NCBI GenBank assembly: GCA_019561615.1
Contig: JAHEQA010000026.1
Span: 1-42,729 of the forward strand
DNA length: 42,729 bases
Reading direction: 5' to 3'
DNA from: Methanothermococcus sp. SCGC AD-155-E23
GTDB taxonomy: Archaea; AGJL01; Methanococci; Methanococcales; Methanococcaceae
Shown here piece after piece: positions 1 to 42,729 of this stretch. Under the pieces are notes generated by a model. The model had not been told where the DNA came from. It searched no databases and saw only the letters and a program-made list of their open reading frames with translations. A program made the translations under genes and the position numbers. Each line of letters starts with the position of its first letter. Positions within the stretch are counted from its first letter, which is position 1.

Positions 1-834
1 AATAAAAAATCTCGACATTACTGGATAAACCACCATAAAATAAATTCCAGGGATAACTAATAGAACCAAAATTAATCTATAAGCTGCATTGTACCATCCT
101 ACAACTTCATCTCCCTTTATATAGGAAAGCATAACTGAATCTATCCAATAGTAGATAGAGACAAAAATAGTAGTTAAAGCAAATGGATAGGCTTCTCTAA
201 GTATATCTCTCCAAAATATAAAATCAACTCCAATCTCTGGCTTCAAGAATTTCCAAAGTGTTACTATTATGTTATAAATTAGGATAATAAGATTTGCAAG
301 AAGATAAATTAAAGCGAAATATACCACATCAAAATTAAATTTTATACCTACTATTGCAAAAATCAAAAGTAGAACACTCTGTAGAATCTGTCCAATGGAT
401 ATAAATTCCATTTTTTCAAATGCCTGGTAAATACTGTAAAATAGGTTATTTATTCCTCCTAGGATTGTGAATATCGTTATCAAGTATACAACTTTTTTTG
501 TAATCTCTGGATATCCCAGTAGGTTTACTACAACAAACACTATTAAAAAGGTTAAACATCCAAATAATAACTTTAAAACAATTCCATTTGCTAGATATTT
601 ACCAGCTAAATTTTTATTCCTTGCAACTTCTCTGACAGTTAGTGGATCCAAACCAAAGTTGGCAATAACTCCAAATATTCCATTTAAGGCCAGTGCAAAT
701 GCTAGAATACCATAACTAGCTGGTCCAAGATATCTAGCAGTATAGACTGTATATAAAAATCCAAAAAACATACTGACTATTCTGGCTAGCGAAAGTACCG
801 ATAGATTTTTTAATATTCTTTGAATTTCCTTCAC
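1..834 (-). CDS. Polysaccharide flippase (RfbX/Wzx-like), 3' end cut by the window
   Basis: This is an integral membrane protein of the MATE/MVF flippase group that moves lipid-linked glycan units across the membrane. 278 residues are visible in one frame with no stop, and the C-terminal part lies outside the window. The N-terminus reads VKEIQRILKNLSVLSLARIV, followed by the family signature YTARYLGPASYGILAFA and REVARN near residues 60-70, then several hydrophobic segments. The start is a GTG at 834 preceded by GGAGAGGGGATT; no ATG is in frame near it, so an ATG-only search misses this gene. It follows the rfbA-SDR-rfbC-rfbD-LUD genes on the same strand, which suits a role in exporting the sugar made there. 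The family call is strong; the substrate is unknown. Confidence 0.85.
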   Translation of the reverse strand, partial: MKEIQRILKNLSVLSLARIVSMFFGFLYTVYTARYLGPASYGILAFALALNGIFGVIANFGLDPLTVREVARNKNLAGKYLANGIVLKLLFGCLTFLIVFVVVNLLGYPEITKKVVYLITIFTILGGINNLFYSIYQAFEKMEFISIGQILQSVLLLIFAIVGIKFNFDVVYFALIYLLANLIILIYNIIVTLWKFLKPEIGVDFIFWRDILREAYPFALTTIFVSIYYWIDSVMLSYIKGDEVVGWYNAAYRLILVLLVIPGIYFMVVYPVMSRFFI

Positions 835-905
835 TCCAAATCCCCTCTCCTCTAAAATCAGGACCTAAAAATCTGTAAAAAACTTTATAGAAGAGGGTTT
901 TAATA

Positions 906-2099
906 TTAACTAAATTTTTTAAGTGACATATAAAATGCAAGTGTTTCCAAGTATACAGATCTAATCAACCATTTAAGATGGGAGTATACAAGATTATATA
1001 TCTCACTACCTCCTCTCACCTTAGCGATCATACCTGGTATGTCTAAACCTAATGGGCAATTCTCCTTACATTTCCCACAGCCTAGACATAACTTTAAATT
1101 AGACGTGCCATTATATAAAGCTGAAAGTAGAGCTAACCTCCCACCTTTATACTCATTACCAAAGGTGTTATAGGCTGGACAGTGAATAACACAGTTTCCA
1201 CAACTGATACAGTAGAACATCTCCTTAAATCCGTTATTTATAAGATAACTTCTCCTGTTATCAAGTAAAATTAAAGTTACCTCTTTGGGGTCATGTACTC
1301 CCTCAAACAACTTTTTCTCTATATCGGCGGTCTTACTGGTACCACTTACTATTTCTATAAAGGTTGGCACCACCTGTCCTGTTGCGAAGAATGTCTGAAT
1401 TCTTACAGCATTTAGAGCGTCATCTAGAGTTGGATAGAGTTTGTCAATTCCAGATAGAATTATCCACTTTCTCTGTCTTCTCAAGATCTCAAAGATATTT
1501 CCTTCGTTGTGTAATATTAGGACTGAACCCTCAGCAGATATAGCATTTGCACCTGTTATACCTACATTTGCCACTTCAATACTCTTCTTTATATCTTTTA
1601 ATAAAAACCTTACAACATCGTCGGTACTACTAAGTTCCACATTAAATCTTTCCTTAAGACCCTTAATTATCTGTTCTAAGGAGAGATGTGCAGCTGGAGC
1701 AGTGGGATGTGAGGGTTCCTCCTTCAAAAGCTGTAGAAGTCTATCACCTATATCAGTCTCTACAACATCAATACCAACAGATTCCAACCTCTCAGTTAAT
1801 TTTATCTCCTTAGAGACGTTTGATTTGGATTTCACTACTAACTCTTCCCCTTCAACTTCTTTTAAAATAACCTCTATAGCCTCCTCCCCATCTTTAGCAA
1901 ATACTACGTTAAATCCCTTATCCTCTAAATTCTCAACAGTTTTTTTCATCAATTCAAGGTTGCCAACACTCTCCTCCCTAACCTTTTTCAACCTTAATAA
2001 CCTCTCCTGTAAATCAGGGATTTTATGTATATTCTCCTCCTGCCTCTTCTTAACTAACTTAAAAGCCCTTCTCATTGCAAGTATACTGTAGGGATTCAT
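906..2099 (-). CDS. LUD-domain protein with two 4Fe-4S motifs (LutB-like)
   Basis: The 397-residue protein combines an N-terminal LUD domain (about residues 40-285) with a ferredoxin-like region. The two cysteine sets are C297/C300/C303/C307 and C338/C341/C344/C348, the latter ending CP as in bacterial-type 2x[4Fe-4S] ferredoxins. LutB, the family model, is part of an L-lactate oxidising complex and is longer (about 470 residues). No lutA or lutC partner is visible here, so the redox partner and substrate are open. Its ATG overlaps the stop of rfbD in an ATGA arrangement, so the two are translationally coupled. That is an odd pairing for a deoxysugar pathway gene. The family call is firm; a role in lactate metabolism is not shown. 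Confidence 0.85.
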   Translation of the reverse strand: MNPYSILAMRRAFKLVKKRQEENIHKIPDLQERLLRLKKVREESVGNLELMKKTVENLEDKGFNVVFAKDGEEAIEVILKEVEGEELVVKSKSNVSKEIKLTERLESVGIDVVETDIGDRLLQLLKEEPSHPTAPAAHLSLEQIIKGLKERFNVELSSTDDVVRFLLKDIKKSIEVANVGITGANAISAEGSVLILHNEGNIFEILRRQRKWIILSGIDKLYPTLDDALNAVRIQTFFATGQVVPTFIEIVSGTSKTADIEKKLFEGVHDPKEVTLILLDNRRSYLINNGFKEMFYCISCGNCVIHCPAYNTFGNEYKGGRLALLSALYNGTSNLKLCLGCGKCKENCPLGLDIPGMIAKVRGGSEIYNLVYSHLKWLIRSVYLETLAFYMSLKKFS

Positions 2100-2944
2100 A
2101 GGTATCCCTTCTCCATCAGGTAATCTCTCAGGGCGTCCCTCCAGTGTCTCATCTCTATTCCATAAAATCTTATCTTTTCAATACTTAGAGCGGAGTTTTT
2201 AGGCCTCTTAGCCTTTGTAGGATATCTATCTGATGTGGTGGGATTTAACTTTGCATCAATGCCCGTGATTTCAAAGATCGCCTTTGCAAACTCATACCAT
2301 GTACAGAATCCATCATTTGTAACATGGTAAACTCCATAGGGCAACTTAGAAGAGAGTATCTTCTTTATGGCAACGGCAGCATCCTTTGTATATGTTGGAG
2401 ACATGGTTATATCATTCACCACGTATAACTCTTCTCCAGCCTTCCCCTTTTTAATCATGGTCTCAACAAAATTCCCACCTTTCCCACTTGCCCCAGCAAC
2501 CCCAAACAAACTAGAAACCCTTATTATATAATATCTATCACAGAGGGTCCTTGTTAAAAGTTCACCGGCATACTTACTTATCCCATATACATTTATTGGG
2601 TTTGGAATATCTTCCTCTGTATAGGGTTCTTCCTTGGAACCGTCGAAAACATAGTCTGTACTTATGTATACGTTAATCGCCCCTATCTCTTTACAGGTAA
2701 GTGCTACATTTCTGGCACCAATAGCATTTACTAGGAAGGCCTTCTCTGGGTTGTCCTCACATTCATCAGTTTTGTGATAGGCTGCAGTGTTTATTACAAT
2801 ATGAGGCTTTAGCTCCTTCAAGACCTCACAACTTGAGAGATCTGTCACCTCTATATCACTATGTGTCAGGGGGATTACCTCTTCAAAGACTTTAACAAGA
2901 TCTGAACCAAGTTGACCTGTGGCCCCTATTACAGCTACTTTCAT
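2096..2944 (-). CDS. rfbD: dTDP-4-dehydrorhamnose reductase
   Basis: This SDR enzyme catalyses the last step of dTDP-L-rhamnose synthesis, reducing dTDP-4-dehydrorhamnose with NAD(P)H. The 282-residue protein has the nucleotide-binding loop GATGQLG (residues 7-13), the STDYVFDG segment (95-102) and the catalytic Y120-x3-K124 in VYGISKYAGE, all typical of RmlD. Length is normal. The ATG at 2944 is preceded by GGTGGCACT. It lies 9 bp after rfbC and overlaps the next gene by 4 bp, so it is inside an operon running rfbA, SDR, rfbC, rfbD, LUD protein. Because the upstream SDR is atypical, the real product could be a related 6-deoxysugar rather than rhamnose. Confidence 0.92.
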   Translation of the reverse strand: MKVAVIGATGQLGSDLVKVFEEVIPLTHSDIEVTDLSSCEVLKELKPHIVINTAAYHKTDECEDNPEKAFLVNAIGARNVALTCKEIGAINVYISTDYVFDGSKEEPYTEEDIPNPINVYGISKYAGELLTRTLCDRYYIIRVSSLFGVAGASGKGGNFVETMIKKGKAGEELYVVNDITMSPTYTKDAAVAIKKILSSKLPYGVYHVTNDGFCTWYEFAKAIFEITGIDAKLNPTTSDRYPTKAKRPKNSALSIEKIRFYGIEMRHWRDALRDYLMEKGYL

Positions 2945-2953
2945 AGTGCCACC

Positions 2954-3511
2954 TTAGAATAACTCATCCCTTTCCATCAATTCCCTAAGTGTTGGCCATT
3001 TTTGATCCTTCTCTGAAAGTATTGGGTCCTCAATTGGCCAGGGGATATTCACATCTGGATCCTTCCAGATTAAACCTCCCTCGTAGTCGGGGGCGTACTC
3101 GTTATCCACTTTATAAACTACTTCCGCCTCTCCACTGAGTACTAGGAAGCCATGGGCAAAACCCCTTGGAACGTATAGCATATATTTGTTGTACTCTGAG
3201 AGTATGACTCCTATATACTTTCCAAAGGTGGGGGAGTTCTTCCTGAGGTCAACTGCAACGTCGTAGATAACCCCTTTAATACATCTAACAATTTTTGCCT
3301 GAGTGTAGGGTCCCTTTTGATAGTGTAGTCCCCTTAAAACTCCATACCTGGATTTAGAATGGTTATCCTGGACAAATTCCCCTTTTATCCCAGCCCTCTC
3401 AAAATCTGACTTCTTGTAGGTCTCCATGAAGAACCCCCTCTCATCTCCAAATACCTTTGGTTTTATAAGTACTACATCTGGAATTTCCAACCTCCTGAAT
3501 TCAAAGGGCAT
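2954..3511 (-). CDS. rfbC: dTDP-4-dehydrorhamnose 3,5-epimerase
   Basis: This RmlC-type cupin epimerises C3 and C5 of dTDP-4-dehydro-6-deoxyglucose. The family hallmarks are DERGFF (residues 23-28), the substrate and catalytic segment RGLHYQ with H63, VAVDLR (85-90) and the PRGFAHGF loop (115-122). I start the gene at 3511 because the ATG is preceded by GAGGTGATAAC, a very good archaeal ribosome binding site; that gives 185 residues, normal for RmlC. A longer reading from 3535 would overlap the upstream gene. It sits 10 bp downstream of the SDR gene and 9 bp upstream of rfbD. Confidence 0.92.
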   Translation of the reverse strand: MPFEFRRLEIPDVVLIKPKVFGDERGFFMETYKKSDFERAGIKGEFVQDNHSKSRYGVLRGLHYQKGPYTQAKIVRCIKGVIYDVAVDLRKNSPTFGKYIGVILSEYNKYMLYVPRGFAHGFLVLSGEAEVVYKVDNEYAPDYEGGLIWKDPDVNIPWPIEDPILSEKDQKWPTLRELMERDELF

Positions 3512-3521
3512 GTTATCACCT

Positions 3522-4541
3522 CTAAAGAATAACACCTCTTAATTCAACTTCTTTTACAATCTTTTGAGCCTCAATCAAGAATTTGTACCAATCAACAGTC
3601 CTAGTTTTTATACTGTCTTTAACCCTACCTTCAACTAAGGCATCGTATATCTCTCTTGCACCCTCCTTTGGAGTATACTTTGGTTTAAAGCCCAATACAT
3701 CTCTTATTTTACTGAAATCCACCCTATATGACCTATTATCTGGAGAACCGTACCACTCGAAGTTAAATGGCAGTCCAATAGCCTCTGCAATAAGTTCAGC
3801 TAAGGGTTTTATCTGATAATTTTGCTCGTTACTTCCCACATTAAAGACCTCTTTATTGACTAAATCTCTTTCAGACTCTAAAACCTTTATAAATGCCCCT
3901 GCTGTATCCCTTATATGGACAAATGGTCTCCACTGGGTCCCATCCCTCATTATAGGTATTTTTCCATGTTTATAGAACCCTAAAACCATACCGTTTATAG
4001 CTAAGTCAAATCTCATCCTTGGAGATAGTCCATAAACAGTGGCCTGCCTTAAGACAGTTACAGAAAAACTGTCATCTGCAAGGGGTAGAGTTTCCTCTTC
4101 TGCTAATGCATTGGCTTTAGCATAAGTAGTTAAGGGATTTATTGGAGACCTCTCATCCACTACTCCATCCTGGAATCCATAGACACTACAGGAAGAGGCC
4201 AGAATATACCTTTCAACCTGGTATTTTTTCGATAAGGTAGCAACCCTTACCCTCCCCTTGTAGTTAATCTCCATAGTCTTCCTGGGATCCAATTCACCGG
4301 CTGGGTCATTTGAAAGGGCTGCTAAATCCATGACAGTGTCTACATCCCTTAGTATGTTGGGATCAAACCATCTTATATCGTCCTTTACTATCTCCAGGTT
4401 TGGATCCCCTAAAACATTTGAAAGTGTCTCCATACCAAAGAAAAATCTATCGAGACATTTTACTTTATACCCCTTTTCAAGCAACATCTGGACTAAGATA
4501 GAACCTATGTATCCTCCACCACCTGTAACTAAAACTTTCAT
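3522..4541 (-). CDS. Extended-SDR nucleotide-sugar epimerase/dehydratase, atypical active site
   Basis: This 339-residue extended short-chain dehydrogenase has the Rossmann motif GGGGYIG (residues 7-13) and the SCSVYG segment (117-122). It occupies the place where rfbB (dTDP-glucose 4,6-dehydratase) would be expected between rfbA and rfbC. Two things argue against a standard RfbB. The TDEVYG catalytic segment of dehydratases is replaced by SCSVYG. The usual YxxxK reads Y140-A-K-A-N144, with asparagine where the catalytic lysine belongs and a lysine two residues after the tyrosine. It may be a sugar epimerase or reductase of a divergent SDR branch that makes another deoxysugar. The ATG at 4541 follows GGGTGA. 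SDR membership is certain; the reaction is not. Confidence 0.8.
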   Translation of the reverse strand: MKVLVTGGGGYIGSILVQMLLEKGYKVKCLDRFFFGMETLSNVLGDPNLEIVKDDIRWFDPNILRDVDTVMDLAALSNDPAGELDPRKTMEINYKGRVRVATLSKKYQVERYILASSCSVYGFQDGVVDERSPINPLTTYAKANALAEEETLPLADDSFSVTVLRQATVYGLSPRMRFDLAINGMVLGFYKHGKIPIMRDGTQWRPFVHIRDTAGAFIKVLESERDLVNKEVFNVGSNEQNYQIKPLAELIAEAIGLPFNFEWYGSPDNRSYRVDFSKIRDVLGFKPKYTPKEGAREIYDALVEGRVKDSIKTRTVDWYKFLIEAQKIVKEVELRGVIL

Positions 4542-4587
4542 TGTTTTTCACCCTCCTGTTTTTAAATAATTTTTTAAATTTTATTAT
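4542..4587 (-). promoter_or_regulatory. Possible internal promoter between rfbA and the SDR gene
   Basis: These 46 bp are almost entirely A and T, then carry the SDR gene's ribosome binding site. On the minus strand they contain TTTAAAAAATTATTTAAAAAC, which could serve as a TATA element about 25-30 bp before the SDR start. The same A/T stretch includes short T-runs that could end part of the rfbA transcript. Neither role is proven by the sequence. Confidence 0.3.
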
Positions 4588-5466
4588 TTAAAACTCCTCC
4601 CCTATCCTCTTCAAGTATTTTCCATACTCTGTTTTCATCAGGGGTTCAGCTAACTTCAGGAGGTCCTCCCTACTTATCCACCCATTCCTATATGCAATCT
4701 CCTCGATACACCCTACCATCAATCCCATCCTCTTCTCAATAGCCTCTATGAAGTTACTGGTTTCCAGGAGGCTCTCGTGGGTACCTGCATCAAACCATGC
4801 AGTACCTCTAGGTAGTAACTTCACCTTTAACTTTCCCCTTCTCAAGTACTCGTTGTTAACATCTGTAATCTCCAACTCCCCCCTCCAGGAGGGTTTCACA
4901 TCCTTGGCTATCTCTACTACATCGTTGTCGTAGAAGTAAAGACCTATTACGGCGTAGTTAGAGGGGGGATTTTTCGGCTTCTCCACTATCCTCTTTACAT
5001 GCCCCTCACTGTCAAATTCAACTACTCCGTATCTCTCGGGGTCCCTTACATACTGTCCAAATACCATGGCTCCCCCTTCCCTCATCACCTCCTCCTTGGC
5101 CTTAAGGAGGAACTCTGTCAAACCACTGCCGTAGAGTATATTATCCCCAAGTACTAGGCATACACTGTCCTCGCCGATGAAGTCCTCCCCTAGGATAAAG
5201 GCCTCCGCGAGACCCCTTGGCTCCTCCTGCACCCTGTACTCTATATTGATCCCTATATGACTCCCATCCCCCAGGAGTTTCTTAAACCTTGGTAGATCCT
5301 CTGGAGTACTTATCACAAGGATATCCCTTATCCTGGCCAACATCAGTATAGAGAGGGAGTAGTATATCATGGGCTTGTTGTAGATAGGCAGTAGATGTTT
5401 ATTCCCTGCATAGGTTATGGGATAGAGCCTTGTCCCAGAACCTCCTGCCAGGACAATACCTTTCAT
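4588..5466 (-). CDS. rfbA: Glucose-1-phosphate thymidylyltransferase
   Basis: The enzyme joins dTTP (or UTP) and glucose-1-phosphate to form the activated sugar that starts deoxysugar synthesis. The 292-residue protein has the nucleotidyltransferase signature [13 protein letters not shown] (residues 6-18), the sugar-1-phosphate segment [27 protein letters not shown] and WFDAGTH, all in the expected order and at normal length. Bacterial RmlA has SKQLLP where this has NKHLLP, a variant I associate with archaeal enzymes. The ATG at 5466 follows GGTGATATAGA. It is the first gene of the minus-strand operon and is divergent from manC. Confidence 0.92.
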
Positions 5467-5550
5467 TCTATATCACCAAAAATGTGTTATAATAATTAAT
5501 ATAACTCCTAAATTATAATAATGTGTTATAAAATTCAAAAAGTGAGAATC
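5467..5550. promoter_or_regulatory. Divergent promoter region rfbA / manC with a 12-bp direct repeat
   Basis: This A/T-rich spacer must hold promoters for both operons. The 12-mer AATGTGTTATAA occurs twice in the same orientation, at 5481-5492 and 5520-5531, with starts 39 bp apart. The TTATAA part could act as a TATA element for manC, or the repeat could be a regulator site shared by both sugar-nucleotide operons. The promoter role is inferred from position and composition. Confidence 0.45.
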
Positions 5551-6945
5551 ATGAAGTCTATAATTTTGGCGGGGGGCGTTGGAAGTAGGTTGTGGCCTCT
5601 AAGTAGGGAGCACTTCCCAAAGCAATTTATAAAGTTTGACTCCTTTGACAAGTCCCTCTTCCAGATGACCTTTGAAAGGTGTCTAAAACTCACTGAGAAT
5701 CCAGATGACATCTATGTAGTTACCAACCAATTACATAAATTCCATGTTATGGGACAGATCGAGGAACTGGGATACAGGGATTTCAATAAGGAGAATATTC
5801 TCGTTGAGCCTGAGGGTAAAAATACCCTCCCCGCTGTATACTACGGGATAAAGAGTATAAGGGAGAGGGAAGGGAGGGACTGTATAGTTGGGGTGTTCCC
5901 CTCTGATCACCTGATAAGGAGAGAGGACGAGGAGAGATTCATAGACACTGTAAAGAGAGGTGTTGAGATAGCAGAGGATTACCTTGTAACCTTTGGTATA
6001 AAACCTAGAAAACCTCACACAGGATACGGTTATATAAAACCCTCCAGTAAAAAACTGGGGGAGATAGGATATCTCGTAGAGGAGTTTAAGGAGAAACCTG
6101 ACTTGGAGACTGCAAGGAGGTATATTGAAAATGGCTACCTCTGGAACAGTGGGATGTTTCTATTTAATACAGAGGTATTTGAGGAGGAGTTAAGGAGGCA
6201 CTGTCCTAAGGTCTACGAGGCCTTTAAACTGGAGGATATTAAGGAGATATACTCCAAGATTCCAGATATATCCATAGATTACGGTATCATGGAGAAGTCA
6301 GATAGGGTGGGGGTTGTCCCCCTGCATATTGGATGGAACGATCTAGGTAGCTTTGACGCCTTCTTCGATGAGTTTAAGGGGGATGGAAATGGGAACATCC
6401 TATTTAGTGAGGGGATGGTACTCAACTCAAAAAACAACCTTGTAAAAACTGAGGGTAACAAGTTGGTCTCCCTTATAGATGTGGAGGACCTTATAGTGGT
6501 GGATACCCGAGATGCCCTTATGATCTGTAAGAGGGAAAGCTCCCAGAAGGTAAAGGAGGTATTCAAGAGGTTAAAGGAGAAGGGGGATGAGAGGGCACTC
6601 TACCACAAGACTGTATATAGGCCATGGGGCTCCTATACGGTGTTGGAGGAGGGGATGTTCTACAAGATAAAAAAGATAAAGGTACTCCCAGGGAAGAAGT
6701 TAAGTTATCAACTTCACCACCATAGAAGTGAGCACTGGATAGTGGTAAGGGGGATGGCAAAGGTTGTGGTAGAGGGTAAGGAGTACTACCTTAGAAACGG
6801 GGAGAGTACCTTTGTCAAAAGTGGTTTAAAACATAGGTTGGAGAATCCTGGTTTAATACCCTTGGAGGTTATAGAGGTGCAGATAGGGGAGTATCTAGGG
6901 GAAGACGACATCGTTAGAATAGAGGACGACTGGGGTAGGAAGTAG
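5551..6945 (+). CDS. manC: Mannose-1-phosphate guanylyltransferase / mannose-6-phosphate isomerase, bifunctional
   Basis: The fused enzyme makes mannose-6-phosphate from fructose-6-phosphate and then GDP-mannose from mannose-1-phosphate and GTP. The N-terminal guanylyltransferase domain carries LAGGVGSRLWPLSRE (residues 6-20) and covers about 1-330. The C-terminal cupin (about 350-464) carries the isomerase metal site in QLHHHRSEHW. Length (464) is typical of type II enzymes. I start at ATG 5551, where GTGAGA lies just upstream; an earlier ATG at 5521 lacks such a site and falls in the second promoter repeat. The gene is divergent from rfbA and 8 bp upstream of the DUF1616 gene, so GDP-mannose supply and that envelope gene may be co-transcribed. 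Confidence 0.92.
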   Translation: MKSIILAGGVGSRLWPLSREHFPKQFIKFDSFDKSLFQMTFERCLKLTENPDDIYVVTNQLHKFHVMGQIEELGYRDFNKENILVEPEGKNTLPAVYYGIKSIREREGRDCIVGVFPSDHLIRREDEERFIDTVKRGVEIAEDYLVTFGIKPRKPHTGYGYIKPSSKKLGEIGYLVEEFKEKPDLETARRYIENGYLWNSGMFLFNTEVFEEELRRHCPKVYEAFKLEDIKEIYSKIPDISIDYGIMEKSDRVGVVPLHIGWNDLGSFDAFFDEFKGDGNGNILFSEGMVLNSKNNLVKTEGNKLVSLIDVEDLIVVDTRDALMICKRESSQKVKEVFKRLKEKGDERALYHKTVYRPWGSYTVLEEGMFYKIKKIKVLPGKKLSYQLHHHRSEHWIVVRGMAKVVVEGKEYYLRNGESTFVKSGLKHRLENPGLIPLEVIEVQIGEYLGEDDIVRIEDDWGRK

Positions 6946-6953
6946 GTGAATAG

Positions 6954-7475
6954 ATGGTCAGCAGGAGATCCCTGGAGCGTATACTCACCCTCCTCCTGGG
7001 AATACTACTTATACTCTCTATTTTTTTAACTGTCTATCTCATCTATGCACCAAAGGTTGGAACGAGACTTACAGAGTTCTACATATTGAACAGTGAGTAC
7101 AAGGCATACGACTATCCAACGGAGATCTATGCAAATAAATCATACATAGTAATAATTGGAATTAGAAACTACGAGTATAGGCCTATGAAGTACAGGGTAT
7201 GGGTGTTCCTCTCAAACAAGACCTACGATTACAACTCCACCATCGATGTGACACCAGAGAACAGATGGAATGGTACCTTGAGTTACAACAGTGCACTTAC
7301 AAGGGAGGTGTTCCTGGAGCACAACGAGAGGGTATTCATCCCTTTAAACTTTACAGTGGATACCCCTGGAAGACATAGAATTGTATTCCTCCTAACAGTT
7401 AACAACAGTAGGAAAGTTTATAGAAGTCTTCACCTCTGGGTGGAGGTCTCCAAACCTCCTGAGGATTTGATATAG
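6954..7475 (+). CDS. DUF1616-family membrane-anchored protein
   Basis: The 173-residue protein has one hydrophobic N-terminal segment (about residues 9-32) followed by an extracellular-looking domain rich in Asn-x-Ser/Thr sites. APKVGTRLTEFYILNSE followed by YPTEI matches what I know of the DUF1616 C-terminal domain, a beta-sandwich found in archaeal envelope proteins of unknown function. Longer DUF1616 proteins have several transmembrane helices before it, so this is a short form. GGTGAATAG precedes the ATG. It is 8 bp after manC and 18 bp before the next gene. No function is established. Confidence 0.7.
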   Translation: MVSRRSLERILTLLLGILLILSIFLTVYLIYAPKVGTRLTEFYILNSEYKAYDYPTEIYANKSYIVIIGIRNYEYRPMKYRVWVFLSNKTYDYNSTIDVTPENRWNGTLSYNSALTREVFLEHNERVFIPLNFTVDTPGRHRIVFLLTVNNSRKVYRSLHLWVEVSKPPEDLI

Positions 7476-7493
7476 GGTTATCCCCTTGGAGAG

Positions 7494-8285
7494 ATGTTCA
7501 TGAAAAGGGGCATTGACATTCAAAGTATAAAGAGGGTATCAGGTATTTTACTAATGATCTTTGGAGTGGCACTTCTCATTAACGGATATTTAAAAGATAT
7601 GGTATATCTCATAAACTTGGGAGTAGGGTTAGTGGTTGTTGGATGGATTCTCCTGATATTTACTTTTGAGAGGTATATAGAGTACAGTATTGTCTCCCAC
7701 GTACTAGATGACTATATAGAGCTAGTTAAGAGGCTGATTAAAGGTCTGAATATAAAGACAGGTGCTGTGATTATACCCCCAGGGGAGAATTTAAAACATG
7801 GCTGTATATTCCTACCCTTTCATGAGAACTTCAAGGTAAATCTTAGTATAATGGATGACTACACACTCTTTGTAAACTCAGATAACAGGGATGAGATGGG
7901 TATCCTACTCCCTCCCTTAGGTAGGGGGTTGAGGAGGTTGTTAAAGAAGTACAGGGGTGAGTACAGCACCTCCCTTGAAGATAGGGATATAAACCATCTA
8001 TTGGAGGACTTGGAGTATCTCTTAAGTCTACTTGCAATAGGTGGAGATGTTAAAGTGGAGATGAGGGGGGACGAGATAATAATAACCTATAAAATAGGGG
8101 ATAACTCCCTGTGTAAAAGACTTCAAGAAGAGGACCTCTGTAGAAGGTATCCATGTCCTGTATGTGGCGCCCTAGTGTTAACTGTCGCAGAGTTTCTAAA
8201 TAAGGTGTTGAAGATCGAGGAGATAAAAGAGGAAAATAGGAAGGTGCTTATTAAGTTAAGGATTATAAGGGATGTTTTGGAGTAG
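7494..8285 (+). CDS. Uncharacterised membrane protein with a C-terminal Cys cluster
   Basis: I do not recognise a named family. Two adjacent hydrophobic helices (about residues 17-33 and 37-57) are followed by a soluble region of about 200 residues. Near the C-terminus (about residues 211-230) are two single cysteines and a CPVC pair, spaced like a small metal-binding site. The context suggests an envelope function: it lies between the DUF1616 gene and a small membrane protein in a tightly spaced set. An alternative ATG at 7500 with GGAGAG eight bases upstream is equally possible. Confidence 0.65.
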   Translation: MFMKRGIDIQSIKRVSGILLMIFGVALLINGYLKDMVYLINLGVGLVVVGWILLIFTFERYIEYSIVSHVLDDYIELVKRLIKGLNIKTGAVIIPPGENLKHGCIFLPFHENFKVNLSIMDDYTLFVNSDNRDEMGILLPPLGRGLRRLLKKYRGEYSTSLEDRDINHLLEDLEYLLSLLAIGGDVKVEMRGDEIIITYKIGDNSLCKRLQEEDLCRRYPCPVCGALVLTVAEFLNKVLKIEEIKEENRKVLIKLRIIRDVLE

Positions 8286-8293
8286 GTGGGGTT

Positions 8294-8536
8294 ATGAAGT
8301 ATAAGTTAATATTCTTGTTGATGTTGACTTCCTCTGTAATATTTTTCTCTGTCTTAGTTGGGGATGTGGAACTCTTCTTTATCTTACTCCTTATAACCTA
8401 CCTACTACTGTACTCACTATTAGGTCCATACTTCAATAGGAGGATTAAAAGTAACCTAGATATAGCACTCTACCTAGGTATTGGGGTATTTACAGTCATA
8501 GTCTTTCAAAAGGTATTGGAGATACTTAGTCGTTAA
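8294..8536 (+). CDS. Small membrane protein of unknown function
   Basis: The 80-residue protein has three predicted membrane segments (about residues 3-22, 26-46 and 58-77) separated by a short basic loop, GPYFNRRIK. It starts 9 bp after its neighbour, with GTGGGGTT before the ATG, and ends overlapping the oppositely oriented 8526-9110 gene by 11 bp. I recognise no family. Its reality rests on tight operon spacing, a ribosome binding site and coherent membrane topology. Confidence 0.6.
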   Translation: MKYKLIFLLMLTSSVIFFSVLVGDVELFFILLLITYLLLYSLLGPYFNRRIKSNLDIALYLGIGVFTVIVFQKVLEILSR

Positions 8537-9110
8537 TCTTACTAAATCTGTAGAGTAGTAGGTAGAGACCTGTGAAACCTAGAAGTATGGAGATCTGGGA
8601 TCTTGGATAGGAGAGTATATCTGGAAAACATATGGAAAGGATATATACTAAAATTATTGGAATTAGAACACCTAGGAAGATTTTTACTACGGTGTCTACC
8701 TTAGGTATGTTATCCTTAAAGTTTAGATAGATGGCGTAAATTAAAAGTAGGGTGTAGGTCAAGATTAGAGGGATCTCACCCCCTATATTCAAGATAGTAA
8801 GTATTAGAGGGGTTGAGAATATCCCAAGTAATTTAAGATCTAAGTTAAAGTCCCTCTTTAACAGGGCATCCAGGTAGAGAACTGCAGGGAGTATAACAAA
8901 TAACGTTGTATATATTATATCTAGGGAGAATAGGTCCTCAACCAATAGTAAGTTGGATAGCCATAGAAGGGTTATCAAATATACCATAAATCCCCAAAAT
9001 TTCTTAAGATAGGCCAGTATCAAAGACACTATTATACCAAGGAGTATATAGTGCTTGTAGGGAATGTCAAGAAAGATTATACCCTCTAGGAGTAGTAGCA
9101 ACCTGTACAT
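8526..9110 (-). CDS. Multi-pass membrane protein downstream of DUF58
   Basis: The 194-residue protein is almost entirely hydrophobic, with about six predicted membrane helices and few charged loops. It is the last gene of the DUF4350-MoxR-DUF58 set and its start overlaps the DUF58 gene by 25 bp, so the two are probably made together. In other MoxR/DUF58 clusters this position is often held by transglutaminase-like or DUF4129 membrane proteins, but no such catalytic motif is visible here. Its function is unknown. Confidence 0.65.
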   Translation of the reverse strand: MYRLLLLLEGIIFLDIPYKHYILLGIIVSLILAYLKKFWGFMVYLITLLWLSNLLLVEDLFSLDIIYTTLFVILPAVLYLDALLKRDFNLDLKLLGIFSTPLILTILNIGGEIPLILTYTLLLIYAIYLNFKDNIPKVDTVVKIFLGVLIPIILVYILSICFPDILSYPRSQISILLGFTGLYLLLYRFSKIND

Positions 9111-10351
9111 GGTTTTACCATTAAGTCTTTAATACTATCCCTGTAGGATACATCTATTACGGTGGCTCCCCTTCTTTTTAGCTCCTTAATAATCTTCCTC
9201 CTATTCTCGTAGTGTTTATAGAGCCTCAGTAGTATGTCCTCCTCTAATAGATCCTCTTCATCTAGATTAAAAGAGGGTGTATAGAGGGCATAGATTATTA
9301 CCTTAAATCCCTTTCTAGTCAGAATATTTACACTTTTAAAAAGAGGTACTATATTTGACTCCAGGTCTGTGATTATTATTACAGTTCCAGCCTTCATTCT
9401 ACTTAGAAGTTTTGCACACTGAAGGATACCAGGACTTTTAGAGAGGGGGAAGTTATTATTACATCTTTTTTCACAGATACCCCTTACATTTGGAATATAT
9501 CTCTTTATCTGAAATACTTCTATCTCCCTGAGATCCTCTAAAATTCTCTTCTTAACATTTCTATCTGAATACACCTTTAGGATCCGATAGTCGTCGTAGA
9601 GGATAATATTCAGATCCCCTTTACTTCCCTCCACAATACTCAAGAGTAGCGATAGGGCGTAGTCCAACTTACTTCTATCCCTCTTTGCAAACCTCCTCAT
9701 ACTACTTCCCACATCTAGTAACAGATAGACACTTTTCTCCTCTAGATGAATAAGTTTTCTAACAATTAATTTACCTACTTTGAAAGACCTCTTCCAATCT
9801 ATCCTCCTGGGATCGTCTCCAACTTCATAGAATTTCAACCCCCATATTTCTGGATCGGGAACACTAGATAGGAGGGACATCTGGCTTCTCTTCTCTATAC
9901 TGTATTTTAAACCTTCAAGGGAGGGTTCCACCTGTAGTTTAAAGGATGCAGAGTAATCTGTGCTAAATAACCCCCTTACATCGTGTAACCTACCCTTTAC
10001 CTCTAGTGTAAACTCCCCCTTTTTAAAGGGGATTACATTTATTACATATTTCCATACCTTCCCCTTTAATACCCTGTAGGAGAGTACCCCATGAGGTGAG
10101 GAAAAATCAAGAACAGGTACTGTATCCTTCCCATGAACTTTAAATACTATCCTGGAACATTGGCGCTCCTTTAAGGTACTCCTCTCTAACTCCCCTTCTA
10201 TTTTTAAATTGGAGGTACTCTCAATGAGATAGAGGTATAGAAAAATAGAGATGCCCAAAAATGTACTAAGGAGGTTGTTAAGTATATACCCACAGGTGAG
10301 ACAGAGTATGCCAAATCTTAAAAGTGTTCTGGAGTATTCCGTTGTATCCAT
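9086..10351 (-). CDS. DUF58 domain protein (MoxR-associated, vWA-like)
   Basis: The 421-residue protein has an N-terminal membrane hairpin (about residues 12-43), a beta-rich middle region, then the DUF58 signature YEVGDDPRRIDWKRS (175-189). A von Willebrand A-like domain follows, with the metal site motif DVGSSM (213-218). DUF58 proteins are encoded next to MoxR AAA+ ATPases, and the pair is thought to act as a chaperone that inserts metals or assembles complexes at the membrane. The ATG follows AAAGGAGATTCTC, 17 bp after the MoxR gene. The client of this pair is unknown; the neighbouring DUF4350, DUF1616 and pilin genes are candidates. Confidence 0.85.
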   Translation of the reverse strand: MDTTEYSRTLLRFGILCLTCGYILNNLLSTFLGISIFLYLYLIESTSNLKIEGELERSTLKERQCSRIVFKVHGKDTVPVLDFSSPHGVLSYRVLKGKVWKYVINVIPFKKGEFTLEVKGRLHDVRGLFSTDYSASFKLQVEPSLEGLKYSIEKRSQMSLLSSVPDPEIWGLKFYEVGDDPRRIDWKRSFKVGKLIVRKLIHLEEKSVYLLLDVGSSMRRFAKRDRSKLDYALSLLLSIVEGSKGDLNIILYDDYRILKVYSDRNVKKRILEDLREIEVFQIKRYIPNVRGICEKRCNNNFPLSKSPGILQCAKLLSRMKAGTVIIITDLESNIVPLFKSVNILTRKGFKVIIYALYTPSFNLDEEDLLEEDILLRLYKHYENRRKIIKELKRRGATVIDVSYRDSIKDLMVKPCTGCYYS

Positions 10352-10368
10352 GAGAATCTCCTTTAAAA

Positions 10369-11298
10369 TCAGTCGTACCTAAAGTCCCCTTTTGGCACCT
10401 CTACCCTATCCAGTATATCCCTTAGAACACTCTCTACAGGCTCTTCCACCTCGTAGTCTAATACAATCCTATGACTTAAAACCTTCAGTACATTATCTTT
10501 AACATCGTCGGGGATTACATACCTCCTACCTTCCAGGTAGGCGTTACCCTTTGCTATCTTAAGTAACTGTACTCCAGCCCTTGTACTTGCACCTAGTACC
10601 ACCCTCTTATCTCTCCTGGTATGCACTACAATATCCCTGATATACTTCAATATAGCCCTGGATACGTGGATACTGTCCACCTCTTTAAAAACCTCCTCCA
10701 TGGTATTTCTATCTAGGATGGTGTTTATCTCCTCCCTCTCCTCCTCATTATTCTTTAGTGTCAATACCTTCAACTCCTCCTCCTCACTTAAGTAATGGAT
10801 CTTAGATTTTATCATGAATCTGTCCAACTGGGCTGTGGGTAGTGGATATACCCCTTCAAATTCCACAGGATTCTGGGTTGCAATAACCATGAAAGGTGTA
10901 GGTAGTGAATAGGTCTTCCCCCCAACTGATACACTGTTCTCCTCCATAGCCTCTACCAGTGCAGACTGGGTCTTTGGAGACATCCTGTTTATCTCATCTA
11001 CTAGGAGGATATTGGAGAAGATAGGTCCTGGAATGTATTTAAAATCCCCCAGGTTTATGTCGTATATCTCACCACCTACTATATCAGAGGGGATGAGATC
11101 TGGAGTACCCTGTATCCTGGAAAAATTCAATCCTATACACTGGGAGAATGTCCTGGCTAATGTGGTCTTGGCGAGCCCTGGAACACCCTCCAGTAGGATA
11201 TGCCCCCTGCAGATAAAGGATAGAAATAGATCTCTTATTACGTCGTCTAATCCTATAACTCTTTTTCCTACTTCCTCCCTTAATCTTTCGAAGATCAT
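10369..11298 (-). CDS. MoxR-family AAA+ ATPase
   Basis: The 309-residue ATPase has Walker A GVPGLAKT (residues 38-45), Walker B ILLVDEINR (97-105) and the MoxR hallmark ATQNPVEFEGVYPLPTAQ, then a sensor-2 domain with GASTRAGVQLL. Length is normal. MoxR proteins act as chaperone-like ATPases with vWA partners; here the DUF58 protein just downstream is the obvious partner. Its ATG overlaps the stop of the DUF4350 gene in an ATGA arrangement, showing translational coupling. The family call is firm, but the target is not known. Confidence 0.93.
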   Translation of the reverse strand: MIFERLREEVGKRVIGLDDVIRDLFLSFICRGHILLEGVPGLAKTTLARTFSQCIGLNFSRIQGTPDLIPSDIVGGEIYDINLGDFKYIPGPIFSNILLVDEINRMSPKTQSALVEAMEENSVSVGGKTYSLPTPFMVIATQNPVEFEGVYPLPTAQLDRFMIKSKIHYLSEEEELKVLTLKNNEEEREEINTILDRNTMEEVFKEVDSIHVSRAILKYIRDIVVHTRRDKRVVLGASTRAGVQLLKIAKGNAYLEGRRYVIPDDVKDNVLKVLSHRIVLDYEVEEPVESVLRDILDRVEVPKGDFRYD

Positions 11299-12269
11299 AG
11301 TATCCTATTTACAATCTTGTAAAGGGTAGATATATCAAGGTGATACTTTTTACTAACATCTTCCAGGATTTTTCTGAGAGATAACTCCTCTTTATATTTA
11401 AAATTATTTGCAACAAGTTTCTCTATTGGATATCTAAGTAGTCTAAGTATCTTATTGGCTATTACTGTAGCTATCAGTATGCCTGTAAAGAGGTAACTTA
11501 ATAATTCAGGTGTAACGTTGTTACTTCGAACAGCCACTGTTACAATATTTTGAGGGTTCACGTCAAGGTGGTGATACTCGTCGAAATATATGGCACTTTT
11601 TTCTGAGTAGTTGAAGTAACTCTTTAAAAAATCCCTGTTGTAGTTGAAGAATTCATTTTTAAATATTGCTGGGTCGGAGATCAGTATTACTTTACCACTA
11701 CCGTAATCCTTCTCCACTATAAGTGGATAGGAGGACTCCTCCCCTGGTTCAGGGTATTTGCCAATTCTACTAGATCTACTGGAGTATACTAAAACTGTAC
11801 CCTTATCTTTACCTATGATTGCAGAGGGGTTTTCCATTAGGACATAGTCATAGGCATAGAGTTCCACAGGCCTCGTTATATCGTAGAGTGGATCTTTAGA
11901 GAATCTGAAAGAGATATTTAAGTGTTTTAAGATGTGGTTGCCCTCCTTGGAGTTATCTGCAAGGATTAATATATTTCCCGAGGATATGTATCTCTTCAGG
12001 TTTTTTACTTCTTCTTCTGTAAATCCCACATCTGGAGAGATGATAAATAGAACGGAATTTTCTTTTAGATCCTCTCTACTGTAGGGATATATTAAAGGTC
12101 TTGTATTGTTGTTCATCCTGTACATTAATTTAAAGAAGTTGGAACATCCCTCTTTTTCTCTGTTGAATACACTGTAAGGTTGGGTGGTTTTAATAGTGGG
12201 AATTACTAGGGGCATGGCTATAAACCCTAGCATTAGAAGGACTAGTAAAATAAAGTGTTCTGTTCTCAT
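11295..12269 (-). CDS. DUF4350 domain membrane protein
   Basis: The 324-residue protein has an N-terminal membrane segment (about residues 6-24). An extracytoplasmic DUF4350 domain follows, with the readable features SVLFIISPDVGFTEEE, YISSGNILILAD and GSGKVILISDPAIFKNEF, and then YFDEYHHL. A second membrane segment lies near residue 250 before a cytoplasmic tail. DUF4350 proteins commonly accompany MoxR and DUF58. This is the first gene of the set; GGTGTTTCCCA precedes its ATG. It is divergent from the winged-helix regulator at 12399, so the two promoters share the spacer. Confidence 0.8.
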   Translation of the reverse strand: MRTEHFILLVLLMLGFIAMPLVIPTIKTTQPYSVFNREKEGCSNFFKLMYRMNNNTRPLIYPYSREDLKENSVLFIISPDVGFTEEEVKNLKRYISSGNILILADNSKEGNHILKHLNISFRFSKDPLYDITRPVELYAYDYVLMENPSAIIGKDKGTVLVYSSRSSRIGKYPEPGEESSYPLIVEKDYGSGKVILISDPAIFKNEFFNYNRDFLKSYFNYSEKSAIYFDEYHHLDVNPQNIVTVAVRSNNVTPELLSYLFTGILIATVIANKILRLLRYPIEKLVANNFKYKEELSLRKILEDVSKKYHLDISTLYKIVNRIL

Positions 12270-12398
12270 TGGGAAACACCGGAGGTTAAGTATTTTAGTT
12301 AAGAGTTATTATTATTGGGATGGAATGTTAAGGGAATTGCTCCTATTTAATCTTGGAGATGGTATTAATTTTTGATGGACATTAAAAGTGAGGTATGT
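12270..12398. promoter_or_regulatory. Divergent spacer between DUF4350 and the winged-helix regulator
   Basis: This A/T-rich spacer separates two start sites that point away from each other. I see TAATAATAATA-type stretches that could form a TATA element for the minus-strand operon and TTTAATC/ATTAATT sequences for the plus strand, but no convincing consensus box. The palindrome found at 12685-12710 does not recur here. Confidence 0.35.
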
Positions 12399-12680
12399 AT
12401 GGACAACATATTTAACTCCGAGGTCAGGGTAAAGGTGTTGGCTCTGTTATACGGGGTGAAGTACTGTGAATTCAACTATCTCTTGAAAAAACTGGGAACC
12501 TCCCCTGGAAATCTCTGGACCCATTTAAAGAGACTTGAAAAAGAGGGTTATGTTGAGGTGAAGAAGTATCCCCTGAAGAAAGGGGTGAGAACTATAGTCA
12601 AGATTACAGAGAAAGGTGCTGAGAAGTTTAGAGAGTATCTAAATGAGTTGTTAAAACTCTCAGGTGGAGAGGTTTCATAA
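12399..12680 (+). CDS. Winged-helix transcriptional regulator
   Basis: The 93-residue protein is a single winged-helix DNA-binding domain: SEVRVKVLALLY helix, CEFNYLLKKLGTSPGNLWTHLKRLEKEGYVEV helix-turn-helix, and a KGVRTIVKITEKG wing, followed by a short dimerisation-type helix. It resembles the HTH_34/MarR-like group of small archaeal regulators. I start at ATG 12399 because GTGAGG lies just upstream; in-frame TTG 12372 and ATG 12375 are possible. The gene ends 5 bp before a palindromic operator that overlaps the promoter of the first pilin-like gene, so it probably controls that gene. No ligand domain is present. Confidence 0.85.
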   Translation: MDNIFNSEVRVKVLALLYGVKYCEFNYLLKKLGTSPGNLWTHLKRLEKEGYVEVKKYPLKKGVRTIVKITEKGAEKFREYLNELLKLSGGEVS

Positions 12681-12684
12681 TAAT

Positions 12685-12710
12685 ACTTTGTATTACAAAG
12701 TAATTGTAAT
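12685..12710. promoter_or_regulatory. Overlapping palindromic operator
   Basis: Two perfect inverted repeats overlap here. ACTTTG-TATTA-CAAAGT occupies 12685-12701, and ATTACAA-AGTAA-TTGTAAT occupies 12692-12710. They end 1 bp before the TATA box of the pilin-like gene, covering the BRE position where a bound repressor would block TFB. The winged-helix gene just upstream is the natural candidate to bind it. The palindromes are seen directly; the regulator link is inferred. Confidence 0.75.
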
Positions 12711-12711
12711 A

Positions 12712-12719
12712 TTTATATA
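12712..12719 (+). promoter_or_regulatory. TATA box for the class III pilin-like gene
   Basis: TTTATATA matches the archaeal TATA consensus. It lies 66 bp before the ATG at 12778, predicting a transcript start near 12743 and a leader of about 35 nt. The leader ends with GGAGGTGA at 12764-12771, an almost complete match to the 16S rRNA tail and the strongest ribosome binding site in this region, as expected for an abundant structural protein. Confidence 0.75.
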
Positions 12720-12777
12720 CTAAAGTTAAGGTAGTATAATAATGCCCAGGAAATAAGTGATAAGGAGGTGAGTAGTT

Positions 12778-13005
12778 ATGCTAATGGAGAAGTTAATGTC
12801 CAAGAGAGGACAGGTCTCCATGGAGATAGGTATTCTAGTTGCAGCTGCTATTGCAGTTGCTGCAATTGCTGCATACTTCTATGTTGTAAATATTCAACAG
12901 AGTGCTTCTAGGGCAGGAAATGCTTCAAATGCTACAATCCAAGAATTGCAAGGTGTAGCAATAGATTATGCTCAGAGAATGAGGAATTTAACAAATTCAA
13001 CATAA
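12778..13005 (+). CDS. Class III signal peptide (type IV pilin-like) protein 1
   Basis: The 75-residue protein is a typical small Methanococcales type IV pilin-like subunit. The class III signal is KRG followed by QVSMEIGIL (Q12-x-S14-x-E16-x3-L20), and cleavage by the EppA-type prepilin peptidase is expected between G11 and Q12. The hydrophobic alanine-rich helix (about residues 17-38) follows, then a short polar domain with Asn-x-Ser/Thr sites (NAS, NAT, NLT). That leaves a mature protein of 64 residues. It has its own strong promoter and ribosome binding site and is followed by T-runs. It is adjacent to a paralogue that shares a 29-nt identical block. Confidence 0.88.
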   Translation: MLMEKLMSKRGQVSMEIGILVAAAIAVAAIAAYFYVVNIQQSASRAGNASNATIQELQGVAIDYAQRMRNLTNST

Positions 13006-13009
13006 AAAA

Positions 13010-13038
13010 TTTTTCTATCTATTTTTTACTATTTTTTT
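13010..13038 (+). terminator. Oligo-T terminator after pilin-like gene 1
   Basis: Three T-runs of 5, 6 and 7 bases (13010-13014, 13022-13027, 13032-13038) follow the stop codon within 35 bp. Archaeal RNA polymerase terminates at such oligo-T stretches without a hairpin. Partial termination here would lower expression of the second pilin-like gene relative to the first. Confidence 0.6.
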
Positions 13039-13050
13039 ATCGGTGTATGT

Positions 13051-13269
13051 ATGTCATTAATAATTAAGTTACTCTCCAAAAGAGGACAGGTCTCCATGGA
13101 GATAGGTATCTTAATTATTGCAACGATCACTGTGTCCACCATTGCTATCTACTATTATATAAACAACTATATAAACCTCAACTCCAATGCCCCACAAAAA
13201 GCAGTAAATGAAACCATTAACTCATTAAGTAATGTGTCTAAAAAATACAGTAATTTAATGAAACAATAA
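13051..13269 (+). CDS. Class III signal peptide (type IV pilin-like) protein 2
   Basis: The 72-residue protein repeats the architecture of its neighbour: KRG followed by QVSMEIGIL with predicted cleavage between G12 and Q13, then an isoleucine-rich hydrophobic helix and a short asparagine-rich C-terminal domain with NET and NVS sites. The helix and tail have diverged from pilin 1 while the processing region is nearly identical at DNA level. GGTGTATGT precedes the ATG. It may be a minor pilin or an adaptor of the same filament. It is convergent with the DHH phosphoesterase gene. Confidence 0.82.
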   Translation: MSLIIKLLSKRGQVSMEIGILIIATITVSTIAIYYYINNYINLNSNAPQKAVNETINSLSNVSKKYSNLMKQ

Positions 13270-13281
13270 AACTTCTAATTT

Positions 13282-13309
13282 TGTTTGTTACTAACTCCTA
13301 AAACAAACA
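13282..13309. terminator. Inverted repeat between convergent genes
   Basis: TGTTTGTT and AACAAACA form an 8-bp perfect stem with a 12-nt loop in the 45-bp gap between pilin-like gene 2 and the DHH gene. Its position between two convergent stop codons suits a bidirectional terminator, although the stem is A/T-rich and weak at high temperature. Confidence 0.4.
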
Positions 13310-13314
13310 TAGTA

Positions 13315-14340
13315 TTAACTACCACTATTCTCCACTACCTTCTCCTTAAAAATCTCATAGCATAGATCTAAAACCTCCCTTATCACCTCCTCTTTACTTC
13401 TACTTTTATCGTATCTTGCATTTAACCCTGCAGCCTCCCTATGTCCACCACCTTCCCCCCCTAACCTCCTGGCAACCTCCTCCATCAACTCCCCCATGTG
13501 CACCTTCCTAGCTAGAGACTTCCTACACCTCCCACTTACCCTTATCTCCCCCTCCCTCTTCCTCACCGCCACCACAAAGGCCACATCTGCACCTATGGAT
13601 ACTATGGTCTTGGCACAGGAGGCCTCGAAGGAACTTACATGGGAGAGTGCTACAATGTATCCCCCAACCTCCCTTAACTCCATTCTACTACAGGCCTTCA
13701 AATGTGCCATCCTCTTACTCTCATCCATCTCCTGGGTTAGAAGGCTAAGTATCCTCTGAAAGTTGATACCCCTTATAAGCCAGGCTATTATCTGGAAGGT
13801 CTCCTCCCTTGCCAACTTCAAGTGTTTGGTATCGTAGAGGATACCACAGAGTAGAGCTATCCTAATATCCCTTGGGGGATAGATGCCCATCTCCCTGAAT
13901 ATCTGGGAGACTATTTCACAGGTGGAGGTTGCCCCCTCGTCTACTATGGAGAGGGTACAGAGCTCTGAGAGCTCTGTTTTCTTATGGTGATCTATCACTA
14001 CCAGGGTAGAACTCTTTAACTCCTGAGTATCCACCTTTACCTGGTTTAAGTTGGAGGTATCTACAAAGAATACCACATCTAGCAACTTGGGATATTGAAC
14101 AACCTCCACCTCCTCCCCTATCTCCTCAAGTATATTTTTCGACAACTTACTTATAGAGTCTGCAGATATTACAAGGGTTTTATCCTCTGATTTATTTAAA
14201 ACCTTAGCAAGATATTTTAAGGCAATTGCAGCTCCAATTGCATCTGGATCTGCGTTATGATGACAGAGAAAGAGTATACTCTTATTTTCCTGGAGTATCT
14301 TTTTTAGACGGTTTATATCTTCACTTTTTAGTCTTACCAT
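13315..14340 (-). CDS. DHH/DHHA1 family phosphoesterase (NrnA/RecJ-like)
   Basis: The 341-residue protein has the DHH-family motifs HHNADPDA (residues 27-34), FVDTS (91-95) and DHH (116-118), and the DHHA1 motif GGGHREAAG (296-304), all intact. Proteins of this size act as oligonucleotide or cyclic-dinucleotide phosphoesterases, or as RecJ-like exonucleases with two Mn ions. Which of these applies cannot be decided by reading. GGTGTCTAC precedes the ATG. It is a single-gene unit, divergent from cdhD and convergent with the pilin genes. Confidence 0.85.
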   Translation of the reverse strand: MVRLKSEDINRLKKILQENKSILFLCHHNADPDAIGAAIALKYLAKVLNKSEDKTLVISADSISKLSKNILEEIGEEVEVVQYPKLLDVVFFVDTSNLNQVKVDTQELKSSTLVVIDHHKKTELSELCTLSIVDEGATSTCEIVSQIFREMGIYPPRDIRIALLCGILYDTKHLKLAREETFQIIAWLIRGINFQRILSLLTQEMDESKRMAHLKACSRMELREVGGYIVALSHVSSFEASCAKTIVSIGADVAFVVAVRKREGEIRVSGRCRKSLARKVHMGELMEEVARRLGGEGGGHREAAGLNARYDKSRSKEEVIREVLDLCYEIFKEKVVENSGS

Positions 14341-14377
14341 GTAGACACCATTTTTAATGTTACTTAAACTAAAAAAC

Positions 14378-14385
14378 TTTATATA
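14378..14385 (+). promoter_or_regulatory. TATA box for cdhD-cdhE
   Basis: TTTATATA lies 59 bp before the cdhD ATG within ACTTTATATATTA, predicting a transcript start near 14409. It is the best TATA match in the 103-bp spacer between the DHH gene and cdhD. Confidence 0.7.
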
Positions 14386-14443
14386 TTATCCTCCAATTTA
14401 TAACGATTTATAATGATAGATTTTTTTGCCCCTGGTGATCTTA

Positions 14444-15634
14444 ATGGGACTAGATGAGGTATTTGAACTTGTGAAAAAAACGAACAGGGTTAAGATAGAC
14501 AGTATAGAGATAACTGCAAATGAGATAGTTATAAACATCCCTACCATATCCCCTATCTCCATACCTCAAACCCCTCCAATAAGAGAGAGTATCAGAAGGA
14601 TAATATCACCTGAGGAACCTAGGATAGAGATACCTGAGGTAGATTGGGAGCCTCCAGTGGAGAAGTATAAGGGCTATATAAGGGAGGTGCAATTTGGCAG
14701 GCCTAAGTCTGAGGGAGGTAGAGGTAAGGTGATAAAGATAGGTGGGCAGAGGGCACTTTACAGGTTCGAGGAGGTGCAGCCAAATCCTCCAGTGGTAACC
14801 TTCGACATCTTCGACATGCCCATGCCTGGGCTACCTAAGCCTGTGAGGGAGTACTTCCAGGATGTGATGGAGGATCCTGTGGAGTGGGCTAAAAAGTGTG
14901 TAAGGGAGTTCAACGCCGATATGGTAACAATACACCACATCTCTACAGATCCAAAGATCAAGGATACCTCCCCAAGGGAGGCTGCAAGGCTGATGGAGGA
15001 TCTCCTCCAGGCTGTAGATGTACCCTTTGTCATTGGAGGTAGTGGAGATCCCAAGAAGGACCCCTTAGTCCTAGAGGCCTGTGCCCAGGTTACAGAGGGG
15101 GAGAGATGTCTTCTTGCATCTGCAAACCTGGATCTAGACTACAAGAGGGTGGCAGACGCCGCCATGAGGTACGACCACAACGTCCTCTCCTGGACTATTA
15201 TGGATCCAAACATGGCCAGGGATTTAAATAGGAGATTGATATCCCATGGCCTTGACGGGGATAGAATTGTTATGGATCCTACAACCTGTTCCCTGGGATA
15301 CGGTATAGAGTTCTCCATAAACGCCATGACAAGGTTGAGATTGGCAGGTTTGAAAGGTGACGAACTGGTAAATATGCCCATGTCCTCTGGAACTACAAAC
15401 GCCATAGGTGCAAGGGAGGCCTGGATGGCTAAACCAGAGTGGGGGGATAGGAGATACAGGTTACCACTCTGGGAGATTACAACGGGATTGACTATGCTCC
15501 TCTGTGGTGTAGATCTATTTATGATGCTCCACCCTCTCTCTGCCACGGTGATAAAGGAGTTTGGAAGGCTGCTTGTAAGTAAGCCTGGGAAGATAGAGGT
15601 AAGTAGTGACAACTACCAGTGGATTAAGGCCTAG
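14444..15634 (+). CDS. cdhD: Acetyl-CoA decarbonylase/synthase, delta subunit (corrinoid Fe-S protein small subunit)
   Basis: CdhD pairs with CdhE to carry the corrinoid that transfers a methyl group between tetrahydromethanopterin (tetrahydrosarcinapterin) and the acetyl-CoA-forming A-cluster. The 396-residue sequence has the expected TIM-barrel landmarks: TFDIFDMPMPGLPKPVR, NADMVTIHHISTDP, PFVIGGSGDPKKDP and MDPTTCSLGYGIEF. I place the start at ATG 14444 because GGTGATC lies exactly upstream; TTG 14426 and GTG 14435 are earlier but unlikely. cdhE follows at 15648 after 13 bp. The A, B and C subunits are not in this window, which is common in Methanococcales where cdh genes are dispersed. 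Confidence 0.93.
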   Translation: MGLDEVFELVKKTNRVKIDSIEITANEIVINIPTISPISIPQTPPIRESIRRIISPEEPRIEIPEVDWEPPVEKYKGYIREVQFGRPKSEGGRGKVIKIGGQRALYRFEEVQPNPPVVTFDIFDMPMPGLPKPVREYFQDVMEDPVEWAKKCVREFNADMVTIHHISTDPKIKDTSPREAARLMEDLLQAVDVPFVIGGSGDPKKDPLVLEACAQVTEGERCLLASANLDLDYKRVADAAMRYDHNVLSWTIMDPNMARDLNRRLISHGLDGDRIVMDPTTCSLGYGIEFSINAMTRLRLAGLKGDELVNMPMSSGTTNAIGAREAWMAKPEWGDRRYRLPLWEITTGLTMLLCGVDLFMMLHPLSATVIKEFGRLLVSKPGKIEVSSDNYQWIKA

Positions 15635-15647
15635 TATCGGTGATAGG

Positions 15648-17126
15648 ATGGCAAAGAAAATAAGTGCCATGGATATCTACAAACTGCTTCCAAAGATAAA
15701 CTGTAAGAAATGTGGAGAGTCTTCCTGTATGGCCTTTGCCACGAAACTACAGGAGAGGAAGGCCTCCCTTGATCAATGTCCTGTCTTAAAATCCCCAAAG
15801 TTTGAGAAGAATAGAAAGAAACTTGAGGAATTGCTCTCCCCACCTGTAAAGGAGGTATGGTTTGGATACAAGGATAGGAAGGCTATTCTAGGTGGGGAGG
15901 AGGTGATGTACAGGTATGAACTTACCTTCTTCAACCCCACAGCTATAGGAGTGGATATATCAGATAAACTATCTGAGGAGGAGATAAGGAGGAGGGCTAA
16001 ATTTATTGAGGACTTTTTCTTTGAGAGAACTGGGGAGAAGTTGAAGTTAGATTTTATAGCCCTAAGGAATGCCTCAGATGATCCTGAGAGGTTTGTAAGG
16101 GCTTTAGAAATAATTCAGGAGAGTACAAAGGTACCAGTTGCCCTCTGCTCCCTAAATGTAGAGAGTATAGAGAGGGCCCTAGATGTTGTAAAATCTAAAC
16201 CTCTGATATATGCAGTGACAGAGCAGAATTTCCCTGAAATGATGAAGATGTTGATATCAAAGAAAAAAGATAAAAAGGATTTTGCAGTGGTACTCTCCTC
16301 CAGTAACATTAAAACACTCAAGGGTATGGTCAAGGCCTCCCTTTCTCATGGTATAGAGGATCTAGTTTTAGATCCTCACACTACACCTGAAAATATCATG
16401 GATACCCTTGACAGGTTTGTAATGATAAGGAGAAGTGCCATAGAGAGAGGGGATAAACTTCTAGGATATCCCATCTTAGGACTTCCAATAAATACCTACT
16501 TCTACGTCTTAAGTGGTAACAATCCAATAGGCCAGTTTGTAAAGGAGCTGGATAAGGCTGCTGCCATTATGGAGGCCAGTGCAGCCTGTGCCATGTTAAA
16601 TAGGTATGCAGATGGGATCATCATCCACGGTACAGAGATCTGGGAGTTGATGCCAATACTTACCCTTAGACAGGCTATATATACTGATCCTAGGAAACCT
16701 CAAGCTGTGGAGCCTGGTCTCTATCCAATTGGAAACCCAGATGAGAACAGTCCAGTAATTATGACCACAAACTTCTCCCTAACATTCTATACGGTAACTG
16801 GGGACTTTGAAAAGGACGGTGTTACATGCTGGCTCCTAGTTATGGATACAGAGGGTAAGGCTGTTGATGTTGCAGTGGCTGGGGGACAGTACTGTGGGGA
16901 GAACGCTAAAAAATTAATAGAGGAGACAAAGATAGGGGAGAAGGTAAACCACAGGATTATTATACTTCCAGGATTGGCAGCCCCTGTAAGGGGTGATATT
17001 GAGGAGAAGACTGGCTGGACATGTGTAGTTGGGACGAGGGACTCCTCCCAGGTTGGAGAGTTTCTAAGGAAGAACTGGAATAGGATACTTGAGGAGTGGA
17101 GGGCTAAACAGGGATCTGGGAATTAA
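15648..17126 (+). CDS. cdhE: Acetyl-CoA decarbonylase/synthase, gamma subunit (corrinoid Fe-S protein large subunit)
   Basis: CdhE binds the [4Fe-4S] cluster that keeps the corrinoid reduced and accepts the methyl group. The 492-residue protein opens with the cluster motif C19-x2-C22-x4-C27-x16-C44. The TIM-barrel and the C-terminal corrinoid-binding domain follow; GGQYCGENAKKLIEE and the LPGLAAPVRGDIEEKTGW segment are family features. The start at ATG 15648 is supported by GGTGATAGG upstream; an earlier in-frame ATG at 15606 would overlap cdhD. It is the last gene of the cdhD-cdhE unit. Confidence 0.93.
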   Translation: MAKKISAMDIYKLLPKINCKKCGESSCMAFATKLQERKASLDQCPVLKSPKFEKNRKKLEELLSPPVKEVWFGYKDRKAILGGEEVMYRYELTFFNPTAIGVDISDKLSEEEIRRRAKFIEDFFFERTGEKLKLDFIALRNASDDPERFVRALEIIQESTKVPVALCSLNVESIERALDVVKSKPLIYAVTEQNFPEMMKMLISKKKDKKDFAVVLSSSNIKTLKGMVKASLSHGIEDLVLDPHTTPENIMDTLDRFVMIRRSAIERGDKLLGYPILGLPINTYFYVLSGNNPIGQFVKELDKAAAIMEASAACAMLNRYADGIIIHGTEIWELMPILTLRQAIYTDPRKPQAVEPGLYPIGNPDENSPVIMTTNFSLTFYTVTGDFEKDGVTCWLLVMDTEGKAVDVAVAGGQYCGENAKKLIEETKIGEKVNHRIIILPGLAAPVRGDIEEKTGWTCVVGTRDSSQVGEFLRKNWNRILEEWRAKQGSGN

Positions 17127-17148
17127 TTTTAATTTTTTAATAGAAAAG

Positions 17149-17157
17149 TATATATAG
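17149..17157 (+). promoter_or_regulatory. TATA box for tRNA-Gln
   Basis: GTATATATA inside AAAAGTATATATAGG is a methanogen stable-RNA box A. A TTGC (17178-17181) about 27 bp downstream fits the box B start-site motif of methanogen tRNA promoters. This gives a leader of about 20 nt before the mature tRNA. Confidence 0.65.
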
Positions 17158-17198
17158 GAGAATTGACTATTAAGGTTTTGCTCAATTGGATGGGATGT

Positions 17199-17274
17199 AG
17201 CCCGGTGGTGTAGTGGCCTATCATCCGGGGCTTTGGACCCCGGGACCGCGGTTCGAATCCGCGCCGGGCTACCA
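17199..17274 (+). tRNA. tRNA-Gln (anticodon TTG), CCA encoded
   Basis: The acceptor stem AGCCCGG/CCGGGCT pairs fully. The anticodon arm CGGGG-CTTTGGA-CCCCG places TTG at positions 34-36, and the T arm CGCGG-TTCGAAT-CCGCG is perfect. The discriminator A at 17271 is followed by an encoded CCA. The very G/C-rich stems in A/T-rich DNA indicate a thermophile. No intron is seen. T-rich sequence (17275-17284) follows immediately and can terminate the transcript. Confidence 0.95.
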
Positions 17275-17334
17275 TTTATTTTTTAGAAATAAATATCCAA
17301 ACATTTAAATATACAAAAATATCCTGTGATACAG

Positions 17335-17997
17335 ATGGACAGTAAGATCTCTGTGGCCGTAGTGTCAGATGGTAAGTATGGACATAGGGCCTACGAGAAT
17401 ATAAAAAAGAAGTTCCCCTGTGAATACATTGTATTAAAGTACAGGGGGGAGTTTGAGGACATAGAGATAGATAAGGAGACACTGAAGAAACTTGGAAACT
17501 TCCATATTTTAATTACCTATCTAAGGGATCCTGATCTGACTTACACCCTTATCCAGGAGATCGGTGGGGAAAAACATCCCTTTATAATAGTGGGGATTTG
17601 GGAGGGGGAAGGTTTCAAGAGACAACTGGAGAGATTTAAAAATGTAGTATGTCCAGATCTACTCTGTAATCTAGATGAGGAACACCTTAAAAACAAGGTA
17701 GAGGAGTACCCCCAATTAAAAGAATTCTTAAAACACTTTGGAAAACCTAGGGTAAATATCTACCTAGATGGAAATATTATAAAAGATATTGAGGTTATTA
17801 GAGATTCCCCCTGTGGAGCAGTTTCCAGGACACTTCAGGAGTTCCTTGGAGAGAGGATAGAGGAAGATACCCTGAGAAAGATTGGTTTGAGAATACAACA
17901 CTTCTGTAATGCAGGGAGATTTAAACTCTTCTCCGAGAGGGAGTGTAAGAAGGTCAAGGTGGCACAGATACTTCTGGAGGGTATCAAGATCTATTAG
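17335..17997 (+). CDS. DUF166 family protein
   Basis: The 220-residue protein begins with KISVAVVSDGKYGHRAYENI, and later has ILITYLRDPDLTYTL and DSPCGAVSRTLQEFLG, which I associate with DUF166. This archaeal family has at times been labelled thymidylate-synthase-like without proof. Several conserved cysteines (CPDLLC, SPCG, HFCNAG) could bind metal. ATG 17335 is chosen over GTG 17326 because the GTGAT overlapping the latter acts as the ribosome binding site. Its stop overlaps the TFS stop by 4 bp in tail-to-tail orientation. Confidence 0.7.
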   Translation: MDSKISVAVVSDGKYGHRAYENIKKKFPCEYIVLKYRGEFEDIEIDKETLKKLGNFHILITYLRDPDLTYTLIQEIGGEKHPFIIVGIWEGEGFKRQLERFKNVVCPDLLCNLDEEHLKNKVEEYPQLKEFLKHFGKPRVNIYLDGNIIKDIEVIRDSPCGAVSRTLQEFLGERIEEDTLRKIGLRIQHFCNAGRFKLFSERECKKVKVAQILLEGIKIY

Positions 17998-18311
17998 TCG
18001 TACTCCCTCCAGGTGTAACCACACTTTGTACACCTGTAGAACCTTGTCTCAGGTTCATCTGCACACCTTGTCTGCTGGAGCCACCAGAAGGCCTCTAAGT
18101 TCCCACACTTGGGACACTCTACCTTGGTAGTTGGAAGGGTATTTACATTCTCGATTACTGCTATATCCCTCTTCTTGGACTCCAACCTCTCCTTAAGTAG
18201 AAAGGTCTCACCCTCTTTCTCCATCTCCACCTCAGAGTGGCATACTGTACATACCCACTTTCCATCCTTTGGAAGCATTATGTTGTTACACTTTTTACAG
18301 AACTTTACCAC
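17994..18311 (-). CDS. tfs: Transcription factor S (TFIIS-like)
   Basis: TFS rescues stalled RNA polymerase by stimulating cleavage of backtracked transcripts. The 105-residue protein has the N-terminal zinc ribbon (CKKC...CTVC) and the C-terminal ribbon (CPKC...CTKC). The acidic tip Asp-Glu is present in RCADEPETRFYRC; the family norm is R-S-A-D-E-P, so the cysteine after the arginine is a small variation. The start is GTG 18311 with GGTGAT upstream; a longer reading would run into the Nudix gene. It sits 4 bp downstream of the Nudix gene in one unit. Confidence 0.92.
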   Translation of the reverse strand: MVKFCKKCNNIMLPKDGKWVCTVCHSEVEMEKEGETFLLKERLESKKRDIAVIENVNTLPTTKVECPKCGNLEAFWWLQQTRCADEPETRFYRCTKCGYTWREYD

Positions 18312-18315
18312 CTTA

Positions 18316-18726
18316 TCACCTTTTCTCTCTAAATTTAAGATAGTCCCTAAAAATAGCCTTGTGATCAAAGGCTAGGTCCATCTTCTTCACTTCCTCTATG
18401 GGGAAAAATTTAGCCTCTTTTGCATCATCTGCTCCCTTGGGAGAACCCTCTATATACTCTAAAACATACACCACAGATACAGTATGGCCCCTTGGATCCC
18501 TATCTGGATCTGAGTACACCCCTAGAAGATCCTTAACCCTGGTTTTAATCCCAGTCTCCTCAAATACCTCCCTTACTACAGCCTCCTCTGTCCTCTCTCC
18601 ATACTTTACAAAACCCCCAGGAAATGCCCAGAAATCTTTAAAAGGAGGATTTTTTCTCTTTACAAGTAGTATCTTACCATCTACCTCTAGGATACCGTCA
18701 ACTGTTAAAGAAGGAGACCTCTCCAT
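18316..18726 (-). CDS. Nudix hydrolase, ADP-ribose pyrophosphatase type
   Basis: The 136-residue enzyme carries a perfect Nudix box, GFVKYGERTEEAVVREV followed by FEETGI, and AFPGG before it. The proline-rich loop and compact size resemble the ADP-ribose pyrophosphatase known from Methanocaldococcus jannaschii, so hydrolysis of ADP-ribose or an oxidised nucleotide is likely. ATG 18726 is chosen; the in-frame TTG 18735 overlaps the ribosome binding region. It is first in a two-gene unit with tfs and divergent from pyrH. Confidence 0.88.
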   Translation of the reverse strand: MERSPSLTVDGILEVDGKILLVKRKNPPFKDFWAFPGGFVKYGERTEEAVVREVFEETGIKTRVKDLLGVYSDPDRDPRGHTVSVVYVLEYIEGSPKGADDAKEAKFFPIEEVKKMDLAFDHKAIFRDYLKFREKR

Positions 18727-18796
18727 ACCTATCAACTTTAAAAAAATATGTTTATCCCACTAAAACCTTATAGTATAAATAATTTACGATAAAAAC

Positions 18797-18806
18797 TTTT
18801 TATAAT
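18797..18806 (+). promoter_or_regulatory. Probable TATA element for pyrH
   Basis: TTTTTATAAT lies 43-52 bp before the pyrH ATG in the 122-bp divergent spacer with the Nudix gene. The opposite strand has TTTATACTATAAGG around 18764-18780, a candidate for the Nudix-tfs unit. Confidence 0.45.
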
Positions 18807-18848
18807 AGATTACTTCTCTAGTACCTAGAAAGTGGAGAGGTTAGGAGT

Positions 18849-19535
18849 ATGAAGGTGGTCTTTGCACTTGGTGGTTCAGTTATTATGCCTAGAGAGGGAG
18901 ATGCAGAGAACATAAGGAGATACGCTCAGGTATTTAAAAGTATAAAGGAGAGGGGACATGACATCTGTATAGTGGTAGGTGGGGGGTATATCGCCAGGAG
19001 ATATATCTCTATTGCCAGGGCGTTTACAAATGAGGCCTTCTGTGACGAGATAGGTATAATGGCCACAAGGATGAACAGTATGGTTCTCATCGCCGCCCTT
19101 GGAGACTACACTGTAAAGAAGGTGCCAGAGGATTTCAAGGAGGCCGAGATGATACTGAATTTAAAGAAGATCGTTGTTATGGGAGGTACCCATCCCGCCC
19201 ACACCACAGATGCCGTTGCAGCCTCCCTGGCGGAGTACATAGATGCAGATCTCCTTGTTATTGCAACTAACGTAGATGGGGTTTACGACAGGGATCCAAG
19301 GAAATACAGGGATGCAAAGAAGATAAAAATCCTGACAACAAAGGAGTTGGTAGATATTACCAAGTCCTCCACTATAGAGGCAGGATCCTCCTCCATAGTC
19401 GACCCTCTAGCCTCCAAGATCATTGATAGGGCAGGTTTGAAAACTGTGGTCATAAAGGGTACTCCAGAGGAGATTATGAATGTTATAGAGGATAAACACA
19501 GGGGTACCTTAATTGTACCTGAGAAAAGGGATTAA
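18849..19535 (+). CDS. pyrH: UMP kinase
   Basis: The enzyme phosphorylates UMP to UDP in pyrimidine nucleotide synthesis. The 228-residue protein has the amino-acid-kinase fold motifs FALGGSVI (residues 5-12), VVGGGYIARRY, GGTHPAHTTDAVAASLAEY and TNVDGVYDRDPR, and the TIEAGSSSIVDPLAS segment of the archaeal/bacterial hexameric type. Length is as usual for archaea. The next gene starts one base after its stop, so the two form a unit. Confidence 0.94.
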   Translation: MKVVFALGGSVIMPREGDAENIRRYAQVFKSIKERGHDICIVVGGGYIARRYISIARAFTNEAFCDEIGIMATRMNSMVLIAALGDYTVKKVPEDFKEAEMILNLKKIVVMGGTHPAHTTDAVAASLAEYIDADLLVIATNVDGVYDRDPRKYRDAKKIKILTTKELVDITKSSTIEAGSSSIVDPLASKIIDRAGLKTVVIKGTPEEIMNVIEDKHRGTLIVPEKRD

Positions 19536-19536
19536 T

Positions 19537-19725
19537 ATGGAGAGACATAGGCACTGTTTAAACTGTGGAATATCCATTCCACCAGAGGAGACCTTCTGCT
19601 CTGAGAGGTGTAAAGATGAGTATATAAAAAAGAGAAAGAGGATGTTGAGGATCCAGTCGATATCTCTCTTTCTTATCTTTTTAGTACTGGTGATTTTTGT
19701 AGGGTTAAAAAGTGGTATTATTTAA
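19537..19725 (+). CDS. Small zinc-ribbon membrane protein (DUF2116-like)
   Basis: The 62-residue protein begins with a treble-clef-like zinc finger, CLNCGISIPPEETFCSERC, then a basic stretch KKRKRM and one membrane helix (about residues 41-60). This matches the small archaeal family DUF2116 in layout. ATG 19537 overlaps the end of pyrH by no bases and is separated by one. It ends overlapping the oppositely oriented secreted-protein gene by 8 bp. No function is known. Confidence 0.75.
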   Translation: MERHRHCLNCGISIPPEETFCSERCKDEYIKKRKRMLRIQSISLFLIFLVLVIFVGLKSGII

Positions 19726-20980
19726 AGAGATGCTGTAGATAATCTAACAGTAGGGTTACTACTACCCTAAAGAGGTCTAGGATGGAATAAAGTCCATGAA
19801 GTATACCTTCATCTCTTTTTCCCACGTACTCCTCCTTTATTGCATAGTATCCAGATTTTGCTACCTTAACAGTTATCTTATCTCCATCGTAGGTGTAAGG
19901 TATACTGACCCATCTCCTTAGTTGCTCGTCGTAGTAGAGTACTGTAATCTTTTTATCCTGGGATAGATTGTAGGGTATCTCTAGGATAAGAGGTTTGCTA
20001 AACTCTCCGTTTTTGGGAGATATGTAGTAGGCCACTGTAGTATTTGGGATATTTACTTCCTTTATAGATATCTCTCCCTCTGTACTCACTCTAGTACCCT
20101 CAGGAATTATGAGCATTGCACTTCCAATATTTTTTATTATTCTACCGTAGACTATATTCTCTCTTTTAGGTTTAGGTGGTGTAATCTTTTTTCTATTTAC
20201 CAGTATATTGTGGTTATCTCTTTTAGTGCCCTCCCTGTTTATAGGTATATTATATTCCTCCTCTTCGTTGGAGGTCTCTTTATCTTCTAGTGTTGATCGA
20301 GATTCTTTTTGGATACTGGTGATAGTATCTGAATGATCCTCCTTTCCATCATTAGATGAGGTATTCTTATCTGTCTTATTTTCTGTATCCACATTTGGAG
20401 GTGCAGGTAGGGAACTCTTAATCACTATATCTCTCTTTATCCCTCCAATGTTTAGATGGATCACTGTCCCTTCAGGTATGTTACTGACTCTGTAGGAGTA
20501 CTTGAAGTTACCATTCTCATCAGCCTTTATCTTTGTTGATGCGAATATCTTTAACTTTACCGGTTTTTCTGGGTCTTTTATGGTCCCTCCCATTTTTATA
20601 TCGTAGGTACCTACAGGGATGTTGGACTTGGAGATTACTGCTACACCCTCTTTATTAGCCTTTGTATTTTTAGTGACCCATAGTCCCATTTTCAAACTTA
20701 CATAGAGTCTATTTACATTTTGGGCAACGATCTTGAAACTGTTAGGGGTGGTAGGTATCTCCACGTTGTTCATAATGTAGCCATAGTAAGGAGGGTATAT
20801 GATAGGATCGATCTCAAACCAGATCTGACAGTTGATCTCCTCATTGGGATTGGCCTTTCCAGATATTGTTATTGTATCTCCCACCTTTGGATTTGAAGGG
20901 GTTATTGTTATATTCGATATCCCGTATACTGAGGAAACTGTCAGTATCAACACCAAGAGTGTAAGAAGTAACTTTCTCAT
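19718..20980 (-). CDS. Secreted cell-surface protein with Ig-like domains and a charged linker
   Basis: The 420-residue protein has a clear signal peptide (about residues 1-20, ending SVYG). An Ig-like region follows, starting ITITPSNPKVGDTITISGKA and reaching to about residue 190. Next comes a low-complexity charged linker rich in Asn, Asp, Glu, Lys and Ser (about 195-275), then a beta-rich domain ending near 390 with GYYAIKEEY, and a short amphipathic tail. I recognise no enzyme motif. It is transcribed after the CWB2-like protein gene across an 83-bp gap that holds a promoter-like sequence, so it may be a surface partner of that protein. Confidence 0.7.
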   Translation of the reverse strand: MRKLLLTLLVLILTVSSVYGISNITITPSNPKVGDTITISGKANPNEEINCQIWFEIDPIIYPPYYGYIMNNVEIPTTPNSFKIVAQNVNRLYVSLKMGLWVTKNTKANKEGVAVISKSNIPVGTYDIKMGGTIKDPEKPVKLKIFASTKIKADENGNFKYSYRVSNIPEGTVIHLNIGGIKRDIVIKSSLPAPPNVDTENKTDKNTSSNDGKEDHSDTITSIQKESRSTLEDKETSNEEEEYNIPINREGTKRDNHNILVNRKKITPPKPKRENIVYGRIIKNIGSAMLIIPEGTRVSTEGEISIKEVNIPNTTVAYYISPKNGEFSKPLILEIPYNLSQDKKITVLYYDEQLRRWVSIPYTYDGDKITVKVAKSGYYAIKEEYVGKRDEGILHGLYSILDLFRVVVTLLLDYLQHLFK

Positions 20981-21063
20981 TTAACCACATCTCTTCCTAT
21001 AATTTAATATATCCAAATTTTTAAATAAAAAGGATTAAAAAAATTAAAAAAAAATTTAAAGTG
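20981..21063 (-). promoter_or_regulatory. T-rich terminator and promoter between two secreted-protein genes
   Basis: Reading the minus strand, the CWB2-like gene is followed at once by T-runs of 10 and 7 bases, an archaeal-type terminator. GATATATTAAAT follows, about 35 bp before the ATG of the downstream secreted protein, and can serve as its TATA element. This suggests the two genes are transcribed separately. Confidence 0.5.
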
Positions 21064-23085
21064 TTATTCTAGAAATTCCTGAGCAACGGCGACAATCTTC
21101 TTCTCCTCAGTGTCATAGGCTATTCCTATTATGTAACTATTCTCTATGTAGTGTAGTGATATATTGTAGGAGTTATCCTGTGTAATATCACTGTAGGAGG
21201 GGGAGGCAGTTTCAGCGTCAAATACTTCTCTTATAATTTTTTCTACCGTTGATGCATTTAGCTTTATAAAGTCACTGTTATTTACAACCTGGTACTCACC
21301 TTTATCTCCTCTAACAGACACGTTGAAGTGGTTGTTGTCTGAGCTAGTTCCTGTTATTTTTAATGTCACTGGGGCGTTTCTTTTTATTATTACTGCTCCA
21401 TATCTTACATAGAGGTCTTTTGGTTTATCTTTTACTGTTATATTTACATCTACCATATCATTAAGAATTATCTTATATTCTATCTTCATCTCGTACCTCA
21501 CAACCTCGAACCCTCCTACTGCCAGTACCTTGACATTATCTGCATTCTGTGGAACTCCATTTCCTTCGGTGATCACTACTATATGCTCTCCATTGATAGA
21601 TGGCTTATAGGTGAATACAGCTTTACCATCACTACCCACTGTTTTAGTCTCAACATAACTGTTATTTAACCTCTCTATCAGCCCTTGAGCATTTCCTTTT
21701 AATAGGTTGTTCATATCATTCCTCAAAGCTCTTCTCTCAGTAATAACATGAAGTGATACATTTTTGCCCTTCATTTTTGGGTTGTAATATGTTATATTTA
21801 CCTCATTTCCAACGTATGCTACCACACTGAAGTTATTCATCGCCTCTATTACTGACTTTACAGAGTTACTGTCCCTGAAATCTATTATTAATTTATGTTT
21901 CTTATCCTCTTTATCCACTACCTTTACCTCTGCCTCTACCTTAGGAACGTGTATGCTAAAGTTTCCATCAATTTTGAGAGTATTCTTATCCTGTCCCATA
22001 AACTCTATTTTCTTTCCATTTGCAATAACGGTTACTACTGGACCTGTGGGAGTTGATACATGTCTCCATGTACCACTGTCTCCTCCTACACCTCCACTTA
22101 CCCTCTCAGATATCACTGAAACTGATACAGGCCCTAACTTCCGTACAGTATCAAGGATTATCTCAGATATCTTAGGATCGTCACTTACTACTAAGACGTT
22201 ATAGCTGATCTCTACAACCCTGGAGAGTATTTTATCTAATACTTCAGTACTTTTTACTGGAAGGGGTATCAATACACCAACGTCATCTTTAAGGAAGTTT
22301 AATATCCCCTTTATAATAGGTTCCTTATCTCTCTCTGCATATACTATCAGTACATCTTTATTTCTAACTCCTGGATTTATCTTTTTAACATAGGATATTG
22401 CAGTCTTTATAACATCCTCCACAGAACCACTTGCAATGAAGGTATTTTCAGATATCTTAGTTACTGTGGTTATAATAGTTTGTGGGATCTTTTCTCCCAG
22501 AATTACTGCATTTTTTATCCTTGTATTTTTTAACACCTCTACAACTTTATTTTCCCTGTTTAGTCCGTAGTACAGTACAGGTACGTTGAAACTAACTGCA
22601 ACAGGTGATATTTTCTCATTGAACCCCTGGGTAATTACTACATTACCTGTCAACTCAGGTTTCTCTTTTTTTAGCCTTTTGTATACCTCTATAGAGGTTT
22701 CCACCCTTGTCTCTCCCCAAATCCTTTCAGTTTTTATCTTTAAGTTTCTTATACTGTTTTCCACGGTTTCACTTACTGCCACTGGACCTCCAACTATTAT
22801 CACCTTGGTGTAACCTCCTGTTATAAGTTCTCTTTCAGCATCTTTTGACAACTTATGTGTAGGTGTGTATATTAAATTGTATCCCATGGCTTTGGCATAG
22901 GGAGCTGCAACAATTGCATCTGCTGGAGTGGATACAACAACTGCTACCTTTTCAGCTGTTCCTACAGCTAACGTGGTAGGTAGCATACTGAGTACTATCA
23001 GTAGAGATAGTACTATACTGTAGTAGGCTTTATTATAATTTATCCTAATTATTATTTCCCTACTTCTCAACAACCTCCACCCCAT
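21064..23085 (-). CDS. Large secreted protein with CWB2-like repeats (S-layer-associated candidate)
   Basis: The 673-residue protein has a signal peptide (hydrophobic run about residues 23-38, ending TLAVG). About 300 residues of CWB2-type repeat sequence follow: VVSTPADAIVAAPYA, KVIIVGGPVAVSETVE, RIWGETRVETSIEVYK, VVITQGFNEKISPVA and NAVILGEK. The second half (about 340-673) is beta-rich with many Asn-x-Ser/Thr sites. CWB2 repeats (PF04122) attach bacterial proteins to cell walls; methanococci have no such wall, so the domain may bind the S-layer or its glycans. The ATG at 23085 overlaps the Rpp30 gene by 26 bp; TTG codons at 23073 and 23070 with GGTGGAGG upstream are alternatives. No C-terminal anchor is seen. 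Confidence 0.75.
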   Translation of the reverse strand: MGWRLLRSREIIIRINYNKAYYSIVLSLLIVLSMLPTTLAVGTAEKVAVVVSTPADAIVAAPYAKAMGYNLIYTPTHKLSKDAERELITGGYTKVIIVGGPVAVSETVENSIRNLKIKTERIWGETRVETSIEVYKRLKKEKPELTGNVVITQGFNEKISPVAVSFNVPVLYYGLNRENKVVEVLKNTRIKNAVILGEKIPQTIITTVTKISENTFIASGSVEDVIKTAISYVKKINPGVRNKDVLIVYAERDKEPIIKGILNFLKDDVGVLIPLPVKSTEVLDKILSRVVEISYNVLVVSDDPKISEIILDTVRKLGPVSVSVISERVSGGVGGDSGTWRHVSTPTGPVVTVIANGKKIEFMGQDKNTLKIDGNFSIHVPKVEAEVKVVDKEDKKHKLIIDFRDSNSVKSVIEAMNNFSVVAYVGNEVNITYYNPKMKGKNVSLHVITERRALRNDMNNLLKGNAQGLIERLNNSYVETKTVGSDGKAVFTYKPSINGEHIVVITEGNGVPQNADNVKVLAVGGFEVVRYEMKIEYKIILNDMVDVNITVKDKPKDLYVRYGAVIIKRNAPVTLKITGTSSDNNHFNVSVRGDKGEYQVVNNSDFIKLNASTVEKIIREVFDAETASPSYSDITQDNSYNISLHYIENSYIIGIAYDTEEKKIVAVAQEFLE

Positions 23086-23764
23086 ACCTTATAACATTAT
23101 CCCTCCTTAGATAGGACCTGTACTCTGCAATCTTATAGGGAAACTCCATGACGGTCTTGGAATATACAGGGTCCTCTGTAAGGGTATTTAAGAAACTTCT
23201 TAAGTCATAGGGGGACTTTATATCGTATATACTCTCTGCACCACTGGAGAGTACCACAGGTGTGTCAAACTTTTTTGCCAGGCGCATGTTCCTCCTAAAG
23301 GCCCATAGTAACCTTGCCCTCTCGTAGGGATTCTTCTTTATTAACAGCTGTTTAAAGTTTAACTCGATAGCTACCCTATGGGTACTTCCCAGCCTTGCAA
23401 GGACGTGATCTAAACCACTATCTCGCCTGTTCAACTCGGGGGTAGAGAGTATATCCACGTCGTGAAGTTCCAGGGCCTGCCTGTTAATCTTTAGATCTCC
23501 CCCCTCCACAAGTATTACATCTACCTTGTTCCTGAATTTCTTCACGTACCTAACTAACTCCTTGGGGGATTGTGCCCTTATCTTCACACCTGTGTATATC
23601 TTCAATCCCTCCCTCTCTCCGTACTCCTTCACCTCCTCAAAGATCTTTTTATCGAAGTTTTCACTGTATTGAACTACTATGGAGCCGTACCATCCCAACT
23701 CTTTAAGTAGTCTAATACCTTCCTCCTGGAAGATGTGATTTATATCCACTGGATTCTCCACCAC
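23060..23764 (-). CDS. rnp3: Ribonuclease P protein component 3 (Rpp30)
   Basis: Rpp30 is a TIM-barrel-like subunit of archaeal RNase P, which trims the 5' ends of pre-tRNA. The 234-residue protein shows the family features GWYGSIVVQYS, KIRAQSPKEL, DVDILSTPELNRRDSGLDHVLA and AIELNFKQLL. The start is GTG 23764 with GGGGAT upstream. It follows the site-2 protease gene by 19 bp in the same direction. Confidence 0.9.
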   Translation of the reverse strand: MVENPVDINHIFQEEGIRLLKELGWYGSIVVQYSENFDKKIFEEVKEYGEREGLKIYTGVKIRAQSPKELVRYVKKFRNKVDVILVEGGDLKINRQALELHDVDILSTPELNRRDSGLDHVLARLGSTHRVAIELNFKQLLIKKNPYERARLLWAFRRNMRLAKKFDTPVVLSSGAESIYDIKSPYDLRSFLNTLTEDPVYSKTVMEFPYKIAEYRSYLRRDNVIRYGVEVVEK

Positions 23765-23783
23765 TGGAATCCCCCTAATTCTT

Positions 23784-24899
23784 TTACAAAAGGGAGTAGA
23801 GTATAGAGGCCAGTACCAGTAACCATATAGTGATACTCATAGTGGTTAAACTCCTCTCGTTTATCAAATACTCCATATACCTGGAGATAGTCTCTGTTAC
23901 CTTACTGTTGGTTTTTAGATCCCTCACTATCTCGGGGATGGCATTCCATATGTGGAATCCATCCAGGGGTAGGGCAGGTAGGAGGTTGAAGAAACCTAGT
24001 AGTAGATTCAATACCCCTGTCCAGAAGAGGATCTCCAATATAAATACTAGGGGTTTAGAGGGCTCCACAACAATCCCTATTTTCCCCTCTGGAGATGTGG
24101 TCAACTTAAAGGTTTTCAACTCATTCCCCCTAAGAACTGTAACGGTAATATCCTCTTCTGGTCTAATTTCCTTTACCACCTCCTGGAAATCTGAGAGGGA
24201 GTTAATCCTCTTACCCTTGATGGAGTGTATTACATCCCCCTCCATAAGGACTCCACTGGCTGGAAAGTCTTCAAGTACCTTTGTAACAGTTAGGGAGGAT
24301 GGGATACTAAGTACATAGGGGGTTATTAGAAGTACAAGGAGGAAGACAAGGATATTTACTACAGGGCCTGCAGAGGCCACAGCACCCCTTACCTTCCTAC
24401 TGGCTTTTTTAAAATCCTCCCCTATCTCCACAAAGGCTCCAAGGGGGATACCTAGGAGGAGTATCAATCCTGTACTTTTTATTCTGAGATTGAAGGATCT
24501 GGCTATGATACCGTGGGCCAATTCATGAAGTGTAATGCCTAAAATAAGTGCTACAATTCCAGGGATCCAGGGGATAACATCTCCAAAGAGAAAGATAATA
24601 GGCTTTGAACTCTCCTTAGGTATTGAACCACTGAATAGACCTAGTGTAGAGTTTATAAAGGTATAAAAGGTAAGGATACTAATCACTATAGCCACAGGTA
24701 TGAATAGGTATCCCACCTTCTGCCAGAACTTATACCTACCTATTTTGTCTATCACCTTCAAACCCCAGGAGGTCCTTAGTATTCCCAGCATTCCATAGTA
24801 TATCTTTAAGCCCTTCTCATCCCCTTTTTCCCTTCTGTAGTAGATACTTAGTATCATCCATATTATGAGAAGTATCATAATGACAGTTGTTGACGTCAT
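23784..24899 (-). CDS. Site-2 protease family (M50) membrane metalloprotease with PDZ domain
   Basis: The 371-residue intramembrane protease has the zinc-binding HELAH (residues 125-129) and the third ligand in NLLPALPLDG (305-314, D313). The PDZ domain between them (about 205-280) carries FPASGVLMEGDVIHSIKGK. About six membrane segments surround the active site. Such enzymes cleave membrane-embedded regulators or signal peptides; the substrate here is not indicated. It precedes rnp3 and is divergent from the helicase gene. Confidence 0.9.
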   Translation of the reverse strand: MTSTTVIMILLIIWMILSIYYRREKGDEKGLKIYYGMLGILRTSWGLKVIDKIGRYKFWQKVGYLFIPVAIVISILTFYTFINSTLGLFSGSIPKESSKPIIFLFGDVIPWIPGIVALILGITLHELAHGIIARSFNLRIKSTGLILLLGIPLGAFVEIGEDFKKASRKVRGAVASAGPVVNILVFLLVLLITPYVLSIPSSLTVTKVLEDFPASGVLMEGDVIHSIKGKRINSLSDFQEVVKEIRPEEDITVTVLRGNELKTFKLTTSPEGKIGIVVEPSKPLVFILEILFWTGVLNLLLGFFNLLPALPLDGFHIWNAIPEIVRDLKTNSKVTETISRYMEYLINERSLTTMSITIWLLVLASILYSLL

Positions 24900-24957
24900 A
24901 GTTCCACCTGTAGATGGATATAAAAATTAGAGTATTTTATCAATTTTGGTGATCTAG

Positions 24958-26973
24958 ATGGATGTCTCACTGGAGGATTTTAGAGCCTTCTATAGGTTGA
25001 AGTTTCCCTATGAGAGGATAAGACCTCAACAGATTAAGATGATGGAGAAGATATTTCACTCTATTAAAAATAGAAGAAATCTTATCGTGGAGGCTCCAAC
25101 AGGTGTGGGAAAGACCCTCTCCTATCTCCTCCCAGCCATATACTTTGCAGAGAAGGGTAAGAGGGTCATCATACTTACAGAGACCATAGATCAGCAGGAG
25201 AGGATACTTGAGGAGTTAAATGCACTAAGGCCCAACTTGAAGATCTCCTTTATAATGGGAAAGAACAACTTCATATGTAAGGCTAAGGGTAGTAAGGCAG
25301 ATGGGCTTTTCTGTAAGTTAAATAGAAGGTGCTTTCATAGGCCCAACAGGAGAAGAAGGTGTATATGTGGGACAGAGAAGAAAGCTGTGAAGATAGGGGA
25401 GGATATAAAGTACTTCTGCCCCTTCTGTATCTGCGACTATCAAAGATCTAAGATAGAGTGTCTAGAGGGGGACATCCTCGTTATGAACTACAGCATCTTC
25501 TACCATTTAAAGGAGGAGATCGATGTAAACAGGAAGACCGAGGTTATCATCTGTGACGAGGCCCATAAACTTGAGAGGAGTATTAGGAACTCTGCCACCA
25601 TAGAGATAAATCCTGAGGTGGCACTTCGTAGGCTGAGGGCTATGGCCTATCACTTTGCCCCCGCCCCTGTGAAGAAGTACCTGGCTAGACTTAGGGAAAG
25701 GTATCCAAAGTTAGATGAGAATAATCTAGAGAGATATGAGAAGGAATTCTGGGATATAGTACATAACTATCTATCAAGACGTGTAGATATTGAGGGATGT
25801 AAGGATGCCCTCCTCTACTACGGAGATATGATACTGGAGATACCTGAGGGAAAGAGGATAATACTTGGAACCCTACTTGACGGCTACTATCAGATTAGAG
25901 ATATAAGGGATAGGATCCTCTCCTTTGAGGAGAATAAGGAGCTGGGGAGGGAGGAGTTGAGATTCAAGGTTGACAACGAAGCCCTGATCTACCTGGAGTA
26001 CCACTACGTCTCCCAGAAGAAGTTGCCAGATATGTCCCTAACTGAGTTCCTAGATAGGGTAAAGAACCTGGAGGTCATAGATGACAACTTTGTAATATAC
26101 AGAAGTGGAAAGAGTCTGTTATGTGTACCTGTACTTGTCTCCTCCTACCTTAAAAGACTCTACGACGATGGAACGGTAATACACTGCTCCGCCACCATAG
26201 GTAATCTGAAGATCCATGGACTTAAAACTGGGGTGGAGTCCTTCGATCCCCTAATTCTAGACAGCCCCTTTCCCAAGGATAGAAGGAAGATAATCTCCTT
26301 GATAGATGGGGTAAATATGAAGTATGGGGGAGACTGGGATTTAAAAAGGGAGAGGGCAAATGAGAATATATTTAAAATCTTAAGGTCTGCAGAGGCAAAC
26401 ACCCTGGTACTCTTTAGAAGTTTTGAGGACCTTGCAAGTGCCTACAACTACCTTCGAGATAGGGCCTCGGAATTAAAGAAGAAGATATTCTGCTATCATC
26501 CAGATATGGATGGAAGGGAGGCAAACCTACTAAAGGAGCGTTTCAAGAGGGAGGGAGGAGTACTTCTGGCAACTGGTAGATTTGCAGAGGGGGTGGATAT
26601 TCCAGGGGAGGCCCTCACCATGGTGATAATAGACAGTTTACCCTTCCCAGTACCTACCCCACTACTTAACAGGGAACAGAGGTTGTTAAAAGAGAGGTTA
26701 CTGAGGAAGGGAGTGGATCCTAGAAGTGCCCACTGGAAGTCCTTCCTAATGACTTCATTTCACATCATGGCCAGTACAGTTATACAGATGATAGGGAGAC
26801 TTATCAGGACCGAGAGGGATTACGGTGTTGTAGTTATTCAGGACAGGAGGTTTTATCAGTGGGTGGGAGAGGAGATGAGAAAGAGAGGATATTTAAAAGA
26901 TGACTATACACCCATGAGTTTAAGGAGAGCCCTTGAGTATATCCCCAGATTTCTAAGTAGATTTAGAAATTAA
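24958..26973 (+). CDS. XPD/Rad3-like superfamily 2 DNA helicase with Fe-S cluster region
   Basis: The 671-residue helicase has Walker A APTGVGKT (residues 46-53), DEAH (200-203) and the C-terminal motifs LFRSFEDLA, VLLATGRFAEGVDIPGEA and QMIGRLIRTERDYG. Between motifs I and II lies the Fe-S region, with nine cysteines (107, 119, 125, 135, 137, 154, 157, 159, 168) where XPD needs four. The extra ones could form a second metal site. Such enzymes unwind DNA 5'-3' in repair or related processes. A perfect anti-16S sequence, GGTGATC, precedes the ATG. It is a single-gene unit, divergent from the site-2 protease gene. Confidence 0.9.
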   Translation: MDVSLEDFRAFYRLKFPYERIRPQQIKMMEKIFHSIKNRRNLIVEAPTGVGKTLSYLLPAIYFAEKGKRVIILTETIDQQERILEELNALRPNLKISFIMGKNNFICKAKGSKADGLFCKLNRRCFHRPNRRRRCICGTEKKAVKIGEDIKYFCPFCICDYQRSKIECLEGDILVMNYSIFYHLKEEIDVNRKTEVIICDEAHKLERSIRNSATIEINPEVALRRLRAMAYHFAPAPVKKYLARLRERYPKLDENNLERYEKEFWDIVHNYLSRRVDIEGCKDALLYYGDMILEIPEGKRIILGTLLDGYYQIRDIRDRILSFEENKELGREELRFKVDNEALIYLEYHYVSQKKLPDMSLTEFLDRVKNLEVIDDNFVIYRSGKSLLCVPVLVSSYLKRLYDDGTVIHCSATIGNLKIHGLKTGVESFDPLILDSPFPKDRRKIISLIDGVNMKYGGDWDLKRERANENIFKILRSAEANTLVLFRSFEDLASAYNYLRDRASELKKKIFCYHPDMDGREANLLKERFKREGGVLLATGRFAEGVDIPGEALTMVIIDSLPFPVPTPLLNREQRLLKERLLRKGVDPRSAHWKSFLMTSFHIMASTVIQMIGRLIRTERDYGVVVIQDRRFYQWVGEEMRKRGYLKDDYTPMSLRRALEYIPRFLSRFRN

Positions 26974-26979
26974 AATAAC

Positions 26980-26987
26980 TTTATATA
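26980..26987 (+). promoter_or_regulatory. TATA box for the CBS/marker-7 gene set
   Basis: TTTATATA lies 53 bp before the ATG of the CBS protein, predicting a start near 27011. It is the only good box upstream of the run of same-strand genes that follows. Confidence 0.65.
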
Positions 26988-27032
26988 TCATTCTAGTTAT
27001 AATCAAAGATACCATTCAACACGGTGTTAGAT

Positions 27033-27989
27033 ATGCTGTTTAAAAAACTATCTACTGTGGAGAGGGTTTACAATATTGGATTGGAGGAGAGTTCCCTATT
27101 TAGTATATTTGATCACATCACCCTCTTTGTGAAGGAGGCAGAGGAGGATCTTATAAAACTTTACGATTTAAGGGTGTTGGAGAAGATACCTGTAAAGGAG
27201 ATAATGACTAGGGATATTATAACCATCAATAAAAATGAGAGTATTGACAAGTTAAGGGAGTATATTGAGAAGTACAGGCATATGGGTTATCCAGTTGTAG
27301 ATGACGAGGGAAGGCTAGTTGGAGTAGTTACATTCAGAGATCTGGAGAAAGGTGGGAATAAAAAGACCATTGAGGATATAATGACTCCAAGGGATAAGCT
27401 AATATTTATATCTCCTGAGACCTCTGCATCGGAGTCTCAGAAGATCATGGCAAGAAACGATATTGGAAGGCTGCTGGTGTTAGATGAGAAGGGGGAACTT
27501 ATAGGTATAGTAAGTAGGGGGGACATTGTAAGAACCTACAAGATATACAGTAAAGGTGCTGCAAAGATCCAGACATGTTCAAGGATTTCCAACTTCTACT
27601 TCTATGACAGGAATAAAGAGGAAAAGTTAAAGAACCTTGTAGACGATCTCATTATGTTACTTGGGGGGAGGGACTACATCATCTCTGAGAAGGAGGATTA
27701 TATAGAAGTATTAACCAAGGACTGGGAGCCTCTAGTTAAGATCATGATGTCAAGGGGTAGTATAGACCATATATCTATTACCACCAAGACCATCAATATC
27801 CTTGAGATGGATATTATAAGGGAGATCTTAAAGAAGATAGATGAGTACGCCTTTGAGGAGATAGTGCTAACTGATCACATCACCCTTATAGACGAGAAGT
27901 CCTCTATCCAGAGGGTTATTACCGACGTTACACTTTTCAACGACAGTAACAAGACCTTTGGAACTGTCACTATCAGATCTGACTTCTAA
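27033..27989 (+). CDS. Tandem CBS-domain protein with unknown C-terminal domain
   Basis: The 318-residue protein has two CBS domains starting at IMTRDII (about residue 53) and IMTPRDK (about 115), each with the usual GYPVVDDEGRLVGVVT-type core; these normally bind adenine nucleotides. The last about 130 residues form a conserved-looking alpha/beta region I cannot name. ATG 27033 is chosen over GTG 27024 because GGTGTT sits just upstream. It lies 14 bp before the marker 7 gene, so an ATP/AMP-sensing role in methanogenesis is a reasonable guess only. Confidence 0.85.
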   Translation: MLFKKLSTVERVYNIGLEESSLFSIFDHITLFVKEAEEDLIKLYDLRVLEKIPVKEIMTRDIITINKNESIDKLREYIEKYRHMGYPVVDDEGRLVGVVTFRDLEKGGNKKTIEDIMTPRDKLIFISPETSASESQKIMARNDIGRLLVLDEKGELIGIVSRGDIVRTYKIYSKGAAKIQTCSRISNFYFYDRNKEEKLKNLVDDLIMLLGGRDYIISEKEDYIEVLTKDWEPLVKIMMSRGSIDHISITTKTINILEMDIIREILKKIDEYAFEEIVLTDHITLIDEKSSIQRVITDVTLFNDSNKTFGTVTIRSDF

Positions 27990-28003
27990 GACAGGTGAAG
28001 GAG

Positions 28004-28903
28004 ATGTACGAGATCGTTAGATATGAGGGAGGGGTCTATAGGAACAACATATTAAAGGAGTGGATTGAAGATGTTGGAGGGTTTGTAATCCAGGAGCATG
28101 TGATGCAATTGGATGTGTATATGACTGTGGCACTGCCTAGAAGTGAGTTGGAGAACTTCAAGAGGGAGGCAAAGAAGTACAAGGGTAAGGTAATTGAGAC
28201 ACCACTGGCAGGGATCGAGATAGCTGTTGTGGCTCCAAGTCTATCTAGACACCACCTACCCCATACAGCCTGTGATATAGCTGAGTACCTTAGGAGATAC
28301 GGGGCAAAATCTAACATGATAGGACTTGCCCACGGGGTAGGTAAGGATATAAGTAGTATTAAGGAGAGGGAGAAGAGGCTTATAGAGGAGCACGACCTTG
28401 CAGTCTACGTAATGGGTAACTTTGAAAGTTGTATTAAGGATAAGGTACACCTCTTTGATGTAGACATTCCTGTGGTAGTAACTGGAGGGCCTGAGAAGGT
28501 GGATATCCCCTATCCCTACGTGGGAAACCTTGGAAGGAGGCTACATAGGTTGAGGCACAGTGAGGAGAGGCAGGCCTTAAAGAGGATGGTGGAGGAGATT
28601 ACAAAGTTGATCAACAGGAGGAAGGAGGAGCTCTCTTACGACCCACCTGTAGTACCTCCAGTTGTACTTAAGGATATCCTGGAGAAGAATGTAGAGGAGA
28701 TATACGGTGTTCTCTCCCCAATGCCCATAGTTACACAGTTAGACGGTTTAAGGGTAAAGTTGGACTACGACACCTATCACGAGAAGATAGAGAAGGTTAA
28801 AGTTGGAAAGTATCTTCTCAAGGATATAGCAGAGGTTAGAAGATCCTACATGAAAAACTATATTTTAATTAAGATAAGGCCCACATCTGAGGTTGTAGGA
28901 TAA
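28004..28903 (+). CDS. mmp7: Methanogenesis marker protein 7
   Basis: The 299-residue protein begins MYEIVRYEGGVYRNNILKEW and has FVIQEHVMQLDVYMT, APSLSRHHLPHTACDIAEYL, GNFESCIKDK and VVTGGPEKVDIPYPYVG. I recognise these as marker protein 7, found in methanogens and co-purified with the ATP-dependent system that activates methyl-coenzyme M reductase (with McrC and other markers). ATG 28004 is chosen because GGTG sits six bases upstream; the GTG at 27995 overlaps that site. Three small unrecognised genes follow. The assignment is from memory of the family, without a search. Confidence 0.72.
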   Translation: MYEIVRYEGGVYRNNILKEWIEDVGGFVIQEHVMQLDVYMTVALPRSELENFKREAKKYKGKVIETPLAGIEIAVVAPSLSRHHLPHTACDIAEYLRRYGAKSNMIGLAHGVGKDISSIKEREKRLIEEHDLAVYVMGNFESCIKDKVHLFDVDIPVVVTGGPEKVDIPYPYVGNLGRRLHRLRHSEERQALKRMVEEITKLINRRKEELSYDPPVVPPVVLKDILEKNVEEIYGVLSPMPIVTQLDGLRVKLDYDTYHEKIEKVKVGKYLLKDIAEVRRSYMKNYILIKIRPTSEVVG

Positions 28904-28920
28904 ATATTTTTTGGGATACT

Positions 28921-29328
28921 ATGGAGAGGGGTACAGTGGAGATGGTAATCCCACCTGGGATTCCACAGTCTGTCATATACAGGGTTATGGAGATCTGTGG
29001 GGTGGAATACCAGGTAAAAAAAGATCCTATACTGGACAGGGAGTACCCTGTTCTATCTGGATATCCAGAACAGATAGAGGAGGCCAAAAGATATCTAAAG
29101 TTATTCACAGAGGCTAAACTGGCACTTAGGGATATTGCAACACTGGCAAGGAGGTATAAAACTGTGGCCAAGGTGTATACAGAGGATGAGGAGTTAAGTC
29201 ATATCCTAAGTATAGTTTACCAGGATATGGCAAATAAGAAGTGGATAGAGATATGTAGGGAGAGACCCTCTGATGGAGAGTACGAGACCCTGAAGATCTG
29301 TGGAAAAAAGGTATTTGTATACGTTTAA
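28921..29328 (+). CDS. Small conserved-looking methanogen protein downstream of marker 7
   Basis: The 135-residue soluble protein has alternating helices and strands and opens with TVEMVIPPGIPQSVIYRVME; it ends with a strand-rich segment, TLKICGKKVFVYV. I cannot assign a family. Several methanogenesis marker proteins are of this size and lie next to marker 7, so one of them is possible. It starts 17 bp after mmp7 and the next gene starts 8 bp after it, so it is part of the same unit. Confidence 0.65.
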   Translation: MERGTVEMVIPPGIPQSVIYRVMEICGVEYQVKKDPILDREYPVLSGYPEQIEEAKRYLKLFTEAKLALRDIATLARRYKTVAKVYTEDEELSHILSIVYQDMANKKWIEICRERPSDGEYETLKICGKKVFVYV

Positions 29329-29336
29329 GTGAGAGT

Positions 29337-29582
29337 ATGCACTACTCTACACTGAAGTTGAAGTTGGAGAGGGAAAGGATAGTGATAGATAAGGGCTCCT
29401 TGAAAACAAAGAGGAAATTTGCCTTTCTACTTGAGGAGGGGGATGTCCTCCTGAAAGATAGGGATAAGTTGCAAGTTCACGAGGAAGTTGAGGTAGTGGT
29501 TCACTACACCTTCACCCAGGAGGGTAAGAGACCTAAGGAGACCGTTGAAATACATAAAATTAAGGAGATAGTTAAGAGGTAA
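29337..29582 (+). CDS. Small soluble protein of unknown function
   Basis: The 81-residue protein is strongly charged (Lys and Glu rich) with predicted beta strands, and resembles a small OB- or SH3-like barrel in pattern only. No family is recognised. GTGAGAGT precedes its ATG and it lies 8 bp after the 135-residue gene, supporting co-transcription with mmp7. Confidence 0.6.
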   Translation: MHYSTLKLKLERERIVIDKGSLKTKRKFAFLLEEGDVLLKDRDKLQVHEEVEVVVHYTFTQEGKRPKETVEIHKIKEIVKR

Positions 29583-29604
29583 CCTCACTTTTTTAGGTGT
29601 TTCT

Positions 29605-29886
29605 ATGGATATAGAGGGAAAGTGTGCTATAATTCATACCCTCGGGGGTATAGTCTTTGGAATACTTGCCAACTACGTGTATAACTTAGGTTTTGGTATA
29701 TTCAGTGGGGTTGTAACTTTGATCTTTCTAACTGTTGGACTCCTAATAGTGGGCCATGCCACAGCCCTAATACTAGGTAGGGATAGTTTAAATCAGAAGC
29801 AGTGGTTTGGATGTGGAGTACTACCCTATTTTTTTACCGCTATAGTCTTCTGGATATTAGCTTACAACGGGGTATTCTTCTGGTGA
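29605..29886 (+). CDS. Small three-helix membrane protein
   Basis: The 93-residue protein has membrane helices at about residues 9-28, 30-57 and 68-90 with short loops and a histidine (VGHATALIL) in the second helix. GGTGTTTCT precedes the ATG. It is 4 bp upstream of cbiL and 22 bp after the 81-residue gene. I recognise no family with confidence; the methanogen gene context is the only hint. Confidence 0.62.
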   Translation: MDIEGKCAIIHTLGGIVFGILANYVYNLGFGIFSGVVTLIFLTVGLLIVGHATALILGRDSLNQKQWFGCGVLPYFFTAIVFWILAYNGVFFW

Positions 29887-29890
29887 TGGA

Positions 29891-30580
29891 ATGGTGGAGA
29901 AGGTTTACGGTGTGGGAGTAGGACCTGGAGATAGGGAGCTGTTAACCTTGAAGGCTTTAAAGGTGTTAAAAAAAGTGGAGAAGATATTTGTCCCAGTATC
30001 CAGGGAGGGTAAGCCCTCATTGGCCTACGAGGTTGTGAAGGATATTGTAGAGGGAAAACCTGTAGAGGAGTTACTATTCCCCATGATAAGGGATAAGGAG
30101 CGTTTAAAGGAATACTATCAGAGGGCTTTTGAGAGGGTTAAAAATAGCCAGGGGGAGGTGGCTGTGATTACCCTGGGAGATCCCACCCTCTACAGCACCT
30201 TCTCCTACCTCTGGAAACTCTTAAAGAAGAACAACATACCAGTGGAGATTGTAAATGGAATACCCTCTCCCTTTGCATGTGCAGGTAAGTTAAATATGCC
30301 CCTTGTTGAAGGGGGGGAGAAGTTGGCTATACTACCTAGGGGTGAGGGCCTGGAGAAGTATTTGGAGGAATTTGACACCATCGTGGTGATGAAGACAAAG
30401 AGGTTAGGGGAGATATTAAAGAGGGTATTAAGGGGGAAGAGTGACAGTTACTTAATAGGGATAGTTAGTAAAGGTTTTTGGAGGGATGAAAAAATACAGT
30501 TGGGAAGGGTTGAGGAGATAGACTTTGAGGATGTTAACCACTACCTCTCCCTAGCTATAATTAAGAGGATAAAGAGATAG
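29891..30580 (+). CDS. cbiL: Cobalt-factor II C20-methyltransferase
   Basis: The enzyme methylates C20 of cobalt-factor II (precorrin-2 in the aerobic route) with S-adenosylmethionine in corrinoid synthesis. The 229-residue protein has the tetrapyrrole methylase motifs YGVGVGPGDRELLTLKA (residues 6-22), VAVITLGDPTLYSTF (about 90-104) and VNGIPSPFACAGKLNMPL. The GDPTLYST form points to CbiL/CobI rather than other family members. GGTGATGGA precedes the ATG. Corrinoid supports CdhDE and the methyltransferase of methanogenesis. Confidence 0.9.
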   Translation: MVEKVYGVGVGPGDRELLTLKALKVLKKVEKIFVPVSREGKPSLAYEVVKDIVEGKPVEELLFPMIRDKERLKEYYQRAFERVKNSQGEVAVITLGDPTLYSTFSYLWKLLKKNNIPVEIVNGIPSPFACAGKLNMPLVEGGEKLAILPRGEGLEKYLEEFDTIVVMKTKRLGEILKRVLRGKSDSYLIGIVSKGFWRDEKIQLGRVEEIDFEDVNHYLSLAIIKRIKR

Positions 30581-30587
30581 GGATGCT

Positions 30588-31541
30588 ATGAGGGTAAGGT
30601 GTGCAAAGTTATCCCATAGGAACAAGGTCTCAGAGGGGCTTGAGAGGTTCTCCAATATAGAGATAGCGGGCTATCACTTTAACAGAGGATACATAGGAGA
30701 TGATTACGACACCTTTATCTGGACCAAGGAGATATTGAACCCCTCTGAGATAAAGGTATGGGAGGAGACTATACTACAGGAGATGGAGAGGGGTAAGAAT
30801 ATCTACAACATGGCTAGGCTCTACAGAATAGCTGATAGAGAGGAACTTAGATCTACTGCAGAGGAGTACGGTGTTAAATACTTTGACTCCTCAGATCCCC
30901 AGGCCTTCCAGAGGTATGAATATTACGCCAGGTTAGGTTTGGAGGGTATAGAGGGAAAGGTAATAACTGTAATGGGTACTGGAAGGAGAAGTGGTAAATT
31001 TACAACCTCCCTTGTTTTAAAGAGGGAGCTTAGTAGATACCTAGATGTAGGCTGTGTGGGTACTGAACCTCACTCAAAACTTTGCAACATGGAGGAGATG
31101 GTGATCCCCCAAGTTATACCTCTTTGTCATGTTCCCTCTACCATCTTCGGTGCCATTAAGAAGGTAGATTTAATGGGCAGGGATGTAATAGTGGTTTCAA
31201 GTCAAACTGGAATATTTTCCAACCCACTGGAGGTGGGAACTGGTAGAGGAGGAGGTGTTGTAAGTCTCTCTATCCTCTACGGTTCAAAACCAGATTACAT
31301 CCTCCTCGCCTCTGATACCTTAAATATAGAGGAGATAGAGCGTCATATAAAGGTTTTAGAGTCCCTAAGTAATGTGAAGGTTGTAGGAGTTACCATAAAT
31401 GGAAGAAAATTTAAAAACTTAGGGGAGAGATACAGGGAGTTGTTGAACAGGATCTCCAGAAGGTTGAATGTTCCAGTTAGTGACGTGGTAAGGGGAATAT
31501 ATCTTGAGGAGTTTATAGAACATATCTGTAACATCTTATAA
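30588..31541 (+). CDS. DUF1611-like P-loop protein
   Basis: The 317-residue protein has an N-terminal domain (about 1-120) and a C-terminal P-loop domain with G130-TGRRSGKFTT-S141 and a later VSSQTGIFSNPLEVGTGRGGG segment. The GxxxxGKxTT form matches DUF1611 C-terminal domains, which resemble small ATPases and may act as ligases or kinases. It follows cbiL by 7 bp, which hints at a cofactor-related role, and precedes the second sugar locus by 10 bp. Confidence 0.65.
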   Translation: MRVRCAKLSHRNKVSEGLERFSNIEIAGYHFNRGYIGDDYDTFIWTKEILNPSEIKVWEETILQEMERGKNIYNMARLYRIADREELRSTAEEYGVKYFDSSDPQAFQRYEYYARLGLEGIEGKVITVMGTGRRSGKFTTSLVLKRELSRYLDVGCVGTEPHSKLCNMEEMVIPQVIPLCHVPSTIFGAIKKVDLMGRDVIVVSSQTGIFSNPLEVGTGRGGGVVSLSILYGSKPDYILLASDTLNIEEIERHIKVLESLSNVKVVGVTINGRKFKNLGERYRELLNRISRRLNVPVSDVVRGIYLEEFIEHICNIL

Positions 31542-31551
31542 GAGGGTTCTG

Positions 31552-32532
31552 ATGAAGTACAAGAGAATACTGGTAACAGGAAGTGCAGGATTTATAGGGT
31601 TTCACCTATGTAGGAGAATACTGGAGAGATACAGTGACGTTGAGATCATAGGTATTGACAACATGAACAAATACTACAACCCTGTATTAAAAGAGATGAG
31701 AAATAACATCCTAAAAAAACATGAAAATTATACTTTTTTAAAGTTGGATTTTTCCCATTATGACAGATTAGTTGAGAATCTAAAAGATAGGGATATCGAT
31801 CTCATAGTCCATCTAGGAGCCCAACCTGGAGTGAGGTACTCCTTAAAAGATCCCTGGGCCTATGAGAGATCTAACCTCTTAGGCACCTTGAACATCTTTG
31901 AATTTGCAAGGAGATTCAACATAGACAAGGTGGTTTACGCCTCCTCCTCCTCAGTTTATGGTGGTAATAAGAAGATACCCTTCAGTGAGGATGACAGGAC
32001 AGATTACCCTATATCCCTCTACGCCGCAACGAAGAAGGCCAATGAACTTATGGCCTATACCTACCATCACCTCTACGGTATAGAGATGGTGGGGTTAAGG
32101 TTCTTCACAGTCTATGGGGAATGGGGAAGGCCAGATATGGCTTACTTTAAATTTGCCAAGAGTATCCTCCTGGGAAAACCCATAGATGTTTACAACTATG
32201 GAAAGATGGAAAGAGACTTTACTTATATCTCAGATGTTGTAGATGGGATAGTGTCCTCCATGGAGAGGAGTTTCAATTACGAGATATTCAACCTTGGGAA
32301 TTCAAAACCTGTAAAGCTGATGTACTTCATAGAGTTGTTGGAGAGGTATCTAGGCAAAACTGTGAAGAAGAACCTTCTACCTATGCAGGAGGGAGAGGTA
32401 GTAGTAACTTACGCAGACCTGAGAAAGAGTAGAGAGCTACTAGACTATAACCCTAAGGTATCCATTGAGGAGGGGCTTAGAAGGTTCTGCAACTGGTTTC
32501 TAGAAAATAAAGAGTGGATTTTGAAGTTGTAA
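31552..32532 (+). CDS. UDP-glucuronate 4-epimerase-type SDR enzyme
   Basis: The 326-residue extended SDR has GSAGFIG (residues 10-16), SSSSVYGGNKKIPFSEDD and the catalytic Y-A-A-T-K. The GRPDMAYFKF segment separates UDP-glucuronate 4-epimerases from UDP-glucose and dTDP-glucose enzymes. It should interconvert UDP-glucuronate and UDP-galacturonate. It is 12 bp before the asparagine synthase-like gene. The same two genes, followed by a glycosyltransferase, are adjacent in Methanocaldococcus jannaschii as I recall it, so this is a conserved glycan module. Confidence 0.85.
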   Translation: MKYKRILVTGSAGFIGFHLCRRILERYSDVEIIGIDNMNKYYNPVLKEMRNNILKKHENYTFLKLDFSHYDRLVENLKDRDIDLIVHLGAQPGVRYSLKDPWAYERSNLLGTLNIFEFARRFNIDKVVYASSSSVYGGNKKIPFSEDDRTDYPISLYAATKKANELMAYTYHHLYGIEMVGLRFFTVYGEWGRPDMAYFKFAKSILLGKPIDVYNYGKMERDFTYISDVVDGIVSSMERSFNYEIFNLGNSKPVKLMYFIELLERYLGKTVKKNLLPMQEGEVVVTYADLRKSRELLDYNPKVSIEEGLRRFCNWFLENKEWILKL

Positions 32533-32544
32533 AGGGAGATAGAG

Positions 32545-34440
32545 ATGTGTGGTATCAACGGTATTATAAGGTTAGAAGGTAAGGTAGAGAGAGAAGAGAT
32601 AGAAAAAATGAATAAAGAGATAGAGCACAGGGGCCCTGATGACAGGGGAGTCTATATAGATAGGGAGGGTTCCATAGGTTTAGGGCATGTTAGGTTGTCC
32701 ATCTTGGATCTAAGTGAGAGGGGACATCAACCCATGGGCTACGACATAGATAACGATACCATTATCTACAGGGATGAGGAGCTTGATAGGGCCGATTTAA
32801 TAGTAGTCTTCAACGGGGAGATCTACAACTACCTGGAGTTAAGGGAGAAGTATAATTTGAAGACTGAAACTGGAACAGATACCGAGGTTATCCTAAAGCT
32901 CTACAGTATCCTTGGCACTAATTGTGTTAAGGAGTTCAACGGCATGTGGGCCTTTGCACTTTACGACAGAAGGAAAAATCTTATTTTTTTCTCCAGGGAT
33001 AGGTTAGGGGTTAAACCCCTCTACTACTACTGGGATGGAAAGGAGTTTGTATTCTCCTCGGAGTTAAAGGGCATCGTTGCTGTAAAGGAGATAAATCGAA
33101 GGGAGAACATAGATAAAGAGGCTGTCCAACTTTACTTCGCCCTGGGGTTTATACCCTCCCCTTACTCCATCTATAAAAATACTTTTAAGTTAGAACCTAG
33201 ACAGAATCTAATTCTACACCTGGATAACTTCAAGGTTGAAAAGCACTACTACTGGGAGTTACCTAAGTACAATCCCATCTACGATAAGAAGAAATTAATC
33301 GAGGAGGGGAAGAAACTTTTAAGGGATGCTGTGAGGATAAGGATGAGGAGTGACGTGCCAGTGGGGGCCTTCTTAAGTGGAGGGCTAGACAGTTCCACAG
33401 TGGTTGCAGTTATGAGGGAGTTTACAGATCTAAGTAAGTTGCACACCTTTTCCATAGGTTTTGAGGGGGAGTACGATGAGACACCCTATATAGAGGAGGT
33501 TGTAAAGGTCTTCAAAACCAACCACCATCACTACTACTTTACAGAGAAGGACTTTTTGGAATTAATAGACAAGTACTCCTGGGTTTACGACGAGCCCTTT
33601 GGAGACTACAGTGGATTTCCCACCTATAAAGTAAGTGAGTTGGCCAGGAGGTACGTTACAGTGGTTCTAAGTGGAGATGGGGGAGATGAGGTTTTTGGGG
33701 GCTATTTAACCCATGTAAATGGATACAGGATGGATCTTATAAGAAAACTACCAAAGATACTGCGAGTTATAGGATCAAAGATACCTGTAAAGAGAAATTT
33801 AAGTAGCCTTGCCAGCCTCTACCTACTGAAAGAGGCCTTTAAACTCTCTTTGGAAGATCCAGAGGATTTTTACTCTAAATCTTTGGAGGGTAGTGCTATT
33901 AGGCCAGAAGCTTATAAGAAATGGACTAGGGAAAAGTTAAGATACTGTTTAAAAAAAGGTGGTAATAAATTAGGGGAGGCTTTAAGAATCTTTGACTTAC
34001 TTTACAACACCTTAGCAGATAACTTTTTAGTTAAAGTTGACAGGGCATCCATGGCACATGCCTTAGAGGTAAGGAGTCCCTTTTTAGATTACAGGTTTGC
34101 AGAGTTTAGCCAGAGGATACCTAGGGAGTGGAAGGTAGATCTCTTTAAAACTAAGAAGTTGATGAGGGAGATCATTAAAGATATTCTACCTGAGAAAATT
34201 GTTAAAAGGGGGAAGCAGGGATTCACTCCACCCCTGGAGGAGTGGATACTGAAGGAGAGGTATTTAAAAGAGATATTTGAGAAAGTTGAGATCCTAAAGG
34301 AGATCGACGAGTATCTATACAGGTTTTACAGGGAGAAAGTTTTTAAGCATAAAAAGGAGAGGATGTACAGGATCTACTTGATTAGATTGTTTCTATTTAT
34401 AAGATGGTGGGAGAGATGGATAGAATACGATAAAAAGTGA
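32545..34440 (+). CDS. asnB: Asparagine synthase-type glutamine amidotransferase
   Basis: The 631-residue enzyme has the Ntn amidotransferase nucleophile Cys2 (MCGINGI) with HRGPDDRG and GLGHVRLSILD. The synthetase domain has the ATP PP-loop SGGLDSS near residue 277, GDGGDEVFGGY and the typical LVKVDRASMAHALEVRSPFLD. In nucleotide-sugar loci such enzymes amidate uronic acids rather than aspartate; its place between a UDP-glucuronate-type epimerase and a glycosyltransferase supports that. It may equally be the cell's asparagine synthetase. No truncation or frame problem is seen. Confidence 0.88.
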   Translation: MCGINGIIRLEGKVEREEIEKMNKEIEHRGPDDRGVYIDREGSIGLGHVRLSILDLSERGHQPMGYDIDNDTIIYRDEELDRADLIVVFNGEIYNYLELREKYNLKTETGTDTEVILKLYSILGTNCVKEFNGMWAFALYDRRKNLIFFSRDRLGVKPLYYYWDGKEFVFSSELKGIVAVKEINRRENIDKEAVQLYFALGFIPSPYSIYKNTFKLEPRQNLILHLDNFKVEKHYYWELPKYNPIYDKKKLIEEGKKLLRDAVRIRMRSDVPVGAFLSGGLDSSTVVAVMREFTDLSKLHTFSIGFEGEYDETPYIEEVVKVFKTNHHHYYFTEKDFLELIDKYSWVYDEPFGDYSGFPTYKVSELARRYVTVVLSGDGGDEVFGGYLTHVNGYRMDLIRKLPKILRVIGSKIPVKRNLSSLASLYLLKEAFKLSLEDPEDFYSKSLEGSAIRPEAYKKWTREKLRYCLKKGGNKLGEALRIFDLLYNTLADNFLVKVDRASMAHALEVRSPFLDYRFAEFSQRIPREWKVDLFKTKKLMREIIKDILPEKIVKRGKQGFTPPLEEWILKERYLKEIFEKVEILKEIDEYLYRFYREKVFKHKKERMYRIYLIRLFLFIRWWERWIEYDKK

Positions 34441-34446
34441 TGTTCT

Positions 34447-35277
34447 ATGGAAAATCCTAAAATTTCAGTGGTTATGGCAACATACAGAGAACCTGAGGAA
34501 TATCTGAGGAAGTCTATAGAGTCAATTTTAAATCAAACCTTTAAGGATTTTGAATTTATCATCGTTCTAGACGATCCAGATAACAAGAGAAATGAAGAAA
34601 TAATCAGGGGATATACTAATAGAGATAAAAGGATAGTTTTTCTAAAGAATGAGAAAAATTTAGGCAGAGGAGCCAGTAGAAATAGAGCTATTAGCATTGC
34701 TAGGGGAAAATACATTGCTATTATGGATGCAGATGACATTGCATTACCTGAAAGGCTGGAAAAACAGTATAACTATTTAGAAGATAACAGAGATGTGGAC
34801 CTTCTATTTACATGGGCCTATTGGATTGATGAAAGGGATAATATCATAAAGATGTTTAAACCTGAGAGGCATAAAATAAAGAATATAAAAAAGTATTTTT
34901 TCAAGGAGCACTTACTTGTGCATCCTAGTATGATGATAAAAACAGAAGTATTGAAAAAATTGAAATATAGGGAAAATCTACTTAGATCTCAAGACTACGA
35001 TCTCTGGATTAGATGTATTTTAAATAATTACAACTTTGATATAGTTGAGGAATTCTTGTTAAAATACAGGGTTGTAAAGGAAGATATTAGGAAAAGAATA
35101 AGGAAACAAAAGAATTATTCAAAATATTCTACCTTAATCCTCTGGAATTATAAAAGATATTTTTATAAAGATCCCTACTTTTGGAAAGAGTTCCTTTTTC
35201 ACCTATCCATGTACCTTTTTTTGACAGTTGCACCTAAAAGTTTAATTAAGCAGTTGATAAAAATAAAGGACAAATGA
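34447..35277 (+). CDS. Family 2 glycosyltransferase
   Basis: The 276-residue GT-A enzyme has VVMATYREPEEYLRKSIESI at the N-terminus, NLGRGASRNRAI and the metal-binding DADD (about residue 95, in MDADDIALPERL). The C-terminal part is basic with a hydrophobic stretch near the end, suiting membrane association with a lipid-linked glycan. It follows asnB by 6 bp. From here the DNA becomes more A/T-rich and uses AAA/ATA/TTA more than in neighbouring housekeeping genes, a sign of transfer. Confidence 0.88.
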   Translation: MENPKISVVMATYREPEEYLRKSIESILNQTFKDFEFIIVLDDPDNKRNEEIIRGYTNRDKRIVFLKNEKNLGRGASRNRAISIARGKYIAIMDADDIALPERLEKQYNYLEDNRDVDLLFTWAYWIDERDNIIKMFKPERHKIKNIKKYFFKEHLLVHPSMMIKTEVLKKLKYRENLLRSQDYDLWIRCILNNYNFDIVEEFLLKYRVVKEDIRKRIRKQKNYSKYSTLILWNYKRYFYKDPYFWKEFLFHLSMYLFLTVAPKSLIKQLIKIKDK

Positions 35278-35289
35278 AAAGGTGATAGA

Positions 35290-36142
35290 ATGGAAAAAAT
35301 AGACCCTACAGTGTATTATCAGAATTTAAAATCCATTAAATATACCCAAGACATTGCTATAAGGGGAATAATTGATAAATGCACCTATGCGTTTTACGAC
35401 TACAAATTATAAAGAGATATTTTTCAAATACGACAAAGATATAAATATCCTGGAAATTGGACCCGGTAATGGTCATTTCATAGATTGGTTAATAGCCAAC
35501 GGCTATAAGAATATAACGTTGATAGATATAGAAGAGGACAACTGTAGATACTTAAGAAAAAAATACAAATAGTATAAAAATAATTAATATCGATGCTATT
35601 AGTTATTTAGAAAATTGTGGAGAAAAGTTTAATGTTGTTTTCACTAGACATGTAATAGAGCATCTACTTTACAGTGAGATTTTTAAATTTTTTAAATATT
35701 CTTATAATGTATTATCTAAAAATGGAACGTTAGTTAATGCAACACCCAAATGCTCAAAATTTAATCTACAACTGCTATATGATGATATAATGATTTTTCT
35801 CACCATATTCTTTTTACTCCTAAATCCTACTACGAATTTTCAAAGCAATGGTTTGATACAGTTTTTATTGACGAAAAAATGCTCTCACCTTTTAAATTGT
35901 TAAATTATTACTTCTCTAAAGATGTGGATAAAAAATTGGAGTATTTAAGGAGTTTATTGAAAATAGGCAATAACTATACAGATGGGGATAACAAACCACT
36001 ATTGATGAAATTTATACTTCTATATAAGTATACTAAAAAATACCTAGCCACAAACAAATCTATAAAATTCTCAAAAAAATTTTTGCCGGATGAAAAAGTA
36101 TTTTTTCCCGTATTTATAGCAATTTCAAAACCTAAAAAATGA
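35290..36142 (+). pseudogene. SAM-dependent methyltransferase, broken by three frameshifts
   Basis: A GGTGATAG ribosome binding site leads to ATG 35290. Three reading frames together give one class I methyltransferase of about 280 residues. Frame 1 (35290 to about 35365) gives the N-terminus. Frame 2 (about 35370-35572) gives INAPMRFTTTNYKEIFFKY and the SAM motif ILEIGPGNGHFIDWL. Frame 3 (from about 35560) gives IINIDAISYLEN and FNVVFTRHVIEHLLYSE. From about 35790 the frame used at 35879 gives FSHHILFTPKSYYEFSKQWF to the stop at 36142. The shifts fall near 35362-35372, at or near the A7 run 35557-35563, and in 35781-35803. It is either a decayed sugar methyltransferase or an intact gene with sequencing errors. 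Confidence 0.82.
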
Positions 36143-36157
36143 TTCTCCGTGGAGATT

Positions 36158-37159
36158 ATGAAAACCTGTGCAGTAATCGTCACCTATGGAAACAGATTCC
36201 ATTTATTAAAAGAGGTTATCAAGGGATGTCTAGAGGAAAAGGTAGATAAAATAATAGTGGTGGATAACAACTCTTCACCTGAAAGTAGAGAAAGTATTAA
36301 AGAATTAGAAAAAGAGATACCTAATATGGAAGTAGTATACTTAGATGAAAACAAGGGATCAGCTGGAGGATATAAAATCGGATTAGAAAAGGCATACAAT
36401 GATAAAGAGTGTGAATTTATCTGGTTGTTAGACGACGACAACAAACCTGAAAAAGGTTCTTTAAAAATTCTAAAGGATTTCTGGAAAAAACTATATGTAA
36501 AAGATAAGGAGAAAAATGTTGCCCTACTATCTTATAGACCACTGTTTCCATTTTACAAGGAGACGGCTCTCAAAAATGATGAGAAAATTATTTTAGGGAG
36601 AATAAACAGCTTTATTGGGTTCCATATACTGGATCTTCCCCATATTACTGCCAGGTTTTTAAAAAGGGTTCTTTTTAAGAAAAATGAAGAGGCAGATAAC
36701 AAAGATTGGGGTATTGTTCCTGTAGCACCATACGGTGGTTTATTTTTCCATAGAAAACTAATAGACAATATTGGTTACCCTATGGAAGAGTTTTTCCTGT
36801 ATCAAGATGATTTTGAATATACTTACAGGATTACAAAAAAGGGCGGAAAAATCTACCTACTATTAGATAGTATAGTTGAAGATTTAGAGAGAAGTTGGGG
36901 AGCAGTAGAAAGAATGACTATATTCCATGATTATAACGAGGGACCCAAGACGAGGGTATACTACACAGTGAGAAATAGAGTTTACTTTGATTTAAAATAT
37001 AGAGTTACAAACAAATTTGTATACCTGTTAAATATGGCTTTATTTAAAACTTTGTTATTTATTTTCAACGGTTTTAGAAGTAACAAAGTATTTGAGAGAG
37101 CAGTGGAGGATGGAATAATGGGAAGATTGGGAAAGATTGATTCTAAAGAATTAGAATGA
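36158..37159 (+). CDS. Family 2 glycosyltransferase (rhamnosyl/galactofuranosyltransferase type)
   Basis: The 333-residue GT-A enzyme has CAVIVTYGNRFHLLKEVIKG, the DNNSSPES loop, ENKGSAGGYKIG and the metal motif DDDN (about residue 92). GGLFFHRKLIDNIG and FFLYQDDFEYTYRI further downstream are seen in GlfT/rhamnosyltransferase-like enzymes. dTDP-rhamnose from the first locus is a possible donor. ATG 36158 is chosen over GTG 36149 because GTGGAG precedes it. It lies 15 bp after the broken methyltransferase. Confidence 0.85.
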   Translation: MKTCAVIVTYGNRFHLLKEVIKGCLEEKVDKIIVVDNNSSPESRESIKELEKEIPNMEVVYLDENKGSAGGYKIGLEKAYNDKECEFIWLLDDDNKPEKGSLKILKDFWKKLYVKDKEKNVALLSYRPLFPFYKETALKNDEKIILGRINSFIGFHILDLPHITARFLKRVLFKKNEEADNKDWGIVPVAPYGGLFFHRKLIDNIGYPMEEFFLYQDDFEYTYRITKKGGKIYLLLDSIVEDLERSWGAVERMTIFHDYNEGPKTRVYYTVRNRVYFDLKYRVTNKFVYLLNMALFKTLLFIFNGFRSNKVFERAVEDGIMGRLGKIDSKELE

Positions 37160-37210
37160 AATGATATAAAAAAGATTTAAAAGCAGAAGAGTAATTACTT
37201 AGTGATTTAA

Positions 37211-38434
37211 ATGAAGATCCAATTTCTAATCAATTCCTTAGTGTCTGGAGGGGCGGAAAGGGTAGCAGTTAATCTGTTAAATAAGTTATCCAAAAAGGGA
37301 TATACTGTATTTCTATATACCCTAGAAAAGGATAAACACTATAGTACCAGTAAAAATGTTTTATATAAGCCCCTATCTAATATCACTGGTGAAACCTCTA
37401 CTAGTATAAGAGTTTTTTACCTACCAGTTATAACACTTAAATATCTTATAGAGACCTTGAAGAATAAGCCAGATATTCTTCTCTCTTTTCTTGAACTCTC
37501 TAATTTTATAAGTATCTCTGTGGGTAAAGTGGTGTTGAATAAAAGGGTAGTGGCATCTGTACGAATTAACCCCTTAGTTATGTATCCCCATACCACCATC
37601 TATGGAAAAGTCCATAATTTTCTCATAAAGCTTCTTTATCCAAAGGCAGATAGAATTGTAGTAGTATCTAAGAAAATAAAGGATATTTTGTCACACTATT
37701 ATAACATTCCAGATGAAAAAATAGAAGTTATCTATAATCCTCACCTTATTCAAAACTACCTAAAACTTGCAGAGGAACCTATAGAAAATAAGTACAGAGA
37801 TATATTTAGAGACTCCTTCATATTTATAAACATAGGAAGATTAACAGAACAAAAGGGACAGTGGTTCTTAATAAGGGCATTTAAAAAAGTTGTTGAGAAA
37901 TATCCCAATGCCAAGTTGATAATTCTGGGAGAGGGAGAGTTGAGAGGTAAATTGGAGGATCTTGTAAAGAAACTTAACTTGGAGAATAACGTTTTTCTTC
38001 TAGGGGTCCATAAAAACCCCTTTAAATTTTTAAAGAATTCCCAGTGTTTTGTTCTTACTTCTTTATGGGAGGGGCTACCTAACACCCTAATAGAAGCCTT
38101 AACCCTAAACCTCCCCGTTATCTCCACAGACTGTGAAACTGGACCTAGAGAGATCCTAGCTCCAGAGTTGGATATAGAGGAGGAAGTGGAGTACCCCTAC
38201 TTTGGAAGATACGGGATACTTATAAAGCCCTTCCCAAGAGAATACCTCTTTGAAGATTTAGAGAAGAGACCCCTGATAGAGCAGGAGAAGGTATTGGCAG
38301 AACTGATGATTAGGATGATAGAGGATGAGGAGTTAAAGAGAAGATACTCCAGGGGGCTGGAGAGGGCCAGAGATTTTGATATAGAGAGGATTATAAGGAG
38401 ATGGGAGGAGGTGATAAAATTCCTAAGCTTTTAA
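37211..38434 (+). CDS. Family 4 glycosyltransferase
   Basis: The 407-residue GT-B enzyme has an N-terminal domain starting FLINSLVSGGAERVAVNLLN. The C-terminal donor domain has INIGRLTEQKGQWFLIRAF, LIILGEGELRGKLE and the E-x7-E motif in SLWEGLPNTLIEALTLNLPV. It acts on the cytoplasmic side to extend a lipid-linked glycan. A 51-bp A/T-rich gap with GATATAAAAAAG precedes it, so it may have its own promoter. It overlaps the end of the broken flippase on the other strand by 12 bp. Confidence 0.9.
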   Translation: MKIQFLINSLVSGGAERVAVNLLNKLSKKGYTVFLYTLEKDKHYSTSKNVLYKPLSNITGETSTSIRVFYLPVITLKYLIETLKNKPDILLSFLELSNFISISVGKVVLNKRVVASVRINPLVMYPHTTIYGKVHNFLIKLLYPKADRIVVVSKKIKDILSHYYNIPDEKIEVIYNPHLIQNYLKLAEEPIENKYRDIFRDSFIFINIGRLTEQKGQWFLIRAFKKVVEKYPNAKLIILGEGELRGKLEDLVKKLNLENNVFLLGVHKNPFKFLKNSQCFVLTSLWEGLPNTLIEALTLNLPVISTDCETGPREILAPELDIEEEVEYPYFGRYGILIKPFPREYLFEDLEKRPLIEQEKVLAELMIRMIEDEELKRRYSRGLERARDFDIERIIRRWEEVIKFLSF

Positions 38435-39594
38435 AAATAACAAGATAATAAATATTACTATAACAATACTATACACAATCCTGGCTACAACTGCTCCCAC
38501 TACTCCATAAAAATATACTCCCATAAAACTTAATGCTATAAGTAATAATGCAGAAAAAGTATTAAATTTATTTATCAATTTTCTTTTTTTTCTTTTATTA
38601 GAAAATTATAGGGTAATAAACTTAGAAAACTTACAAATGTTAAACAATACAACAAACTAATCCATATGTATTCCATGTATTTTGGATAAAACATGGAGTA
38701 TACAAGTGGAGCAGTTATAACATAAATTAATATAAACCCCACTATTATAAGTAGAGATTTTCTAAAATGTGTTATTACATCTCTTTTATTTAAGTTAGAT
38801 GATGTCATCTTTGGTAGTATAAGAGGGCTAAGAGTATTAACTAACAGCTCAAATTGACTAGGTAGTGTCATAACTACCCTAAATATGGCCAAATCAGAGA
38901 AATTTAAGAAGTAAGGTATGATCAAACTATCAAAATTATTCGCAATTCCCCATAAAATCATCGATTTACTTATACTTTTTCCAAATTTTATACTGGAGAG
39001 ATCTTCTTTATTATGTTCTATAAATTTCTTTACATAATATATACTAAAATATCTACAGATTAAGATTTGAGAGAGTACTGTTATCAGCACTATCCAAATT
39101 ACTGCCAATATATCAAATCTTTTTTTTCCGTAAAAAAATAATTATAATATATTGATATCACATAGAATGGAAAAAGAGAAGAGAGGATGACAAAAATAAC
39201 AGATAAGTTAAAATCACCTCTATAGTATTCGTAAATGGATAAACCTAGTATAAACAAACTACCTATCCAACTGTATTTAAAAACCTCTCTAAGTGCCTTA
39301 AAGTAGGTACCTTCATAGCCCTTTGTCACGGCCTGTACTATTGCAACTCCCATGCCAGGCAGGGCAAAGGTACCTGCAAGAACTAAAACAGTCATTATAA
39401 AATAGTACTCTCCAAGAGCTTCCCTGGATAACATATTGGCAAGGATTACACTTAGTACAAATCCCTTCAAAATACTAAAAAATTGGCCAAGGGATAACCA
39501 AAATCCTCCCCTTTATAAAGTATGGCAGGTCCAACCCTACCTTTGAGGAGTACTTCTTTGCCAGTAGATACACTTTCTCTTTCCACCTTCTCAT
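38423..39594 (-). pseudogene. Polysaccharide flippase broken by three frameshifts
   Basis: Joined across frames this gives one flippase of about 390 residues. The start ATG 39594 overlaps the upstream glycosyltransferase stop (ATGA) and reads MRRWKEKVYLLAKKY to SSKVGLDLPYFIK. A +1 shift in the G-rich stretch 39504-39514 leads to GFWLSLGQFFSILKGFVLSV and SREALGEYYF. A run of eight A (39120-39127) where nine would keep the frame separates EKK from RFDILAVIWIVLI. A second run of eight A (38584-38591) again needs nine, after which KLINKFNTFSALLLIALSF and the last helices run to the TAG at 38423. Intact pieces lie at 39099-39470 and 38575-39108. Membrane helices are preserved in every segment. Confidence 0.82.
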
Positions 39595-40775
39595 TCCTCT
39601 CCCCTGACTAACTCCCTTAGGATTTTCTTATACTTCTCAATGGACACCTTCCAGTTAAAGTTCTCCTCTATAAGTTTCCTGGCCTCCCTACCACATTGAG
39701 CCATTAACTCTCTATCGTTAGTATATTCCATAATCCCTCTACATATCTCCTCTGGACTGTTGTCCCTTAGAAGTATCCCAGTTTTTCTATCAATTACTAC
39801 CTCATCTCCTCCCTCGTAGGGACTGGCTACAACAGGCTTTCCACAGCACATGGCTTGAAGTAAAGAGGTGGAAAGACCCCCTCCCCTATGAGATGGATGG
39901 ATATAGATGTCACAACTTTTAACTATTCCTATGGCCTCCTTAAAATCCTTCTTTCCAGTGAAATATATCCCTCTATCTAGATCCTCTCCCGCCAACTTTT
40001 TAAGGTACTCTAAATCCTCTCCGTATCCCACTATTATCAAAACACACTTATCCCTTATCTCCCTGGGAAGGAGTTTGTATCCCCTGATTAAGTTATCTAC
40101 CCCCTTCCACCTGTACAACCTTCCAACAAAACAGAGTTTTATCTTATCTTTAAACCTCTCCTTTATCTCCCTATTTTCAGGTATACTATCTATCTCCTGG
40201 ATCTCTATACCTCGGTATATCACTGGGATGTTGGGATCCTCCAAAAAGTTCTCCAGGATAAATCTCTTGACAGCCTTGGAAATTGCTACTACACAGTCAG
40301 CTTTTTTAAATATCAACTTTCCAAGGGTTTTGTCGTATATATAGGCTATCCTATTGACCAATCTATTACTTACCTTGACAAAGGCACTACCGTGCTCCAC
40401 ATGTACAACCTTTATCCCGGAAAATCTAAGTTTTGCAAAGAGAAGACCTAGAAGTGTATTGGAGAAAAACCTTGTTCTGGTCATTACCACGTGGAAGTTT
40501 ATCCCATAGAGGCCAAGGAACATCCTCCAGAACTTGATACTGAATATATTTGGAAGTGGGTAGTTTGGAATCACCTCAAAGGCTGGATAACGAAATACCT
40601 TAACGTTGTTGTACCTGATTTCAAACTCTTTATATTTGGGAATATTAGGGGCGAAGATATAGATGTTAAACTCCTCATCCTGGGAGAGGTGTTTAACAAA
40701 CTCATCTACATGGGTCTCCAATCCTCCAATATGGGGTATATAGTACCCTGGAAAAATGATAAGATTGATAGTCAT
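39591..40775 (-). CDS. Family 4 glycosyltransferase with atypical E-x7-E region
   Basis: The 394-residue GT-B enzyme starts LIIFPGYYIPHIGGLETHVD, and has VEHGSAF in the acceptor domain and CFVGRLYRWKGVDNLIRGYK in the donor domain. The E-x7-E motif reads GGGLSTSLLQAMCCGKPVVA, so both glutamates are replaced (by Gly and Gln). Some archaeal GT4 enzymes vary at the first glutamate; loss of both is less usual. It follows pyrK by 9 bp and overlaps the broken flippase by 4 bp. Confidence 0.87.
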   Translation of the reverse strand: MTINLIIFPGYYIPHIGGLETHVDEFVKHLSQDEEFNIYIFAPNIPKYKEFEIRYNNVKVFRYPAFEVIPNYPLPNIFSIKFWRMFLGLYGINFHVVMTRTRFFSNTLLGLLFAKLRFSGIKVVHVEHGSAFVKVSNRLVNRIAYIYDKTLGKLIFKKADCVVAISKAVKRFILENFLEDPNIPVIYRGIEIQEIDSIPENREIKERFKDKIKLCFVGRLYRWKGVDNLIRGYKLLPREIRDKCVLIIVGYGEDLEYLKKLAGEDLDRGIYFTGKKDFKEAIGIVKSCDIYIHPSHRGGGLSTSLLQAMCCGKPVVASPYEGGDEVVIDRKTGILLRDNSPEEICRGIMEYTNDRELMAQCGREARKLIEENFNWKVSIEKYKKILRELVRGEE

Positions 40776-40784
40776 AATTTCCCT

Positions 40785-41561
40785 TTATATTAACATCCTA
40801 CTACCACTTCCATCTCTCCTGTACCTTCCAAACTCACTTATATACTTCAACTTATCCCCCCAGAACACTGGTCCATCCCTGCAGACACAGAGGCCCTCAG
40901 GGTCTAGGGCACAGTGACCACATAAACCTATACCACACTTCATATACCTCTCTAGAGACACCTGAACAGGAATCCCATACCTTTCCCCTATGTCCACTAC
41001 CTTCTTCATCATCAACTCTGGACCACAGGTTATTATAAGATGGAAGTTATTATCCTCCCTCAGTAAACTCTCCAACCTATCAGTTGTAAACCCAGGACAG
41101 CCAAGACTTCCATCATCTGTACATATTAGTAACTCCCCACATCTCCTGAACCTCTCTACAAAGAGTAACTCCTCCTTACTTCGAGCCCCAAGTATAGTAG
41201 TTACCTCAAAACCCTTCCTTGAGAACTCCTCCATGGCAGTTACCACAGGTACAGCTCCAATACCTCCAGCCACTCCAAGTATCCTATCCCCTAAAGGTTC
41301 AAAGGATGTGCCATAGGGTCCCCTAACACCTATGAGATCCCCCTCCTTTAGATTGTGCATGGCCTGGGTAAATCTACCCACCCTGGCAACTGTGAAACTT
41401 CTCTCAGAGGAGTATCCAAAGGGCTTCTCATCTACACCTGGAAGCCACAACATGGCAAATTGTCCAGGTCTAAATTTGAACTTTCTATCTAAGATAAAGG
41501 TCTTTACACTTGGAGTCTCAACTACTATCTCCTTTATTTCACAGATCTGAGGTCTCTCCAT
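40785..41561 (-). CDS. pyrK: Dihydroorotate dehydrogenase electron transfer subunit
   Basis: PyrK carries FAD and a [2Fe-2S] cluster and passes electrons from PyrD to NAD+ in pyrimidine synthesis. The 258-residue protein has the flavin segment [20 protein letters not shown] and [13 protein letters not shown] for nucleotide binding, and cluster cysteines C209, C214, C217 and C225 or C227 in [19 protein letters not shown]. The start overlaps hisI by 28 bp. pyrD is not in this window. Confidence 0.92.
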
Positions 41562-41908
41562 CCTATCCCTTTAAGATCCAACTTATAGTGGAAGCAGGAG
41601 TAATGCCCCTCATGACATGCCACTCCCTTCTGTTCCACTACGAAGAGGAGGGCATCTCCATCACAGTCCCTGTATATCTCCTTCACCTTCTGTACATTGC
41701 CACTCTCCTCACCCTTCTTCCAGAGTCTTTTCCTACTTGTGGAGTAGTAGTGCATATAACCAGTTTCAAGGGTCTTTTTCAAGGCCTCCCTATCCATAAA
41801 GGCTGTCATTAAGAGATTCTTATCCTCATCGGTAGTTATGGCTATTATTAGATCCTTTCCCTCTATCCTCCTAAATTTTAAACCCTTGATGATCTCATCT
41901 ATATCCAT
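41534..41908 (-). CDS. hisI: Phosphoribosyl-AMP cyclohydrolase
   Basis: HisI opens the purine ring of phosphoribosyl-AMP in histidine synthesis. The 124-residue single-domain protein has [18 protein letters not shown], the metal-binding DCDGD (residues 81-85) and CHEGHYSC (98-105), all intact. No HisE domain is fused. AAGGAGATAGT precedes the ATG. It overlaps pyrK, so these two unrelated biosynthetic genes are co-expressed, followed by the glycosyltransferase and the flippase remnant. Confidence 0.95.
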
Positions 41909-41959
41909 ACTATCTCCTTTTATAGCAGTGGAGTCTTATTAACTATAAGAGGTGGGATG

Positions 41960-42118
41960 ATGAACAGGGGCCAGATATCCCTGGAGTTAAGTATACTGAT
42001 ACTTGCCGTTATACTTGGGGTAGTTATAGTTGGGGTTATTTTACTTGATAACGTAGTTAATATAACAGCTGTTGAGGATACTAGGGAGGTAGTACTTAGG
42101 GGATTTGTGGAGGAGTAA
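41960..42118 (+). CDS. Class III signal peptide mini-protein (pilin-like 3)
   Basis: This 52-residue protein carries NRG followed by QISLELSIL, a full QxSxExxxL class III motif with cleavage expected between G4 and Q5. A hydrophobic valine/isoleucine helix of about 22 residues and a short charged tail with an NIT site follow. GGTGGG lies just before tandem ATGs at 41957 and 41960; the second has the better spacing. It is very short for a pilin and could be a minor subunit or an initiator of a filament. It is divergent from hisI. Confidence 0.75.
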   Translation: MNRGQISLELSILILAVILGVVIVGVILLDNVVNITAVEDTREVVLRGFVEE

Positions 42119-42123
42119 ATCTT

Positions 42124-42648
42124 TTACTCTCTCTTTAAAGGTGGTTTATGTATAAAGTGAAGTGCCAGTGCAAGCATAAGTATACTACCTGCCAGGCACA
42201 CCATATCTACTGGGGTGGTGTAATCTATATCCATTACCTTCTTAAAGAACCCTATAATTAAAACCATTATTACTACTTTACCAAGTTTATCCTTAAGTTC
42301 ATCTAGACTGTGAATTGCAAGGATCTTACCTCTCTCCTCCCTCTCATCTATCTCGCTTATAAAAAGTTCATAGATACCAAAGGAGAATATGAGCATAACC
42401 ACTGCAACGAGATAGAGATGTACTGCACCAATGATCTTCTCAATTAGTAAGTCATGAAAATTTGAAGGGCGATAACCTCCAAGAAAGAACATATACACCT
42501 TTTCACTGATAATCACAATATCGTAACTACCTATGAGGAAGAGGGAGATACTTCCAATCATTCCAAAGATAACAGCTAAAATAGCGATAAGCCTACACTT
42601 CCAGAGGGTACCCTCGAAAATAACCTCTAGAATATTCCTTTTCTTCAT
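42124..42648 (-). CDS. UPF0114/YqhA-family membrane protein
   Basis: The 174-residue protein has four membrane segments (about residues 18-38, 60-86, 110-130 and 138-158). The signature GIYELFISEID, followed after a short loop by LDELKDKLGKVV, is typical of the YqhA/UPF0114 family, whose function is unknown. ATG 42648 is chosen because GAGG lies close upstream; GTG 42660 and ATG 42693 are longer alternatives. It converges with the mini-pilin gene with a 5-bp gap. Confidence 0.82.
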   Translation of the reverse strand: MKKRNILEVIFEGTLWKCRLIAILAVIFGMIGSISLFLIGSYDIVIISEKVYMFFLGGYRPSNFHDLLIEKIIGAVHLYLVAVVMLIFSFGIYELFISEIDEREERGKILAIHSLDELKDKLGKVVIMVLIIGFFKKVMDIDYTTPVDMVCLAGSILMLALALHFIHKPPLKRE

Positions 42649-42720
42649 AACCTCACTCACCTTGATTGTATAGCAGGGAGAAATTTTAAACAATATCTTT
42701 TTATCCTTTTTGGTGATTCT

Positions 42721-42729
42721 ATGGAATCC
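42721..42729 (+). CDS. Start of the next gene, cut by the window
   Basis: GGTGATTCT followed by ATG GAA TCC is a typical start for this genome. Only three codons are visible, so no function can be given. Confidence 0.5.

Follow-up and report, generated by a model that had tools for sequence, protein, structure and literature searches.

Does the small DNA-binding protein encoded immediately before two class III pilin genes in a methanogen control those genes, and through which DNA site? The locus lies in a 42,729-nucleotide stretch of Methanothermococcus sp. SCGC AD-155-E23 (contig JAHEQA010000026.1, labelled C26 in our set), which is called the window throughout. Its source genome measures 1.04 Mb and is 86% complete. 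The locus was compared with those of 36 Methanococcales genomes, the same 36 being obtained with a phylum-level query as with one for the order. Some of these genomes are incomplete, so that part of the apparent absences reported below may be gaps.

Regulator, pilins and palindrome in the window

The regulator gene runs on the forward strand from an ATG at 12399, a start supported by its homologs, to a stop codon ending at 12680, and is preceded by a Shine-Dalgarno-like GTGAGGT at 12388-12394 on the same strand. Its product, which a preliminary description of this DNA had already singled out as a DNA-binding protein of 93 residues, matched the Pfam family HTH_34 (PF13601) with 65.6 bits (cut-off 27) over residues 18-95 of the reading from a TTG start. 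The AF2 model consisted of a confident single wHTH domain (pLDDT 92) with no additional domain, in keeping with the winged-helix fold proposed earlier. The best PDB match of this model was PH1061 of Pyrococcus horikoshii (1UB9; query TM-score 0.88, 30% identity), which is likewise a single-domain wHTH protein and was also the nearest solved relative by sequence (E 9.6e-12). The fold of the regulator is PH1061-like, and its C-terminal helix probably serves in dimerisation. No function or operator of PH1061 was found in the open literature searched. As a separate observation, Cys23 (12465-12470) was invariant in 14 of 14 aligned homologs, which may reflect a redox or metal role.

The two class III pilin genes of the preliminary description were confirmed on the forward strand at 12778-13005 (pilin 1, 75 aa) and 13051-13269 (pilin 2, 72 aa). 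Both products scored above the PF04021 cut-off of 23.7 bits (34.9 and 34.6), which places them in the same family as the EpdE/MMP1685-kind class III signal peptide pilins of Methanococcales. The QxSxE motif of the class III signal peptide reads QVSME in both, and both aligned with homologs from across the whole order. Against TIGR04205 (class III, archaeosortase D/PIP-CTERM associated), they scored 33.9 and 19 bits, below the cut-off of 65. Pilin 1 has a strong Shine-Dalgarno sequence, AAGGAGGTGA, at 12762-12771, and its promoter contains the TATA octamer TTTATATA at 12712-12719, with a presumed TFB recognition element (BRE) at 12705-12711 placed by its position relative to the TATA box (all on the forward strand). 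Pilin 2 is without a palindrome of its own.

Between the regulator and pilin 1 stands a perfect 17-bp palindrome, ACTTTGTATTACAAAGT, at 12685-12701, which starts 4 nt past the regulator stop codon and is the predicted operator (ACTTTGTA-T-TACAAAGT). Palindromes taken from the window alone are weak evidence in AT-rich DNA. Inverted repeats with arms of at least 8 nt and loops of at most 6 nt numbered 11 in the window and 2-11 in ten shuffles, and at least one such repeat occurred in 3% of shuffles of the 97-nt gap. The doubt that the palindrome arose by chance is removed by its conservation in relatives. Across regulator-bearing genomes, the site upstream of the pilin TATA box had the form ACTYTGTANTRCAAAGT, and the consensus of 14 sites was itself a perfect palindrome, with column symmetry above that of position-shuffled controls (P = 0.001). 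Of 15 aligned sites, 14 had the palindrome end 10 nt from the TATA box, and the site of G033 had it 9 nt away; these distances depend on TATA boxes assigned by eye, here as in the window. The conserved palindrome covers neither the BRE nor the TATA box.

Co-occurrence of regulator, site and membrane gene

Homologs of the regulator were found in 17 of the 36 genomes, in both Methanococcaceae and Methanocaldococcaceae, with identities of 48-86% in the first family-wide search, and pilin genes came after the regulator in most of these genomes. The palindrome together with the TATA element, at no more than one mismatch, was present in 12 of the 17 regulator-bearing genomes, versus none of the 19 without the regulator. 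As this full-element pattern had been written partly from loci to which it was then matched, we used a separate PWM trained on Methanococcaceae sites alone and applied it in each genome to the 250 bp preceding the best pilin. Scores were at least 14 in 13 of the 15 regulator-bearing genomes having a pilin, and at most 6.1 in all 18 genomes without an intact regulator. Since the Methanococcaceae-trained PWM recovered the sites of Methanocaldococcaceae, those sites provide independent confirmation. The association of regulator and site gave a Fisher p of 1.8e-7, a value uncorrected for phylogeny. A loose 15-mer, CTYTRYRNTRYAAAG, was also tried as an operator detector and was discarded, as it gave many extra genome-wide matches, nearly all within conserved coding sequence.

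On a tree built from the cdhE protein alone, the regulator changed state about eight times and the site about seven times. Among six independent contrasts, the site followed the regulator in four to six and moved in the opposite direction in none (sign test p 0.03-0.125). Neither regulator nor site was found in the Methanococcus (genus g2) genomes. In two genomes (G024 and G030), the regulator is not beside a pilin and a clear canonical site is missing, and a third (G013) has kept the regulator and the membrane gene described below, such a pilin being absent. The preliminary description had named missing conservation beside pilin genes in relatives as the result that would speak against it; we found regulator and site conserved beside pilins in two families. 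The comparison shows that the regulator has evolved in step with the site and that the site is part of the pilin promoter. We regard the coupling of regulator and operator, taken alone, as highly probable. With the class III pilins they form a unit, kept or lost jointly in both families.

In most relatives, a gene for a membrane protein of 170-185 aa lies directly upstream of the regulator. Its counterpart in this genome is on a separate contig (G000:C17:25878-26399), so the switch is not the self-contained one proposed from the window: co-occurrence, and the operon structure seen in relatives, make the membrane gene a part of it. The gene was found in 18 genomes, 16 of which carry the regulator or its remnant. 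G012, which has neither a regulator nor a close pilin match, retains it alone at the old locus, and in G032 it is located at a contig end; G029 has no membrane gene, and its regulator is cut by a contig end. On C17 the membrane gene adjoins a cofE-like gene, the one that in G013 and G017 borders the whole cluster. The position beside the cofE-like gene on C17 indicates that linkage broke between the membrane gene and the regulator, and the retention of the gene suggests that it may still work with the regulator in trans. A Pfam search of the membrane protein returned nothing above threshold, and its AF2 model was all-helical with moderate confidence (pLDDT 75). This protein family offers a candidate sensor.

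Direction of control and competing readings

We infer binding, dimerisation, the sign of control and the signal input as follows. In the pilin promoter, a dimer of the wHTH protein would bind the 17-bp palindrome immediately upstream of the BRE. The all-helical membrane protein, the product of a separate gene, would probably relay a signal from the membrane or the surface to the regulator. The bound regulator would most likely aid loading of TFB/TBP and thus activate pilin transcription. Sites that activate transcription from immediately upstream of the BRE are known from EarA of M. maripaludis (PMC5512572). The EarA-like position of the palindrome and its nearly fixed spacing are the reasons for which we favour activation, modestly, over repression, as the near-constant distance between palindrome and TATA box suggests contact with basal factors. 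To the full mechanism, in which a dedicated regulator-operator pair activates the major class III pilin or pilins and the membrane partner is included, we would give an even chance. More tentatively, the locus may represent an undescribed surface-sensing circuit, in which a membrane protein acts through a soluble wHTH protein on a palindrome one helical turn upstream of the TATA box, turning the major pilin on; such a circuit would spread and be lost as a module and drive unlinked pilin copies in trans.

The same regulator-operator pair could instead work by repression, the regulator preventing TFB/TBP loading until a signal from the membrane protein relieves it. We consider this a serious alternative, although one that probably does not hold. 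Small single-domain wHTH proteins of the HTH_34, MarR, PadR or ArsR-like kinds are frequently repressors, and the fold neighbours of the regulator model include many. The site lies near the BRE, whose edge a dimer footprint could touch, and loss of regulator and site from a repressed promoter that otherwise stays in place would be harmless. However, the repression first suggested for this locus was a block of TFB/TBP, and the conserved site stops 10 nt short of the TATA box and leaves both BRE and TATA free, at a spacing to the TATA box that is nearly invariant, as expected for contact with basal factors. Nor is there conservation of the second, overlapping palindrome, which would extend to the TATA box.

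Whichever its sign, control by this regulator presupposes that the palindrome is its site. The palindrome might be the site of another factor or a part of the basal pilin promoter, with the wHTH gene as a linked passenger, but this is improbable. Regulator and site are close together in many genomes, where one deletion could remove both (G010 versus G016). In Methanocaldococcaceae, however, another pilin gene stands between regulator and site, and in G020 there is one regulator gene for four pilin copies; every copy has the palindrome, and three of the four are on contigs without a regulator match. The layout in Methanocaldococcaceae and the copies of G020 therefore rule out that the palindrome terminates the regulator gene, and they favour action in trans.

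Decay of the palindrome within retained promoter DNA also argues against the passenger reading. In four genomes without an intact regulator (G014, G015, G031 and G022), the BRE-TATA tail matched that of regulator-bearing relatives at 15-19 of 19 positions, and the palindrome matched at 6-10 of 17, compared with 12-15 of 17 between pairs of regulator-bearing genomes. G014, G015 and G031 thus keep the adjoining promoter DNA beside a decayed palindrome, which is not the result of a single deletion. The gene order of G015 is that of the window (DUF4350, MoxR, DUF58, two pilins, DHH, cdhD, cdhE) minus the regulator and the palindrome. In G022, both the regulator and the adjacent membrane gene are truncated, and the BRE-TATA of the pilin has stayed intact. 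The damaged operator of this genome (at about G022:C1 1320900-1322400) borders on an insertion sequence whose terminal repeats are ACTGTCAAGTTA/TAACTTGACAGT.

The preliminary description rested on two overlapping perfect palindromes, which it read as two binding registers or cooperative dimers. Both repeats are present in the window, the second being ATTACAA-N5-TTGTAAT at 12692-12710, and two inverted repeats with arms of at least 7 nt occurred in 1.2% of shuffles of the 97-nt gap. The arms of the second repeat are perfect over 7 nt, but its 5-nt spacer is non-palindromic, and only the first register is conserved. At every other orthologous locus, the second register paired at just 1-4 of 7 positions. 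Its sequence had no match in the loci retrieved from other genomes, so that the search pattern ATTACAA-N5-TTGTAAT found this genome's loci only. The second repeat is probably incidental as judged from these alignments, and two binding registers or a cooperative double site are very unlikely. Without conservation of the second repeat, the argument for an operator covering the TATA box falls.

Two further readings, that the palindrome is a chance inverted repeat in AT-rich DNA or terminates the regulator transcript, might draw on the shuffled counts and on the closeness to the regulator stop codon. Both were rejected as extremely unlikely on position and conservation: the site is kept in two families, its distance from the pilin TATA box hardly varies, and in Methanocaldococcaceae and G020 it is found away from the regulator 3' end.

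Relation to known regulators and further observations

EarA, like the predicted regulator of the window, is a small Methanococcales DNA-binding regulator of a type IV pilus-kind appendage with sites upstream of the BRE. The two differ in family (PF07381 for EarA, PF13601 here) and in target, which is the archaellum operon for EarA and class III pilins here. They also differ in site, as EarA boxes are 6 bp long with the consensus TACATA (PMC10665913), in contrast to the 17-bp palindrome. The window regulator gave no PF07381 match at E <= 1, no PF07381 protein was found in this incomplete genome, and TACATA does not occur in 12640-12712. EarA was rejected as an identity for the regulator on the lack of a PF07381 match and of TACATA boxes.

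Membrane-linked HTH control of archaellum and pilus promoters has been described for ArnR/ArnR1 of Sulfolobus acidocaldarius (PMC6396743). ArnR combines the HTH with transmembrane segments in one chain, whereas here the wHTH protein is soluble and the membrane protein is encoded by a separate gene. The ArnR family is PF13463 (PMC4858521) rather than PF13601, and the ancestry looks different. A one-component regulator of the ArnR type was rejected, as the 93-aa protein was modelled wholly as one wHTH domain and the membrane protein is separately encoded. Nothing useful on MJ0430-MJ0432 was found in the open literature searched. That literature, in which few subscription papers were covered, also contained no report of a regulator for the class III pilins of Methanococcales, in agreement with the preliminary description.

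Outside Sulfolobus, to our knowledge, little is known about how type IV pili of archaea are controlled. Many uncharacterised regulators near such loci were noted in a census covering archaeal type IV pili, according to which pilus regulation is little understood (PMC4858521). The co-inheritance and co-loss of the regulator, the 17-letter site and the pilin genes in deep-sea methanogens point to an undescribed system for the control of surface fibres. They provide a candidate regulator-operator pair, open to testing, for the main pilin in several deep-branching methanogens, some of them cultivated species of the Methanocaldococcus type, and the repeated joint losses may serve as natural experiments in how promoters lose their regulator.

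Several minor features were observed around the pilin genes. A second copy of the palindrome and TATA element is present after pilin 1 in G017 and G018, about 120 bp upstream of the pilin 2 promoter, and is perhaps a relic of pilin duplication. Different perfect palindromes were seen upstream of the pilin in two genomes where the canonical site is absent, AGTTTGTTATACAAACT in G030 and TATTTTATGTAAAATA in G015; these variants possibly reflect altered specificity or chance. A gene for a multi-membrane protein of about 610 aa follows the pilins in G017, G016, G010 and G009 and is absent from that position in the window. Finally, a cluster of DUF4350, MoxR, DUF58 and membrane protein genes at 8526-12269 is divergent to the pilins and has been kept in place in G015; vWA/MoxR genes were noted near pilus loci in the archaeal pilus census (PMC4858521).
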